Of a DNA stretch of 64,000 nt, positions 1 through 64,000 are shown one piece after another; within the stretch, counting starts at the first letter, position 1; each line of letters begins with the position of its first letter. The notes beneath the pieces were generated by a model. It saw only the letters and a list, made by a program, of their open reading frames with translations, was not told where the DNA came from and ran no database searches. Origin of the DNA: an uncultured Mycoplasmatota bacterium (GTDB lineage Bacteria; Bacillota_I; Bacilli_A; RF39; UBA660); contig CANTCQ010000001.1 of the NCBI GenBank assembly GCA_947652325.1, positions 1 through 64,000 on the forward strand, given 5' to 3'. The translations under genes and the position numbers were made by a program.

Positions 1-1
1 T

Positions 2-148
2 GATGGTTCAGGGAATCGAATTGGATATTGGTTGAAAGATGTTACGAGTGCGTCTTATTTCGCGTATTCGAGCGGCAGTGGTTTTGCCTACGGCAGCCAT
101 GCGTCCAATTCTGGCTATGGCGTTCGCCCTCGTTTCTTAATCGATTAA
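2..148 (+). CDS. C-terminal end of a truncated secreted/pilin-like protein (tail ...GYWLKDVTSASYFAYSSGSGFAYGSHASNSGYGVRPRFLID*)
   Basis: Frame-2 translation open from the window edge to TAA; 'GYGVRP' ending resembles DUF6273/C-type-lectin-like tails of gut Firmicutes proteins. Confidence 0.55.
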   Translation, partial: DGSGNRIGYWLKDVTSASYFAYSSGSGFAYGSHASNSGYGVRPRFLID

Positions 149-402
149 TCTTTCATTTCATCTTCTTTATATTTGTGGTGTTTTTCTAAAATTTTTGATT
201 ATATCATAGATAAAAATTTTATTAACTTTTTACTAAAAATATTTTTATTCTTTTGATATGATTTAATTTTTCTATGAAATTTATGTTTTAATATTATAAA
301 CTTTAAATAAAGTTTATTTTTTTAGTTCTTTTGTTAATTATATCAGATTTTTTCCTTGATAAAACGTAGGTTGTTTTATATAATTTAAAATAGGTGAAGT
401 AT

Positions 403-666
403 ATGAAAAAGATTTTTATTACAATTTTAAAAATAGCAGTATTAATTTTTTTGTTTAGTTGGATTGTAATTGTGTTTACTGATTATTTTAGGGTAAAACA
501 AAATAAAGACCCTATGTTTTGCTTAAAGGAAGAAACGCATGAGTATAGCGATGGTTCTAATTATATTTGTCATGGTCTAGGGTATAAAATGATTCGTTAT
601 AATCGGTTATGTTTAGCTGCAACTGAATTTGGTCCTTTTATTATAAAAGAAAGACAATGTGAATAA
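403..666 (+). CDS. Small single-TM hypothetical protein
   Basis: ORF with N-terminal hydrophobic segment; ATG 403 follows 'aggtgaagtat'. Confidence 0.5.
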   Translation: MKKIFITILKIAVLIFLFSWIVIVFTDYFRVKQNKDPMFCLKEETHEYSDGSNYICHGLGYKMIRYNRLCLAATEFGPFIIKERQCE

Positions 667-720
667 TATCTTATTTATAATATTAAAAATCATATATACT
701 AAGGGGTCTGGTGATAAAAA

Positions 721-1152
721 ATGATTTTAAATAATCATGGCTTTGGTTTAAATCAACTTTTATTATATGGTATAATTTTATTATTAGCTCTTTTTTTTAT
801 TTCTTTTTCTGTTTCGCAATTATCCAGTGAATTTAAAGATGTTTTCAAAAATAGCATAACAGAAAAAAATTCATACTCTTCGATAGAAGAAAATGTTCGT
901 ACTTCGGCGCTTTTTTATATGAAGAAATACTATAAAAGGGAAATTGGTTTTGGTATGATTACCGTTACTACTGATAATTTAATAGAACGTAGTATCTTAC
1001 ATAAAACAGATTTAGAAATAAGTTCAAAAGATACATGTAAAGGTTATGCATTAGTAAAAAAAGACAAAGATTTTTCTTTAAAAGCAGATGCCTATATAAC
1101 ATGCATGCATTATGAAACAGAAAACTATCAAAGTTGGAGATTAGGAGAATAA
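721..1152 (+). CDS. Single-TM secreted protein, pseudopilin-like, C-x-GYA...C motif
   Basis: ORF, N-terminal TM, shares C-GYA-x-V...Y-x-x-C-x-x-Y pattern with the next ORF. Confidence 0.6.
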   Translation: MILNNHGFGLNQLLLYGIILLLALFFISFSVSQLSSEFKDVFKNSITEKNSYSSIEENVRTSALFYMKKYYKREIGFGMITVTTDNLIERSILHKTDLEISSKDTCKGYALVKKDKDFSLKADAYITCMHYETENYQSWRLGE

Positions 1153-1155
1153 TTT

Positions 1156-1512
1156 ATGAAAAATATACAAAAAATGGGAATACTTTGGGGAATATTATCT
1201 CTTGTTTTGTTTGGAGGTTTAACTGCTTTTGGATTTTTATATAAAAATAAGAGCAAAGAATATAAAGAACTTGAAAAAAAATTAGTAGAAGCAGAGAAAA
1301 AATATGCAGATGCCCATTTTGCTTATCCAAATCCAGGAGATACTGTAAAAACAGATGCGAAAACTTTAATAAAGGAAGGATTTTTAGACCATTTAAAAGT
1401 AAAGGAAGAAGAATGTGATGGTTACGCTATTGTAAGTCATGAATCGACTATTTTTGAATATAAAGGGTATGTAAGTTGTAATACTTACAAAACAAAAGGA
1501 TATGAAAAATAA
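1156..1512 (+). CDS. Single-TM secreted protein, pseudopilin-like paralogue of the preceding ORF
   Basis: ORF, N-terminal TM, ECDGYAIV...YVSCNTY motif. Confidence 0.6.
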   Translation: MKNIQKMGILWGILSLVLFGGLTAFGFLYKNKSKEYKELEKKLVEAEKKYADAHFAYPNPGDTVKTDAKTLIKEGFLDHLKVKEEECDGYAIVSHESTIFEYKGYVSCNTYKTKGYEK

Positions 1513-1536
1513 TTTGTAAAAAGGAAGGAAATTATT

Positions 1537-3108
1537 ATGTTTTTGAAAAATATAAAAAGCAAAAAAATTTTTTTTTGCTCTTATACCTTTTTCTTTTGTC
1601 TTATCTTATTTGTAGGTATAATAGTGCGTCTTCTTTTTTTATCAAAATTTCCAAGTGCTTTAAATTGTGATGAGGCTTCTTCAGGGTATGAGGCTTTTTC
1701 GATTTTACATTATGGTATAGACCGTAACGGAAACCGTTTACCTGTTTTTTTAGTGGCATGGGGTGGTGGTCAAAATGCCTTATTGTCTTATCTAATAATC
1801 CCTTTTATTTCTTTATTTGGACTTACTTTTTTTTCGATTCGTTTACCAATGGCTATTCTAGGTTGTATTTCTTTACTCGTTTTTTATTTTTTACTTAAAC
1901 GAATAGCAAATAAAAAAATGGCACTATTAGGTTTGTTCTTCTTAGCTATCTGTCCATGGCATATTATGAAAAGTCGATGGGGATTAGAGTCTAATTTGTT
2001 TCCTGATTTGATTTTATTGTTTTCATTTTTATTTATAAAAGGATTGGAAGATAAAAATAAATTTTTATATTATTTTTCATTTGTAATCGCGGGTTTATCT
2101 GCTTATTCTTATGGAACTTCTTATTATTTTTTACCCGTATTTTTATTTCCTCTTCTTTTTTATTCTTATCGAAAAAAATATATAACAATAAAGCAAGGAA
2201 TATTTTCTTTAGGAATTGTAGGAATTGTTTCTATGCCTATTATTTTATATGTTATTATAAACACTTTTGAGCTTTCACAAATTAATTTGCCTTTTATGAC
2301 AATTCCTCGTTTAGAAGTAAATCGCTATCAAGAGATTACTTCCATTTTTTCCAGTGATTTTTTTAAAAATAGTTTTTCTAATTTTTGGAATAGTTTGGTA
2401 ATCCTCTTTACTCAAAAAGATGGACTTCCTTGGAATAGTTTACCCATTTTTGGAACCATTTACCTTTTTTCTCTTCCTTTTACAATTTTTGGTATTTTAA
2501 ATAGCTTTAAGAAAGAAAAAAAGATAGAAGTAAAATATGAGTATCTTTTTACTATTTGGTTTATTGTAGGCTTTGTTTTACTTTTTCTTTGTGAACCCAA
2601 TATCAATCGTTTAAATATTTTAATGATACCTATACTTTATTTTACAGTATTGGGACTTTATATTTCCCTCATAAAAATAAAAAAGTATTCTATATTTCTT
2701 ATTGCTATTTATACCTTTTTCTTTTTCTTTTTTTGTTTTGTATATTTAAAACAAGATTTTAATTCTTATGGAACTTTTGAGAGTGATTTAGAAGAAGTTA
2801 TTACCTATGTTATGCAGTTTGAAGATAAAGAAATTCATATTACAGAAAAAATCCAATCAAGTTATATGCATGTTTTATTTTATACAAAATATAATACACA
2901 GAAATTTGTAGATACTGTTATATATGAAGATAAAAGTGCACCATTTAAACATGTTTTATCTTTTGGTAATTACTTTTTTGATGTGATGGAAAACATAGAA
3001 TTTCAAGAAAATAAAATTTATGTCATAAAAAAAGAAGAACAATCATATATAAATATAGAAAAGTTTAGAAAAGAAGAATTTTCTAAATATATAGTAATTT
3101 TTACTTAA
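1537..3108 (+). CDS. Polytopic membrane glycosyltransferase (ArnT/GT39-like)
   Basis: Multiple TM segments; early acidic motif 'LNCDEASSGYEAF' typical of GT-C enzymes; SD aaggaagg. Confidence 0.65.
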   Translation: MFLKNIKSKKIFFCSYTFFFCLILFVGIIVRLLFLSKFPSALNCDEASSGYEAFSILHYGIDRNGNRLPVFLVAWGGGQNALLSYLIIPFISLFGLTFFSIRLPMAILGCISLLVFYFLLKRIANKKMALLGLFFLAICPWHIMKSRWGLESNLFPDLILLFSFLFIKGLEDKNKFLYYFSFVIAGLSAYSYGTSYYFLPVFLFPLLFYSYRKKYITIKQGIFSLGIVGIVSMPIILYVIINTFELSQINLPFMTIPRLEVNRYQEITSIFSSDFFKNSFSNFWNSLVILFTQKDGLPWNSLPIFGTIYLFSLPFTIFGILNSFKKEKKIEVKYEYLFTIWFIVGFVLLFLCEPNINRLNILMIPILYFTVLGLYISLIKIKKYSIFLIAIYTFFFFFFCFVYLKQDFNSYGTFESDLEEVITYVMQFEDKEIHITEKIQSSYMHVLFYTKYNTQKFVDTVIYEDKSAPFKHVLSFGNYFFDVMENIEFQENKIYVIKKEEQSYINIEKFRKEEFSKYIVIFT

Positions 3109-3121
3109 TGGGTATAAAAAC

Positions 3122-3151
3122 TTGACTTCTTTATATTTTTAGTGCTATATT
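3122..3151 (+). promoter_or_regulatory. Sigma-A-type promoter of the str operon (TTGACT - 18 nt - TATATT)
   Basis: -35/-10-like hexamers read directly upstream of rpsL. Confidence 0.55.
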
Positions 3152-3170
3152 ATTTATGATTTTTAAATCT

Positions 3171-3191
3171 GGTTCTATCTTTGGTAGGACC
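3171..3191 (+). promoter_or_regulatory. rpsL leader hairpin (GGTTCTATC-TTT-GGTAGGACC)
   Basis: 9-bp stem with two G-U wobbles in the 5' leader between promoter and rpsL. Confidence 0.4.
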
Positions 3192-3246
3192 TAGTTTAAT
3201 AAAATATTTGATACACCAGGATGTGTGTTAATGAAAGGAGAAAAAT

Positions 3247-3660
3247 ATGGCTACAATTAATCAACTTGTTAACAACAAAAGAAAGAAGAAAACAAAAAAG
3301 AGTAAAAGCCCTGTTTTAAATGTTGGATTAAATACATTAGAAAGAAAACAAACAGACCAAAATAGTCCACAAAAAAGAGGAGTATGTACTCGTGTAGGAA
3401 CTAAAACACCTAAAAAACCAAACTCAGCTTTACGTAAGTATGCACGTGTTAGACTTTCAAATGGAAAAGAAATCGATGCGTATATTCCTGGAGAAGGACA
3501 TAATTTACAAGAGCATAGTGTTGTACTTATACGTGGTGGTCGTGTAAAAGATTTAATCGGTGTACGTTACCACATTGTACGAGGAACTCTTGATACACAA
3601 GGCGTTCAAAATAGATGCCAAGGTCGTAGTAAATACGGTACCAAGAAACCAAAAAAATAA
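3247..3660 (+). CDS. rpsL: 30S ribosomal protein S12
   Basis: Clear S12 sequence ([48 protein letters not shown]). Confidence 0.99.
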
Positions 3661-3683
3661 AATAAATAAAGGAGGAAATTTAG

Positions 3684-4151
3684 ATGCGTAAAAGAAGAGC
3701 AATTAAAAGAGATGTATTACCAGATCCAGTGTATAATTCCAAAGTGGTTACAAAATTAATTAATCAAATTATGCTAGATGGAAAAAAAGGTACTGCACAA
3801 ACAATTCTTTATGAAGCATTCAATATTATAAAAGAAAAAACAGGTAAAGAGCCAATGGACGTTTATAATGCTGCACTTGAAAATGTAAAACCTGCACTTG
3901 AAGTTAAGTCTCGTCGTGTTGGAGGTTCAAATTACCAAGTACCATTAGAAGTTAGCGATGATAGAAGTCAAGCATTGGCACTTCGTTGGATTGTTAATTA
4001 TGCAAAATTACGAAATGGTAAGGGAATGGCTGTGAATTTGGCTCAAGAACTTATGGATGCTGCAGAAGGAACTGGTGGCGCAGTAAAAAAACGTGAGGAT
4101 ACTCATAAGATGGCTGAAGCAAATAAAGCATTTGCTCACTATAGATGGTAG
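3684..4151 (+). CDS. rpsG: 30S ribosomal protein S7
   Basis: [39 protein letters not shown], str operon context. Confidence 0.98.
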
Positions 4152-4160
4152 GAGGACTTT

Positions 4161-6233
4161 ATGGCAAGAGATGTTTCTATTGATAAAATAAGAAATTTTG
4201 GGATTATGGCCCATATTGATGCAGGTAAAACAACTACTACAGAAAGAGTATTGTTTCATACAGGAATAACGCATAAAATTGGAGAAACTCATGATGGAGA
4301 ATCCCAAATGGACTGGATGGACCAAGAAAAAGAAAGAGGTATTACTATTACAAGTGCTGCAACGACTGCACACTGGAAAGGATATCGCTTAAATATTATT
4401 GATACTCCAGGTCACGTAGATTTTACAATTGAAGTGCAACGTTCTTTAAGAGTGTTAGATGGAGCAGTTGCTCTAATTGATGCTCAAGCAGGTGTAGAAC
4501 CGCAAACTGAAACGGTTTGGAGACAAGCAAATGAATATAAAGTACCAAGAATGATTTGTGCTAATAAAATGGATAAATTAGGAGCTGATTTCTATTTTAG
4601 TTTAGGAACTATTAAAGATAGACTTGGTGCAAATGCTGCTGCAATTCAACTTCCTATTGGAGCAGAATCAGAATTCAATGGAATTATTGATTTAGTGACT
4701 CGTAAAGCATATCAATATGATGGAAAAGAGGCAGAAGAACCAATTGAAATTGAAATTCCTGCTGATATGAAAGACAAAGTGGAAGAATATAGAACACTAC
4801 TTATTGAAGCTGTTGCTGACTCTGATGAAGAACTTATGATGGCTTATTTAGATGGTCAAGAAGTTACAGCTGAATTATTAAAACCAGCGATACGCCGTGC
4901 TACATTGTCTGTTTGTTTCTTCCCAGTATTATGTGCTACTGCATTAGGTAATAAAGGTATTAAATTAATGCTTGATGCTGTTATTGACTACTTACCAGCA
5001 CCAACAGATGTGGAAGCAATTGATTGTACAGATAAATCAGGAAGTGATGTTAAACGTCATCCAAGTGATTCTGAACCATTTACAGCATTAGCATTTAAAA
5101 TTATGACAGACCCATTTGTTGGAAGACTTTCATTTTTCCGTGTTTATTCAGGAGTATTAAAAAGTGGTTCATACGTTTTAAACTCTACAAAAGGAGAAAA
5201 AGAAAGAATTGGTCGAATTCTTCAAATGCATGCAAATCAAAGAAAAGAAATTACAGAAGTTTATGCTGGAGAAATTGCTGCTGCTGTAGGACTTAAAAAT
5301 ACTACAACTGCGGATACATTATGTGATGAGAAGAATTTCTGTATCATGAAAGGTATGGAGTTCCCAGAACCAGTTATTGATATTGCGATTGAACCAAAGT
5401 CTAAAAATGACCAAGATAAAATGGCGATTGCTATTGCAAAATTAGTAGAGGAAGACCCAACTCTAAGAGTGAAAACAGATACAGAAACAGGTCAAACTGT
5501 ACTATCCGGAATGGGAGAACTTCACCTAGATATTATTGTAGACCGTATGAAACGTGAATTTAACGTAGAATGTAATAAAGGTAGACCACAAGTGGCTTAT
5601 CGTGAAACAATCACTCAAGTTGGTGAATGTGAAGGAAAATATATTAAACAATCTGGTGGACGTGGACAATATGGACATGTATGGGTTAAATTTGAACCAA
5701 ATCCAGAAAAAGGATACGAATTTGTGGATGCAATTGTTGGTGGAGTGGTTCCTCGTGAATACATTCCAGTAACAGATAAAGGTTTACAAGAAGCAATGGC
5801 TGGAGGAATTCTAGCAGGATACCCACTTGTAGATGTTAAAGCAACATTATTTGATGGAAGTTATCATGATGTTGACTCTAGCGAAATGGCATTCAAAATT
5901 GCTGCTTCTATGGCTTTAAAAGAAGCTAAAAATAAATGTAAACCTGTTTTACTTGAACCAATCATGAAAGTGGTTGTTGATGTTCCAGAAGAATATATGG
6001 GTAATGTTATGGGAGACTTAACAAGTCGTAGAGGACGCCCTATGGGACAAGAATCGATTGGAAATACTTTGCGAATTATTGCAATGGTTCCATTATCTGA
6101 AATGTTCGGTTATGCAACTGATTTACGAAGTAATACCCAAGGACGTGGAAACTTCCAAATGGAAAAAGACCATTATGAAGAAGTTCCAAAATCAATCGCT
6201 GAAGAAATCATAAAGAAAAACAGCGTTAACTAA
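4161..6233 (+). CDS. fusA: Elongation factor G
   Basis: [16 protein letters not shown], full-length 690 aa, str operon. Confidence 0.99.
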
Positions 6234-6301
6234 AAATAATACTTGAAAAACATTCAAGCATTAGATAAAATAAAATAGTATATTGAAAGGAGAAAAAAAC
6301 G

Positions 6302-7468
6302 ATGGCAAAAGAAAAATATGATCGTTCAAAAGAACACGTTAATATTGGTACTATTGGACACGTTGACCATGGTAAAACAACATTAACTGCTGCAATTACA
6401 AAATTTTTTGGTAAATTTGTTGAATATGCTGATATCGACAAAGCACCAGAAGAAAGAGAAAGAGGTATTACAATTAATACTTCTCATGTTGAGTATGAAA
6501 CGGAAAAACGTCATTATGCTCACGTAGATTGCCCAGGGCATGCCGATTATGTTAAAAACATGATTACAGGTGCTGCTCAAATGGATGGTGCAATATTAGT
6601 TGTATCTGCTGCAGATGGACCAATGCCACAAACTAGAGAACATATTTTGTTATCTCGTCAAGTTGGTGTACCTAAAATAGTTGTTTACATGAACAAATGT
6701 GACCAAGTGGATGACCCAGAATTATTAGATTTAGTAGAAATGGAAATTAGAGAATTATTAGGAGAATACAATTTTGATTCAGAATGTCCTATTATTCGTG
6801 GTAGTGCTTTAAAAGCTCTTGAAGGTGATGAAGCTGCTGGACAATCTATTCGCGATTTAATGGCTGCAGTTGATGATTATATTGATTCACCAGTTCGTGA
6901 TACAGATAAACCATTCCTAATGAGTATTGAAGATGTATTTACTATTTCAGGACGTGGAACTGTTGTTACAGGACGTGTTGAACGTGGACAATTAAATTTA
7001 AATGATGAAGTTGAAATTGTTGGACTTAAGGATACTACTAAAACTGTTTGTACAGGAATTGAAATGTTTAGAAAACAATTAGATTTTGCACAAGCAGGAG
7101 ACAATGCTGGGGTTTTACTTCGTGGTGTTGCTCGTGATGAAGTTGAACGTGGACAAGTGCTTGCTAAACCTGGAAGTGTTACTCCACATCATAAATTTAA
7201 AGCTAGTGTTTATGTTCTAAGTAAAGAAGAAGGCGGACGTCATACTCCATTCTTCTCAAATTACAGACCACAATTCTACTTCCGTACAACTGATGTTACT
7301 GGTGTTATTGAACTTCCAAGTGGAGTTGAAATGGTAATGCCTGGTGATAATGTAGATATGACAGTTGAATTGATTGCTCCAGTTGCTCTTGAAAACGGTA
7401 CAAAGTTCTCTATTCGTGAGGGTGGACGTACTGTTGGAGCAGGTGTAGTTTCTGAGATTATTGAATAA
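6302..7468 (+). CDS. tuf: Elongation factor Tu
   Basis: [58 protein letters not shown]. Confidence 0.99.
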
Positions 7469-7483
7469 TCATTAGACAATGTA

Positions 7484-7507
7484 AAAGCGAAGTTTCTTCG
7501 CTTTTTC
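7484..7507 (+). terminator. Intrinsic terminator after tuf
   Basis: AAAGCGAAG-TTT-CTTCGCTTT followed by T-rich tract. Confidence 0.8.
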
Positions 7508-7554
7508 TTTTGCTTTAAGTGTGGTATATTAAATATAAATTGTAGGTGAGATAT

Positions 7555-8562
7555 TTGACCAAAAGAAAAAAGAAAATTAAATATAATGCTCAATTTATTC
7601 ATTTTCTCTTTTTTATATTATTGATTTTTGCTATTGTTAATGTTTATTCTTATAAAAAAAATGGAGAAATACTTTTCTTTATTAACCAAAAAGTTAAAAA
7701 AGAAAAAATAGCAAAACAAAAACAAGAAGAATATAATTTTTGTTTGGAGAAAAAATATACAGAAAATGAAGTAGCAGAAGATTTAGAGTTGAAAATACAA
7801 GAATTAGATGATTTTATTGTATCAAATAAATATAAAGTGAGTGTCTATTATGAAGATATAGCAACCGGTTTTAGTTACAAATACCAACCTTCTACTTCTT
7901 ATTATGGTGCTAGTTTAATAAAACTAGTAGATGCCTTGTATTTAATAAATAAAGCAATAGTGGGTGAAATAGATTTAGATAATGAAACTATGGTTTATAA
8001 AGAAGAATATAAAAGGGCATTTAGTACAGGTATGTCTGCTCATAAATTTGGCGAAGAAGTATCCATACGAGATTTAATCACATATGCAGTTTCAGTAAGT
8101 GATAATTCTGCACATTATATGTTATATGACTATATTGGCCATAGTAATTTAAAAGCATATGGTCAAAGTCTGGGCGGAAAACTAATTTTAACAGGTGGGG
8201 ATATTTTTGGTAATCAATCCGTTGAAGATACAAATTGCTATTTAAAAGAGGCCTATCGAATTATTAAGGAAAATGAAGAATATGGTCCTTATTTAAAATC
8301 CATCATGGATAATAATGTAAGAAATTCTTACAATACGAATGAAATAAAAATATATCATAAATATGGTGCATATGGTATATATTACCATGATATTGGTTTA
8401 AACTTAGAAGATCATCCTTATGCTATATCTATTTTTACTTTACATGAAGATAAAAATTATGAAGAAGTGATTCAAAATATTCATATGAAGGTGCGTGAAC
8501 TGCGAGATGTATTTTTAGAACATAGAAAAAATATATGCTATCAAAAAGTATATAGCGATTAA
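7555..8562 (+). CDS. Serine hydrolase, class A beta-lactamase-like fold
   Basis: N-terminal TM; YYGASLIKLVDALY (SxxK-like) and VSDNSAHYMLYDYIG (SDN-like) motifs; TTG start at 7555 is likely (out-of-frame alternatives not checked). Confidence 0.7.
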   Translation: MTKRKKKIKYNAQFIHFLFFILLIFAIVNVYSYKKNGEILFFINQKVKKEKIAKQKQEEYNFCLEKKYTENEVAEDLELKIQELDDFIVSNKYKVSVYYEDIATGFSYKYQPSTSYYGASLIKLVDALYLINKAIVGEIDLDNETMVYKEEYKRAFSTGMSAHKFGEEVSIRDLITYAVSVSDNSAHYMLYDYIGHSNLKAYGQSLGGKLILTGGDIFGNQSVEDTNCYLKEAYRIIKENEEYGPYLKSIMDNNVRNSYNTNEIKIYHKYGAYGIYYHDIGLNLEDHPYAISIFTLHEDKNYEEVIQNIHMKVRELRDVFLEHRKNICYQKVYSD

Positions 8563-8573
8563 ATTTACAAAAA

Positions 8574-9821
8574 TTATTTTGTTTTTATATTTTTTTTATT
8601 AAAAACTTTTGCTAAAGTTCCTGATTTTAATAGAATACTATAAATTCTTTTCTTGATTATTAAATCATATTCTCCAATAAATTCATACACTTTTGGATTA
8701 AAACCCAATTTAAAATGATTAAGTCCTTTATAGGGATTTTCTTTTGTAAAATCTCCAGTAATACCGTTTAAATCGGCATAATGATAATAGTTTTTGTAAT
8801 AGTTTAAAATTTCATAATGTAGAAAATAATTTGAATTAAAATGTTTATAGTTTGTATCATAACCACTCATTACAATAGTAATTCTATTTTTATATTTTAC
8901 GACCAAAGCTCCTGCAATATAAATTTTAGAAGAAGTAGTAGATAAGTTTTTTGCTTCGATTAAATCTTTTTTATAAACAGATAATTTTATATCGGAGTTT
9001 CTTTTTAAATGTAAATTTTTTTCTGTATTTTTATTTCTTAATATATTTGCAAATTTACTATTTTCTTTTAGTTCATTTTCATATGTTTTTTTCGCATTTA
9101 TTAAATAAGTATTTGTATCAATACTTATTAAAAATAAATCTACATTATTTGATTTAAAAAATACATTATAATAATCTTTATAATATAAAGAATCTCTATT
9201 TTTTTTTCTTTTTATAAAAGGATAAAGGATATCAATTCCGCTACGATTTGCCACTTCCATACATAGTCCTTTTTCTTTTGCTCGTTTTACTTTGTTTCTT
9301 GTATTTTTTTGTAAAGTGCTTTTCTGAAAGTTTTTTAAATTTATAATAGCATTGTATCTAGGCATCATTGATTCAAAATATAAGTTTTCTTTTAGTTTTT
9401 TATATCCAGTATCGATTAAATTATTTTGAATTTCTATGTTTTGGTTATAAGTTTTTTGAAAATTTTTGTTATTAATTTCTGCAACTGCAATTTCAGGATT
9501 AATTTTAATAAAAACTAGATTCTTTTTTTTATAGTAGCAAATGAGTTTATCAGAGAAATTTTTTAATAATGTTTTATTAAAATAATCTATTAAAAAACCT
9601 TTGGGAGCATAGCCGTATTGAAATATTCTGTTTAGTTTTTTGGTAAGAATAAGTGAAGCTGCATATATTTTATTGTATTCATCAACATAGCCAATAAATT
9701 CATAATCAAAGCCATTTTCAGCCATTAAAAGAGCATAATTTATTGATTGATAATGACTTCCTAAAGGATGATGCTCTGCAAATCGCTCAAATTCTTTGAT
9801 GGTAATTTCTCTAATATACAT
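8574..9821 (-). CDS. FemAB-like peptidoglycan bridge aminoacyltransferase
   Basis: N-terminal 'H.LGSHYQSINYA', KNTRNKVKRAKEKG, coiled-coil insertion and ...Y..AN.NGITGDF... C-terminal motif. Confidence 0.8.
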   Translation of the reverse strand: MYIREITIKEFERFAEHHPLGSHYQSINYALLMAENGFDYEFIGYVDEYNKIYAASLILTKKLNRIFQYGYAPKGFLIDYFNKTLLKNFSDKLICYYKKKNLVFIKINPEIAVAEINNKNFQKTYNQNIEIQNNLIDTGYKKLKENLYFESMMPRYNAIINLKNFQKSTLQKNTRNKVKRAKEKGLCMEVANRSGIDILYPFIKRKKNRDSLYYKDYYNVFFKSNNVDLFLISIDTNTYLINAKKTYENELKENSKFANILRNKNTEKNLHLKRNSDIKLSVYKKDLIEAKNLSTTSSKIYIAGALVVKYKNRITIVMSGYDTNYKHFNSNYFLHYEILNYYKNYYHYADLNGITGDFTKENPYKGLNHFKLGFNPKVYEFIGEYDLIIKKRIYSILLKSGTLAKVFNKKNIKTK

Positions 9822-9952
9822 GATATCCCTCTTTTACGAAAAATTATTATAACATAACTTATAATGTTTGCAAGAAGTTCTTCTTTATAAATAATAGTGC
9901 TATTTGCAAAAAATATAGCCATACGTTATAATAAAATATAAGGTGATATCTT

Positions 9953-10534
9953 ATGAAAATTGATTCCGTAGATTTAAAAAATATTGCGGTTAGGCAAAGT
10001 CAATATCCAACTGGTAGTCTTCCCGAATTTTTGTTAGTAGGTAGAAGTAATGTAGGAAAATCAAGTTTTATCAATACTTTAATTGGGCGTAAAAATTTTG
10101 CTCGAACGAGTTCTAAACCGGGAAAAACACAAACATTGAATTTCTATTTTATAAATGAAAAGTTTTATCTTATCGATGTTCCAGGATATGGATATGCTAA
10201 AGTGGATAAAGGCACATCTAAAAAAATGGGTATGATGATTGAAGAATATATAAAAAATAGAGAAGAGTTAAAACACGTTTTTTTACTTGTTGATTATCGG
10301 CATAAACCAACAGAAGATGATATTTTAATGTATAATTTTTTAAAATATTATAATTTAAAAATAACTGTTGTGGCAACAAAATATGATAAGGTAACAAAAA
10401 ACAATCGTATAAAACAAGATAAACTAATTCGAGATACATTAAAAATAAATGAAAATGAAGAATTTATTCCTTTTTCAACGATTACCAAAAAAGGAAGAGA
10501 AGAAATTTATACAATATTAGATAACTATTTATAG
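9953..10534 (+). CDS. ysxC: Ribosome biogenesis GTPase YsxC/EngB
   Basis: GRSNVGKSSFINTLIGRKNFARTSSKPGKTQTLNFY, DVPGYGYAKV. Confidence 0.97.
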   Translation: MKIDSVDLKNIAVRQSQYPTGSLPEFLLVGRSNVGKSSFINTLIGRKNFARTSSKPGKTQTLNFYFINEKFYLIDVPGYGYAKVDKGTSKKMGMMIEEYIKNREELKHVFLLVDYRHKPTEDDILMYNFLKYYNLKITVVATKYDKVTKNNRIKQDKLIRDTLKINENEEFIPFSTITKKGREEIYTILDNYL

Positions 10535-10591
10535 AATTCTTGCGTTTTATAAGAAATTATGTTACATTAAGTAGCGAATGGATGTGAAAAC

Positions 10592-10810
10592 ATGTTAGAA
10601 AATATTTTACTTGTTGTATCAATTTTATTAATTGCCATTGTTTTATTACAAAGCAATCGTGCGAGTGATTCTGGTCAAATTATTACAGGTGGAAATGAAA
10701 GTTTGTTTCAGAATACAAAAGAACGGGGACTTGAACTTTTAGTAAGTCGAATCACTTTAGTTTTAGGAATTGTTTTTTTTGTAGTATCATTTATACTTTT
10801 TGTAAAGTAA
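10592..10810 (+). CDS. secG: Preprotein translocase subunit SecG
   Basis: 72 aa, two TM, LLQSNRASDSGQIITGG, position upstream of rnr-smpB. Confidence 0.88.
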   Translation: MLENILLVVSILLIAIVLLQSNRASDSGQIITGGNESLFQNTKERGLELLVSRITLVLGIVFFVVSFILFVK

Positions 10811-10909
10811 ATATTTTTTACTTTTTAGTTTATATATATCATTAAATATTTTTTGTAAAAAGAATGTGTTTAGACAATAAAAAATAAAGAAATGTCAATT
10901 TTTTAGCGG

Positions 10910-10933
10910 AGAAAGGGAACTTTCTTTTTTTTT
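10910..10933 (+). terminator. Intrinsic terminator
   Basis: AGAAAG-GGAA-CTTTCT followed by T8+. Confidence 0.7.
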
Positions 10934-10974
10934 GTTTAAGAGTGGGGTATAATAAAAATAAGAATGGTGATTAT

Positions 10975-11346
10975 ATGAATAAAAAAGGATTTACATTAAT
11001 TGAGTTAATTGCAACAATAGGTGTAATGGTCTTAATTGGAGTTATTATTATTAGTAATATGTCTGGTCTTCTAAGTAAACAAAATGATGCCGATTATGAA
11101 GCTTTTAAGAAAAAATTGGAAGATTCAGCCTGTATATATGTAGAAACAAAGTTTTCTTCTACAGAAAGAAACAATTGCAAAGTACGTGGATGCACAATCA
11201 GTGTCGATAATTTAATTGCAAAAGGTTATATTGAGGATAATTTAAAAGACCCATCAACAGGAGAATTAATTACAAATAATAAAAATAAATATAAAGTAAA
11301 TGTTCGTTGGGTCAATAATGTAAAAACTTGTACGATAAATGGTTAG
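10975..11346 (+). CDS. Type II/IV pseudopilin (prepilin N-terminal cleavage/methylation motif)
   Basis: MNKKGFTLIELIATIGVMVLIGVII; ATG 10975 with GGTGAT SD. Confidence 0.9.
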   Translation: MNKKGFTLIELIATIGVMVLIGVIIISNMSGLLSKQNDADYEAFKKKLEDSACIYVETKFSSTERNNCKVRGCTISVDNLIAKGYIEDNLKDPSTGELITNNKNKYKVNVRWVNNVKTCTING

Positions 11347-11355
11347 GAGGTAAAA

Positions 11356-13482
11356 ATGAAAGAAAATGTTATAGAAATACTTAATACTATTCATGAAGCA
11401 AAAGAAGCAATAGAAATTAATGATATGCTAGGTCTTAAAAGTGCAGAAGAATATCGTGATTTAATATGTGTTCTAAATGAACTTGTTAATGAATATGTGG
11501 TGTATAGAACTAAAAAAGATAAATATTTATTATTAAAAAATTGTCCTGGAATAAAAATTGGTAAGCTTACGGTTAATAAAAAAGGATTTGGTTTTGTTAT
11601 TCTTGAAAAAGAAGATGATTTGTACATTGCAAGTGACAATTTAAATGGAGCCATTCATGATGATGTGGTTTTAGCAGAAATAATTCGTAATGGTGTAAAA
11701 AAAGAAGGGCGTATTCTAAAAATTTTAAAACGTGAAATTAATGATATGGTGGGAGAAATTGTTGTAAAAGACAATAGAATGTTTGTTGATTTGGATGATG
11801 ATAAAAAAGATATTGATGTGGTTTTAAAAAAGGAAAGTTTAGAAAATTGTGTGCCTGGTCATAAAGTAGTTATAAAATTAATAAAAGAACTTGGTCCTAA
11901 AAGGTATTTAGCAGAAGTTACTCGAATTTTAGGGCATAAAGATGACCCAGGAATTGATATTTTATCGATTGCTTATAAATATGCCATTGAAACAGAATTT
12001 AATGAAACAGTGGAAAAAGAGCTAGTGGATATTCCAACAGAAGTTGAAAAAGTAGATTTGGTTGGCAGAATCGATTTAACAGATAAAGAAATATTTACAA
12101 TTGATGGGTCTCATACCAAGGATATAGATGATGCCATTAGTTTATGCTATGAAAATGGTTTATATGAACTTGGAGTTCACATCGCAGATGTATCACACTA
12201 TGTAAAAGAAAATACTGCTCTTGGAGATACAGCGATGATGCGAGGTACTTCTTGCTATCTCGCTGATACTGTTATTCCAATGATTCCTCATAAATTATCA
12301 AATGGTATTTGTTCTTTAAATGAAGGAGTTATTCGTCTTACGATGAGTTGTGTCATGAAAATTGATAAATGTGGAAAAGTAGTGAACTATGATATTTTTC
12401 CAAGTTATATAAAAAGCTGTAAGAAAATGACTTATGAAGCTGTTAACGATATTATCATGCGCGATATTGTTGCCTCAGGATATGAAGTATTTGTGCCAAC
12501 TTTAAAGAAAATGAATGAACTTGCCCATATCTTACGAAAAGAAAAAGAATCACGTGGTTATATTGACTTTGATTTAGATGAAGCAGAAATTGTGCAAGAT
12601 TGTAATGGTAAAGCTATTGATGTGGTCAAAAGAGAAAGAGAAGATGGAGAAAAATTAATTGAAGACTTTATGATTGCTGCTAATGAAACGGTTGCTAGCC
12701 ATATTTATAATATGGATTTACCATTTATATATCGTGTACATGGTACTCCAAATAATGAAAAAGTAGATGATTTTGTAAATTTAGTAAAACTACTTGGTTA
12801 TGATTTGCAAACAAGAGTAACGAATTTAACACCCATTACGATGCAAAAGTTATTAGAAGAACTTTCGGATAAGGAAGAATTTGCGATTCTTTCCAGTATG
12901 CTTTTACGAAGTATGAAAAAAGCAGAGTATAGTAAAGACAATATTGGGCACTTTGGACTTGCAAGTAAAGCTTATACCCATTTTACAAGCCCTATTAGAA
13001 GATTTCCTGATTTGACTGTGCATCGTCTGTTAAAAAAATATTTAGTAGAAAAAGATTTGTCGATGTCTACCATTAATTATTATGAGAATGCTCTTGTAGA
13101 AATTGCAGAACATTCTAGTGAAAAAGAAGTGGGAAGTGTCAATGCAGAACGTGATGTATTGGATATGAAAATGGCAGAATATATGGAAAGTCATGTGGGA
13201 GAAATATATGATGGAATTATTTCTACAGTAACTAACTTTGGTTTTTTTGTTGAACTATCCAATATGGTAGAAGGGCTTGTCCATGTAAATACCTTAAAAG
13301 GAGATTTTTACAACTATATTCCAGAAAAACTGGCTTTGATTGGAAGTAATACCAAGATACAATATCGTATTGGAGATAAGGTAAGAATAAAAGTAATTGC
13401 ATCTAGTAAAGCAACAGCGATGATTGATTTTGAAATTATTAAAGAAGAAAAAGAGAAGGTACAAGATGGAAATCAAGAATAA
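11356..13482 (+). CDS. rnr: Ribonuclease R
   Basis: RNB motifs [44 protein letters not shown]-terminal S1 domain. Confidence 0.97.
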
Positions 13483-13894
13483 AAAAGCTTATTTTGATTA
13501 CTTTATTGAATCCGAGTTAGAAGCAGGTATTGGTCTTTTAGGAACGGAAATTAAAAGTATTCGTAATGGTTCTGCTCAACTCAAAGATAGTTATGTTTTG
13601 ATACGAAATGATGAGGCATATGTTTTAAATATGTTTGTTGGTCATTATGAAGAAGGAAATCAATTTAATCATGAAGAATCGCGAACCCGAAAGCTTTTGC
13701 TACATAAAAAAGAAATACGAAAACTAAAAGAAGCAAGTAATAAAGATGGTTATAGTATTGTACCTTTAAAATTGTATATTAAGCATGGCTATGCCAAACT
13801 ATTAATTGGTCTTGCTAAAGGAAAGAAAATGTATGATAAACGGGCTGTGATTAAGAAAAAGGATGAAATGCGTGAAGCAAGAAAATATATTTAA
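13466..13894 (+). CDS. smpB: SsrA-binding protein SmpB
   Basis: [39 protein letters not shown]; overlaps the end of rnr. Confidence 0.97.
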
Positions 13895-13942
13895 TTTGTT
13901 CTAAAATAATTTGTGTTATAATATTCTCAATAGGTGGTCTGT

Positions 13943-15004
13943 ATGAAAAAAAAGACGCATGTGAATAAAAAGCCAAAAAGTATTTTGTTTTATGGATTAG
14001 TCATCTTACTGATTGCAGTTTCTATTTTTACAGTGCCTAGATTTTTTAAAAATATTGATTTATCTATTTTAGAAAAAGAAAAAGAACCTGAAATAAAAAT
14101 TCCAAAATTACAAATTATGGATATCAACAGCCCAACAAGACCCATTGCTGTGATGATTAATAACCACAATCAAGCAAGAAAATATCATGCTGGTTTACAA
14201 GATGCTTATGCAGTATATGAGTTCATTGTAGAAGGTGGGTTAACACGGATGATGGCTCTTTATAAAGATAAAGAAACCTCCAAAATAGGAAGTATTCGAA
14301 GTGCTAGGCATTATTTCTTGGACTATGCTTTAGAACATGACGCTATTTATGTACATTGGGGATATAGCGATTATGCTATGAATGATATAAAAAGATTAGA
14401 AATTGACCATATTGATGGCTATGTTTACGGAAATAGGTATTTTTGGAGAGATAAAAAACTACCAGTAGCTACTGAGCATACCGCTTTTTCAAGTATTGAA
14501 AAAATAAATAGGGGTATACAAGAATTAGGTTTACGAAATATAACCGATGAAAAAAATGTATTAGAATATAGTATTGACGCTATTGATTTGAGTAGTGTAG
14601 AGGGAGCTGTTCCTGCTAATGATGTGGCAATCAAATATTCTAGTAGTATGACTACTTCTTATGTATACGATAGTCAAGCCTTATATTATAAACGAAGTGT
14701 GAATGGAAATCCACATATGGACCATGAAAAAAATTTTCAATATACGGCTAAAAATATTATTACATACCAAGTAAAAAATACAACGATTAGTGGAGATAGT
14801 AAAGGAAGACAAGACTTAGTAAATGTAGGAAGTGGTAAAGGTTATTATATCTCCAATGGTTATGCAATCCCTATTACTTGGGAGAAAAAAGCACGCGCAG
14901 CAAAAACAATTTATAAGTTAATGGATGGAACAAAATTAAAAGTAAATGATGGAAATACTTATATTCAAATTCAACCCCTTGGACAATCTATTACTATTTC
15001 ATAA
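13943..15004 (+). CDS. DUF3048 domain protein (YerB-like)
   Basis: RPIAVMINNHNQARKYHAGLQDAYAVYEFIVEGGLTRMMALYKD..KIGSIRSARHYFLDYA. Confidence 0.9.
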   Translation: MKKKTHVNKKPKSILFYGLVILLIAVSIFTVPRFFKNIDLSILEKEKEPEIKIPKLQIMDINSPTRPIAVMINNHNQARKYHAGLQDAYAVYEFIVEGGLTRMMALYKDKETSKIGSIRSARHYFLDYALEHDAIYVHWGYSDYAMNDIKRLEIDHIDGYVYGNRYFWRDKKLPVATEHTAFSSIEKINRGIQELGLRNITDEKNVLEYSIDAIDLSSVEGAVPANDVAIKYSSSMTTSYVYDSQALYYKRSVNGNPHMDHEKNFQYTAKNIITYQVKNTTISGDSKGRQDLVNVGSGKGYYISNGYAIPITWEKKARAAKTIYKLMDGTKLKVNDGNTYIQIQPLGQSITIS

Positions 15005-15046
15005 CTTATAGAGAGGCAACATAAATTTTAATAAGGAGGAAATGTT

Positions 15047-15322
15047 ATGCAAACTTTTATGGATTTTTTAGTAAATAATTATTTATGGTTTTTAATTATT
15101 TCATTAGTTTTGGTTTTTGCTTTAATTGGCTATTTAGTTGATACAAGTGAAGATTCTAAAAAAGTAATAAAAAAAGAAGTAGAAGAGCCAATAAATACGT
15201 TTGTAGATATAGAGGATGAAAATGAAAAAAATAATTTACAAACAAATTCAAATTTAGAGGCAAATATGAATAATATACAAAATATTTCTACTGAAACAGA
15301 GTTATTAGATGATAGTGAATAA
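15047..15322 (+). CDS. Small single-TM hypothetical protein
   Basis: ORF with good SD (aaggagg). Confidence 0.6.
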   Translation: MQTFMDFLVNNYLWFLIISLVLVFALIGYLVDTSEDSKKVIKKEVEEPINTFVDIEDENEKNNLQTNSNLEANMNNIQNISTETELLDDSE

Positions 15323-15345
15323 AATAGATAGAGAATCTATTTTTT
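15323..15345 (+). terminator. Intrinsic terminator
   Basis: AATAGAT-AGAGA-ATCTATTTTTTATTT. Confidence 0.7.
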
Positions 15346-16192
15346 ATTTATTTAGTTTAATTGTCTCTGTCTTGAAATTTAATTAAGTGATTGTGTTTTT
15401 TCTTTCCTTTTATAATAGGTATTTTTTATATTTATGTAATACTAGATTTTCTACAATAGAGTCATAATCTAACTCAATTTTATTTATATAAAATATTAGT
15501 TCTTTTTAAATTACTGTATTTATGTATTTTTCTAAATCTTTTCAAACTTAAATCAGTAATATTTATTATTTTTTCAAATGTTAAAATGTGTGTTGGGCAT
15601 TTATCTGTATTGTAATGAACTAAAAAATGGTTTTAATATTGCAATTATTCCCTTTCAAAATATCTTTCAAGTTTTACTTGATTTTAACATACTTCCATTT
15701 TATTTTTAGGAGATTTTAATATATAATTATGAATATGTTTTATCAGTTAAAATGTTTCTTTTATTATATTTATCAATCCAACCATACTCAATATTGTTCA
15801 TTAAATCCATTATTAAAATTTATTATAAATTTAATTGACTTTTAGTTTGATAGGTCATTTTAAATAAATTTTTTATCCTCTTTCCACGTTTTAGGAATAG
15901 CAGTTCTACTAACAAGGATATATAATTTACTGCGATAATTTTCTAGCTTCTTGTTTCAATCAACTTCTTTTTTTCTTTTATTAGAGTGGCACTTAATACT
16001 TTCTTTTTTCTCACTTATGATATATTATTTATAAATCTTTAAATTTAGTAAATTTTTAATCACCATGAATTTTATTTTTTCTTATTACTGTTGTAATAAT
16101 TTTTAAGTTTTCATTATCAACTTTTCATTTTATGTAGATTTTAACTTTATATTATTTGGATAGCAATCTTAAAGCAAAATTAATAAAATCAT

Positions 16193-16945
16193 TTATTTTG
16201 TAATCCCTTTAGATTCCAAATAAGTATTAACATTTTTTAATCCAAAAATATATGTTAAATTATTTTTACTATTTATAGTAAGAGGTTTACCAGATATAAA
16301 TTGCTCATATTCATTTTTTTCTAATGTATAATCAAAAAAGTTTGTTGAATCAATCAAAATCGTAGGTTCACTATCATATCCATTAGGATAAATAAAATTG
16401 TATGCATGATATTCATCATTTAAGGAACCACAGACAAATTCAGAATCAATTCCTAAAAACTTAAACATATTATGAGCTAAACCTGATATTTCTGAGCAAA
16501 CGGCTATTCCATTTTTTTTGATAATTTTTATTGATAAACTTTTATCTTTATTAGATAAATAAGTTGTATATCTTGCTATTATTAAATCTTTTTTTGATTT
16601 AATAGAATTAGGATTAAAGTATTCATAAATTGTAATGTTTATAAGCAAAAGCAAATGTGTAATATCATGGCAATTATTTTGTTTAATTAATTTTATTAAA
16701 TTAAAATATGGTTCTAAATCATCATATATTAAATCTGGACATTTACCTTCTTCAAAATCTGGAGATGGCTTAAAATGTATTTTTTTTGAAATGTAATCTC
16801 TAAAACTATCAGTATAATTTTGTCCAACTGTTTTTTCCTCACTACTTAATTCTAACAGAAACGTCTTATTTATAATAAAATATTCTATTTGCTCGTCAGT
16901 TTTTAATTCTATTATTTGTTTGAGTATATCATTCATATTTTTCAT
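16193..16945 (-). CDS. Transglutaminase-like / papain-fold protein
   Basis: Ordered Cys-His-Asp candidates: GIAVCSEISGLAHNMFKFLGI ... EYHAYNFI ... TILIDSTNFFDY. Confidence 0.6.
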   Translation of the reverse strand: MKNMNDILKQIIELKTDEQIEYFIINKTFLLELSSEEKTVGQNYTDSFRDYISKKIHFKPSPDFEEGKCPDLIYDDLEPYFNLIKLIKQNNCHDITHLLLLINITIYEYFNPNSIKSKKDLIIARYTTYLSNKDKSLSIKIIKKNGIAVCSEISGLAHNMFKFLGIDSEFVCGSLNDEYHAYNFIYPNGYDSEPTILIDSTNFFDYTLEKNEYEQFISGKPLTINSKNNLTYIFGLKNVNTYLESKGITK

Positions 16946-17080
16946 CCTTTAAAAAAATTATTTAGTGTTATTTTTTATAACAATATGTAAGTGTGTTTTC
17001 TAAATGAGCAAAACTAATTTAACCTTCTATAAATATTTTATTCTATTTATATTTATAAGTATATTAAAACTTTGAACTTA

Positions 17081-17108
17081 AAAGTTTGAGGTTCCTATCA
17101 ATCTGGTG
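17081..17108 (+). repeat. 28-bp direct repeat, left copy (26/28 identical to 23965-23992, the tRNA-Arg 3' flank)
   Basis: AAAGTTTGAGGTTCCTATCAATCTGGTG. Confidence 0.85.
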
Positions 17109-17216
17109 CGATAGTGATAGTTAAACTAACTTTTCGTCTAGTACATATAGTATGACTTCATATCTAAATTATAAACTATTCTTGAAAATAATTTTATATT
17201 TTTTTTGATTTTTCTA

Positions 17217-17400
17217 AGCATTTTTGAAATGCTTGATTCATTTCTTCATAAATTTGCTTTTCATCATACTGAATTAATTTCAAATAATCATCAAGTTCAT
17301 TTTTAAAATCTACATAAGTTTCCATCTCAGCAATTCCTTGAACCAAAGGAATCACAACACATAAATCAGTTCTTTTTCTACCATTAGGTTGAAAATCACT
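17217..17400 (-). pseudogene. Orphan C-terminal fragment (..GRKRTDLCVVIPLVQGIAEMETYVDFKNELDDYLKLIQYDEKQIYEEMNQAFQKCLEKSKKI*)
   Basis: Open minus-strand frame lacking an N-terminus, adjacent to the degenerate copies below. Confidence 0.4.
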
Positions 17401-17876
17401 TAATTTAGTATATTCACTATATCTTCATAAACTTGTTTATTATAATCACAACAATTTTTATATTCTTCTGTGGTAGTTTTAGAAACATTATAAGGTTTAT
17501 ATATTTCATAAAACGTTTCTTTTTTAAATCTAAGTAATAATGTTGGGTCATAGCAATAACCATCCATTTCAATCCACCCATGACCAGCTTTTTCTTTCCC
17601 ATATTTTAATTCTAAATCTTTATTATCACCATGAACTAAAACTGCATTAGGAAAGCAAAAAAATATATATAAACTTCTATCATAACATTTACCTGGTCTA
17701 AGTATATGTTTTAAATATTTCATGTGTATAGATACAGGTAAACACTTAATATAAGTATAACTCAATTTTTCATAAAATTCATCATCAAAAGGTACAATAT
17801 TACCATCTTCTACACCTTTTTTTAATAAAAGTTGCATTTTGCTAAAATATAATCCTTTTTTAATATTATCAAACAT
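17400..17876 (-). CDS. Papain/transglutaminase-like small protein
   Basis: GKCYDRSLYIFF ... AGHGWIEMDGYCYDPTLLL: Cys-His-Asp order. Confidence 0.5.
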   Translation of the reverse strand: MFDNIKKGLYFSKMQLLLKKGVEDGNIVPFDDEFYEKLSYTYIKCLPVSIHMKYLKHILRPGKCYDRSLYIFFCFPNAVLVHGDNKDLELKYGKEKAGHGWIEMDGYCYDPTLLLRFKKETFYEIYKPYNVSKTTTEEYKNCCDYNKQVYEDIVNILN

Positions 17877-17889
17877 ATTATTTTTTCAA

Positions 17890-18179
17890 CCCCATTTTTT
17901 TCATATCTTCATCTATTTCTTGACATATACAAGTTGAATATCATCATTTTCATTTGAAAATGCTCTAGACATTAATATTGCTCTATCATAACAATACCCA
18001 TTAGACATACTGTTAGATAATAATATTATTGATGCTGGAATTCCACCATAATAAATATTTCTTAACTTAAATTATCATTATAAGGTTTGATATAACCATT
18101 TTTTATTCCCCATATTAATAATTGTTTTGATTTATAATTATGTAACTTCCATTTCATATTTTGCAATTTTGTTGTCATC
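17890..18179 (-). pseudogene. Frameshifted paralogue of the 17400-17876 gene
   Basis: Minus strand reads MTTKLQNMKWKLHNYKSKQLLIWGIKNGYIKPYNDNLS* then, in another frame, RNIYYGGIPASIILLSNSMSNGYCYDRAILMSRAF; compare SKMQLLLKKGVEDGNIVPFDDEF...GKCYDRSLYIFFCF. Confidence 0.6.
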
Positions 18180-18792
18180 CAAAACACCCTTTTTTGAATT
18201 GCTGTGTATGTTACCATAAAAAGTAGATTTATGCAACTTTTTTCCTATATTATCTTTTGAAATTATCTCTTTTATCAATAATTTTTTTATTTTGAATAAT
18301 ATATGTTTGATAAAGAATATGTTAAAGTTAAGTAAGAAACTTTTGATATTATGAATCATGTTTTTAAAGAAACAAAAAAGATTATGGAATACAAAAAACT
18401 CAACAAATTATTAATTTATAGAAGAAAAATAGGTTTATTATGAAAAAAATAAGAGAACAAGATTATGTACTAGATGAGGGCATTATTGTTATTCACCATA
18501 CACTTGATGCCTTATATTCCAAAAGAAATTGAGCAAAAAGTTTTAAATTTAGTTGTAGAAACGGCAGATTTATTTAGATTATCCTAAAGAAGGTGAAATT
18601 AAAGATATGGATATAAAAAAAGAAGATTATGTAAGAAGAGTAAAAATATATAAAGCGAAAATCCTCAAAACATAAATGATATCTAAATAGTTATTTTAAA
18701 TATGCTGCTCTAAGCAAAATGATTATAGAAAAACATTTAAAAAAAGCTTTTAAAAATTTTTAATTTTGTTATAATAAGTCGGGGTGAATTAT

Positions 18793-21700
18793 ATGGATGA
18801 TGAAATAATAATACTAACTGATGATAAACTAGAAAATGCATTTGTGGACGATGCTTTTAAAATGTATATGCGTGAAATTCGTCGTTATCCAAATTTATCC
18901 GTAGAACAGCAACAAAAATTAGGACATCGTTACAAAGAAAATGGTGATTTGAAGGCTAGGGAGCTTTTAATAAATTGTAATTTAAGATTAGTTGTAAGTG
19001 TTGCATATCATTATAGATTAATAATTAAACATCTTCAAATATTAGATGTAATACAAGAAGGTAATTTTGGACTTATTCGAGCTGTAGAAACTTATGATCC
19101 AGAACAAGGAGCTTTTACTACTTATGCATTTTTTTGGATAAGTCAGAAAATAATACGTGGACTAGCGAATAAAGATGATGTTATTAGAAAGCCAGTTCAT
19201 ATTGTTCAAACCACTTATAAATATCTTGGTCTTGTTGAAAATTATAACCAAAAAGGATTACCATTACCATCTGATAAAGACATTTGTGATACTTTAAATA
19301 TAACAATAGGAACTTTAAAAAAAATAAGAGATTCTTTAAAACAGAATCCAGTTAGTTTGAATCAAACTATAGATGATGAAGATAAAAGTGAATTAGAAAA
19401 ATTCGTTACTGTTGAAAATCATGATTACGATAATATATTAAATCAAATAGTAAATGATAATTTATTGTCAGTTTTAAAAGAAGTGTTGAGTCCATTATAT
19501 TATTTTGTTATTTATTATCGTATATTGAGTGATGAACAAAAAACTTTAAAAGTAGTGGCTTCTTATTTAAATATTACAGGAGAGCGTGTAAGAAAAATTG
19601 AAGCATATGCTTTGAAAAAAATAAAACCATATATGGTAGAAGATAGTAGTGTCTTTACAAGCGTATTAAATAAAATTAAACAAAGAGAAGGATATAAATT
19701 TTATTCTTTAAGAAAGACACCATTATCTCCAACTCAAATTAATAGATATATGTATTTAAAAGATGATTTAACTGATTTAGAGAGAAAGTTATATCAATTA
19801 AATTTATTAGGAAAATATAAGTATCGAAATGCTGATTATGCTTCTATTTTAAAAATAACATTACCAGAATTGAATCAAGTTATGACTTCTTTGAAAGCAA
19901 AATATAATAAGAAATTTAGTGATGCCAGGTCATTTAAGTACTTTCAAGAACAAATGATAAAAAATTATGGCACTGGTATATTTGATATAGATATTAATAA
20001 AAAAGAAAAAATAATAGATTATCGTGCTTTAGAAGAACGATATTCTTCACTTAGCTTAGAAGAAATTGTAAGTTACTTTAATGATGTTAATTATAATCTA
20101 ACTCACGATGAAGAAACTTTACTTAATAGGTATTTTGGTGTGTGTAATTGGGGAATACTACACCCAAGAGTTATTGAAAGAGAAGTTAATGTATTAATTT
20201 TTGGCTTTAGGAAAAAAAGTAAACAAGTTCCATTAAAAAAATTGTATAAAGAATATATAAGAATAATGCCTAAATTTACTGAAGAACAACAATTATATTT
20301 AGAATCATATTTTTTTGGCAAAAAAAATCGTAAGTTTTTTGATATAAATTATCCTAATTCCATTTTATATAGGCATGATTATTTTTTAATAGAAAAATTA
20401 GAAAGAAGTTATTATCATATTTACGAATATTTTGAAAATAATTTTACTAAGGAAAACTGGTTAGAAATAAAAAATAAATATTGGGAACAATTCTCTGATG
20501 AAAAAATTGAATATTTAGATTTGTATTATGGTGTTAAAGGAAAAATATATTCTATACCTGAAATAGCTGAAATGTTTCAAATGGAGTATATTAAAATGCA
20601 CGATATAATACGAGATGCTAGAGATTTGGCTATTCATTTATTTAGCGGAATAAAAAGAAAAATTGAAATTGATAAAGAGTTATATATACCATATATTGAA
20701 GATTTACATTATGATTTCACTAAAGAAACAAGAGATATTTTAAAATTATTTATAATTGAAGGTAAATCTTACGATGAAATTAGTAAAATTACCAGTTTAA
20801 ATAAAACGAGAATTTCTAATATTATTACAGATGGAATAAGAAAAATTGATAATTTTAGATTTGAAATCAGTCAATGTTTTATTATTGATGATGAAGAATT
20901 AAATAATTTTTTTGAATATTACAATAACAAAATAACACCTGTAGAGAAAAAAATATTAAGATTAAAGCATATAAATCATATGGAAAATAAAGATATTGCA
21001 CCTATAGTTGGTAAAACTTTGCAAGAGGTTAATAGTTATGTAAGGCGTTTTAATGTTTTATATAAAAATTATATGATACGAGATGTTGTTTTAACTGACA
21101 ATGATATTGCTGATGAAATAGCAAGACATAAAAGTGAGTCTATTTGGTCAGAAGAAGATAAAGAATTTGCTAGTTTCTATTTTGGAATTCAAAGTGTATA
21201 TAATCCAACTGGTTTGAAATTAAAAATGGAAGAACTTATGAAAAAAATGGGCTATAGTAAGCATACTTACTATCATATTTATATAAATATGATAAAACTA
21301 TTAAAAGCTCGTAAAATAGACTTTGTAAAACCAGATAATAATTATATATCTAGAGAAAAACTGGATAAATTGTTAGATGATGTTCATTTGCCTATAAGTG
21401 ATAAAGAAAGAGAAATAATTTGTTATCTCTTTGAGTTAAAAGGATATCCATATAAAAATATAGAAGAACTAACTTCAATATTCGGTGATAATAAAGGCAG
21501 TATAAAAAGAAGGTATCAAAGAGCTATTGTAAGTATTTATAAATATCTTAACAATGAAATAGAGGGTACTATTCACTATGAAGCTGATATTGTTCCTATA
21601 CTTAAATATTTTGGCATAAGTGATAGAATGAAAATAGAAGACTTTTATAAAAATGGTTTAACATATGAAAAAATGGCAACAAAACATAAAATAACATTTG

Positions 21701-22422
21701 AAAAAATTGTAATTATTATGAATAGAATTAGAACTACTATTTATGATTTAATGAATAATCCTAATGCTAAAAAATTTGATTTTGATTATTATTTAAAAGC
21801 TATAAATAATCCAGATTTACCATTTTCAGGTGATTTGCCTTTGGCAATTCAAATTTTTAACTTATCATTTGGAATGGATGGAGAAGAAAGAATGAGTATT
21901 CCTACAATTATGGAAAAATTACAATTAGATTTTGGATCAACAACGATAAACAAAACAATTAATTCTTTAATGTTAAGTGTTTGTAAGTTAAAAGATGGTA
22001 TAAAAATAGATAAAACTTTTTCTTTTGAACAGGTTTATTCTTACTTTACTAATAATTATATTAATATTCCAATTTATCGTAGAAAGATTTATCAAAAATA
22101 TTTTAATAGAGTTAAAAGTCAGAAGAATATAAATGGTTTAGGTTTTAAATTATCTAATGATATTATTTATGACCTAATTAAGGCTAATTATTCAAATGCT
22201 TTTGAATTAGGAAATACGAATAAAGAAGAGGTTTTAGAATTAATTAATAAACATGGCAAAGAATTAAATAAAAGAATTAGAAATGAATTAATGGGGAGAT
22301 TTGATATCAGAGAAAGAGATTACATGAATGGAAAAGACATTAATCATATATTTAAGATGTTATATACTTTAGATACAAGAAGAAAAAAATTAGATTCTCA
22401 AACTTTAGTGTTAAAAAATTAA
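18793..22422 (+). CDS. Giant sigma-70 family protein: sigma2-sigma3-sigma4 head plus about 900 aa of repeated sigma4/HTH-like modules
   Basis: [103 protein letters not shown]; uninterrupted ORF. Confidence 0.9.
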   Translation: [1209 protein letters not shown]

Positions 22423-22462
22423 AATAATATTGGATGAACAATGATTTAGAAAATAGAAACTA

Positions 22463-22503
22463 ACAGAAATCCAAAAGAAACTTCGTAACTAATGGATTTC
22501 TGT
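22463..22503. terminator. Hairpin with perfect 10-bp stem (ACAGAAATCC/GGATTTCTGT), probable terminator of the giant sigma gene
   Basis: Direct reading; short T run follows. Confidence 0.55.
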
Positions 22504-22740
22504 TTAAAATTTAGTTCTTTACGACTAGGTAACACATTACCAAGTTGAACATTGATAGAATAAGGTGATACTATTTGTTCCAAGGAAGCTGTCTACCATC
22601 TACATAATAATACCAACTAAAAAATATATAGTGGATTTAATACATTATAAAGATATAATGAATAATAAGATTAAATCCAAATATTGACTTAAAATATCAT
22701 ATATATATAATATATTTCAAATTATGAAGTGGTGAGTGCG

Positions 22741-23861
22741 ATGTTTAATAATGTTTTTGATTTATATAATCATAATATTTTGGCATATCGTAAGATTTTA
22801 TTGGGATTAGAAAAAACAAAAGACATTGTTTCAATTATTCATGGAACAGGTACAGGAAAATCTTATATTGGTTTACAATTAGCTTATGATTTTAGTAAAA
22901 AAATAGATATTGATGATGATTCTAGGATTTTATATATTGTTCCATCCCATGGAATAATTGAACATTTGCATGAAATAATTGATTCAATTCCTAGTTTGAA
23001 CTTTGATAGAGATTTCTCAAAAGTTGATTTTATTACATATCAAAGCTTAGTTTATCTATCAAATGATGAAATAGGAAAATTGAAAATAAAATTATTAATA
23101 TTGGATGAGTTTCATCATATTGGGGCACCTATATGGGGCGAAAAAATTAATACTTTAGTTGAAACACATGATGGAATGAAAGTATTTGGTATGACAGCTT
23201 ATACTGTTAGAGATAGAGGTACTATATACGAACGAGATATGGTTAATTCTGATGGTAGTGAATTATTTTCGAATAGTGTTGTAAGCAAATATGATATTTG
23301 TGATGCAATGATTGATGGAGTTCTTCCCAAACCTATTTATAAAACAACTTATATAGATTTACTTGATAAAGAAATAAAGCTAGAAGAATTAGTAAATTCA
23401 AGAGATTTTTCTCAAAAAGAAAAAGAAGAATATTTAAAAATTTTAAAAGATGCTAGAAAGAAAATACTCAGTGCTCCTAGTATAAAGCAATTATTTAAAA
23501 ATAATATTAAAAAAGATGGAAAGTATTTATACTTTTGTCCATCGACTTCTGAAATGGGTATAAATGATATAGATTCAATAATTGAAGAAACAAAAGGTTG
23601 GCTTTACGAATTCCTGTAAATCAAATAGAATTATTAGAAGTAATTGGAATACAATGGATGAGTGAGAAAACAGACAAAAAACTTCAATTTGAATGTATAG
23701 ATGAAAGTAATTATCATAGAAAAAAGATTGAATTATTAAACAGAGCAAATAGTTTTTTAAATCAATTAATTTTATTAGGGATAAATGAAATAACATCAAA
23801 AGATGATATTGATTATATAAATAATGAGTTTGAAAAACAATTGACTTTAACAAAAAAATAA
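22741..23861 (+). pseudogene. DEAD/DEAH helicase-like protein, N-terminal half intact then frameshift / loss of C-terminal helicase domain
   Basis: IHGTGTGKSYIGLQLA (Walker A), LLILDEFHHIG (DEFH), VFGMTA (motif III-like); frame ends 23619 and an overlapping frame continues to 23861. Confidence 0.6.
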
Positions 23862-23893
23862 TATATTTTAGAAATCCAGTCCTTTATGATATA

Positions 23894-23924
23894 AACCCCA
23901 TTTCTATGTCCAAGAAACGGGGTT
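23894..23924. terminator. Hairpin AACCCC(A)TTTCT ... AGAAA(C)GGGGTT
   Basis: Inverted repeat with one mismatch. Confidence 0.5.
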
Positions 23925-23955
23925 CATATAGTACTTCTAGTTAATATTTATTACT

Positions 23956-23974
23956 CTCGAATAAAAAGTTCGAG
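23956..23974 (-). terminator. Terminator hairpin of tRNA-Arg (CTCGAA...TTCGAG)
   Basis: 6-bp perfect stem immediately 3' of the tRNA. Confidence 0.5.
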
Positions 23975-23992
23975 TTTCCTATCAATCTGGTG
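23965..23992 (+). repeat. 28-bp direct repeat, right copy, covering the tRNA-Arg 3' end (ACCA) and flank
   Basis: AAAGTTCGAGTTTCCTATCAATCTGGTG; 2 differences from 17081-17108. Confidence 0.85.
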
Positions 23993-24064
23993 TTCATGAT
24001 GAGATTCGAACTCATGACCTCTTCCTTCGGAGGGAAGCACTCTATCCAGCTGAGCTACATGAAC
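23988..24064 (-). tRNA. tRNA-Arg (anticodon CCG), CCA encoded
   Basis: GTTCATG-TA-GCTCAGCTGGATAGAGT..CTTCC-CTCCGAA-GGAAG..ATGAG-TTCGAAT-CTCAT-CATGAAC-ACCA cloverleaf. Confidence 0.95.
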
Positions 24065-24097
24065 GAAATAAAATTATATTAGTTTATTATACAACAA

Positions 24098-24640
24098 TTA
24101 TGACTCATTTTCATTTATTTTACACTGACCTTTGCATGAAAATTTCTTTTCTATTATTTTTTCTTTTTCTGGACATTTTAAATATATTTTTATACGATAT
24201 TCTAATTGTGCTATTTTCGTAACGATTACATAGCTGCTAAAATAATTACACACTTTATTTTTTTCTTTTATTTCTTCTAATTTTTTTAATTGAATCATTT
24301 CTTCTAATATAATAGAAGAAGAATCTCCAATGTGGATAGGTAACTTATTTTCTCCATAATAAGCCAGTGTGGCATCTGTAATTTTCTTTATATTTTGATT
24401 AAATTCTTCTTTTTCTTTTTTGTGATATTGGTTAAGTCTAGAAATAATTATCATAATAAATATGATTACTAAAAAAAGAATTCCTAATTTTGTAATAACC
24501 AATTTCCAATTAATTTTTTTTAAAAAAGAATTTTGTTGCAGTCTTTTTATTTGAGGAAAAGAAAATTTTAATTTCTTTTTTAAAATGAATTTATTTTTAA
24601 CTTTTTTTTTCTTTCTGTTTCTTCCTTTTTCTTCATACAT
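24098..24640 (-). CDS. Single-TM secreted protein, pseudopilin-like (same pattern as 721/1156)
   Basis: Basic N-terminus, one TM, VCNYFSSYVIVT...YRIKIYLKCPE. Confidence 0.6.
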   Translation of the reverse strand: MYEEKGRNRKKKKVKNKFILKKKLKFSFPQIKRLQQNSFLKKINWKLVITKLGILFLVIIFIMIIISRLNQYHKKEKEEFNQNIKKITDATLAYYGENKLPIHIGDSSSIILEEMIQLKKLEEIKEKNKVCNYFSSYVIVTKIAQLEYRIKIYLKCPEKEKIIEKKFSCKGQCKINENES

Positions 24641-24740
24641 ACTATCCCTCTTTTTGAATTTTTATTATACAATATCTTACAATTATTGTCAGCACAATTA
24701 TATGGTTTTTTTTAGTCTTTTATGCTAGAATACGATTTAT

Positions 24741-25109
24741 GGGGCAGTATAATGGTTTTCGACAATTATTACTAGATATGATGGCAAGTGGTAGGCATAC
24801 CCTAAATGCAAACAAAAATAAATAACAAAACTAAAAACGAAACCTTTGGTGGTTTCACTCCTGTTTTTGCCTAATTAAAGGTTTAAGGAGACTTCTTTTT
24901 ACTTCTCTTATAGGGTAAACAAGAAGTATTTACACATATAAGATATATTATAAAAATTGTTTAAGTTTTTGTAACGAAAATTTATTAAACTAGTTATATA
25001 ATCGGTACGCTATAGCCAGTTATATAATGAATTTAAAATCTAGCTAAACTTGTAGAAATTGTATCATAGGATATTTTGGACAGGGGTTCGACTCCCCTCT
25101 GCTCCACCA
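24741..25109 (+). ncRNA. ssrA: Transfer-messenger RNA
   Basis: 5' GGGGCAG pairs with 3' CTGCTCC-ACCA; T-arm GGACAGGGGTTCGACTCCCCTC; open tag frame ending ..TFGGFTPVFA*. Confidence 0.95.
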
Positions 25110-25322
25110 TGTGGTCATAAAACAAACACAAATGTTTGTCTGAAATAAATTTTTAGATATACTGATATTTTTTTAGGAGACTTTTTAGGGTAGTTTATAG
25201 ATGCGTTAGTGAATATGAACTTGCGTGTATGATTGGTATTGAAAGCCCCTCATGTAGAAAATACCTTTGACTATGAAAAAGATATTCAAAATTTGTTAAC
25301 TCTGGATAATGAAGAAGAATAA

Positions 25323-25352
25323 AAAAGTAAGAAATTTTTTGATTTCTTACTT
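25323..25352. terminator. Hairpin AAGTAAGAAA-TTTTTTGA-TTTCTTACTT
   Basis: 10-bp stem at the 3' end of the minus-strand ABC operon. Confidence 0.75.
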
Positions 25353-26135
25353 TTCTTTTAATAATTTTTTTTCTAATTTATCAATTAATTCATATAACAA
25401 GAATGATATAAGAATAAGAATAATTATGCCACTCATTACAATATGTAAATTAAAAACTTGTGTTCCATAAATGATTAGGTATCCTATACCTTTTTTACTA
25501 ACTAAAAATTCACCCATAATGACCCCAATTAAACTCATAGAAATATTGATTTTTAATGAAGAAATAATTGTACTATAGGAAGCGGGTATAACCACTTTTG
25601 TTAATATTTGTAGTTTACTCGCCCCAAAAGATTTTAAAAGTTTTATCTTATAAGCATCTGTATTTAAGAATCCATTATATATTGTAATGATACTTAATAT
25701 AAGATTAATAAGCAAAGCCATTACAATAATCGATTTCATATTAGCTCCTGCCCAAATAATAATAATGGGACCTAACGCTACTTTAGGAAGACTATTTAAC
25801 ATCGTTAAGAATGGGTCAATAATTTTAGCAATGGTTTTACATTCATAAAGAATAATAGCAATGGTAAAACCTAGCGTAATTCCTAAACCAAAAGCAATAA
25901 TTGTTTCATATAATGTAGTCCAAATATGTGAAAATAAATTGTAATTTTGGTATAAGGAAAAAATAGTTTCCATTATTTTTTTAGGGCTTGAAAAGATAAA
26001 TGGATTAATAATTTTTTTGTCAGCTAATATTTGCCATAATAGAAAGAAAATAATCGTAATTAAAATTTGAGCAAAAATAATATTGATTTTATTTCTTTTT
26101 ATTTTTTTTAAATAAAAACTTTGCTCTTTAGACAT
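25347..26135 (-). CDS. ABC transporter permease (SsuC/ThiX-like)
   Basis: Polytopic, EAA-like loop (LKSFGASKLQILTKVVIPASYSTIISSLKI). Confidence 0.88.
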   Translation of the reverse strand: MSKEQSFYLKKIKRNKINIIFAQILITIIFFLLWQILADKKIINPFIFSSPKKIMETIFSLYQNYNLFSHIWTTLYETIIAFGLGITLGFTIAIILYECKTIAKIIDPFLTMLNSLPKVALGPIIIIWAGANMKSIIVMALLINLILSIITIYNGFLNTDAYKIKLLKSFGASKLQILTKVVIPASYSTIISSLKINISMSLIGVIMGEFLVSKKGIGYLIIYGTQVFNLHIVMSGIIILILISFLLYELIDKLEKKLLKEK

Positions 26136-26877
26136 TTACATCCAGTTCCTTCCATAATACATCATAATATTCCATAAATTTTTTATCTTTTCGATTATTA
26201 ATGGGATTTGTTGAATTTTCGAGTTCAATTTTATATACCTTTTTTACAGTAGAAGGTCTTTTAGATAAAACATATACTTTATTAGCCATCGCAACAGCTT
26301 CTGAAATATCGTGTGTTACCATAATCGCTGTTTGTTCCTCTTTTTTTATGATTTCATAAACATCATTACTTATTGCTAACCTACTTTGATAATCCAGTGC
26401 ATTAAAGGGTTCATCAAGGAGTAAAATATCTGGTTTTAAAGCAAGTGTACGAATAAGTGCAATTCTTTGTTTCATTCCCCCGGACAAACAAGTGGGGTAT
26501 TTATCTTTAAATTCATCTAAATTGTATTTTTTAAGTAATGATAGAACATATTCTTGGTTTTCTTTTGTATTTTTTTTACTTATTTTTAAACCTAGAATAC
26601 AATTTTCATAAATAGTTAGCCAAGGAAATAAGCAGTCACTTTGAAACATGTATCCGATTTTAGGATTTTCATTACCGAATAAAATATTTCCTGCGCTTTT
26701 ATTATCTAGTCCTGCTATAATATTCAAAAGTGTTGATTTCCCACATCCAGAAGAACCTACTAATGCTACAAAATCTCCTTTATTTATTTCCATATTGATA
26801 TTTTCAATAGCAAGTATTTCCCCTTCTTGGGCGTGATATTTTTTGGATAAATTTTTAATTTCTAAAATTTTAGTCAT
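26128..26877 (-). CDS. ABC transporter ATP-binding protein (SsuB/ThiZ-like)
   Basis: GSSGCGKSTLL, LSGGMKQRIALIRTLALKPDILLLDEPFNALD. Confidence 0.92.
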   Translation of the reverse strand: MTKILEIKNLSKKYHAQEGEILAIENINMEINKGDFVALVGSSGCGKSTLLNIIAGLDNKSAGNILFGNENPKIGYMFQSDCLFPWLTIYENCILGLKISKKNTKENQEYVLSLLKKYNLDEFKDKYPTCLSGGMKQRIALIRTLALKPDILLLDEPFNALDYQSRLAISNDVYEIIKKEEQTAIMVTHDISEAVAMANKVYVLSKRPSTVKKVYKIELENSTNPINNRKDKKFMEYYDVLWKELDVNV

Positions 26878-27865
26878 GATAAATATTTTTAATTAATTTA
26901 TCGTATGGAACATAATCTTTTAACAATTCAGCATCTATCATTATATTTTGTAAATTTTTATAACTTTCCTCAGTTATAAAGGGTGTAGAAAGCCAAGAGT
27001 CATATTTTTTATAGTTATCAACGATGATTGTTAAGTCTTTTAATGAAATATCTGGAAATTGAGGCAATATTACTTTGGCAATTTCTTCTGCACTATGGGA
27101 ATTTACATATTTTAGTCCTTCATTAATAGCATCTGTATATTTTTTTATAACTTCTTCATTGTTTTCCACATAACTTTTTCGAGCATAAAACGCTGTGTAA
27201 GGTACTTCTCCTGAGTAGGCTCCAATATTTCCAACAATATATCCATATCCTTCACTGACAAGTTTTGTAGCATTCGGTTCAAATAAATTTACAAAGTCTC
27301 CCATTCCTGAAATAAATGAGCCAGCTAAAGAAGCAAATTCTACATTAGTATTCATATTAATATCGTTTTCAGAAATTTCTTCATTTTTTAAAGCATTTTG
27401 AAAGTTTAGAACAGGCATCCCACCACGTCGACCTGCAAGTATTTCTTTTCCTTTTAAATCATTTAGAGTAAAATCATTGATTTCTTTTCTTGAAACAATA
27501 AATTGTCCATCTCTTTTTGTAAGACCTGCAAAGGTTATAATATAATCTTCTTCTCCTCCATTATAAACATAAATAGCACTTTCTGGTCCGGCAAAACCTA
27601 TTTCTACATCATTTGAAAGTACTGCTGCCGCTACTTTATCAGCCCCTGGAGTTAGTAAAAGTTCAATTTGTATTCCGTTGTTTTTAAAATATCCATTTTC
27701 AATAGCCACATAAAGTGGAGCGTAAAAAGCACTATGGGTAACTTCGGCAAGTTTAATTGGCACCAAGTCATTTTCTTTATTTTTTCTTGTCCATTTTGTA
27801 ATGGTTACTACTAAAATTAAGAGAATAATTAGTCCTAGAATAACCCCCAAAATTTTTCTTTTCAA
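26870..27865 (-). CDS. ABC transporter substrate-binding protein, NMT1/THI5-like
   Basis: HSAFYAPLYVAIENGYFKNNGIQIEL, DVEIGFAGPES; TTG start 27865 after AAGGAGG. Confidence 0.88.
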   Translation of the reverse strand: MKRKILGVILGLIILLILVVTITKWTRKNKENDLVPIKLAEVTHSAFYAPLYVAIENGYFKNNGIQIELLLTPGADKVAAAVLSNDVEIGFAGPESAIYVYNGGEEDYIITFAGLTKRDGQFIVSRKEINDFTLNDLKGKEILAGRRGGMPVLNFQNALKNEEISENDINMNTNVEFASLAGSFISGMGDFVNLFEPNATKLVSEGYGYIVGNIGAYSGEVPYTAFYARKSYVENNEEVIKKYTDAINEGLKYVNSHSAEEIAKVILPQFPDISLKDLTIIVDNYKKYDSWLSTPFITEESYKNLQNIMIDAELLKDYVPYDKLIKNIYHD

Positions 27866-27966
27866 TTCAAATTCCTCCTTTTTGATACAATGTATTATAT
27901 TCGTACCATTTAAAAGTGTTAAAATAAAAAATACATGGTATAATAAATCCAAGCAAGGGTGGTTTT

Positions 27967-28854
27967 ATGGAATATGTAAAAACACGCACTATCATGACTA
28001 AAAGCGATAAAGGTTCTCATTGGTTTGGAATAGATTACCATATGAATCTTTATAAAGGATGTTCCTATGGATGTATTTATTGTGATAGTAGAAGTGATGC
28101 TTATCATATTGAAAATTTTGATGTGGTGCGAAGTAAAGAAAATGCTTTAAAAATATTAGAAGAAGAACTATCTAGTAAACAATATAAAGGTGTTGTTAGT
28201 TTTGGTACACTTTCTGATCCTTATAATAAAGAGGAAGAGATGTATGAAATTACTAGAGGTGCTTTAGAACTAATTAAAAAGTATGAATTTGGTGTATCGA
28301 TAGATACCAAAAGCGACCTGATTTTACGTGATGTGGATTTATTAAAAGAAATCCAAGAGAAAAACAATGTCATTATAAAAATTAGTGTTACAACGTATGA
28401 GGATGAATTATCTCGTGTTTTAGAACCTCATGTTATTTCTTCCACAAGAAGATTTGAAGTCCTAAATATCTTAAGAAAAAATGGAATTTATGCTGGTATT
28501 TTAATGACTCCTGTTCTTCCATTTATTACAGATAGTGAAGATAATATCAAGACAATTGTTTCTAAAGCTTGCGAAAATAAGGCAAAATTTGTTTATACAA
28601 AAATGGGTATGACTTTAAGAAGGAGAGCACGTGAATATTATTATGAACAAATAGATAAATTATATCCAGGACTATCCTTCGATTACAAATCTGTATACGA
28701 AAAAAATGTAGTAGTAAATCCTTTAAAATACAAAGATTTATTGGAAATTTTTGTAAATGAATGTAATAAATATCATGTACTTTGCGATATGAGTGAAATT
28801 ATTCAGGATTATAAAAGAAAAATACCGACCAGAGAACAAATTAGTTTATTCTAG
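27967..28854 (+). CDS. SPL-family radical SAM protein
   Basis: NLYKGCSYGCIYCDSRSDAYHIENF; LYRGC-type start and CxxxCxxC motif. Confidence 0.88.
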   Translation: MEYVKTRTIMTKSDKGSHWFGIDYHMNLYKGCSYGCIYCDSRSDAYHIENFDVVRSKENALKILEEELSSKQYKGVVSFGTLSDPYNKEEEMYEITRGALELIKKYEFGVSIDTKSDLILRDVDLLKEIQEKNNVIIKISVTTYEDELSRVLEPHVISSTRRFEVLNILRKNGIYAGILMTPVLPFITDSEDNIKTIVSKACENKAKFVYTKMGMTLRRRAREYYYEQIDKLYPGLSFDYKSVYEKNVVVNPLKYKDLLEIFVNECNKYHVLCDMSEIIQDYKRKIPTREQISLF

Positions 28855-28931
28855 TTTGTTTTTTATTTGCCAATTTCTAGCATAGTAAAATACTTATAAA
28901 GTTTCCATACTAATTACTGGAGGTGGAAAAT

Positions 28932-29120
28932 ATGACAGAAAAAGAACTGTTATATGTAGAAGATGCAATTAATCATGAAATATATATGATTACAACATGC
29001 AAAGAAGTAGAAGATTGTTTAACAGATGAAAATTTAGTGAAATTAGTAAAAAAGATAGGTCGCAAACACGAAGGCATTCTTTCCATGTTTATGGATTTGT
29101 TAAGTGAGGAGGGAAAATAA
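28932..29120 (+). CDS. Small CotF-like ferritin-fold candidate
   Basis: ORF coupled to the next gene; helical, contains E/H residues. Confidence 0.5.
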   Translation: MTEKELLYVEDAINHEIYMITTCKEVEDCLTDENLVKLVKKIGRKHEGILSMFMDLLSEEGK

Positions 29121-29395
29121 TGGATGATAAATATTTAATGGAAAATGTTATGTTTGGTAGTAAAGTAATAAATGATTTATATATGCATGGAATTATAGAA
29201 GCAGCAAATGAAAGAGTGTTTGTTACTTTTTGTAAAGCTATGCAAGATACTTCAAAAATACATTATGAAATATTTAAAGCAATGGAAACAGCAGGATTTT
29301 ATACCATACAAAATGTAGAACAAAACAAAATCAATCAAGTGAAGGAAAAACTAGAATGTACTTGTAGTGAATGCGAATGTGAAGAGAAGGAATAA
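29120..29395 (+). CDS. Spore-coat CotF-like protein
   Basis: DDKYLMENVMFGSKVINDLYMHGIIEAANERVFVTFCKAMQDTSKIHYEIFKAMETAGFYTIQNVE. Confidence 0.65.
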   Translation: MDDKYLMENVMFGSKVINDLYMHGIIEAANERVFVTFCKAMQDTSKIHYEIFKAMETAGFYTIQNVEQNKINQVKEKLECTCSECECEEKE

Positions 29396-29448
29396 AAAAT
29401 CTTTCTCTTTTTTGATAATTTGTTATAATACATTCTAGGTGATTTTTT

Positions 29449-30168
29449 ATGTTTACTAAATTACAACAATTAAAAATAAATTTACAAATGTTTATGGATA
29501 ATTTTGATGAATATAAAGAACCATTTTTTACTTCATTAGAAATAAGTGAAAATGAAAGTTTTTATGATATTTCTCAAAATGATTATTCTCTTTTGCTTTT
29601 ATTTTCTTCTTTGTTTTATAAAGATGCCATCTCTTGTTTTTTCTTAGAACTATTAAATTTTTACCAAAAACTTGAAAGTAAAAATCTTTTTACTACAATT
29701 CCATATTTAAGCTATAGCCAAGCAATAACTACTTATGGATTAAAACGTTTGGCAAAACACCATTTGATTGAAATCTTGTTTTGTTACCAAGATAATTCTT
29801 ATAACTTAGAAAGCTTTGAAAGTTTGTTTGGAGTTTATCATGAAAAAAAAGTTGCCATGTACACTGTTTCTTTTTATAAATTAAGAAATATTATGGAAAA
29901 AGATTTACCTTTAATTGCATCACTTGCCAAAGGGTTACAAGTTGATTTTTCGCAATTTGAAACATATAGTATAAATGAAGTTTTATTTTTTCGTTTGAAA
30001 AAAGAAGCCATACTAAAAAATATTTTTTCATCTTTCTTTTTTGAAAAGTTGAGTGTTAGAAAAGAGCCACTTTTTTCTATCCTAGATAGTATTAAAGATG
30101 AGATATTTCATAATGTTTTAGATAAAAATTTTATGGTAAAAAGGCGGAATTTTAAAAAGAATAACTAG
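29449..30168 (+). CDS. Hypothetical protein
   Basis: ORF with TGTTATAAT promoter and GGTGAT SD. Confidence 0.6.
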   Translation: MFTKLQQLKINLQMFMDNFDEYKEPFFTSLEISENESFYDISQNDYSLLLLFSSLFYKDAISCFFLELLNFYQKLESKNLFTTIPYLSYSQAITTYGLKRLAKHHLIEILFCYQDNSYNLESFESLFGVYHEKKVAMYTVSFYKLRNIMEKDLPLIASLAKGLQVDFSQFETYSINEVLFFRLKKEAILKNIFSSFFFEKLSVRKEPLFSILDSIKDEIFHNVLDKNFMVKRRNFKKNN

Positions 30169-30212
30169 AAAAAAAAAAGAAGTCTAGATATAATGAATTT
30201 GAGGTGAAAGAA

Positions 30213-30983
30213 ATGAATAAAATAAAAAATACTTTATTTGTTTTTCTTTTTCTTATGATTTTACCCGTTGGAGTTTTTGCAAGTTCTTATTCTACTTTAA
30301 ATTTAGAAGAAACTTTTTTACGAGAAAAACTAGAATATGATGTAACCAATTATCAGGAATCAGATGAGCAAATAACTATTTATATGTTTCGAGGACAAGG
30401 TTGTAGTTATTGTAGACAATTTTTAACTTTTTTAAATAGCATTCTTCCTGAATACGGAAAATACTTTAAGTTGGTTTCTTTTGAAGTTTGGCAAAATAAA
30501 AATAATGCGGCATTAATGAATGATGTTGCAGACAGTTTAAAACAAAATATAAGTGGTGTTCCTTTTATTGTAATTGGAGATAAAACTTTTCAAGGATATC
30601 ATGCTCATTATGATGAAAGCATAAAAGAAGCTATTAAAAAGAGTTATGAAAATAAAAATGATTATCCAGATATAATAGCATCTATTATAGAGAAAGAAAG
30701 CAAAAAGGGAAATGATACAGCTATCACCTTAATTGTATTATTTTTAATAGTTTCTGTTATAGGATTTTTAATTTATATGGGAAAAGAACCACGTGAAAAT
30801 GAAACAAATGTAAATAATAAAAAGAAAGAAGAAAGCATTTCTATAACGGATGGAAAAGCAAAAAAGAAGACAAACATAGAAAAAAAGTCAAATGATACTT
30901 TGAAGAAAAATACAAATCAAATGACCAAAAATTCAGTCAGGAAAGCTAATATCTCCTCTACAAAAACAAAAAATAAAAAATAA
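30213..30983 (+). CDS. Membrane-anchored thioredoxin-fold protein
   Basis: Signal peptide; YMFRGQGCSYCRQFLTFLN (CxxC), cis-Pro 'SGVPFIVIG', C-terminal TM. Confidence 0.8.
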   Translation: MNKIKNTLFVFLFLMILPVGVFASSYSTLNLEETFLREKLEYDVTNYQESDEQITIYMFRGQGCSYCRQFLTFLNSILPEYGKYFKLVSFEVWQNKNNAALMNDVADSLKQNISGVPFIVIGDKTFQGYHAHYDESIKEAIKKSYENKNDYPDIIASIIEKESKKGNDTAITLIVLFLIVSVIGFLIYMGKEPRENETNVNNKKKEESISITDGKAKKKTNIEKKSNDTLKKNTNQMTKNSVRKANISSTKTKNKK

Positions 30984-31004
30984 AGCATTTGTTATGCTTT
31001 ATTT
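30978..31004. terminator. Bidirectional terminator between convergent genes
   Basis: AAATAAAGCAT-TTGTT-ATGCTTTATTT. Confidence 0.85.
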
Positions 31005-31534
31005 TTTATTTTAAAACTTTTAATAAAATCAAAGATACTTGCAGTAATCAAGAGTAAACCAACAATTTGAAAAATAATGTTTTCAGCTAATATGGTATAT
31101 AGACCAATTCCAATGAATAAAATACCCTCTATTAAATTTAGCTTTTCATGAGAATGTAAGGCAATTGCCCCTTTCTTAACTCCATTTACTAACAAAGTAA
31201 ATCCAAGAACAAATCGCAAAAAAGTTTCAATCGCACCTGAAAGTATTATAACAATAACTCCGATAAATATAATACAAACACCTGTTATTAACTTTGTATT
31301 ATCTTCTATGTTTAATTCTTGTTTTAAACGATAATAAGAAATAAGATGATAAATTCCAAAAACGATAGCTATAGCTCCAATCGTGTAACAAACGACAATT
31401 ACAGCTTTACTTGAATCGGTAAATAAAATGATTCCAATTAAAAGCATAAGAATTGGAACTAAAAATTCTGTTTTTTGTTTTTCTTTTTGTTTCTTTTTTT
31501 TGGGTTTTATTAAAGTTGTTTTTTGTGTTTTCAT
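30992..31534 (-). CDS. DUF308/HdeD-like membrane protein
   Basis: Repeated TM helices, overall HdeD-like layout. Confidence 0.6.
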   Translation of the reverse strand: MKTQKTTLIKPKKKKQKEKQKTEFLVPILMLLIGIILFTDSSKAVIVVCYTIGAIAIVFGIYHLISYYRLKQELNIEDNTKLITGVCIIFIGVIVIILSGAIETFLRFVLGFTLLVNGVKKGAIALHSHEKLNLIEGILFIGIGLYTILAENIIFQIVGLLLITASIFDFIKSFKIKNKA

Positions 31535-31642
31535 TTATTACTTCCTCTCTTTTCATCATACTTAAAAAAATATAAATTATCAAGTGGAAAAAATAAAACC
31601 TCTATGTTATAATCTATATTAAGAATAAAGGGGAATAAAAAA

Positions 31643-33412
31643 ATGTTAAAGGCAGAACAAATTTTAAAAATACTTAAAAAATATGGATTTTATTCTTTAA
31701 ATCGTGCACCTTATTTATATCAAAATGGAAATGAACTAGGTGTTTATTTTCTGTTGCCTACTAAACATTATGGGACTTTAGAGCGAATACTTTACTTTCA
31801 AGAGGCAAGTATTGTGGAGGAAGAGATTTATAAATATTGGTGGTATACAACCAATAAAGACAAACTTCCTGTATCACTTGAACTAGATAATTTCGAAACC
31901 ATAAATCCTAAAATTATTTACAAATATAAAGATACTATATTAACACGTGAATTAATGCAACATTTTTATGAAAATAAAGATTTTCTAATAACACCGAATG
32001 AAGTAATAAAAAAGAATCAGCTTTTAAGAACAGCACAACTTATGATACAAATAGTAAAGGAAAAATTTAAATTACAAACAGAAACTTATTTTAAAGTATT
32101 AGAAAAAGCAGAAGAATTACGTAATGTAACAAATGAATATCATAAGAGATTAAATGTACTAAAAAATGAAAAAGTGCAAATTTTAGAAAATTGTGAGGTA
32201 TTAATGGCCGACCAAGATGAAAGTGAAGCCTTAGTAGACACATTACAACAAGAGTTAAATGGATTAGATACAACTCCAAAAATACGTGAATTTATAAATA
32301 CTCTATTTGCTTATTTATTACAATTAGAAATAAGCGATGCACATCTTCAAAATATGTATTTATTAAATCGTTATCCCTATGAAATTGCAGATATAAAAAA
32401 GAAAATTGTAGTACTTGATGAAGCATTGAAAAATAAAAAGAAATTATTTAAAATAAAAGCAGATGTCTTATTAAATTTAGAAAAAATTGATACCAGCAGT
32501 GAATGCAATAAAATGATAAGTATAGAATCTTATATGGAAAAAGAAAAATCTCAAATTATTCAAAAATATCAAAATCGACATACAATTGATGAAAATGTGT
32601 TAGGGGATTATTTAATTAATTTTGAAAACCTTACAATTGAAATTCCGCCTATGATACAAAATACAATGATAGAAGAATTTGCAAGAGAGGATTTTTATAA
32701 AGATATAAGAGATTCTTATGCGAAGCTAAGTAATAAAGAAAAAAGTGCTTGTTTTGTTGCTTCCTCTTATTTAAAAGATTGTCTTAATATTTTAATTCTT
32801 AAAAATGCGCAATATGATGTCAATTTAAATGACGTGATTAGCAAATTAATTTTAAGTAATCAAATTGATTTATTTAATGATGCATTTGTTACACTTGACC
32901 ACTATTTTAATACGAAGATTAGAGTAAAATATTTTTCCATTTTAAATACCAATTCTTTTGAATTGTTTTTAGAGTCATTAATAGAGGTTATTCGAATTTT
33001 AGAAAAAATAAATATAGGATTAGATAAAAGTTTTTCCGGTTATTATAATAGCAAGGAAAAAGGAATTATTCCTCTACATCTTAAAAATATTTATAATACA
33101 AATAAGTTTGCTTATGTAGCTAATTTACTTCCTAAAGTTCCTCTTTATTATTCACCCACAAGTATTGTAAAGGTTGTAGATGTTTTGGAAAATACAGAAT
33201 TAGTAGAAAGAAAAAATGAAACGATATTTTTATTAAAAAATAAGATAAATATCAAAACGCAGCCAGAAAAAGTTATGGTTGTAAAATATGAAATAGAAAA
33301 TGTAATTAAGAGAAAAGATTATAATTTGGTTTCGAAAATTCAAGAAAAAAATAGATGCATTTATTATGAAGATGTGATATATAATAAAGAAATCGGAGGT
33401 TCTTATGAGTAG
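31643..33412 (+). CDS. Large hypothetical protein with coiled-coil segment
   Basis: 589 aa ORF, TGTTATAAT promoter; no family recognised. Confidence 0.7.
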   Translation: MLKAEQILKILKKYGFYSLNRAPYLYQNGNELGVYFLLPTKHYGTLERILYFQEASIVEEEIYKYWWYTTNKDKLPVSLELDNFETINPKIIYKYKDTILTRELMQHFYENKDFLITPNEVIKKNQLLRTAQLMIQIVKEKFKLQTETYFKVLEKAEELRNVTNEYHKRLNVLKNEKVQILENCEVLMADQDESEALVDTLQQELNGLDTTPKIREFINTLFAYLLQLEISDAHLQNMYLLNRYPYEIADIKKKIVVLDEALKNKKKLFKIKADVLLNLEKIDTSSECNKMISIESYMEKEKSQIIQKYQNRHTIDENVLGDYLINFENLTIEIPPMIQNTMIEEFAREDFYKDIRDSYAKLSNKEKSACFVASSYLKDCLNILILKNAQYDVNLNDVISKLILSNQIDLFNDAFVTLDHYFNTKIRVKYFSILNTNSFELFLESLIEVIRILEKINIGLDKSFSGYYNSKEKGIIPLHLKNIYNTNKFAYVANLLPKVPLYYSPTSIVKVVDVLENTELVERKNETIFLLKNKINIKTQPEKVMVVKYEIENVIKRKDYNLVSKIQEKNRCIYYEDVIYNKEIGGSYE

Positions 33413-33929
33413 AAAGGAATTTTTAAGACTTTTACGTAAGCATTTATCATTTTTAACAAAAGAAGAATTAGAAAAGGAAGTTCTTTATTATATTAATAAA
33501 ATTGACAGTACAAAACTTGCAGACACGGAAGTGATAGCAAGTTTTGGAACAATGGAAGATATTTTAGAGGAAGTATGCAAAAGACATGGACTAAATTCTA
33601 AAGAAATACAAAAAAAAGACCAAAATTGGTTGCAATCGTTTTATGAAAATTTAATTTCTTTAAGTACCCTCTTAAAAAATAGTGATTCAAAAAAAAGAAC
33701 AAGATTGATGCTTGACATAGTAATGCTTCTATTTATTACATGTATTTTAAAAATTCCTTTTCTTTTTATACGGGATATGGGAGATAAAGTAATAGAAGTT
33801 TTTTTAAGTAGTAATATTACTATTTTAGCAATATGGGGATTAGGGCTTGAAATTGTTTATGTAATTGTTGCTTTGGCATATTTTATACGTACTTTTGATA
33901 AATGGTTTAATACTTTAAAAATAAAGTAG
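33405..33929 (+). CDS. DUF1700-like membrane protein
   Basis: FLRLLRKHLSFLTKEELEKEVLYYINKID..ASFGTMEDILEEV plus TM helices. Confidence 0.75.
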   Translation: MSRKEFLRLLRKHLSFLTKEELEKEVLYYINKIDSTKLADTEVIASFGTMEDILEEVCKRHGLNSKEIQKKDQNWLQSFYENLISLSTLLKNSDSKKRTRLMLDIVMLLFITCILKIPFLFIRDMGDKVIEVFLSSNITILAIWGLGLEIVYVIVALAYFIRTFDKWFNTLKIK

Positions 33930-34028
33930 CATATTTTTTTGCTTTAAGTTTGTTCTATGCTATGAAGTTGTTGCAAACTTTTTTTTTTTGGTGTATAATT
34001 TCAAACGTGTTTAAAGAAGGCGAGAATT

Positions 34029-35828
34029 ATGGATAAAATTATAAATATTGCTGTGGTTGCTCATGTTGATGCTGGGAAAAGTACGTTAGTGGATGCGTTG
34101 TTATCTCAAAACGGTGTATTTTCTGAACACGAACAACAAGTAGAATGTGTGATGGATAGCAATGATATTGAAAGAGAAAGAGGAATCACAATTTATTCTA
34201 AGAATTGTGCAATTCATTATAAAGATATTAAAATTAATATAGTAGATACTCCAGGTCATGCTGATTTTTCTAGTGAAGTTGAACGAGTAATTAAGACAGT
34301 GGATACGGTTGTTTTGTTAGTAGATTCTGCTGAAGGACCAATGCCTCAAACTAGATTTGTTCTTAAAAAAGCTCTAGAGCAAAATTTACGGCCTATTTTG
34401 TTTATTAACAAGATTGATAAAAAAGATGCAAGACCTTTAGAGGTCGTGGATATGACTTTTAATTTGTTTATGGATTTAAATGCGAGTGATGAACAACTTG
34501 ATTTTCCTATCATTTATGGTATTGCCAGAGATGGAATAGCTAAGAAGTCTTTGGAGGAAGAATCGAATTCTATTGCTCCTCTTTTAGATACGATTTTAGA
34601 AGTTGTAAAACCATTTGAAGGTGATGGTAATGACCCTTTGCAATTACAAATATCTAATCTGGGGTATGATGAGTACATTGGACGACTTGGAATTGGTAGA
34701 GTGACTAAAGGCTCTATTAAACAAGGGCAAACTGTAGCATTATCTAAAAATGATGGTCGTGTCGAAACGTTTAAAATTACGAAATTATTTGTTAATGAAG
34801 GATTAAATAAAGTAGAAAAAAATATTGCTTACTATGGTGATATCGTAACAATTGCAGGCTATAGTGATATCTCTATTGGAGATACAGTTTGTGATAAGGA
34901 TCATGTTGACCCTCTTCCTTCTATTGAAATTGAAAAGCCAACTTTGTCTATGAATTTCTTGGTTAATAATTCACCATTTGTTGGAAGAAGTGGTAAATTT
35001 TTAACCACTCGCCATATTAAAGAAAGACTAGAACGTGAGTTACAAACCAATGTAGGACTTGTTGTAGAATCTTTAGAAAATGCGGATGGTTACAAAGTAA
35101 GTGGTCGAGGTGAATTACATTTATCTATTTTACTTGAAAATATGCGTCGTGAAGGGTATGAATTGTCTGTTTCTAAACCACAAGTTTTAATGGAAGAAAG
35201 AGATGGCAAAAAGTACGAACCATTTGAACGTGTCATTATTAATTGTCCAGAAGAATATTCTGGAACGGTAATTAGTGATATCCAAGAAAGAAAAGGTCAA
35301 CTTTTAGTTGTATCAAATGAAAACAACCAGGCACATTTGGAATTTAGTGCTCCAACACGTGGTTTAATTGGTTATAGAAGTGCTTTTATAACAAATACTC
35401 GTGGAGAAGGTATTATGGTTCGTAGTTTTGAAGATTACAAGCCATATGTAGGAGAAATTACGAGACGTAAAAATGGTGTTTTGGTTTCTATGGAAAATGG
35501 AAAAGCACTAGGGTATTCTTTATGGAATTTACAAGAACGTGGTACTTTAATTATTGAACCAGCAACGGAAGTATATATTGGTATGATAGTTGGTATTCAC
35601 AATCGTGATAATGATTTAGATGTTAATCCTTGCAAGAATAAGAACCTAACTAATACACGTAGTAGTGGGGCAGATGAAGCGATTAATTTAGTAACCCCTA
35701 AAAAGTTTACATTAGAAGAAGCATTAGAATTTATTGAAGATGATGAATATGTAGAGGTCACTCCAACAGACATCCGTTTAAGAAAAGAATATTTAGACCC
35801 AAAAGATAGATATCGAAATCGAAAATAA
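34029..35828 (+). CDS. typA: GTP-binding protein TypA/BipA
   Basis: NIAVVAHVDAGKSTLVDALLSQ, 599 aa, C-terminal BipA-specific region. Confidence 0.97.
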   Translation: MDKIINIAVVAHVDAGKSTLVDALLSQNGVFSEHEQQVECVMDSNDIERERGITIYSKNCAIHYKDIKINIVDTPGHADFSSEVERVIKTVDTVVLLVDSAEGPMPQTRFVLKKALEQNLRPILFINKIDKKDARPLEVVDMTFNLFMDLNASDEQLDFPIIYGIARDGIAKKSLEEESNSIAPLLDTILEVVKPFEGDGNDPLQLQISNLGYDEYIGRLGIGRVTKGSIKQGQTVALSKNDGRVETFKITKLFVNEGLNKVEKNIAYYGDIVTIAGYSDISIGDTVCDKDHVDPLPSIEIEKPTLSMNFLVNNSPFVGRSGKFLTTRHIKERLERELQTNVGLVVESLENADGYKVSGRGELHLSILLENMRREGYELSVSKPQVLMEERDGKKYEPFERVIINCPEEYSGTVISDIQERKGQLLVVSNENNQAHLEFSAPTRGLIGYRSAFITNTRGEGIMVRSFEDYKPYVGEITRRKNGVLVSMENGKALGYSLWNLQERGTLIIEPATEVYIGMIVGIHNRDNDLDVNPCKNKNLTNTRSSGADEAINLVTPKKFTLEEALEFIEDDEYVEVTPTDIRLRKEYLDPKDRYRNRK

Positions 35829-35896
35829 CAGAAATGTTATTTTTTTCTTTTATTAGGAAAATTGTGTTATACTTTTTTAGATGGTGGAGCTTATAT

Positions 35897-36565
35897 ATGA
35901 AATTAAAGAAAAAAGTAAATGTTGTTTTGGTATTGGTATTGCTTATTATTATTGGAGGTTCTTTTTATACGTTTAATCGCTGGTTTTTTACAAAATATAA
36001 AGATGTAGGAAAAAAAGTGGAAAATCAAAATGTTGAGAATAATAAAGAGAGTGTAGAAAATATGTTAGATGACTCTACTAATAAAAAAGAAGAGATAGAA
36101 AATAAAAAACAAGAAGAAAATAATACCACTTTAAAAGAAGATAGTATAAAACAAAATAAGAAAAAGATAAGACCTTCCGAGATTTATTATTGTTCTGATG
36201 GTGATGTTTTAGATGAAAAAGAATGTATTATGAAAGTAGAGACTTCTGCAACTAAGATTGTGATGAATACTAATGATGAAAGAAAATACTTTCAAGTTAT
36301 TATAGATATTAATGAAGATATTGTACCAATTATGAAAGAAGCTTGTGAAGAAGAAAATGGTATTTTTGAATTAATGGGGAGTAAAGGAGCTTGTAATTTT
36401 CTAATAGATGAGGATGATTCCGAAAAGATTATAGGATATTCTTGTATGGATGGTTATACAAAAGATGGAGACAAGTGTATTAAAGAAGTAAGAATCCCTG
36501 CTAAAGTTCGTTATGATTGTCAAGAAGGATATATATTAGAGGGAGCTTATTGTATTTTAAAATAG
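35897..36565 (+). CDS. Single-TM secreted hypothetical protein, Cys-containing C-terminal repeats
   Basis: N-terminal TM; C-terminal ...YSCMDGYTKDGDKCIKE..YDCQEGYILEGAYCILK repeats. Confidence 0.65.
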   Translation: MKLKKKVNVVLVLVLLIIIGGSFYTFNRWFFTKYKDVGKKVENQNVENNKESVENMLDDSTNKKEEIENKKQEENNTTLKEDSIKQNKKKIRPSEIYYCSDGDVLDEKECIMKVETSATKIVMNTNDERKYFQVIIDINEDIVPIMKEACEEENGIFELMGSKGACNFLIDEDDSEKIIGYSCMDGYTKDGDKCIKEVRIPAKVRYDCQEGYILEGAYCILK

Positions 36566-36694
36566 TTTGATTATTTTTGGCTTAAAATAGATATAAAAGT
36601 GGTGGCAGTAAAATAGATAGATAAAGAATATTTAAAGTTTATAAAACCAAAAATATAGGTTAGAATACAATTCATAAAGAAGGAAGGTATATTT

Positions 36695-37276
36695 ATGGAA
36701 AAAAGTTTAGAAATAGGAGATATTATTTGTATTTATTTAAAAGATTTATATTTTTTTGATATATTTTCAGAAGAATTTAATATAGAAAAATTTCAATTCT
36801 TATATTACATAAGACCCTTTTTTAATAATTCGGAATTATCAGGGTCACAAAAAATAAGTGAAAAATGGGTCACTTTATTACGTTATGATGGAAATGATAG
36901 ATTTATATAATATTATACTGGAATGCCAATTTTTTTATTGCCAACGGAACTAATATCTTTCAATGAAGTTTTAGATTATTTCCATTTATATAATTTTTTA
37001 GTGGATCGTCCTTTATTTTTTGATAAAGAAAATACTGTTTCTTTTAATAATGTGATAAAAAATAAAATTTTAATGCAACAAGAAAATGCAGATAATATTT
37101 TTAGCGCAATAGATAGAGCCCAAATTTATGCTATAGAAAATTTTAAGGCAATGACCGATAAATTAGTTCGTTTTGATGCTCCATATGCCTATGAAGAAAA
37201 TGCTGTTTATAATTTTACGCATGGTTTAAGTTTAGCAAGAGAATTGCCAATTAATAAAGAAGAGACTTCAGAATAA
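36695..37276 (+). pseudogene. Hypothetical ORF split by a single in-frame TAA (36908-36910)
   Basis: Both halves share one frame: ..RYDGNDRFI*YYTGMPIFLLPTEL.. Confidence 0.55.
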
Positions 37277-37333
37277 AATTTGCATTTTTTTATATTTGTT
37301 TGTATACTAGATACAATTAAAGGAAGTGGGAAA

Positions 37334-38797
37334 ATGGAAAGAACATTTACAGAACAAGAATTGGTTAGAAGAGAGAAATTAAGAAATATTAAAAATCCAT
37401 ATCCTGAGAAATACGAAATTAATTATGAATTGAAAGATGCAAGCAAATTACCCGATGAAACAACAGGTGTACGTGTAGCTGGAAGAATTGTTTTAATGCG
37501 TAAAATGGGGAAGATGTCTTTCTTAACAATTGGAGACTTAGAAGGAAAAATTCAAATCTCTATCAAAGTTGATGTGGTTGGGGAAGAAGCGTACACTGAA
37601 TTTAAAAATAATTTTGATTTAGGAGATTTTATTGGAGTAGAAGGAGAAGTTTTTACTACCCATACTGGGGAAAAAACGGTTCGGGCAAATTCTTTTACCT
37701 TTTTAGGAAAAGCTTTAAAACCGTTACCTGAGAAATTTCATGGTTTAGAAGATATTGAAACTATTTATCGTAATCGTTATGTAGATTTAATTATGAACGA
37801 TGAGTCAAAAAATAAATTTTTACTTCGCAGTCGTTTAATTTGGGAGATTCGAAGCTATTTACATAGTCTTGGGTATATTGAGATTGAAACACCGATTTTA
37901 AATAATAAAGCAAGTGGAGCTACTGCAAAGCCTTTCGTTACGCATCATAATGCTTTAGATATTGATTTATTTTTGCGTATTGCTCCTGAAACGTATTTAA
38001 AAAGGGCTGTTGTTGGAGGATTTACGAAGGTTTTTGAAATTGCTCGATGTTTCCGTAATGAAGGAATGGATGCAACCCACCTACAAGATTTTACTATGAT
38101 TGAAGGATATGGTGCGTATTTAAATTATGAAGATAATATGAAGCTATTGCGTGAAATGTTGCAAACGATTGTAAAAAATTTATTTGGTACTCTACATATT
38201 CAAATTGGAGATAAAATGGTGGATTTAAGTGGAGAATGGGAACAGGCTACTTTTCGCGATTTAATATTGCGTTATTCTTCTATTGATATCGATATTTACA
38301 ATACAAAAGAAGCTCTTTTAGCTAAAATAAAAGAAGATAAAATTGAAATTGATAGTGATGTACCACTAGAAAATTTAGGATATGGAAATTTAGTAGACCA
38401 ACTTTATAAAAAGGTAGCAAGACCGAATATAGTGGAACCACTTTATATGATAAGCCATCCGATTAGTTTATCTCCACTTGCACGTGCAAATGATGAAAAT
38501 CCTATGATTACGGACCGTTTCCAACTTATTATTAATGGAGCAGAAATTATTAATGCCTATTCCGAATTAGTGGACCCTAGGGAACAAGAAAAAAGATTGC
38601 TAAATCAAGCTGAATTAAAAGCACAAGGAGATGAAGAGGCAATGCCAATGGATTATGATTATATTGAGGCTATGGAATATGGAATGCCTCCAATTTCTGG
38701 GTGGGGAATGGGAATTGATAGACTCATGCAACTTTTAACAAATTCTGATAATATTAAAGATTGTATTTTATTTCCGCTTATGAAACCAAAAGATTGA
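37334..38797 (+). CDS. lysS: Lysyl-tRNA synthetase, class II
   Basis: ETPILNNKASGATAKPFVTHHNALDIDLFLRIAPETYLKRAVVGGFTKVFEI; GMGIDRL. Confidence 0.97.
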   Translation: MERTFTEQELVRREKLRNIKNPYPEKYEINYELKDASKLPDETTGVRVAGRIVLMRKMGKMSFLTIGDLEGKIQISIKVDVVGEEAYTEFKNNFDLGDFIGVEGEVFTTHTGEKTVRANSFTFLGKALKPLPEKFHGLEDIETIYRNRYVDLIMNDESKNKFLLRSRLIWEIRSYLHSLGYIEIETPILNNKASGATAKPFVTHHNALDIDLFLRIAPETYLKRAVVGGFTKVFEIARCFRNEGMDATHLQDFTMIEGYGAYLNYEDNMKLLREMLQTIVKNLFGTLHIQIGDKMVDLSGEWEQATFRDLILRYSSIDIDIYNTKEALLAKIKEDKIEIDSDVPLENLGYGNLVDQLYKKVARPNIVEPLYMISHPISLSPLARANDENPMITDRFQLIINGAEIINAYSELVDPREQEKRLLNQAELKAQGDEEAMPMDYDYIEAMEYGMPPISGWGMGIDRLMQLLTNSDNIKDCILFPLMKPKD

Positions 38798-38823
38798 TAA
38801 AAATTCATTTAAATTTCACAGAA

Positions 38824-38850
38824 AAGAGACATAAATCTCTTTTTTTTGTA
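38824..38850 (+). terminator. Intrinsic terminator after lysS
   Basis: AAAGAGA-CATAAA-TCTCTTTTTTTT. Confidence 0.75.
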
Positions 38851-38888
38851 TTATTTTGTGTTATAATTTTGGCTAGGAGGTAAGTAAT

Positions 38889-40316
38889 TTGAAAAAAATG
38901 AAAAATATGTTTGAAAGACATGATTTACTAAAAATTGTACTTTTGGGAATTTTTTTGACACTTGTACTTACATGGATTATTCCTTATGGGTATTTTTCTG
39001 GAAGTACATTTACAAGTAACGGTTTAGGAAGAATAGGACTATCTGATATTTTTTTGTCTAGTATTTTTAGTACGAATTTTTTTATGCAGCAACTTTTGTT
39101 TATTATTAGTGTTGGTATATTTTATGCCATTTTAACAAAAGTAAGTGGTTATAAAGCTTTAGTTTCTAAAATAGCTACATTTTTTAAAGGAAAGGAAAAA
39201 GTATTTGCTATTATTGCTTCATTATGTGTTACACTTTTAACTACATTTTTAGCCCAAACTTATGTAGTTGTATTGTTTATTCCTTTTATTATTAATATAG
39301 CACATGAATTAAAATTTGATAAAATTACAGCTTTTATGTGTTCTTTCGGCTCTATGCTTGTTGGTATTTTAGGTGCTACTTATGGAACAGAAGGTTTTGT
39401 TTATTTTGTTAATTATTTAAATAATTATCAAACAGTTTCCTTAACGACTAAGATTGGTGTTCGTTTTGGAATTTTAATCTTCACTTTTGGTCTTTATAAT
39501 TTCTTTATGATTCGATATATACGTAAAGTTGAAAATGAAAAGAAAAAAGAAGAAATTGAAGATTTGTTTTTAATGGAAGAGGAAAAAAAGGCAAAAATTT
39601 GGCCAATGGCACTTTTTTTTGGAATCTTATTTGTTTTTGCCATTTTGGGATATGTAAATTGGACAGAAAATTTTGATATTACTATTTTTGAAGATTTTCA
39701 TACATGGTTAACTGAATTAAAAATAGGAGATTATACTGTAATTGGATATATTCTTGGTAATAATGCTAAAGCACTTGGAACTTGGGATTTATATGGTATT
39801 ACGGTTATAATGGCTGTATTGTTATTATTGTCTATCATCATTTATCGTGTCAAGTTAGATACAGTATTTGATGGAATTACAGAGGGTATTCAAAAAATAA
39901 TGAAACCAGTTCTTATTTTATTATTTGTTTATATCATATTTGTCTTTATTTATTGGGCACCTTTTACCATTACTATTTCCAATTGGATTTTAGAATTATC
40001 TGAAAGTTTTAATCCATTTCTTACTACGATTTCTGCTGCTATTTCTTCTTTATTTCACATTGATTTTGGTTATACCGGATTTGCGTTAGGAAGTTATATG
40101 GCAAGTCAATTTGGAAGTTCATTTGATATTGGTTTTCTTATCTATGTAGTTATTAATGGACTTATTGGTTTTATTGCTCCAACAGGTGCGATTTTATTAC
40201 TTGGTCTTTCTTATATGAATATTCCATATAAAACTTGGATTAAAAATATTTGGAAATTTGTGCTTATTTTATTAACTATACTTTTATTTCTATTTGTTTT
40301 ATTATCCTATGTTTAA
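38889..40316 (+). CDS. YfcC/C4-dicarboxylate anaerobic carrier-like permease
   Basis: About 12 TM segments, GFIAPTGAILLLGLSYMNIPYKTW motif. Confidence 0.65.
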   Translation: MKKMKNMFERHDLLKIVLLGIFLTLVLTWIIPYGYFSGSTFTSNGLGRIGLSDIFLSSIFSTNFFMQQLLFIISVGIFYAILTKVSGYKALVSKIATFFKGKEKVFAIIASLCVTLLTTFLAQTYVVVLFIPFIINIAHELKFDKITAFMCSFGSMLVGILGATYGTEGFVYFVNYLNNYQTVSLTTKIGVRFGILIFTFGLYNFFMIRYIRKVENEKKKEEIEDLFLMEEEKKAKIWPMALFFGILFVFAILGYVNWTENFDITIFEDFHTWLTELKIGDYTVIGYILGNNAKALGTWDLYGITVIMAVLLLLSIIIYRVKLDTVFDGITEGIQKIMKPVLILLFVYIIFVFIYWAPFTITISNWILELSESFNPFLTTISAAISSLFHIDFGYTGFALGSYMASQFGSSFDIGFLIYVVINGLIGFIAPTGAILLLGLSYMNIPYKTWIKNIWKFVLILLTILLFLFVLLSYV

Positions 40317-40432
40317 GAGAAAAAGCTATCTTTATATGATGGCTTTTTTTATTTTTTTCTATTGAGTTTTTTAGTTTCATAAATTATAATGAAGATAATA
40401 ATAAGTTAGAAGTCTAGGGGGGACTTGGTATT

Positions 40433-41110
40433 ATGGAACTAAAAGAGATGAAAAATTTTTCTTTACTTCAAGAATACATTGTAACGAAAAAACGAAATTT
40501 AAATTATTTTGAAGATACTATAATTAGTGAAATTTATCCATATTATCAAGAAAAACAATTGTTTTTTTTAGTAAAAGCAGGAGAGACAGATTTATCTTAT
40601 TTATGTCAAAAATATGCTAAAGTTTTTTCTTGTTATTCCATTGCCAAAACTTTTGTGTCAATAGCGAATGAAAATGGAAGATTTTATGTAAAATGCCATC
40701 AAATACAAGGATGGAAATCAGTAAAATATCCTTTTTTGAGTGAAAGTATTTATCAACCCATTTATTATGATGTATGGTATCCATATCCTGTCGGTCTAAC
40801 AGAAGGATACGATTATATTCCTCTTTTTCAAGATGAGTTTGTAGCAGTTGTTCTTTTTCCTATTCGAATTATGGAGTGTCCTTTTATTAATCCTTTGTAT
40901 AATCGAAATTTATTTCAATATTCTTTTTCTGTAAGTCAAGAAAAATCTTGTGATATTATAAGAAATAATGGAATGGATTTATCATACCAATATTTGTCTT
41001 ATGATGAAACATTCAATAGTTTAGGGGTGAATGGCTATTACGAAATGTATCCGTATTATCTAGAACAAAAAACAGAATTAAAAAGAATTTTACAAAACAA
41101 TAAAATGTAG
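40433..41110 (+). CDS. Hypothetical protein
   Basis: ORF. Confidence 0.6.
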   Translation: MELKEMKNFSLLQEYIVTKKRNLNYFEDTIISEIYPYYQEKQLFFLVKAGETDLSYLCQKYAKVFSCYSIAKTFVSIANENGRFYVKCHQIQGWKSVKYPFLSESIYQPIYYDVWYPYPVGLTEGYDYIPLFQDEFVAVVLFPIRIMECPFINPLYNRNLFQYSFSVSQEKSCDIIRNNGMDLSYQYLSYDETFNSLGVNGYYEMYPYYLEQKTELKRILQNNKM

Positions 41111-41157
41111 TTGTTTATCCTTTTTTATTTTTTTGTTTTTGCATATAATAAAATGAG

Positions 41158-41667
41158 ATGGTATATATGCATTTTATAAAAGAACAAATTCTTTTGATTC
41201 AAAAAAAAGACCCCGCTATTAAAAGCGTTTGGGAAGTATTTTTATATCCTAGTTTTCGAGCGCAATTTTACTATAAAATTTCTCATTTTTTTTATCAAAG
41301 AAAACATTATTTTTGGGCACGTTATTTTTCTGAAAAAGGAAAAAGAAAAACAGGAATTGAAATTCATCCAGGAGCAACAATTGGGAAAAATTTATTTATT
41401 GACCATGGAATGGGTGTTGTAATTGGAGAAACAGCTATTTTACATGATAATATTACTTTATATCATGGTGTAACATTAGGTGGTGTTTGTAGCAATCGAG
41501 GTAAAAGACATCCTACTATTTTAAGTAACGTTTTGATTGGTGCTCATGCTCAAGTGTTAGGGAATATTACAATAGGAGAAAATTCTAAAATAGGAGCGGG
41601 AGCGGTAGTGTTAAAAGATGTAAAGTCAAATTCTATTGTTGTTGGAATTCCTGCAAAATACAAATAA
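41158..41667 (+). CDS. cysE: Serine acetyltransferase
   Basis: Hexapeptide repeats; [44 protein letters not shown]. Confidence 0.93.
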
Positions 41668-41819
41668 ATTTATTATTTTAAAAATATAATAATAATATAA
41701 AAATAATATATTGTATTATTTATTTGGCTTTTAAAAAAATGTAAAAAAAGTGTCTTTCTTCTTCATTTGCCTATTTGATAAAAAAACGTTACAATAATTT
41801 ATAAAGAAGGTAATGTAGT

Positions 41820-42932
41820 ATGCATCTTATAAAAAAAGCTAAAAAAAGAAGAATTTTCTTTTTGTTATTGATGATTATTTTTCTTTTCTATATTGGGTTA
41901 CGAAGTAAGAATTATGAAAAAAAATATACGGTGAACAATGTATCTATTACAGAGCGCTATTTAAAAAAAGAGAGGGAATATCAATTTGTGTTTGAAGTTG
42001 AAGGACATACTTTTTTTGTTCCAATAGCACGTAAATATATGCATAAAAAAAGTTTTGTAAAAAATATAGAGGTTCGCAAAAATGATGATACGATTTGTAT
42101 TTTTCCAGAAAGTGTACAATTTTCTTTTATGCCTCTTTGTAAAAAGAACAATGAGTATATTAGTTATCATTTAATTGAAGAAGAAGATATAGTTTCCAAA
42201 GACTATAAAAAAGAATATCTAGAAGACGAAAAAAATTTTGGAAATTTAAAATTGTATCATTTAAATCATCATAAATACTATATCTGGAATTATAAAGGGT
42301 TTTGGGTTATGGATGAAGACAATCAAAAAGAAATTTCATTATTTACAAATGATGTTTATACCATTCCACTAGCTACTCAAGTAGGAGATTTTCTTTTACT
42401 TGCTGATTACAATAGTCGCTTTGTTTTTCAAAAATTTTATGTCATTTCAAGTAAAAATGATAAAGTACGGGAATTGCTTTTGCCAAGTGAGTTGCCTTAT
42501 GAATCGTATTTTTTAGGTTCTACTTCTAAAAAGGTTTATTTAGTTGATAAAAAAAATAAAAAGGAATATGAAATTTATCCTAAACGACTTTCTATTACTA
42601 ATGTTACGCAAAATAATAAAGGCAAAATTTTAGTAAATGGGGCTTGGGAATCGATTGGGATGCAATCTTTAATTGCCAAGGAAGAAAAATTTAGTTTTAA
42701 AAAATCCATTTCCTATGTTTTAGAAGATGAAGTCTTGTATGCAATAACAATGCAAAATAAAACAAAAGTTTCGAATCAAAAAGTGAAAGAAATTGTGTAT
42801 CAAAATACAGATGAAGTTTATTATATAGTAGATGATAAGTTATATTATTATAATGTTTTTGAAGGTGAAGTATTGGTAATGTCTTATTTTGAATGGAATT
42901 TTAATTATAAAAATATGATATATGTTTTTTAA
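41820..42932 (+). CDS. Single-TM hypothetical protein
   Basis: ORF with N-terminal TM. Confidence 0.65.
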   Translation: MHLIKKAKKRRIFFLLLMIIFLFYIGLRSKNYEKKYTVNNVSITERYLKKEREYQFVFEVEGHTFFVPIARKYMHKKSFVKNIEVRKNDDTICIFPESVQFSFMPLCKKNNEYISYHLIEEEDIVSKDYKKEYLEDEKNFGNLKLYHLNHHKYYIWNYKGFWVMDEDNQKEISLFTNDVYTIPLATQVGDFLLLADYNSRFVFQKFYVISSKNDKVRELLLPSELPYESYFLGSTSKKVYLVDKKNKKEYEIYPKRLSITNVTQNNKGKILVNGAWESIGMQSLIAKEEKFSFKKSISYVLEDEVLYAITMQNKTKVSNQKVKEIVYQNTDEVYYIVDDKLYYYNVFEGEVLVMSYFEWNFNYKNMIYVF

Positions 42933-43001
42933 AATCTATCTTTATCTATCTTTTTTTAACCAAAATTTTATGTGGGCATATTGTATAATAGGAGTGGTGA
43001 T

Positions 43002-43451
43002 ATGTTCGATAAGTATTCGTTAAAAAAGGGAGAAACTTTGGAAAATGTGGCACGTAGGTTTCATACCAATGTCGGAGTTTTAAAAGATATTAATAATATT
43101 TATTATGATGAACAAATTAGAGCAGGAATGGATGTTATTGTTCCTAAAAACAAAGAGAATTATTTTAATTATTATGTCATTGAAAAAGGAGATACTTTGT
43201 ATGAAATTGCTAGAAAGTATAATATAAATCCAGAACTTTTAGCTAGTATGAATGGACTTGATATAGATGATTATATTTATCCAAACCAAGAAATTTTAAT
43301 TCCTAAAAGTGGGTATAGTTATTATATTACCAAAGAAGGGGATACAATAGAAACGGTATCTAATGTTTTTTCTATAAGTGATAAAGATTTGCTTACGCAC
43401 AATCCGATTATTTATCTATTAGCTGGGCAAATTTTAGTTAAGAAAAAATAA
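43002..43451 (+). CDS. LysM-repeat protein
   Basis: Three LysM-like units: LKKGETLENVARRFHTN.., IEKGDTLYEIARKYNINPELLASMN.., TKEGDTIETVSNVFSIS. Confidence 0.88.
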   Translation: MFDKYSLKKGETLENVARRFHTNVGVLKDINNIYYDEQIRAGMDVIVPKNKENYFNYYVIEKGDTLYEIARKYNINPELLASMNGLDIDDYIYPNQEILIPKSGYSYYITKEGDTIETVSNVFSISDKDLLTHNPIIYLLAGQILVKKK

Positions 43452-43539
43452 AAATTTTGTTTAAATAAAGGATGGAAATATCACTTTTCTAACCTTTTTT
43501 TTTATGCTATGATTATAATAAGAAAAAGAGTTGATACTA

Positions 43540-45144
43540 ATGATACTAAGAAAACCTTATGCTTTTTTAATTAAGCATTTTCGTATAATTCATTTATTAT
43601 TGCTTTTGCCTATGGCTTATTTAATTCATCGTACTTTTTTAATTGTTTCATTTTTTAGAACATATGTCAAAAATAATTATACTACGACAATTATTCAAAT
43701 AGCTGCAGAACATATTAGCTTTTTTATGTATTTGGCAGTACTCATGATTGTTTTGGTGATATTACCCATTTATTATTTGATGCGCCAGAAAAGAAAGTCG
43801 ATAAAGCTTTATTTTTTTACTTTGCTATATTATTTATTATTATTTGTTTTAATTGGGGTTACATACAGTATTTTGAGTAATATGGAACACAATTTAATTA
43901 CTGCACAGACAGCAAGAGCTTACCGGGATATTTCGATTGTTTTGTGTTTGCCTCAATATTTTTTCTTTGGTTATATTTTTATGCGAGGTATTGGCTTTGA
44001 TTTAAAAAGATTTAATTTTGCTAATGATTTAAAGGATTTAGAGATTACTGCTATTGATTCTGAAGAATTTGAGTTTAATGTAAATATCGAAGGATATAAA
44101 GTAGAAAGAACTCTTCGAAGATTTTTGCGAGAAATGAAATATTATATTAGAGAAAATACATTTGTATTTGGTTGTATATTTGTATCCTTTGTAATTTTTG
44201 TGGGGACAAGTTTGTACTTCCATTTTGGGGTTTATAATAAAACATATCATATATCTGATAAAATGACACATAATTATTTTAATATTCAAATTATAGACAG
44301 TATGGTTACAAATTTAGGTTATGATGGGAATATTATTACGAAAGGAAAATACTATTTGGTTTTAAAATTATGGATTGAAAATCGTACTGCAATGGATTAT
44401 GAACTTGATTATACCAATTTCCGTTTGGTTTTAAATGGAAAAAATATTTATCCAACTTTAGATAGAGGAGAATATTTTGTTGATTTTGCTAAACCTTATC
44501 GAAGTGAGAAAATAAAACGTCAGTCAAAAGATTATTATGTTCTTGCTTATGAATTTGATGAATCGTATTTAACTAATATGTATACCATTAAAATTTTAGA
44601 GAGTATATCCTATAAAGTGGGAGATATTGCAGCAAAGTATAAAAATATACAATTAAATCCTACCAAAATAAACAATGTAAAAGAGGTACAAAAAGAGAAT
44701 ATGGGAGCATCTATCACTTTGAACGAATCCAATCTTTTGAATACTACATTTCAACTAGAACAATATGAATTCGCAAGTAGTTTTATGTATGAATATGATT
44801 ATTGTATAAATAGTTCTTGCCGAAAATTAAAAAATCGTATTACGCCAAATATAAGTGGCTCTATCGAAAAGACTACATTATTAATTTTAGATATGAATTA
44901 TCATTTGGATTCTGAAGCAATTTATACAAATTTTATTAAAAATAAGTTGCAATTTCTTGACCAATTTTTTTCGCTACGCATTGTTAAAAATGGTGAAACT
45001 CTCATTTTACCTTTAAAAAATAGAACCAATGAGCATATTCAAAATAAAGTAATATTCGAAACTAGAAGTGAAGCGAGGGAAGCGGATACTGTAGAATTGT
45101 TACTTACTGTGCGTGATAAAAGATATGTTTATTTATTAAGATAA
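43540..45144 (+). CDS. Polytopic membrane protein with large extracytoplasmic domain
   Basis: N-terminal TM cluster, later TM at about aa 210, soluble C-terminus. Confidence 0.65.
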   Translation: MILRKPYAFLIKHFRIIHLLLLLPMAYLIHRTFLIVSFFRTYVKNNYTTTIIQIAAEHISFFMYLAVLMIVLVILPIYYLMRQKRKSIKLYFFTLLYYLLLFVLIGVTYSILSNMEHNLITAQTARAYRDISIVLCLPQYFFFGYIFMRGIGFDLKRFNFANDLKDLEITAIDSEEFEFNVNIEGYKVERTLRRFLREMKYYIRENTFVFGCIFVSFVIFVGTSLYFHFGVYNKTYHISDKMTHNYFNIQIIDSMVTNLGYDGNIITKGKYYLVLKLWIENRTAMDYELDYTNFRLVLNGKNIYPTLDRGEYFVDFAKPYRSEKIKRQSKDYYVLAYEFDESYLTNMYTIKILESISYKVGDIAAKYKNIQLNPTKINNVKEVQKENMGASITLNESNLLNTTFQLEQYEFASSFMYEYDYCINSSCRKLKNRITPNISGSIEKTTLLILDMNYHLDSEAIYTNFIKNKLQFLDQFFSLRIVKNGETLILPLKNRTNEHIQNKVIFETRSEAREADTVELLLTVRDKRYVYLLR

Positions 45145-45216
45145 TATTTATATTGTAGCATAAAATTTTTGACAAATAAAAATATATGTTATTCCATAGT
45201 TAAGCGGTGATAATAA

Positions 45217-45242
45217 AGCCTTTATTTATAGGGCTTTTTTTG
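45217..45242 (+). terminator. Intrinsic terminator
   Basis: AAAGCC..TTTATTTATA..GGGCTTTTTTT. Confidence 0.65.
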
Positions 45243-45517
45243 TTTAAAAATGTGAATTTTATGTAGTTGTGACGGATTTGTAACGATTTGATTCAAAAAA
45301 ATTAATAAAAAAACTATTCCATAGATTATTATTAAAACATATTTTAAACCAATTTTTAAATACTAAAAATATAGTTGTATTATGAAATATTAAATCTTAT
45401 AAAGTTATTAAAAAAGTAGCTGTAAAGTTATGTGTATTAATAAAAATAAAATGTATACTAAATATCAAATTATTACTATTTTGATGTATAATAAGTTATA
45501 GTAAAGGAAGATTAAAG

Positions 45518-47026
45518 ATGTCTATTTTTAATAATTTTTTAAAACATAAAATTTCTAACACAGATACTGCAGTTGATTTAGCTAACAAAGAAGTAATGTC
45601 TAATCATTATGTTTCAAATAATGGTGTAGTTGACGATTTTATATTTGATGAAAATGAACTTGTTGATATTGCTATCGATGGGGTGATTGATACTACATCG
45701 GTACTTGCTATAAAAAAATTTAAGCATAATTTGGAAGTTTTAGTAAAAAGAGCAAAGGAAAAAGGAACTCTTGATAAGTTTATGATTATAAGAAATGATG
45801 ATTTTTTTCCAAATGATTATAAATGGCGTGTTGCATCACAATTTACTTGTATTGAGAGAAATTATTTGGCTTTATTGAGGAATGCAAGAGATATTTATGC
45901 TTTAGAAAAAGCCAATTTAATTCGTAAATTTAATGGAATGATGTTGCCAGTTACTTTAGATGATTTAGATTTAGCACTATCAAATATAGATAAAGAAATT
46001 GGTTCAATTTTAAGTCCAGTTCATTTTCGTTCGACAAAACATTTTACCGTAAATACCCCATTAGCTGTTACAGGAAATTATAATTTATTATCTTCTAATA
46101 GGAATTTTACAGTTTTAGATACTATTGATACATTTTTAAGTTCTGGATATGGATATTCTATTAGTTATCATGATGCTTATTTAGATGTTACTCATGAAGG
46201 TTTATCTATTTCTGATGAAGCAGTGGTGTTAATTAATAAAGATAAATATAATGATATTGTTAAAAATGAACTTATTAAGTCACAATTAAAACAAAGAAGG
46301 GTAGTTCTTTATGTAGAAGACGAAAAAAAGAAATATGGGGAAAGTCTAGCAATTAATATGCTTCTTACCGAGCTTGGAGTTTTGCCTTCACAAATTGGAG
46401 AAAAATATAGTTTTTATGATAATGAAATTAGAGAAATTATTAATAATAGTATAAAAAAATTAGCTAAAGATAATGGATTATTGTTTGATAAAATTCATGG
46501 AGGAAGAAATGGTCATTTTACTGATTATTATGATGAAAAGAATACAGACTATGTTAAAAGTATTGAAAATTTTGTAAAATTTTTAAAAATAAAATTTCCA
46601 GATAAGGCATCTTATTTTACAATAAAAAGTGTAACGGATGATAATCTTTCTACAAATATAGTGGAAAAGGTAGGAGCAAAAACTATACTGGAGGCAAGTA
46701 AAGAATATAATTTATTAGTTCAAAAAGAATTTGAAGAACGTTTTAATGAATATAAAAAAGATAGACAGAGTATTACTCCAGAGATAAGTAATTATTTTAA
46801 ATTGACTGTAAAACGTATAGTTGATTTTTATAATAATTTTGAAGCAGTTAATTGCTCTTTAGAAAATCAAAAACAAATTGAAGAGTGTATACAACATTTT
46901 TATCAAGACAGTACAGTAAAAGAACAAATTATAGCAGCTCAAAAATTGTGGGAATCTTTAGTTAGTGCTTTAGATGCAAGTCAAGAAATCACTTTAGCTG
47001 ATGAAACAGGTTCTTTAAAATTTTAA
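45518..47026 (+). CDS. Orphan 502 aa cytoplasmic protein
   Basis: Long ORF with SD aaaggaag; no family recognised; GGRNGHFTDYYDE motif. Confidence 0.7.
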   Translation: MSIFNNFLKHKISNTDTAVDLANKEVMSNHYVSNNGVVDDFIFDENELVDIAIDGVIDTTSVLAIKKFKHNLEVLVKRAKEKGTLDKFMIIRNDDFFPNDYKWRVASQFTCIERNYLALLRNARDIYALEKANLIRKFNGMMLPVTLDDLDLALSNIDKEIGSILSPVHFRSTKHFTVNTPLAVTGNYNLLSSNRNFTVLDTIDTFLSSGYGYSISYHDAYLDVTHEGLSISDEAVVLINKDKYNDIVKNELIKSQLKQRRVVLYVEDEKKKYGESLAINMLLTELGVLPSQIGEKYSFYDNEIREIINNSIKKLAKDNGLLFDKIHGGRNGHFTDYYDEKNTDYVKSIENFVKFLKIKFPDKASYFTIKSVTDDNLSTNIVEKVGAKTILEASKEYNLLVQKEFEERFNEYKKDRQSITPEISNYFKLTVKRIVDFYNNFEAVNCSLENQKQIEECIQHFYQDSTVKEQIIAAQKLWESLVSALDASQEITLADETGSLKF

Positions 47027-47822
47027 AGAATGTATAGTATGGTAAATTTTTATGTATACTTAAAAGATAATTTAGATAATTTAGGTTTAAAAAAATATAA
47101 ATAGTTTTAATGATATAACTAATTAGAAAGTAAAATAGCTTTTTGGTGATGAAGAAATAAATGTTGATTTAAAAATTGCTATTATAGAGTCAGGTTAAAG
47201 AATTAATAATTTGCCTTTTAATCTTTTTATAGAAATTATTGCTTGTATGTATAATGACTATTTATTTTAAAGTAGGGATTGAATTATAAATTTTATTAAG
47301 TTATTTTTTTCTTTTTACTAGTGGATATTCCTTATTTTTGGATAAAATATCATAAGGATTAGTTTCTTCTCATGTCTTTTCTGTTCTATCTGAAAGCTAA
47401 ATTTATGTGTAAAATTCTATTTAATTGGTTAAACTTATGACTAAAAAACATTTAGTATGTTTCAAATTATCTACTGTATAGTATGATATTTCAACTTAAT
47501 ATGAGCGATTTACTATGTAAGACAATTTGCACCTTTTTCAAGGATTATAGTGTGACCTTTTGATTTATAAATATCAGTAGTTGTATTTCGTATGTAGATT
47601 ATTCTTTTTAGAATGCATATTTGTACAGGAACTAAAAAATAAACTGCATTTTTATAACAATATGTTTTCAACGTATTAATATATTCCAATCATTATCTTT
47701 ATTTTTTCATATGTCCTTTATAAACTAACGAAATGTTCTATGTTGTTTAATTCAGTCTCAAATTTCTTTGCAGTATTATTCATCATTTAAAACCTGTCCT
47801 ATCTAAACTTAAACACTAAAAA

Positions 47823-47851
47823 AGTATCAGTTTCTTATAGAAATTGATACT
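47823..47851 (-). terminator. Terminator hairpin downstream of tRNA-Cys
   Basis: AGTATCA(G)TTTCT-TATA/AGAAA(T)TGATACT. Confidence 0.7.
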
Positions 47852-47898
47852 CATGTATTTTAAGTCTAAACTTATAAAAGTTCGGACAGATTTCCTAA

Positions 47899-47973
47899 TG
47901 GAGGGCCTAGTCGGATTTGAACCAACGCATGAGTGAGTTGCAGTCACTTGCCTTACCACTTGGCTATAGACCC
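47899..47973 (-). tRNA. tRNA-Cys (anticodon GCA)
   Basis: GGGTCTA-TA-GCC..GGC-A-AGTGA-CTGCAAC-TCACT..GTTGG-TTCAAAT-CCGAC-TAGGCCC-TCCA. Confidence 0.95.
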
Positions 47974-48331
47974 ATTTACAATTTTATTGAAATTTGGGGT
48001 AATGAATGCCCTGTTAACATTAAATAATTTTACTCTATAAAGAAAATTTTGTCAATCGTTGTTTAAATCTTATTCACTACTATTTTATGTTAAAGAAGAA
48101 AAAAAGTGATAAGAGTGCCAAAAAGTTTAAAACAAAGTAATGAAATTATAAAATTATTTCATAGATATTTTAAATGAAAAATGAATTCCAACTTCACATT
48201 AATAAATTTACACATAATCAATAAGAAATATCAAAAATATGGTTTAGATTATATAAAAAAACAAAGAGTAAAAGATAAGGTACAATTATTAATTTCTTTT
48301 ATTTGTGATATAATATACATGGTGATGTACT

Positions 48332-49114
48332 TTGAATATCTATAAAAGTTTAAATGAAATAACTGAATATATTGATGAAAATTTGGAAGAAGATATTAGT
48401 TATAACATTTTGGCAAAAATGCTAGGGGTAAATGTTTATACTATGCAAAGATTGTTTGCTGTGCTTGTAGGTATTTCATTGTCAGAATATATTAGAAAAA
48501 GAAGATTATCTTGTGCAGGATTTGATTTATATAATGGTAATGTAAAAGTAATAGATATTGCTATTAAATATCAATATAATAATGCTACATCGTTTTCAAG
48601 AGCATTTGAAAAGTTTCATAATATTAAGCCTAGTTTAGTAAAAAAAGAAACAAAATTAAAAAATTTTCCTAAAATACTTTTTAAAGAAGAAATTAATTTA
48701 CCTGTTGTACTAGATTATGAAATAATTACTCTTGATGAAATGAATTTATATGGTGTAGGGATTATTACTAACAATGATAATATTGGTAAAGATGCACCGA
48801 TTTTTTTTGAGCAAATTAAAAATAAATATGGTGAAGTTAAATATGGCATGATTACTTATGATATAGAGCGAGAAGAAAGTCAAAAATATTATTGTTTATA
48901 TGATAAAAAAATTAAGGGATTTGAAAACATTAAAATTCCTAAAAGCAAATGGCTTAAATTTAAAGTTAATTCACAAAAGGCTAGTGATATACAAAATATA
49001 TCTCATAATTTTTATGGAGAATTTTTACCATCAGTTAAGTATAATTTAAAAGAATTACCAGAATTAGAGTATTATCATGATGATATAACTGACTTTTTAG
49101 TTGCAATTTATTGA
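48332..49114 (+). CDS. AraC-family regulator with C-terminal GyrI-like effector domain
   Basis: Two HTH segments (YNILAKMLGVNVYTMQRLF; VIDIAIKYQYNNATSFSRAFEKFHNIKPS). Confidence 0.88.
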   Translation: MNIYKSLNEITEYIDENLEEDISYNILAKMLGVNVYTMQRLFAVLVGISLSEYIRKRRLSCAGFDLYNGNVKVIDIAIKYQYNNATSFSRAFEKFHNIKPSLVKKETKLKNFPKILFKEEINLPVVLDYEIITLDEMNLYGVGIITNNDNIGKDAPIFFEQIKNKYGEVKYGMITYDIEREESQKYYCLYDKKIKGFENIKIPKSKWLKFKVNSQKASDIQNISHNFYGEFLPSVKYNLKELPELEYYHDDITDFLVAIY

Positions 49115-49179
49115 ATTGACAAAACAGATTATTAAAAAGTCAGTTTTTTATTATTTATTTTGATATATTATTTATTGAG

Positions 49180-51045
49180 GTGACGGATTGTGGGGTAACG
49201 TCAGAAATATATCTAACTAAGAAATTTGTTTCAAAAGAAGAATGGATAAAATTTATTAATACAGTATCAGATTATAATGGTATTTTAAGAAAATGGAAGA
49301 TAATCATTACTAACAATCAAAATCAAGTAAGATATTTTATTAAGACCAAATGTACTTTGCCTACTACGATAAATAATTTGAATTCATTTTTAATAAAACA
49401 ATCATCGGAAATAAAAGTTCCTAAATTTAATTACGCATTACTTTCTTTTCCTAAAATTGGTAGCAGTATTATAGATTTATTAAACTATAGTGAAATTAAA
49501 AATAAAGGTAAACTTGAATATTTAGAAATCAATTTTTTTAAATTTTATGACGATAAACAAAAATCAAAAATAAAATTTTATTTAAATAAAAATGGTGTAA
49601 TTAAAAAATATAAGGTTCTTTTTGCTAATCCAACAAGTATATTATCGGTAGACTTTGAAGGAAATAAAAGATATTTTTATAAGAGCTCTCCTAAATATTT
49701 AGAAATAAATAAAATTTTGCATTTATTAAATAATGATTCTAATAATGCTTTGTTATCTGTTGAAACATTTCCTTATTTACAAGGGGATTTCTATTTAAAT
49801 CAAAATCATTTTAGCTTTGATAAACATTCTATTATTATGGGTTCATCTGGATGCGGTAAATCTAAATTTATAAGTTTGTTAATTAATAACATTAATAAAA
49901 ATAGCAGTATAAAGCAAAAATATAAAGTTGTAGTGATAGACCCTCATGCTTCTCTTGAAAATGATATAGGCGGTATAGGTAAAGTAATAGACTTTAAAAA
50001 CAATTTAGATAGTATTGATTTATTTATTAATAACGATGATGATATAGTAGCCTCAACAGAATTATTATTAGATTTATTAAAAGCTTTAATTACAGTTCAA
50101 TATAATTCAAAATTAGAAAGAATTTTAAGACATTCTATACATTTATTATTAACTGATGAATCATTTAATTTTAGAAATTTAAGAATGCTTATTTTGGATT
50201 TAGAATATAGAAATGGATTAATTAGAAAATTAAAATATAACTTACCTGTTAGTGTAATTGATTTCTTTTTATCAGATTTTAATGATTTGAAAACCAAATC
50301 TTATGGCGAAGCTATATCTCCAATAATAAGTTTTATAGATGAAATGGAAATGATACCCGTTTTTAATTCAGAGCAAAATAATGAAAATTTAAAAAATACC
50401 ATACATAATAATTTTTTAACTTTATTCTCATTAGATAGAACAAAACTTGGAGACAAGGTGACTAAAACTATATCTGGATTAATAATGCAACAACTATTAA
50501 CAATTATTCAGCGTCATGAAATAGATGAACATATTATATTTATTATTGATGAAGTTGCAGTAGTTGAAAATCCTATTTTATCTAGATATTTATCAGAGGC
50601 AAGAAAGTATAATTTATCATTAATATTGGCGGGGCAATATTTTAATCAAATATCCAATGAATTAAAGAATTCGATATTTGCAAACGTAGTAAATTACTTT
50701 ATATTTAGAGTATCTAAGTTAGATGCTAATGTAATAGTTGATAACTTTAACATGAAAATACCTTTGGATGATACTCGAGATAGAAAAATTAAAATATTAA
50801 CTGAATTAAATAATAGAGAGTGTATTGCTAGAATAGATTCTAATGGTATATTATTACCAGCATTTAAAGGTATTACATTAGATTATGTAAGTATTCCTAG
50901 AATAAGAAAAATAATTATAAATGGTAACAATAATAAAAAAAATAATGATTATAAATCAAAAACTAACTTTAGCTTAAATAGTAATGTCAATTTAAAAGAT
51001 ATTTTAATATCTACTTCTTCAAGCAGAAAGGATGTGAAAGAATGA
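49180..51045 (+). CDS. TraG/VirB4/HerA-like DNA-translocase-type ATPase
   Basis: IIMGSSGCGKSKFISLLI, KVVVIDPHASLENDI, IIFIIDEVAVVENPILSRYLSEARKYNLSLILAGQYFNQISNELKNSIFANV; start codon uncertain. Confidence 0.8.
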   Translation: MTDCGVTSEIYLTKKFVSKEEWIKFINTVSDYNGILRKWKIIITNNQNQVRYFIKTKCTLPTTINNLNSFLIKQSSEIKVPKFNYALLSFPKIGSSIIDLLNYSEIKNKGKLEYLEINFFKFYDDKQKSKIKFYLNKNGVIKKYKVLFANPTSILSVDFEGNKRYFYKSSPKYLEINKILHLLNNDSNNALLSVETFPYLQGDFYLNQNHFSFDKHSIIMGSSGCGKSKFISLLINNINKNSSIKQKYKVVVIDPHASLENDIGGIGKVIDFKNNLDSIDLFINNDDDIVASTELLLDLLKALITVQYNSKLERILRHSIHLLLTDESFNFRNLRMLILDLEYRNGLIRKLKYNLPVSVIDFFLSDFNDLKTKSYGEAISPIISFIDEMEMIPVFNSEQNNENLKNTIHNNFLTLFSLDRTKLGDKVTKTISGLIMQQLLTIIQRHEIDEHIIFIIDEVAVVENPILSRYLSEARKYNLSLILAGQYFNQISNELKNSIFANVVNYFIFRVSKLDANVIVDNFNMKIPLDDTRDRKIKILTELNNRECIARIDSNGILLPAFKGITLDYVSIPRIRKIIINGNNNKKNNDYKSKTNFSLNSNVNLKDILISTSSSRKDVKE

Positions 51046-51740
51046 ATGATATAAAAGCTTTAGAAATTGCTAATAAAATATTTATATGTATATTTGATAG
51101 CAATAATATTTATTCTTTAGATGAATTGTTAGAAAAGTTTGCATTTGATATTAAATTACCCAAACAAGTAAATGACTCGACTACAAATGAAATAACTTGG
51201 GCTGACTCTATTAATAGTGGTAGATTCATAACAAATAAAAATATGGAAAAAAGAGATAAAGAAACAAGCTGGATGCTTCCTAAAAAAGAAATAAATAATT
51301 TGCAAGAACTAATTGATGTATGGAATACTATTAATTTGACTACAACAGAAAGAGTTTATGATTCTATTAATGTAGTAAAAAGTGATACTATTTATAGATG
51401 TGAAAATATTTATAGAAGTACCGATTGTAGTGATTCTAAAAATATGATTTATTGTGATTCTTGTGGGAATAGTGAATTTTTACTTGCATCTCAAAGGTCT
51501 GGTAATTGTAATTTTTGTATAAGATGCGATGATTCTAAAGACTGTAGCAACAGTTATAATGTTATATGTTCAAATAAGGTAAATAATTCTTTATTTATTC
51601 AGGATTGCTTTGATTTATATGAGTGTATGTTCTGTTCTCATATAGCTTCAAAAAGATTTTGCATAGCAAATATGCAATTTGAAGAAGAAGAATATTATGA
51701 AATTAAGCAATTAATAATAGAATGGATATTTAATTCATAA
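51042..51740 (+). CDS. Cys/Ser/Asn-ladder protein, translationally overlapped with the ATPase
   Basis: ATGA overlap; periodic C/S/N pattern YRCENIYRSTDCSDSKNMIYCDSCGNSEFLLASQRSGNCNFCIRCDDSKDCSNSYNVICSNK. Confidence 0.7.
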   Translation: MNDIKALEIANKIFICIFDSNNIYSLDELLEKFAFDIKLPKQVNDSTTNEITWADSINSGRFITNKNMEKRDKETSWMLPKKEINNLQELIDVWNTINLTTTERVYDSINVVKSDTIYRCENIYRSTDCSDSKNMIYCDSCGNSEFLLASQRSGNCNFCIRCDDSKDCSNSYNVICSNKVNNSLFIQDCFDLYECMFCSHIASKRFCIANMQFEEEEYYEIKQLIIEWIFNS

Positions 51741-51900
51741 AAAAATTAAAAATTATATTGAATAAATTTTAAACTAATTTAGTTACTAATTCAAAAAAAT
51801 ATTATTTTATATATTTTTTATTTTTGTAAATTTCTTAAAAAAAGTATTGCATTAATGTCCTATTTTTGATAACATTTTTATTGTAAGGAGGATATGAAGT

Positions 51901-52707
51901 ATGGAAAAGAAAAACACAATATTGTTAACAATTATTGCAATTGCAACTTTATTAGTTGCTGTAGTAGGGGCAACATTTGCATATTTTACTGCACAAGTAA
52001 CTACAGATAATCAAAATAATAATCAAACTACTGTAGAAACTGCTGCTTTAGTAAATGCAAGCATGAATATGGGTGATAAGATTGAAGTTGCTAATGCTCT
52101 TCCAGGTTTTCAGACTTTTAAAACAATTGATATAAAAGGAAGTTGTAAGTTTGATGATGCAACAAAATGTACAGATGTTAATACGGTAATTACTTTAACG
52201 GCTGGCGAAGATATTACATCTTTTGTACCTACTGGAGTAACAGATGGTACTTCTCACGTTAAGTATACTTTATATAAAAAAGATAATAATTCTACTAGTG
52301 CTAATAAAGATGCTAAAATTAATTGTACAAATATTAACGATGACGGAAGTCATAAAAATACCAATATGTCAGAAAATATTACGCAAACAGGTGAAGATGG
52401 GACTACACAAGTACCATCCAATATTACTAAATATTGGGATGCTGGAGTTTGTACACCAGAGGTAGGTTTAACTGAAGTTAAGACAGGGTATTTTGTTGAT
52501 AATACTCCAATAACTGAATTAGTTACAGTTAAAGCTAGTACTAATGATACTTATTATTTGTTAATTGAATATATCAATGATGAAACTGCTGCGCAAGATG
52601 AAGAACAAGGTAAAAAGTTTACAATAAATATTGATTTTAGTATTGGAACTGATTCAAAACCTAATACAACAGTGACTAAAACACCAGGAGTTGTTACACA
52701 ACCATAA
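51901..52707 (+). CDS. TasA/CalY-like secreted protein (SipW-type signal peptide)
   Basis: MEKKNTILLTIIAIATLLVAVVGATFAYFTAQV signal; nearby SipW-like peptidase. Confidence 0.75.
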   Translation: MEKKNTILLTIIAIATLLVAVVGATFAYFTAQVTTDNQNNNQTTVETAALVNASMNMGDKIEVANALPGFQTFKTIDIKGSCKFDDATKCTDVNTVITLTAGEDITSFVPTGVTDGTSHVKYTLYKKDNNSTSANKDAKINCTNINDDGSHKNTNMSENITQTGEDGTTQVPSNITKYWDAGVCTPEVGLTEVKTGYFVDNTPITELVTVKASTNDTYYLLIEYINDETAAQDEEQGKKFTINIDFSIGTDSKPNTTVTKTPGVVTQP

Positions 52708-52812
52708 TTGTATATATTTTAAAAATGAAAAGTCTATTTTAGAATAGATTTTTTTATTGCTCCTAAATAAGCAATATGTTATACTGAAAATAATAAGGAG
52801 GCTCGTATTTGA

Positions 52813-54123
52813 ATGAGAAGATTAGAAAATGATAGTGATGATTATCAAGAACAATATGACATTTTAATAGCTGAAGAACAAGAAAAACAAAGAAAAAAAA
52901 TGTTTTGGGTTATTTTCTTTTGTTTAGTCATTATTTTATTTTCTGTATTAGGAGCTACTTATTCTTATTATAAGATTTATATTGAAGTTAATAAAATAGA
53001 ACTTAATGTAGATACAGATGGAGATGGAATACCAGATTTAAATATTGATATTAGTGGTAATGGAATTTGTGATGTTAATTGTGATACAAATGGAGATATG
53101 AAACCTGATTTGAATGTTAGCTATAATAAGAAACAAAATTCAGCTATTTTTAATATAGATACAGATGGAGATGGAAAGCCAGATACTAACTTAATAAATC
53201 AAGATTTGAATGGTGATGGAATTTGTGATTTAAATTGTGATACAAATGATGATGGATTCCCAGATGTAAACATTGATATAAACGGAGATGGAAAGCCAGA
53301 ACTTAATATAGATGTAGATAAAGATGGAAAACCGAATGTAAATATTGATATTAATGGTGATATGAAGCCAGATGTAAATATCGACTATGATGGAGATGGA
53401 ATACCGGATTTTAATATCGATACAGATGGAGATGGAATACCAGATAAGTCTTTTACAAATCAAGATACAGATAAAGATGGAGTTTGTAATTTGAATTGTG
53501 ATATAAACGAAGATGGAATACCAGATATTAATCTTGACTTTGATGATGATGGAATACCTGAGTTGAATATTGATACTGATAAAAACTTTACATGCGATTT
53601 AAATTGTGATACAAATTATGATAAAATTTGTGATTTTAAGTGTGATATAAATGGTGACATAATTTGTGATGTTAATTGTGAAGAGCCTATTAAACCAGAT
53701 AATAACGAAAAGTGTGAAATTAACTGTGATCCTATTTTAGATGTGCAAGCAAATTTACATGTTTCTTATAAAAAAAGTGTACTTGCTTCTGGTATAAATT
53801 TGGGGTGGACAGATTCTATTAAATTTACAGTAGAAAACCATTCTAATGTATCTGTTGTTTATAATTTAAATTGGATAAATGTTGTTAATCAGTTTACACT
53901 TTCTAATTCTCTTACTTATGATGTTTTAGTAAATGGAAAAGAACAATATAGTTATGTTCCTGTTCCAAAAAATGATTCGAATCTTTTAAGTCATCTTGTT
54001 ATACCTGCTCATACAACTTATTTGTATGAGATTCAGTATATGTTTAATAATTTAGATGAAAATCAAGATATGGAGCAAGGAAAAATATTTAGTGCCCAAA
54101 TAGAAGCAGAAATCGTACAATAA
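52813..54123 (+). CDS. Surface protein with 17 Asp-rich 12-residue repeats and TasA-like C-terminal domain
   Basis: N-terminal TM with GATYSYYK; DTDGDGIPDLNI repeats. Confidence 0.85.
   Translation: MRRLENDSDDYQEQYDILIAEEQEKQRKKMFWVIFFCLVIILFSVLGATYSYYKIYIEVNKIELNVDTDGDGIPDLNIDISGNGICDVNCDTNGDMKPDLNVSYNKKQNSAIFNIDTDGDGKPDTNLINQDLNGDGICDLNCDTNDDGFPDVNIDINGDGKPELNIDVDKDGKPNVNIDINGDMKPDVNIDYDGDGIPDFNIDTDGDGIPDKSFTNQDTDKDGVCNLNCDINEDGIPDINLDFDDDGIPELNIDTDKNFTCDLNCDTNYDKICDFKCDINGDIICDVNCEEPIKPDNNEKCEINCDPILDVQANLHVSYKKSVLASGINLGWTDSIKFTVENHSNVSVVYNLNWINVVNQFTLSNSLTYDVLVNGKEQYSYVPVPKNDSNLLSHLVIPAHTTYLYEIQYMFNNLDENQDMEQGKIFSAQIEAEIVQ
53011..53679 (+). repeat. Coding repeat region: 12-aa (36-nt) units DxDGDGxPDxNI / DxNGDGxCDxNC
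   Basis: 17 units counted by eye, with a 13-aa interruption after unit 3 and xNQ spacers after units 4 and 11. Confidence 0.9.
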
Positions 54124-54215
54124 TGTTACTCATAGCAAGTTTTACTTATGAGTTTTTTTCTTGTTTTTTTTTGTATTGTAGATTATAATAATAAAGAATA
54201 GAAAGGGTTAACAGT

Positions 54216-55073
54216 ATGAAAACAAAAGAAAATTATACTGGTTTTAAAGGTATTGTAAAATTTATTACCAATGTAGTTTCTTGGACTGCTTTGGTGATTT
54301 TAATATTGTTGGCCATTTTTTTAGCTTATTATACGATTAATACTAAATTATATGAAAAAAAAGGAGAGAAGTTTGAGCCCTTTATTTCTTTATATACTAT
54401 TGTGAGTGGAAGTATGGAACCTAACATAAAAATAGGTGATGTAGTTGTTTCTAAAAAAGTAAAATCTCCAACTGAAATAAAAATAGGTGATGTTATTACG
54501 TTTACTTCTACTAGTTCTATATCTCGTGGTATGATTGTAACTCACCGTGTAATAGATATAATGAAAACAGAAAATGGATATGCCTATAAGACAAAAGGTG
54601 ATTATAATGTTAGTCCCGATACGGCTCTGGCAGAATATCATAATATTATTGGAAAAGTCATCGTTCGTATTCCGCAATTGGGTCAAGTACAAAGATTTTT
54701 GGGTACTCAAGGGGGATGGTTAATTGTCATAGTTATTCCTGCTTTATTTATTATTATTTCCGATATATTGAAAATTTTTAAGCTTACTGGAGTTAAAAAT
54801 AGAATAGAGAAAATAAATGAAGAACAAGTTTATTTTAAACAAGAACAAGACAAAAAAGAAAAGGCCCGAAAAGAGATATTAAAAAAACAATTAGGTTTGT
54901 TAGAGAAAAATCCAAATGAACCAGAACCAATTATAATAAAAAAAACAGTTCGAAGTGTAGTTGGAGAAAAATCAAAGTTCAAAAATGTGAGGTTTGAAAA
55001 AGTTAATAAACCATTTCCTAGGCATTTTAGAAATAGACGAAATCGTAATGATTCAACACAATATAAACGTTAA
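54216..55073 (+). CDS. Signal peptidase I, SipW/ER type
   Basis: VSGSMEPNIKIGDVVV (Ser) and MIVTHRVIDI (His), TKGDYNVSPD; TM at both ends. Confidence 0.9.
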   Translation: MKTKENYTGFKGIVKFITNVVSWTALVILILLAIFLAYYTINTKLYEKKGEKFEPFISLYTIVSGSMEPNIKIGDVVVSKKVKSPTEIKIGDVITFTSTSSISRGMIVTHRVIDIMKTENGYAYKTKGDYNVSPDTALAEYHNIIGKVIVRIPQLGQVQRFLGTQGGWLIVIVIPALFIIISDILKIFKLTGVKNRIEKINEEQVYFKQEQDKKEKARKEILKKQLGLLEKNPNEPEPIIIKKTVRSVVGEKSKFKNVRFEKVNKPFPRHFRNRRNRNDSTQYKR

Positions 55074-55132
55074 TGATTGCATTGTATTTTTTTCATTGGT
55101 ATAATAGCAGTCAATGTGGGGAAGTTATTGGT

Positions 55133-55681
55133 ATGAAAACGATTAAGGATATTAATTATTTAATTTTAAAAAAGGTTATTGAGATTATTTTAGTATTTTA
55201 TATTATGTTTTATTCGACTTCTATATGGAGTTTTAATTCTACTCAAAATGATTTGTCTACTTCTATGACTCTTTCTAGTTTAAAACACACTAGACTTCAA
55301 GTTAAAGAGCCACAGAAGTACTCTATTTATCCCATGCAAAATTCTATTGCTTTACAGGAACAGAATGTTTGGTCTTTATATGTTAATAATAAAACAATGA
55401 TTGAAGAATCTTATTTATTGGTTTTGAATTTATCTAAAGATTCAACAATTGATTATCAACTTTTAAACATATCACTTGGAAAAGATATTTTTTCTTTAAG
55501 TGACCTACCAATGGAAGAAATAAGTAATAGTTATTATTTCATTTTAGATGAAAATACAATAAAAAATATGACAAAGTTTTATGAAATCCGTATATGGTTA
55601 AAAGCGGAAATTGGTAACGAGATGCAAGCAAAAAAAATGAATATATCTTTTGAATTAGTAAATGGAGTTGCTTCTGTTTAA
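55133..55681 (+). CDS. Secreted TasA-locus hypothetical protein
   Basis: N-terminal TM; located in SipW locus; TATAAT and SD just upstream. Confidence 0.6.
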   Translation: MKTIKDINYLILKKVIEIILVFYIMFYSTSIWSFNSTQNDLSTSMTLSSLKHTRLQVKEPQKYSIYPMQNSIALQEQNVWSLYVNNKTMIEESYLLVLNLSKDSTIDYQLLNISLGKDIFSLSDLPMEEISNSYYFILDENTIKNMTKFYEIRIWLKAEIGNEMQAKKMNISFELVNGVASV

Positions 55682-55738
55682 CGTTTTTCAACTTGTAAAA
55701 TGTTATTATTTTTGCTATTATGAAAATATGGTGATACT

Positions 55739-57106
55739 ATGGACTATAAGAAGATTTTCAAAAGAGAAACTAAAGTTATTGCTTATATGGTTATCTGTTT
55801 GACTTTGTTAGTTATGGGCGTTAGTTATGCTTTATTTTTACAAGTAAATAGTAATACCAAAAATCAAGTTGTTACAACTGGAAGTTTGCAAATTGAGTAT
55901 TCAGCTCAAAATGATATAATTGTTGGCGAAAATGATTGCTTAATGCCTCAAAGTAATGATGAAGCTCTTCACGGAAATGCTTGTTCCTATACTTTAAGTA
56001 TAACAAATAAAGGTTCTTTGCCTATGCAATATAACTTGTTGATTTATGATGATGATGTACAATTACCAACGGGTGGAAAAAAAGTAAGCCATTCTTTGAT
56101 TCATCATTCTCTTACTAAATCTTTTGGAGAAGCGAGTAGTACTGTTTCTTCTGGTACTGCTCTAGGGGATTTACCTCTCAAAGAAAATAAAAGATTATTA
56201 GAAACAAATACAATTGCAGTTGGTGAAACTATTGTTTTTCATTTGAAAATATGGATTGATGAAAATGCTCCAAGTGAAGGAGAAAATGGAATAATAGGTC
56301 ACTATGTGTATTTAAAGTTAGATGTAACTGGAACAGTTTATGAAAATGAAACGGCAACAGAAGTATTAACAGCTACATTAGATACTAGTGGTTTATCTGA
56401 AATTATATTATCAACACTTGATGAAGCAAATCAAAATATAATCAAAGAATATCGCTATAGTGGTAAAAATCCAAATAATTATGTTTTTTATAATTGTAGT
56501 AATGATGAAGATGTAAGCACTTGTGAAACATGGAGAATTCTGGGAATTTATAATATCAATAATGAAAGTCATATAAAACTTATAAAAGATACACATGAAG
56601 AAGAAAAACCTTGGGATGAATCAAAAGGAGTCTCTTATTCTACATCTTCTTTAAATACTTATTTAAATGCTTATTACAGTAATTTAAGTGAAACTGCAAA
56701 AGGACAAATTGGTGCTGTTACTTACAAATTAGGTGGAGCTGAGAATTTAGAATTTGATAGTAAAACAATGTATGATTATGAATTAAAGTCTGCAAACGAT
56801 ATATCTTTGTATGTAGGTTTAATGAATGTAAGTGATTATGCTTTTGCAAGTAGTTTAAAAGAGGAAGATTTTGTAAGTACAATTATTTCTCGAAACGAAA
56901 ATAACTGGTTGTTTACTGGTAAGGAAGAATGGCTTATTAATAAAAACACAAGTAATCAAGTGTACAAAATTTCTACTAATGGAAGTATTGAAGTTGCTGC
57001 AACTAATGAAGCTAAGTTAATACGACCAGTTGTTGCTTTACAAAGTAGTGTTAAAATTATTGGTGGAGATGGAACAAAAGAAAATCCGTATATGTTATCA
57101 AAATAG
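55739..57106 (+). CDS. TasA-like secreted protein with C-terminal '..RPVVALQSSVKIIGGDGTKENPYMLSK' domain
   Basis: MGVSYALFLQV SipW-type signal; C-terminal domain typical of gut Firmicutes surface proteins. Confidence 0.75.
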   Translation: MDYKKIFKRETKVIAYMVICLTLLVMGVSYALFLQVNSNTKNQVVTTGSLQIEYSAQNDIIVGENDCLMPQSNDEALHGNACSYTLSITNKGSLPMQYNLLIYDDDVQLPTGGKKVSHSLIHHSLTKSFGEASSTVSSGTALGDLPLKENKRLLETNTIAVGETIVFHLKIWIDENAPSEGENGIIGHYVYLKLDVTGTVYENETATEVLTATLDTSGLSEIILSTLDEANQNIIKEYRYSGKNPNNYVFYNCSNDEDVSTCETWRILGIYNINNESHIKLIKDTHEEEKPWDESKGVSYSTSSLNTYLNAYYSNLSETAKGQIGAVTYKLGGAENLEFDSKTMYDYELKSANDISLYVGLMNVSDYAFASSLKEEDFVSTIISRNENNWLFTGKEEWLINKNTSNQVYKISTNGSIEVAATNEAKLIRPVVALQSSVKIIGGDGTKENPYMLSK

Positions 57107-57126
57107 CCTTTTGGCTATTTTTTTTT
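57101..57126 (+). terminator. Intrinsic terminator
   Basis: AAATAGCC-TTTT-GGCTATTTTTTTTT. Confidence 0.88.
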
Positions 57127-57854
57127 TGAAAAAATGATTGTCTTTATTTTCAAAATTTAGTCGATTTAAGAGAATATTAAAAATGCCATTTCGTTTACAG
57201 ATATGTATAAGGTTCATACTGTTTTTTCAACCGAAATATGTTGGTGCTACTAAAGTAAATATTATAAAGTTTATTAACACTATTTCAATTGTTGATGCTA
57301 GTCTAGAGTTTACTGAAGTGGTATTTTATATTGATTTTAGTGTTCATTATTTTTATAGATTAATGGTAAAATAGTTTTGTTAGTAAAGTTTTATATGTTA
57401 GAACAGAATTATAAACAAATTAGATAAATTAGTTATATCCAAATTTTGAAATCGATTTTATTTGAGAAAAAGAAAATGAAAGTTGATAAAGGAATAGTTA
57501 ATGTTTTTGCTCTTGAGATACTTGCTCTTTTTCATATTCTAAATTAATGAAAAATAAATGTCGATGAGAGGGAACCTGGTTTTTATTGTTTGTATAAGTT
57601 GTTTATTTAAATGGTATTGTATTCCTAAAATATATAATTAACTTAAACCAATAAAATTATATTGGATTTGGATAAGCAGAGAGTTATTAAAATTTACATT
57701 CTTCTATTTTTATTATATACTAGAAAAAGGAGACAGTTACTTACGATAAGTTTGAAATATAAGTACTATAGATGGAAAATTGTTTGAAGAAGAATTTACA
57801 GAGGATAGTTTGCTTATTTATTTCAAAGTAAAAGTTTTAGAAAGGTTTTAAAAT

Positions 57855-58781
57855 ATGGAAAAAATTTGTTTAATTACCCATGTTGCAGATGCAGATGGAG
57901 CTTTTCCTATTATTTTATCAAAATTGATTTTTCAAGATGTTGCTATTTTTTCTTGTGAAACTTCTGAAGTTGATATGGTTTTAAAAGATGTATTGTCTCA
58001 TCATGCAAATTATACAAAAATTTATATTGTAGATATCAACATGAGCGAAGAAATGGCAAATACTATTGATGAGGATATTTCGTTAAGAGAAAAAATCATG
58101 GTTTTTGACCATCATGCAAGTAATATGCATTTAAACAAGTATTCTTTTATAAAAGTTGTTGATTCTGAGAATGGAAGAAAAGAATGTGGAACAACTCTTT
58201 TTTATGACCATTTAAAAAAATCTTTTTGTAATCCTATTCTTACTAAAGAAAATTTAGTGACTATGATAGAACTGATTCGTGAAGGTGATACGTATGATTT
58301 TACAGATGAATTGAAACAAACTGTTTTTCAGTTCGGAAGTTTATATGCTATTTTTGGAAGAGAACGATATATTGAGCATTTTTATCGGTCTATTCTTGAT
58401 AATGAAGTGTTTTCTTTTTCAGAAATGGAGAAATTATTAATTGAATTGGAAGAAGAAAAAAAACATCAGTATATAGAAGAGAAATTAAAAAGAGTAAAAA
58501 TAGCGAAAATATTGGGTGTAGTAGTAGGAATTGTTTTTGCAGAACAAAGAAGGTCAATACTTGGCCATGCGATGGTAGAGAAGTTGGATATTGATATTGC
58601 CATTGTTGTTAATGTAGATAGAAGCGTTAGTTATAGAGCGAATAAAGAAAATGTTGATATTAATGTTTTGGCAAAACATTTTGGTGGTGGAGGACATAAA
58701 CACGCTGGAGGAAGTCCATTACCAGAAGATTTACAAGAAAAAATATGCGAATATATTTTTAATGATATTGAATGGAAATAA
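57855..58781 (+). CDS. DHH-family phosphoesterase
   Basis: THVADADGAFPIIL, YIVDINM, IMVFDHHASN, GGGGHKHAGGSPL. Confidence 0.92.
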   Translation: MEKICLITHVADADGAFPIILSKLIFQDVAIFSCETSEVDMVLKDVLSHHANYTKIYIVDINMSEEMANTIDEDISLREKIMVFDHHASNMHLNKYSFIKVVDSENGRKECGTTLFYDHLKKSFCNPILTKENLVTMIELIREGDTYDFTDELKQTVFQFGSLYAIFGRERYIEHFYRSILDNEVFSFSEMEKLLIELEEEKKHQYIEEKLKRVKIAKILGVVVGIVFAEQRRSILGHAMVEKLDIDIAIVVNVDRSVSYRANKENVDINVLAKHFGGGGHKHAGGSPLPEDLQEKICEYIFNDIEWK

Positions 58782-58828
58782 AGTAATAGATTTTAATATA
58801 ACTTCTATAATTTAATGGAGGTTATGTT

Positions 58829-59443
58829 ATGTATAAATTAGACAATTTAGAGTATTTGTATCAAGATTTAGAACCTTATATTGATACTCATACTATGGGA
58901 CTTCATTATAATAAACATGCGAAAAAGTATTTGGATACGTTAAATAAGTTATTGGCAGAAAATCATTTTGATTTTTCTATTTCTATATCAGAACTTGCCC
59001 AAAAAATGAATTTGTATCCTTGGGAGAAAAAAGAAGATATTCTTTTTAATTTAGGAGGTGTCATAAATCATAATTTGTATTTTCATTCTATGAATAAACA
59101 AAAAGTGGAAAGTACAGGTGCTCTTCGAACTGACCTAATAAAAAAGTATGGTTCTTTGGAAGCATTTATCAAAGAATTTATAGTTGTTGCTATGAAGATG
59201 AAGGGGAGTGGCTACACGTTTTTGGAATTGAATCCAAATGGTTTGGAAATTAAAAACTATACAAATCAAAATAATCCCTTGTTTTTTTCTTGTATTCCTT
59301 TGTTTACTATTGATTTGTGGGAACATGCTTATTATATAAATTATAATCATGATAAGAAAAAGTATTTAGAAAATTTTTTTGAAATTGCAGATTTTAATGT
59401 AGCTAGTCATATTTATGATAGAATACGAAGAAATGAGATTTAG
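58829..59443 (+). CDS. Fe/Mn superoxide dismutase
   Basis: MGLHYNKHAKKYLDTLN, GGVINHNLYF, FTIDLWEHAYYINY. Confidence 0.9.
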   Translation: MYKLDNLEYLYQDLEPYIDTHTMGLHYNKHAKKYLDTLNKLLAENHFDFSISISELAQKMNLYPWEKKEDILFNLGGVINHNLYFHSMNKQKVESTGALRTDLIKKYGSLEAFIKEFIVVAMKMKGSGYTFLELNPNGLEIKNYTNQNNPLFFSCIPLFTIDLWEHAYYINYNHDKKKYLENFFEIADFNVASHIYDRIRRNEI

Positions 59444-59450
59444 AATAGTT

Positions 59451-59478
59451 AAAAAAACAAGACAACTCTTGTTTTTTT
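59451..59478 (+). terminator. Intrinsic terminator
   Basis: AAAACAAGA-CAAC-TCTTGTTTT. Confidence 0.75.
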
Positions 59479-59995
59479 AAATGATAGTGTAAGCGTGAAA
59501 ATATTTTGTTATGCAATTAATAGTATTATTAAAAATTATTTAAATGAAGAGAAATATGGACAAATTGAAAGATTTAATTTCTTAAATAGTTTTAATCTTG
59601 ACTAAATGATTTCATTACAAGATAATAATTGCTAGAGGTGAGAGAAGGCAAAAATTATCTTTGTTCTACAATGCATATGTAGCGTCTTATTTTGATTTTG
59701 AAGATGATCCAAATTTTTCTTGTTATGACTTTGATAATGGAATATACGATGGCATAAAAATAGACTATCAAACTGACTATGATGAAGTTTTATTTTATAT
59801 TAAAGAGTTAAGAGCTATTTTAAAAGAAGATTTTTTAAATATTTTAGAAACGAGAATTAAATATTTAAATAATAGTGAAAGTTTGGTTAAAGAATTTAAG
59901 ATATTTTGATATGAGTTTATAGCATTATCTAATGAAAATTAAGAAAATTTATTATAATATATTATAAAATTAATACGCTTAAGGAAGTGATTGTT

Positions 59996-61759
59996 GTGAA
60001 GTCGTTTAAATTAATAATAAAAAGTTTTAAAAATTCAAAATTTAGAATAGTATTATATATTATATTTAGTTTACTTGTTGCATATCTAACAATATTTATA
60101 CCTGTTATAATACAATATTTTTTGGATGTATTATTAAAAGAATCCGTTAGCAATATGTTAATTGAAAATTTTATTAGTATATTTGATAATAAACTATCAT
60201 TTATACATACTATGTGTATGTTACTTTTTTTAGTAGAATTAATCCTTACCATTATAGTATATTTAAGAACTATAATAAAAAATAAAATAATACAAGAGTT
60301 TCAATTTAATATTAAACAAACGTTGTTTTATCACATACAAAATTTAACTTATCAAGATTTTTATAAAAAGTCATTAGCTGATTTAGTTCAAAATATGGTA
60401 GATGACGTAGGAGATATTGTAACTTTTATTGATAAACAATTAACTTATATTTTAGATATTTTTTTAATATTGATTTTTGCTATTGTGCAATTATCTGAAT
60501 TAGATATTAGATTATCATTTATTATGATAATTTCTACTATTATAATGCTTTTGTTATCTATATGGTTATTTACAAAATCAAAATCTATTGTTAGAGAAAG
60601 AATAGATGCAAAAAGAAAACTATATGATAAGATAGATGACAATTATTCAAATATTAAATTTATTAAAGTTAATAATCTTCAACAACAAGAAATACAAAGA
60701 TTTGAGAAAGTTAATCAAAATAATTTTATTGCAAATAAAAAGAAAGTTGTTACAGATTCAATATACAATATGACTGCAGCGAATATAACTAAAGTACAAA
60801 ATCCTTTTATATTTATTTTAGGTACATATCTTTATATAAAAGGTTTAGTATCAGTAGGTAGCATTTATGTAACAGTTAGTTATTCCAATAAGATAGGTAG
60901 AGGTTTTCAATCATTTGGAGAAATGTTCGAATCTCTTAATATTTTTGCAGTCGCTTATACAAGAATAAATGAATTGTTAAATTTAACTTTAGAAGATAAG
61001 GAAAATAATATTGAAATAAGGGATTCAAAAATAATTTTTAATAATGCAAGTATTATTGTTAATGGAAAAAAAATACTTACGGATTTAAATTTTAGTATTG
61101 ATCCGAATGATAAAGTTTTGGTTGTTGGTGCAACAGGAAGTGGTAAATCAGTTTTAGTAAAAACGCTTGTAGGATTTTATGATTATGAAGGTAGCATTAA
61201 AATTGGTGGCTATGAAGTCAGAGATTTAAATAAAAAAAATATAAGGGATAATATTTGTTTATTGCTTCAAGATTCTTATTTGTTTTCAAAAACTATAGCT
61301 GAAAATATAAAAATATTGATGCCTTATATGTCAAATGAAGAAATGATTAATTTATCTAAAGAATTTGCTTTACATGATGATGTAGAAAAATTCAACAAAA
61401 AATATGAAAGTATGCTTGGTATAAACGGACTTACATTATCTAAAGGTCAAAGACAAAGATTAATTTTAATTAGAGCATTTACTAAAATAAAACCCATAAT
61501 GATATTTGATGATTCATTCAGTGCTATTGATAAAATAAATAAGAAAACTATTATTGAAAATTTATTAAATAGCAATCATCATAACAGTACTAAAATTTTT
61601 ATTACACACAACATAGGTTTAGCAACACAATTTGAAAAAATATTATTTTTAGATAATCAGAAAACGTATTTCTCTAATCATAAAGAGTTATTAAAAAATG
61701 AAAATTATAAAAAATTATATGATTTAAGTTTAAATAATGTAGGTGATGATTATGCTTAA
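59996..61759 (+). CDS. ABC exporter half-transporter 1 (TMD-NBD)
   Basis: VGATGSGKSVLVKTLVG, LSKGQRQRLILIRAFTKIKPIMIFDDSFSAID. Confidence 0.9.
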   Translation: MKSFKLIIKSFKNSKFRIVLYIIFSLLVAYLTIFIPVIIQYFLDVLLKESVSNMLIENFISIFDNKLSFIHTMCMLLFLVELILTIIVYLRTIIKNKIIQEFQFNIKQTLFYHIQNLTYQDFYKKSLADLVQNMVDDVGDIVTFIDKQLTYILDIFLILIFAIVQLSELDIRLSFIMIISTIIMLLLSIWLFTKSKSIVRERIDAKRKLYDKIDDNYSNIKFIKVNNLQQQEIQRFEKVNQNNFIANKKKVVTDSIYNMTAANITKVQNPFIFILGTYLYIKGLVSVGSIYVTVSYSNKIGRGFQSFGEMFESLNIFAVAYTRINELLNLTLEDKENNIEIRDSKIIFNNASIIVNGKKILTDLNFSIDPNDKVLVVGATGSGKSVLVKTLVGFYDYEGSIKIGGYEVRDLNKKNIRDNICLLLQDSYLFSKTIAENIKILMPYMSNEEMINLSKEFALHDDVEKFNKKYESMLGINGLTLSKGQRQRLILIRAFTKIKPIMIFDDSFSAIDKINKKTIIENLLNSNHHNSTKIFITHNIGLATQFEKILFLDNQKTYFSNHKELLKNENYKKLYDLSLNNVGDDYA

Positions 61760-63467
61760 TAAACACTATTTAAAAGAAATGATTAATTTTACTACTAATA
61801 AAAAGAAAACTATTAAAATAGCAAGTATTTTATTTGTTAGTTCTCTACCTTATTTATTATTTTATCAAGTTATATTATCTTTAGTAGTAGACAAATATAT
61901 GCCAAATCAAGATTTAAAAATGGTATGTATCTTATCTGTTTTTTTGTTAATTATAATTGCAATCAGATTTGCATTTGATTATTATACAGAAACTAGAAGA
62001 AAAACTTGTTATTATGATAATGATAAACAAATTAAAAATAAAATATTTAGTGCTATACAATACGCTAATATTGATGAATTAGATAAAATTCAAACAGGAA
62101 ATTTGTTTGAATTAACTACAAATCAAAGTTTTAATGCCAGTCAATTATTTGTATGGAATTTCACAGGTATATTTTTTGTAAGATTTAGAAGTATCTTAAT
62201 GATTTCAATAATAATGTTATTTTTAAACTTTAAAATATCCTTAATTATTATAGGTATATTTATATTATCATACATAATACTTTTACCATTTTATAATACC
62301 AACATGAAAAATTATCAGCAGTCATTAAAAACTTTACTACATCTTCAAGATAAAATAAACGAGTATATAGAAAGTTATTCTACGACAAAAACATTAAGAC
62401 TTGAAGAAATTAATATGGATGAAATAAATGTTATTTTAACAAAAAGCAAAGAAAAATATTTAAAAATAAATAAAGTTCTAGCATTACATACATCATTATT
62501 TGCCATATTAACATTTTTTGCAGTAATTTTTACCTTAATTATAGGTGGAAATGAAATAGTGCTTGGTATAGGTGTTGCTTCCACAATAATGCTTTTAGTT
62601 GATTATATAAATGATATAAATAACCATATGCAAGGTTTGTTTCAACATGCTCATGGTGTAATGAACAAATATAATGCCTTTTTAAGAATATTTAAAGTAA
62701 TAGAACTATTACAAGAAACAGATGATGGAACTGAAAATCTGGATAAAGTCAAAAGTATAGAGTTTGATAATGTAAAAATGAGTTATGATGGAGTAAATAT
62801 AGTTCTTGAAAATATTAATTTAAAAATAGATAAAGCGATGACAGTTGCTATAGTTGGAAAAAGCGGTTCAGGAAAAACAACTTTAGTTAATTTAATTCCA
62901 AGATTTTATGAACTACTAGATGGAAAAATTTTAATAAATAATGTTGATTATAAAAATTATAAGCTAAGCGAATTAAGAAAAAATATATCTTATGTTTTTC
63001 AAGAGCCTGTTATATTAAATATGTCTATAAAAGATAATTTAATTTATGGACTTGAAAATATTTCATTTGAAGAAATAAAAAATATCTGTAAAAAACTTGG
63101 ATTAGATAATAAAATACTATCATTACCAAATGGATATGATACGATTATAAATGCAAAAACTGATTTATTATCTTTTGGTGAAAAACAATTATTAAATTAT
63201 GCAAGAGCGATATTAAAAAATGGAGATATAGTAATTTTAGATGAGGTAACGTCTAACCTTGATTTAAAATTTGAACAAAATATTATTGACGCAAACAAAA
63301 CATTGCTTAAAGGTAAAATTGCATTTATTATTGCCCATAGATTAAATACAATTAAGGAAGCGGATTTAATTATATTTATTGAAGATAAACATATTGAAGA
63401 AATGGGGACACATGAAGAATTACTAAAATTAAATGAGAAGTATTCTAAATTATTTATGACTAAATAA
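61752..63467 (+). CDS. ABC exporter half-transporter 2 (TMD-NBD)
   Basis: VGKSGSGKTTLVNLIPRFYE, LSFGEKQLLNYARAILKNGDIVILDEVTSNLD; overlaps upstream gene. Confidence 0.92.
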   Translation: MLNKHYLKEMINFTTNKKKTIKIASILFVSSLPYLLFYQVILSLVVDKYMPNQDLKMVCILSVFLLIIIAIRFAFDYYTETRRKTCYYDNDKQIKNKIFSAIQYANIDELDKIQTGNLFELTTNQSFNASQLFVWNFTGIFFVRFRSILMISIIMLFLNFKISLIIIGIFILSYIILLPFYNTNMKNYQQSLKTLLHLQDKINEYIESYSTTKTLRLEEINMDEINVILTKSKEKYLKINKVLALHTSLFAILTFFAVIFTLIIGGNEIVLGIGVASTIMLLVDYINDINNHMQGLFQHAHGVMNKYNAFLRIFKVIELLQETDDGTENLDKVKSIEFDNVKMSYDGVNIVLENINLKIDKAMTVAIVGKSGSGKTTLVNLIPRFYELLDGKILINNVDYKNYKLSELRKNISYVFQEPVILNMSIKDNLIYGLENISFEEIKNICKKLGLDNKILSLPNGYDTIINAKTDLLSFGEKQLLNYARAILKNGDIVILDEVTSNLDLKFEQNIIDANKTLLKGKIAFIIAHRLNTIKEADLIIFIEDKHIEEMGTHEELLKLNEKYSKLFMTK

Positions 63468-63478
63468 ATATTGTTGTA

Positions 63479-63517
63479 TAAATCCAAAAGAAATTTATAA
63501 CTAATGAATTTTGTTTT
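63479..63517. repeat. Diverged copy of the 22463-22503 hairpin sequence
   Basis: AATCCAAAAGAAATTTATAACTAATGAATTTTGTTTT versus AATCCAAAAGAAACTTCGTAACTAATGGATTTCTGTTT. Confidence 0.55.
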
Positions 63518-63878
63518 TAACTTTTTAATTAGCAGAACCAATATAAGATATTAAAAAATTAGAAAAAGAAATTAAAAATAAATAAAGAAAATTTATTGTT
63601 ATTAAGTGATTTACAAAATAATATGCATATGACTCAACAAAATAGATATCATAATAAGGAATTCTTTTGAAAGATACCAAAGTAAAAAAATAGGTATATA
63701 TTTAGCTAATAATATGCTAAATAGTGCAAATAAGAATGTTTATAGTGGAATTATTGAATGTCTATGAGTGGCACTATAAATATTAAATTATAATAATTTG
63801 GATAATTGGATTTTTATTGTAATGAATGAAACGGAAGAAGATTAATTTTAAATAAAATATATTAACCTATTTTAGAGG

Positions 63879-63916
63879 CTGTAATGAAATGAAATAGATT
63901 CATTACAGTTTCTTTT
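63879..63916 (+). terminator. Intrinsic terminator
   Basis: CTGTAATGAA-atgaaataga-TTCATTACAG followed by TTTCTTTT. Confidence 0.75.
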
Positions 63917-63989
63917 AATGTTACGAAACTGTAATATTTAAATAGGCTTATTCGTGGTAGAATATAGGATAAAGAAATGCGGTGATTAT

Positions 63990-64000
63990 ATGCAAAAAAT
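63990..64000 (+). CDS. Start of a CDS truncated by the window edge
   Basis: SD ggtgat then ATG CAA AAA. Confidence 0.4.

Follow-up and report, generated by a model that had tools for sequence, protein, structure and literature searches.

Sigma factors with additional domains

Members of the sigma70 family have one sigma4. Within this family, the known group 2 factors, RpoS/SigB-like paralogues of RpoD, are ~250-400 aa long. The giant sigma factor described here, from an uncultured Mycoplasmatota bacterium, has the same σ1.2-σ2-σ3-σ4 core, with no region 1.1 and with the RpoD-type core-binding motif, but group 2 factors lack its C-terminal σ4-like array of ~920 aa. Such an array behind a sigma core breaks the one-sigma4 rule of a well-known family, and a search of the open-licence literature found no description of tandem σ4 arrays or of giant or multi-domain sigma factors.

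ECF sigma factors are built without sigma3. The closest published concept comes from ECF41, where a regulatory domain is fused to the C terminus of the sigma factor (PMC3426412). Like the giant sigma factor, ECF41 and ECF56 carry a C-terminal extension and have no adjacent anti-sigma that could be seen (PMC3426412, PMC7730460); in the ECF56 protein SigG1, the extension is SnoaL_2 and not σ4 (PMC7730460). Classification of the giant protein as an ECF factor with a C-terminal extension was rejected, given that region 3 is in place and that the tail matches Sigma70_r4/HTH models and contains no SnoaL. A second point of comparison is MzaA, the sigma protein of the MZA anti-phage system, which is also a large sigma-family protein and whose sigma core aligns with that of the giant factor. 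The two differ in layout: the extra part of MzaA is N-terminal with the sigma core C-terminal, whereas the extra part of the giant sigma factor is C-terminal. Membership in MzaA was rejected as well, with NF041931 scoring 136.7 bits where 800 are required, in a match confined to the core. Finally, the small HTH proteins UPF0122/YlxM and ArdK/KorA have a fold like that predicted for single modules of the tail, but they are single-domain proteins and not arrays behind a sigma core.

The giant sigma gene and its sigma core

The gene lies at 18793–22422 on the plus strand of the window, the stretch of 64,000 nucleotides that was analysed, and is an uninterrupted open reading frame of 1,209 aa from ATG to stop. 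Judged by its sequence, the protein consists of an intact group-2-like σ70 core followed by a tail of ~920 aa, in which seven clear σ4-like modules (M1–M7) and a probable eighth (M8) are interspersed with stretches that have no detectable σ4 similarity. A ribosome-binding site, GGGGTGA, precedes the gene at 18781–18787 (plus strand), and an extended -10-like sequence, TGTTATAAT, at 18767–18775 (plus strand) is a candidate promoter. By eye, boxes similar to TGTTATAAT are found upstream of many homologues. A consensus promoter scan with a -35 element obligatory returned no promoter.

The sigma core spans aa 1-290 (18793–19662, plus strand) and contains regions 1.2, 2, 3 and 4 according to Pfam and NCBIfam models; it begins at aa ~20, and region 1.1 is absent. 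Sigma70_r1_2, r2 and r4 score above their curated Pfam cut-offs, with region 2 at aa 59-127 (18967–19173; PF04542, 59.4 bits) and the native region 4 at aa 222-280 (19456–19632; PF04545). The match to region 3 at aa 153-208 (19249–19416; PF04539) is weak, at 16.5 bits against a cut-off of 25.3, yet it is in place; all three lie on the plus strand. NCBIfam RpoS and RpoD models match across aa 17-287 with E values of 5e-50 to 1e-46. The ordered series of regions 1.2-2-3-4 assigns the head, at the sequence level, to the σ70 family as a group 2-like member. In the alignment of homologues, LDVIQEGN is intact in the window copy; this is taken to be the core-binding motif, which contacts the β' clamp in σ70. 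F108, Y111, W115, Q118 and R122, presumably equivalent to σ70 positions for core binding and -10 opening, are kept in the head, with one W to F and one T to I change; the -10 dyad WW of σ70 is FW in the window copy. The recognition helix of the native σ4 reads TGERVRKIE in the window copy and TRERVRQIE in the homologue L007. Relative to the canonical TRERIRQ, the window copy has thus lost -35 contacts (R to G, Q to K) that are kept in L006 and L007.

A separate RpoD-like open reading frame of 365 aa is found in the same genome (G000 C2:195076). The heads of the giant family form a clade apart from RpoD in a single FastTree of 278 columns, a placement that is provisional.

The tail carries a row of σ4-like modules

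Evidence for the σ4 nature of the tail came from comparing its segments with an independent σ4 profile, built from RpoD and further paralogues, 51 sigma factors in all, none of them a member of the giant family. Of 308 column-shuffled controls, the best scored 15.9 in hhalign. Seven tail segments, all on the plus strand, scored far higher: M1 (aa ~317-377, 19741–19923; 36.7, and 47 against the protein's own σ4), M2 (aa ~562-618, 20476–20646; 47.0), M3 (aa ~641-689, 20713–20859; 47.3), M4 (aa ~707-764, 20911–21084; 52.9), M5 (aa ~783-841, 21139–21315; 45.2), M6 (aa ~866-921, 21388–21555; 45.0) and M7 (aa ~930-988, 21580–21756; 43.8), with probabilities of 93-97%. M3 also matches Pfam Sigma70_r4, and M4 is the stretch of the tail that best matches Sigma70_r4_2. 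With the family's own σ4 as the profile, the tail peaks likewise exceed 168 shuffled controls, whose maximum was 19.1. By profile comparison, M1–M7 are σ4-like modules that stand above every shuffled control, and with seven of them the protein has more than one σ4-homologous domain C-terminal to its core. M8 (aa ~1013-1068, 21829–21996, plus strand) scores 19.0 against σ4; it is counted as a probable σ4-like module because it matches M2 and M3 (36 and 32), and it has the same helix pattern as the other modules in the AlphaFold2 (AF2) model.

Other parts of the tail are different. A segment named Ma (aa ~436-466, 20098–20190, plus strand) is marginal, with a score of 16.4 that is at the level of the controls, and it is not claimed as σ4. 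Segments Mb and Mc were negative and Md was at about control level against the independent profile. No σ4 signal is present at aa ~488-560 and 1076-1140. The C-terminal part (aa 1073-1209, 22009–22419, plus strand) is helical and basic (median pI 9.4) and is without a clear σ4 match. Self-BLAST returned no internal repeats, as was also the case for visibly repetitive proteins, and repeats were assessed by alignment and profile comparison in its place.

The first-pass annotation of this DNA had described a σ2/3/4 head followed by a long tandem σ4/HTH tail, a description borne out by the Pfam core and the hhalign matches of M1–M7; repeat detection, fold prediction and homologue searches all support it. 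Six of the seven tail blocks it had marked were right; the block at aa ~436 is the marginal Ma, and M7 and M8 had not been listed. The modules are also recognizable beyond the window copy, with isolated tails matching Pfam Sigma70_r4 in 17/17 homologues and Sigma70_r4_2 in 15. Outside the family, a class-wide search with the tail profile gave weak matches to ordinary sigma-sized open reading frames at M6 and to short ones at M3/M4 (~100–125 aa) and at M7.

Structure prediction is in keeping with these assignments. The AF2 model of the whole tail, made from 4 sequences, has a mean pLDDT of 64.7 and a pTM of 0.38; the pLDDT exceeds 80 over most of aa ~640–845. It is all helical and is composed of repeating units, each closing with a long helix. 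M3–M4 modelled alone reached a pLDDT of 82, and in Foldseek its PDB neighbours were mainly sigma factors, UPF0122 and ArdK HTH proteins. The predicted fold of M3–M4 resembles σ4: normalised by the target, its TM-scores against isolated σ4 (3vep, 5fgm, 3vfz) are 0.70–0.73, although every match has an E value of at least 0.001. For the whole-tail model, the best 50 rows were essentially all sigma factors at E values of 0.07-0.45, a result that is consistent with a σ4 fold but falls short of proof. When the tail sequence was compared with those of solved structures, no significant match emerged.

Distribution of the family and of other oversized sigma factors

A search at the level of the order with the tail profile found a match in 19/386 genomes, the window's own genome included. 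The distribution is patchy: all 19 genomes belong to one taxonomic family, and most of the open reading frames are ~1,180–1,240 aa. A further 298 genomes of the class and 396 of the phylum yielded no added full-length member outside that family. Colinear homologues in separately assembled genomes share 88, 61 and 52% identity with the window copy, and tail identity among colinear homologues ranges from 25 to 89%. An assembly artefact or fusion, which the first-pass annotation had raised as an artefact unique to this contig, is excluded by the 17 homologues in other assemblies. In the alignment of these 17, the tail is as conserved as the head, with a peak at aa 861–1080 that includes M6.

Oversized sigma factors are characteristic of this bacterial family. 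When sigma regions were surveyed, many of its genomes proved to have oversized sigma open reading frames (496–1347 aa), with several per genome in some, whereas those of class-mates outside the family, among the matches listed, rarely exceed 480 aa. The other oversized proteins share with the giant sigma factor a sigma core and a long tail and also occur as several paralogues per genome. They differ in that their heads are RpoD-like and in that most have an extra ~150-220 aa at the N terminus; some contain near-identical repeats of 75–94 aa that are weakly σ4-like. In the same provisional 278-column FastTree, the heads of these proteins cluster with RpoD, and L046 combines a tail of the giant family with an RpoD-like head. 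Several such proteins are encoded across this family of uncultured Bacilli, whose genomes are small. The source genome also has a pair of sporulation-type sigma genes, which would be in keeping with order RF39 of the Bacilli (PMC10868615).

Additional evidence on how such arrays arise came from two relatives. A congener, G014, encodes beside ruvAB a 541-aa protein with 5 near-identical σ4 repeats and no σ2 (Pfam, 119 bits), and in L050 the σ4–M1 segment is present twice. Because of these two cases, tandem σ4 duplication is demonstrated in the lineage by sequence comparison. Near-identical and diverged arrays together form a natural series for studying the origin of domain repeats.

Proposed function of the σ4-like array

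The giant sigma factor is predicted to be an alternative sigma factor. Its head would bind RNA polymerase and open the -10 element, and its native σ4 would sit at the -35 element, on the beta flap. The later σ4-like domains, several of which have basic recognition helices, would follow the DNA upstream and contact additional sites on it. A single polypeptide would in this way serve as sigma factor plus activator and would need an unusually long promoter. The controlled set is probably small, made up of accessory or host genes. Because the number and order of modules are fixed and the modules have diverged from one another, the array suggests one particular long target and not repeated DNA. That this protein is an alternative sigma factor whose array contacts extra upstream DNA as a built-in activator has roughly an even chance of being correct. 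Among the functional guesses of the first-pass annotation, a regulator reading several sites fits the anatomy best. A broader proposal extends the idea to a row of σ4 domains that reads far upstream of -35 and replaces activators, in arrays that grow and diverge by duplication and circulate as mobile genes; it is possible but somewhat doubtful. If the array does read DNA, sigma factor and activator would be merged, and promoter length would be evolvable and countable.

Charge provides evidence on whether the modules bind DNA. The tail is basic, with a median pI of ~9 compared with 5.7 for the head. In a comparison of 17 homologues that are related to one another, and with helix windows slightly unequal in length, the recognition helices summed over M1–M8 are net positive in 17/17 (+5 to +22), and the summed first helices are net negative in 15/17, with the remaining two at zero and +3. 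Every homologue has a basic recognition helix in M6 and in M5, where it is the most basic of the array and carries +2 to +7. This asymmetry is also a trait of σ4 itself, so the charges are supporting evidence only for the DNA-binding reading. Some modules may instead bind protein, since the recognition helices of M1, M2, M7 and M8 are not consistently basic.

The latter pattern is also compatible with a different role for the tail, as a fused regulatory or scaffold region whose σ4-like folds would not read DNA but control activity by attaching to the sigma core, to RNA polymerase or to an anti-sigma-like partner. There is a precedent in ECF41, where the C-terminal extension is crucial for activity (PMC3426412); the conservation peak in the tail could be an interaction surface; and no conserved partner gene adjoins the homologues, which sit singly among differing chromosomal genes. 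A DNA-binding domain would then have been turned into a structural repeat. However, the domain to which the modules are homologous binds DNA, the consistently basic helices of M5 and M6 do not favour this explanation, and eight copies are not obviously needed for a gate, making it unlikely, though not far-fetched. The homologue L038 has an array with no sigma2/sigma3 head, and the array may therefore have a role apart from transcription initiation. As a separate observation on gene neighbourhoods, related large repeat surface proteins are encoded near 4 of the homologue copies.

Transfer of a single gene and selection on the tail

The giant sigma gene, predicted above to encode a sigma factor with its own activator, is found in an accessory insertion region with approximate limits at 15005–24090. 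This placement follows from the distance that separates the DUF3048 gene from the gene at 24098, which is ~9.1 kb in the window and ~0.4–0.55 kb in seven congeners. A tRNA-Arg gene lies at the right end of the region (23988-24064).

Evidence for mobility came from comparison with L005, the copy in genome G014. For this pair, dN is 0.056, dS is 0.183 and ω is 0.31, whereas in this genome pair ruvA, ruvB, queA and tgt have a dS of 1.06–1.46 and an ω of 0.05–0.18. Because the gene copies are far closer than the genomes that carry them, the gene has been transferred horizontally. The DNA similarity begins 41 bp before the ATG and ends at the stop codon, and therefore one gene, together with ~41 bp of upstream sequence, moved alone between species. 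These 41 bp, which contain TGTTATAAT, are the only upstream sequence common to the two copies, and a long autoregulatory promoter is not conserved between them. An ω value for the neighbouring 547/541-aa pair was discarded, as the two are not true orthologues.

These data raise the possibility of a conflict gene, in which a mobile sigma factor or RNA polymerase decoy would divert or sequester polymerase to counter phages or rival elements, or would promote its own spread. The accessory island, the transfer of a single gene and an ω above that of the four housekeeping genes are all compatible with such a role, and DRT2, two AbiD-like genes and a type I restriction system are found in the neighbourhood of L005. 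The L005 case is the sole one of its kind that was recognised, and the one piece of evidence for the first-pass idea of a defence device; most homologues are surrounded by housekeeping genes, and no defence genes are evident beside them. Searches of 50,697 phage and 72,556 plasmid records gave no homologue match, by which a phage- or plasmid-encoded sigma factor was rejected, and viral contigs contained one matching 67-aa end fragment, near a transposase. A conflict gene is quite improbable. The first-pass suggestion that the gene is encoded by a mobile element holds as far as mobility is concerned, as judged from the single-gene transfer and the accessory island, but no phage or plasmid matches it.

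Selection also bears on whether the tail matters to the protein. The tail is under purifying selection, with ω at 0.19–0.48 in each of five gene segments compared between the window copy and L005. An ordinary alternative sigma factor with a mostly neutral or decaying domain duplication as its tail is very improbable: relatives of 394-414 aa exist and some copies are split or have in-frame stops (L045, L049), but purifying selection acts along the whole tail and colinear length is kept down to 25% identity.

Variant copies of the giant sigma factor

Homologues of the giant sigma factor in related genomes include copies with a different arrangement of parts. At locus L046 (8449-11970), an RpoD-like head is joined to a giant-family tail, an apparent head swap. 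A natural headless copy at locus L038 (7186-10122) consists of sigma4 followed by the full tail, and a search for sigma2 and sigma3 across 16.6 kb at this locus found neither. The arrangement at locus L045 (49-4871) is split, with a 249-aa sigma core and the tail as a separate 764-aa ORF, in a row with two further sigma genes.

Other oversized sigma factors

Upstream of ruvAB, the window's own genome encodes two more oversized sigma factors, one of 760 aa and one of 547 aa (L096:6731-10753, corresponding to C3 ~104.7-108.8 kb). A 1,347-aa sigma factor at locus L098 (7037-11080) has an RpoD-like core followed by seven nearly identical repeats of ~85-94 aa. Adjoining ruvAB in the congener genome G014, L103 (7265-8890) encodes a 541-aa protein made up of five near-identical sigma4 domains and a C-terminal domain; it matches Pfam Sigma70_r4 with 119 bits, and sigma2 and sigma3 are absent from it.

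Judged by eye, the oversized sigma proteins of L108, L114, L118, L120, L096, L101 and L103 share a C-terminal domain of ~120 aa, and those that are RpoD-like also have a stretch of ~150-220 aa in common at the N-terminal side. Among the proteins scanned against Pfam, neither part matched a convincing family.

Neighboring genes

At four loci (L006, L035, L040 and L043), the giant sigma gene has genes for large, mutually related repeat surface proteins in its vicinity. In the window, an ORF with a ResIII/DEAD helicase domain lies beside tRNA-Arg and is followed by an overlapping ORF in a different frame (22729-23858), a pair that is likely the remnant of another accessory gene. A HerA/TrwB-like coupling ATPase, also in the window (49180-51042), may belong to an integrated conjugative element.
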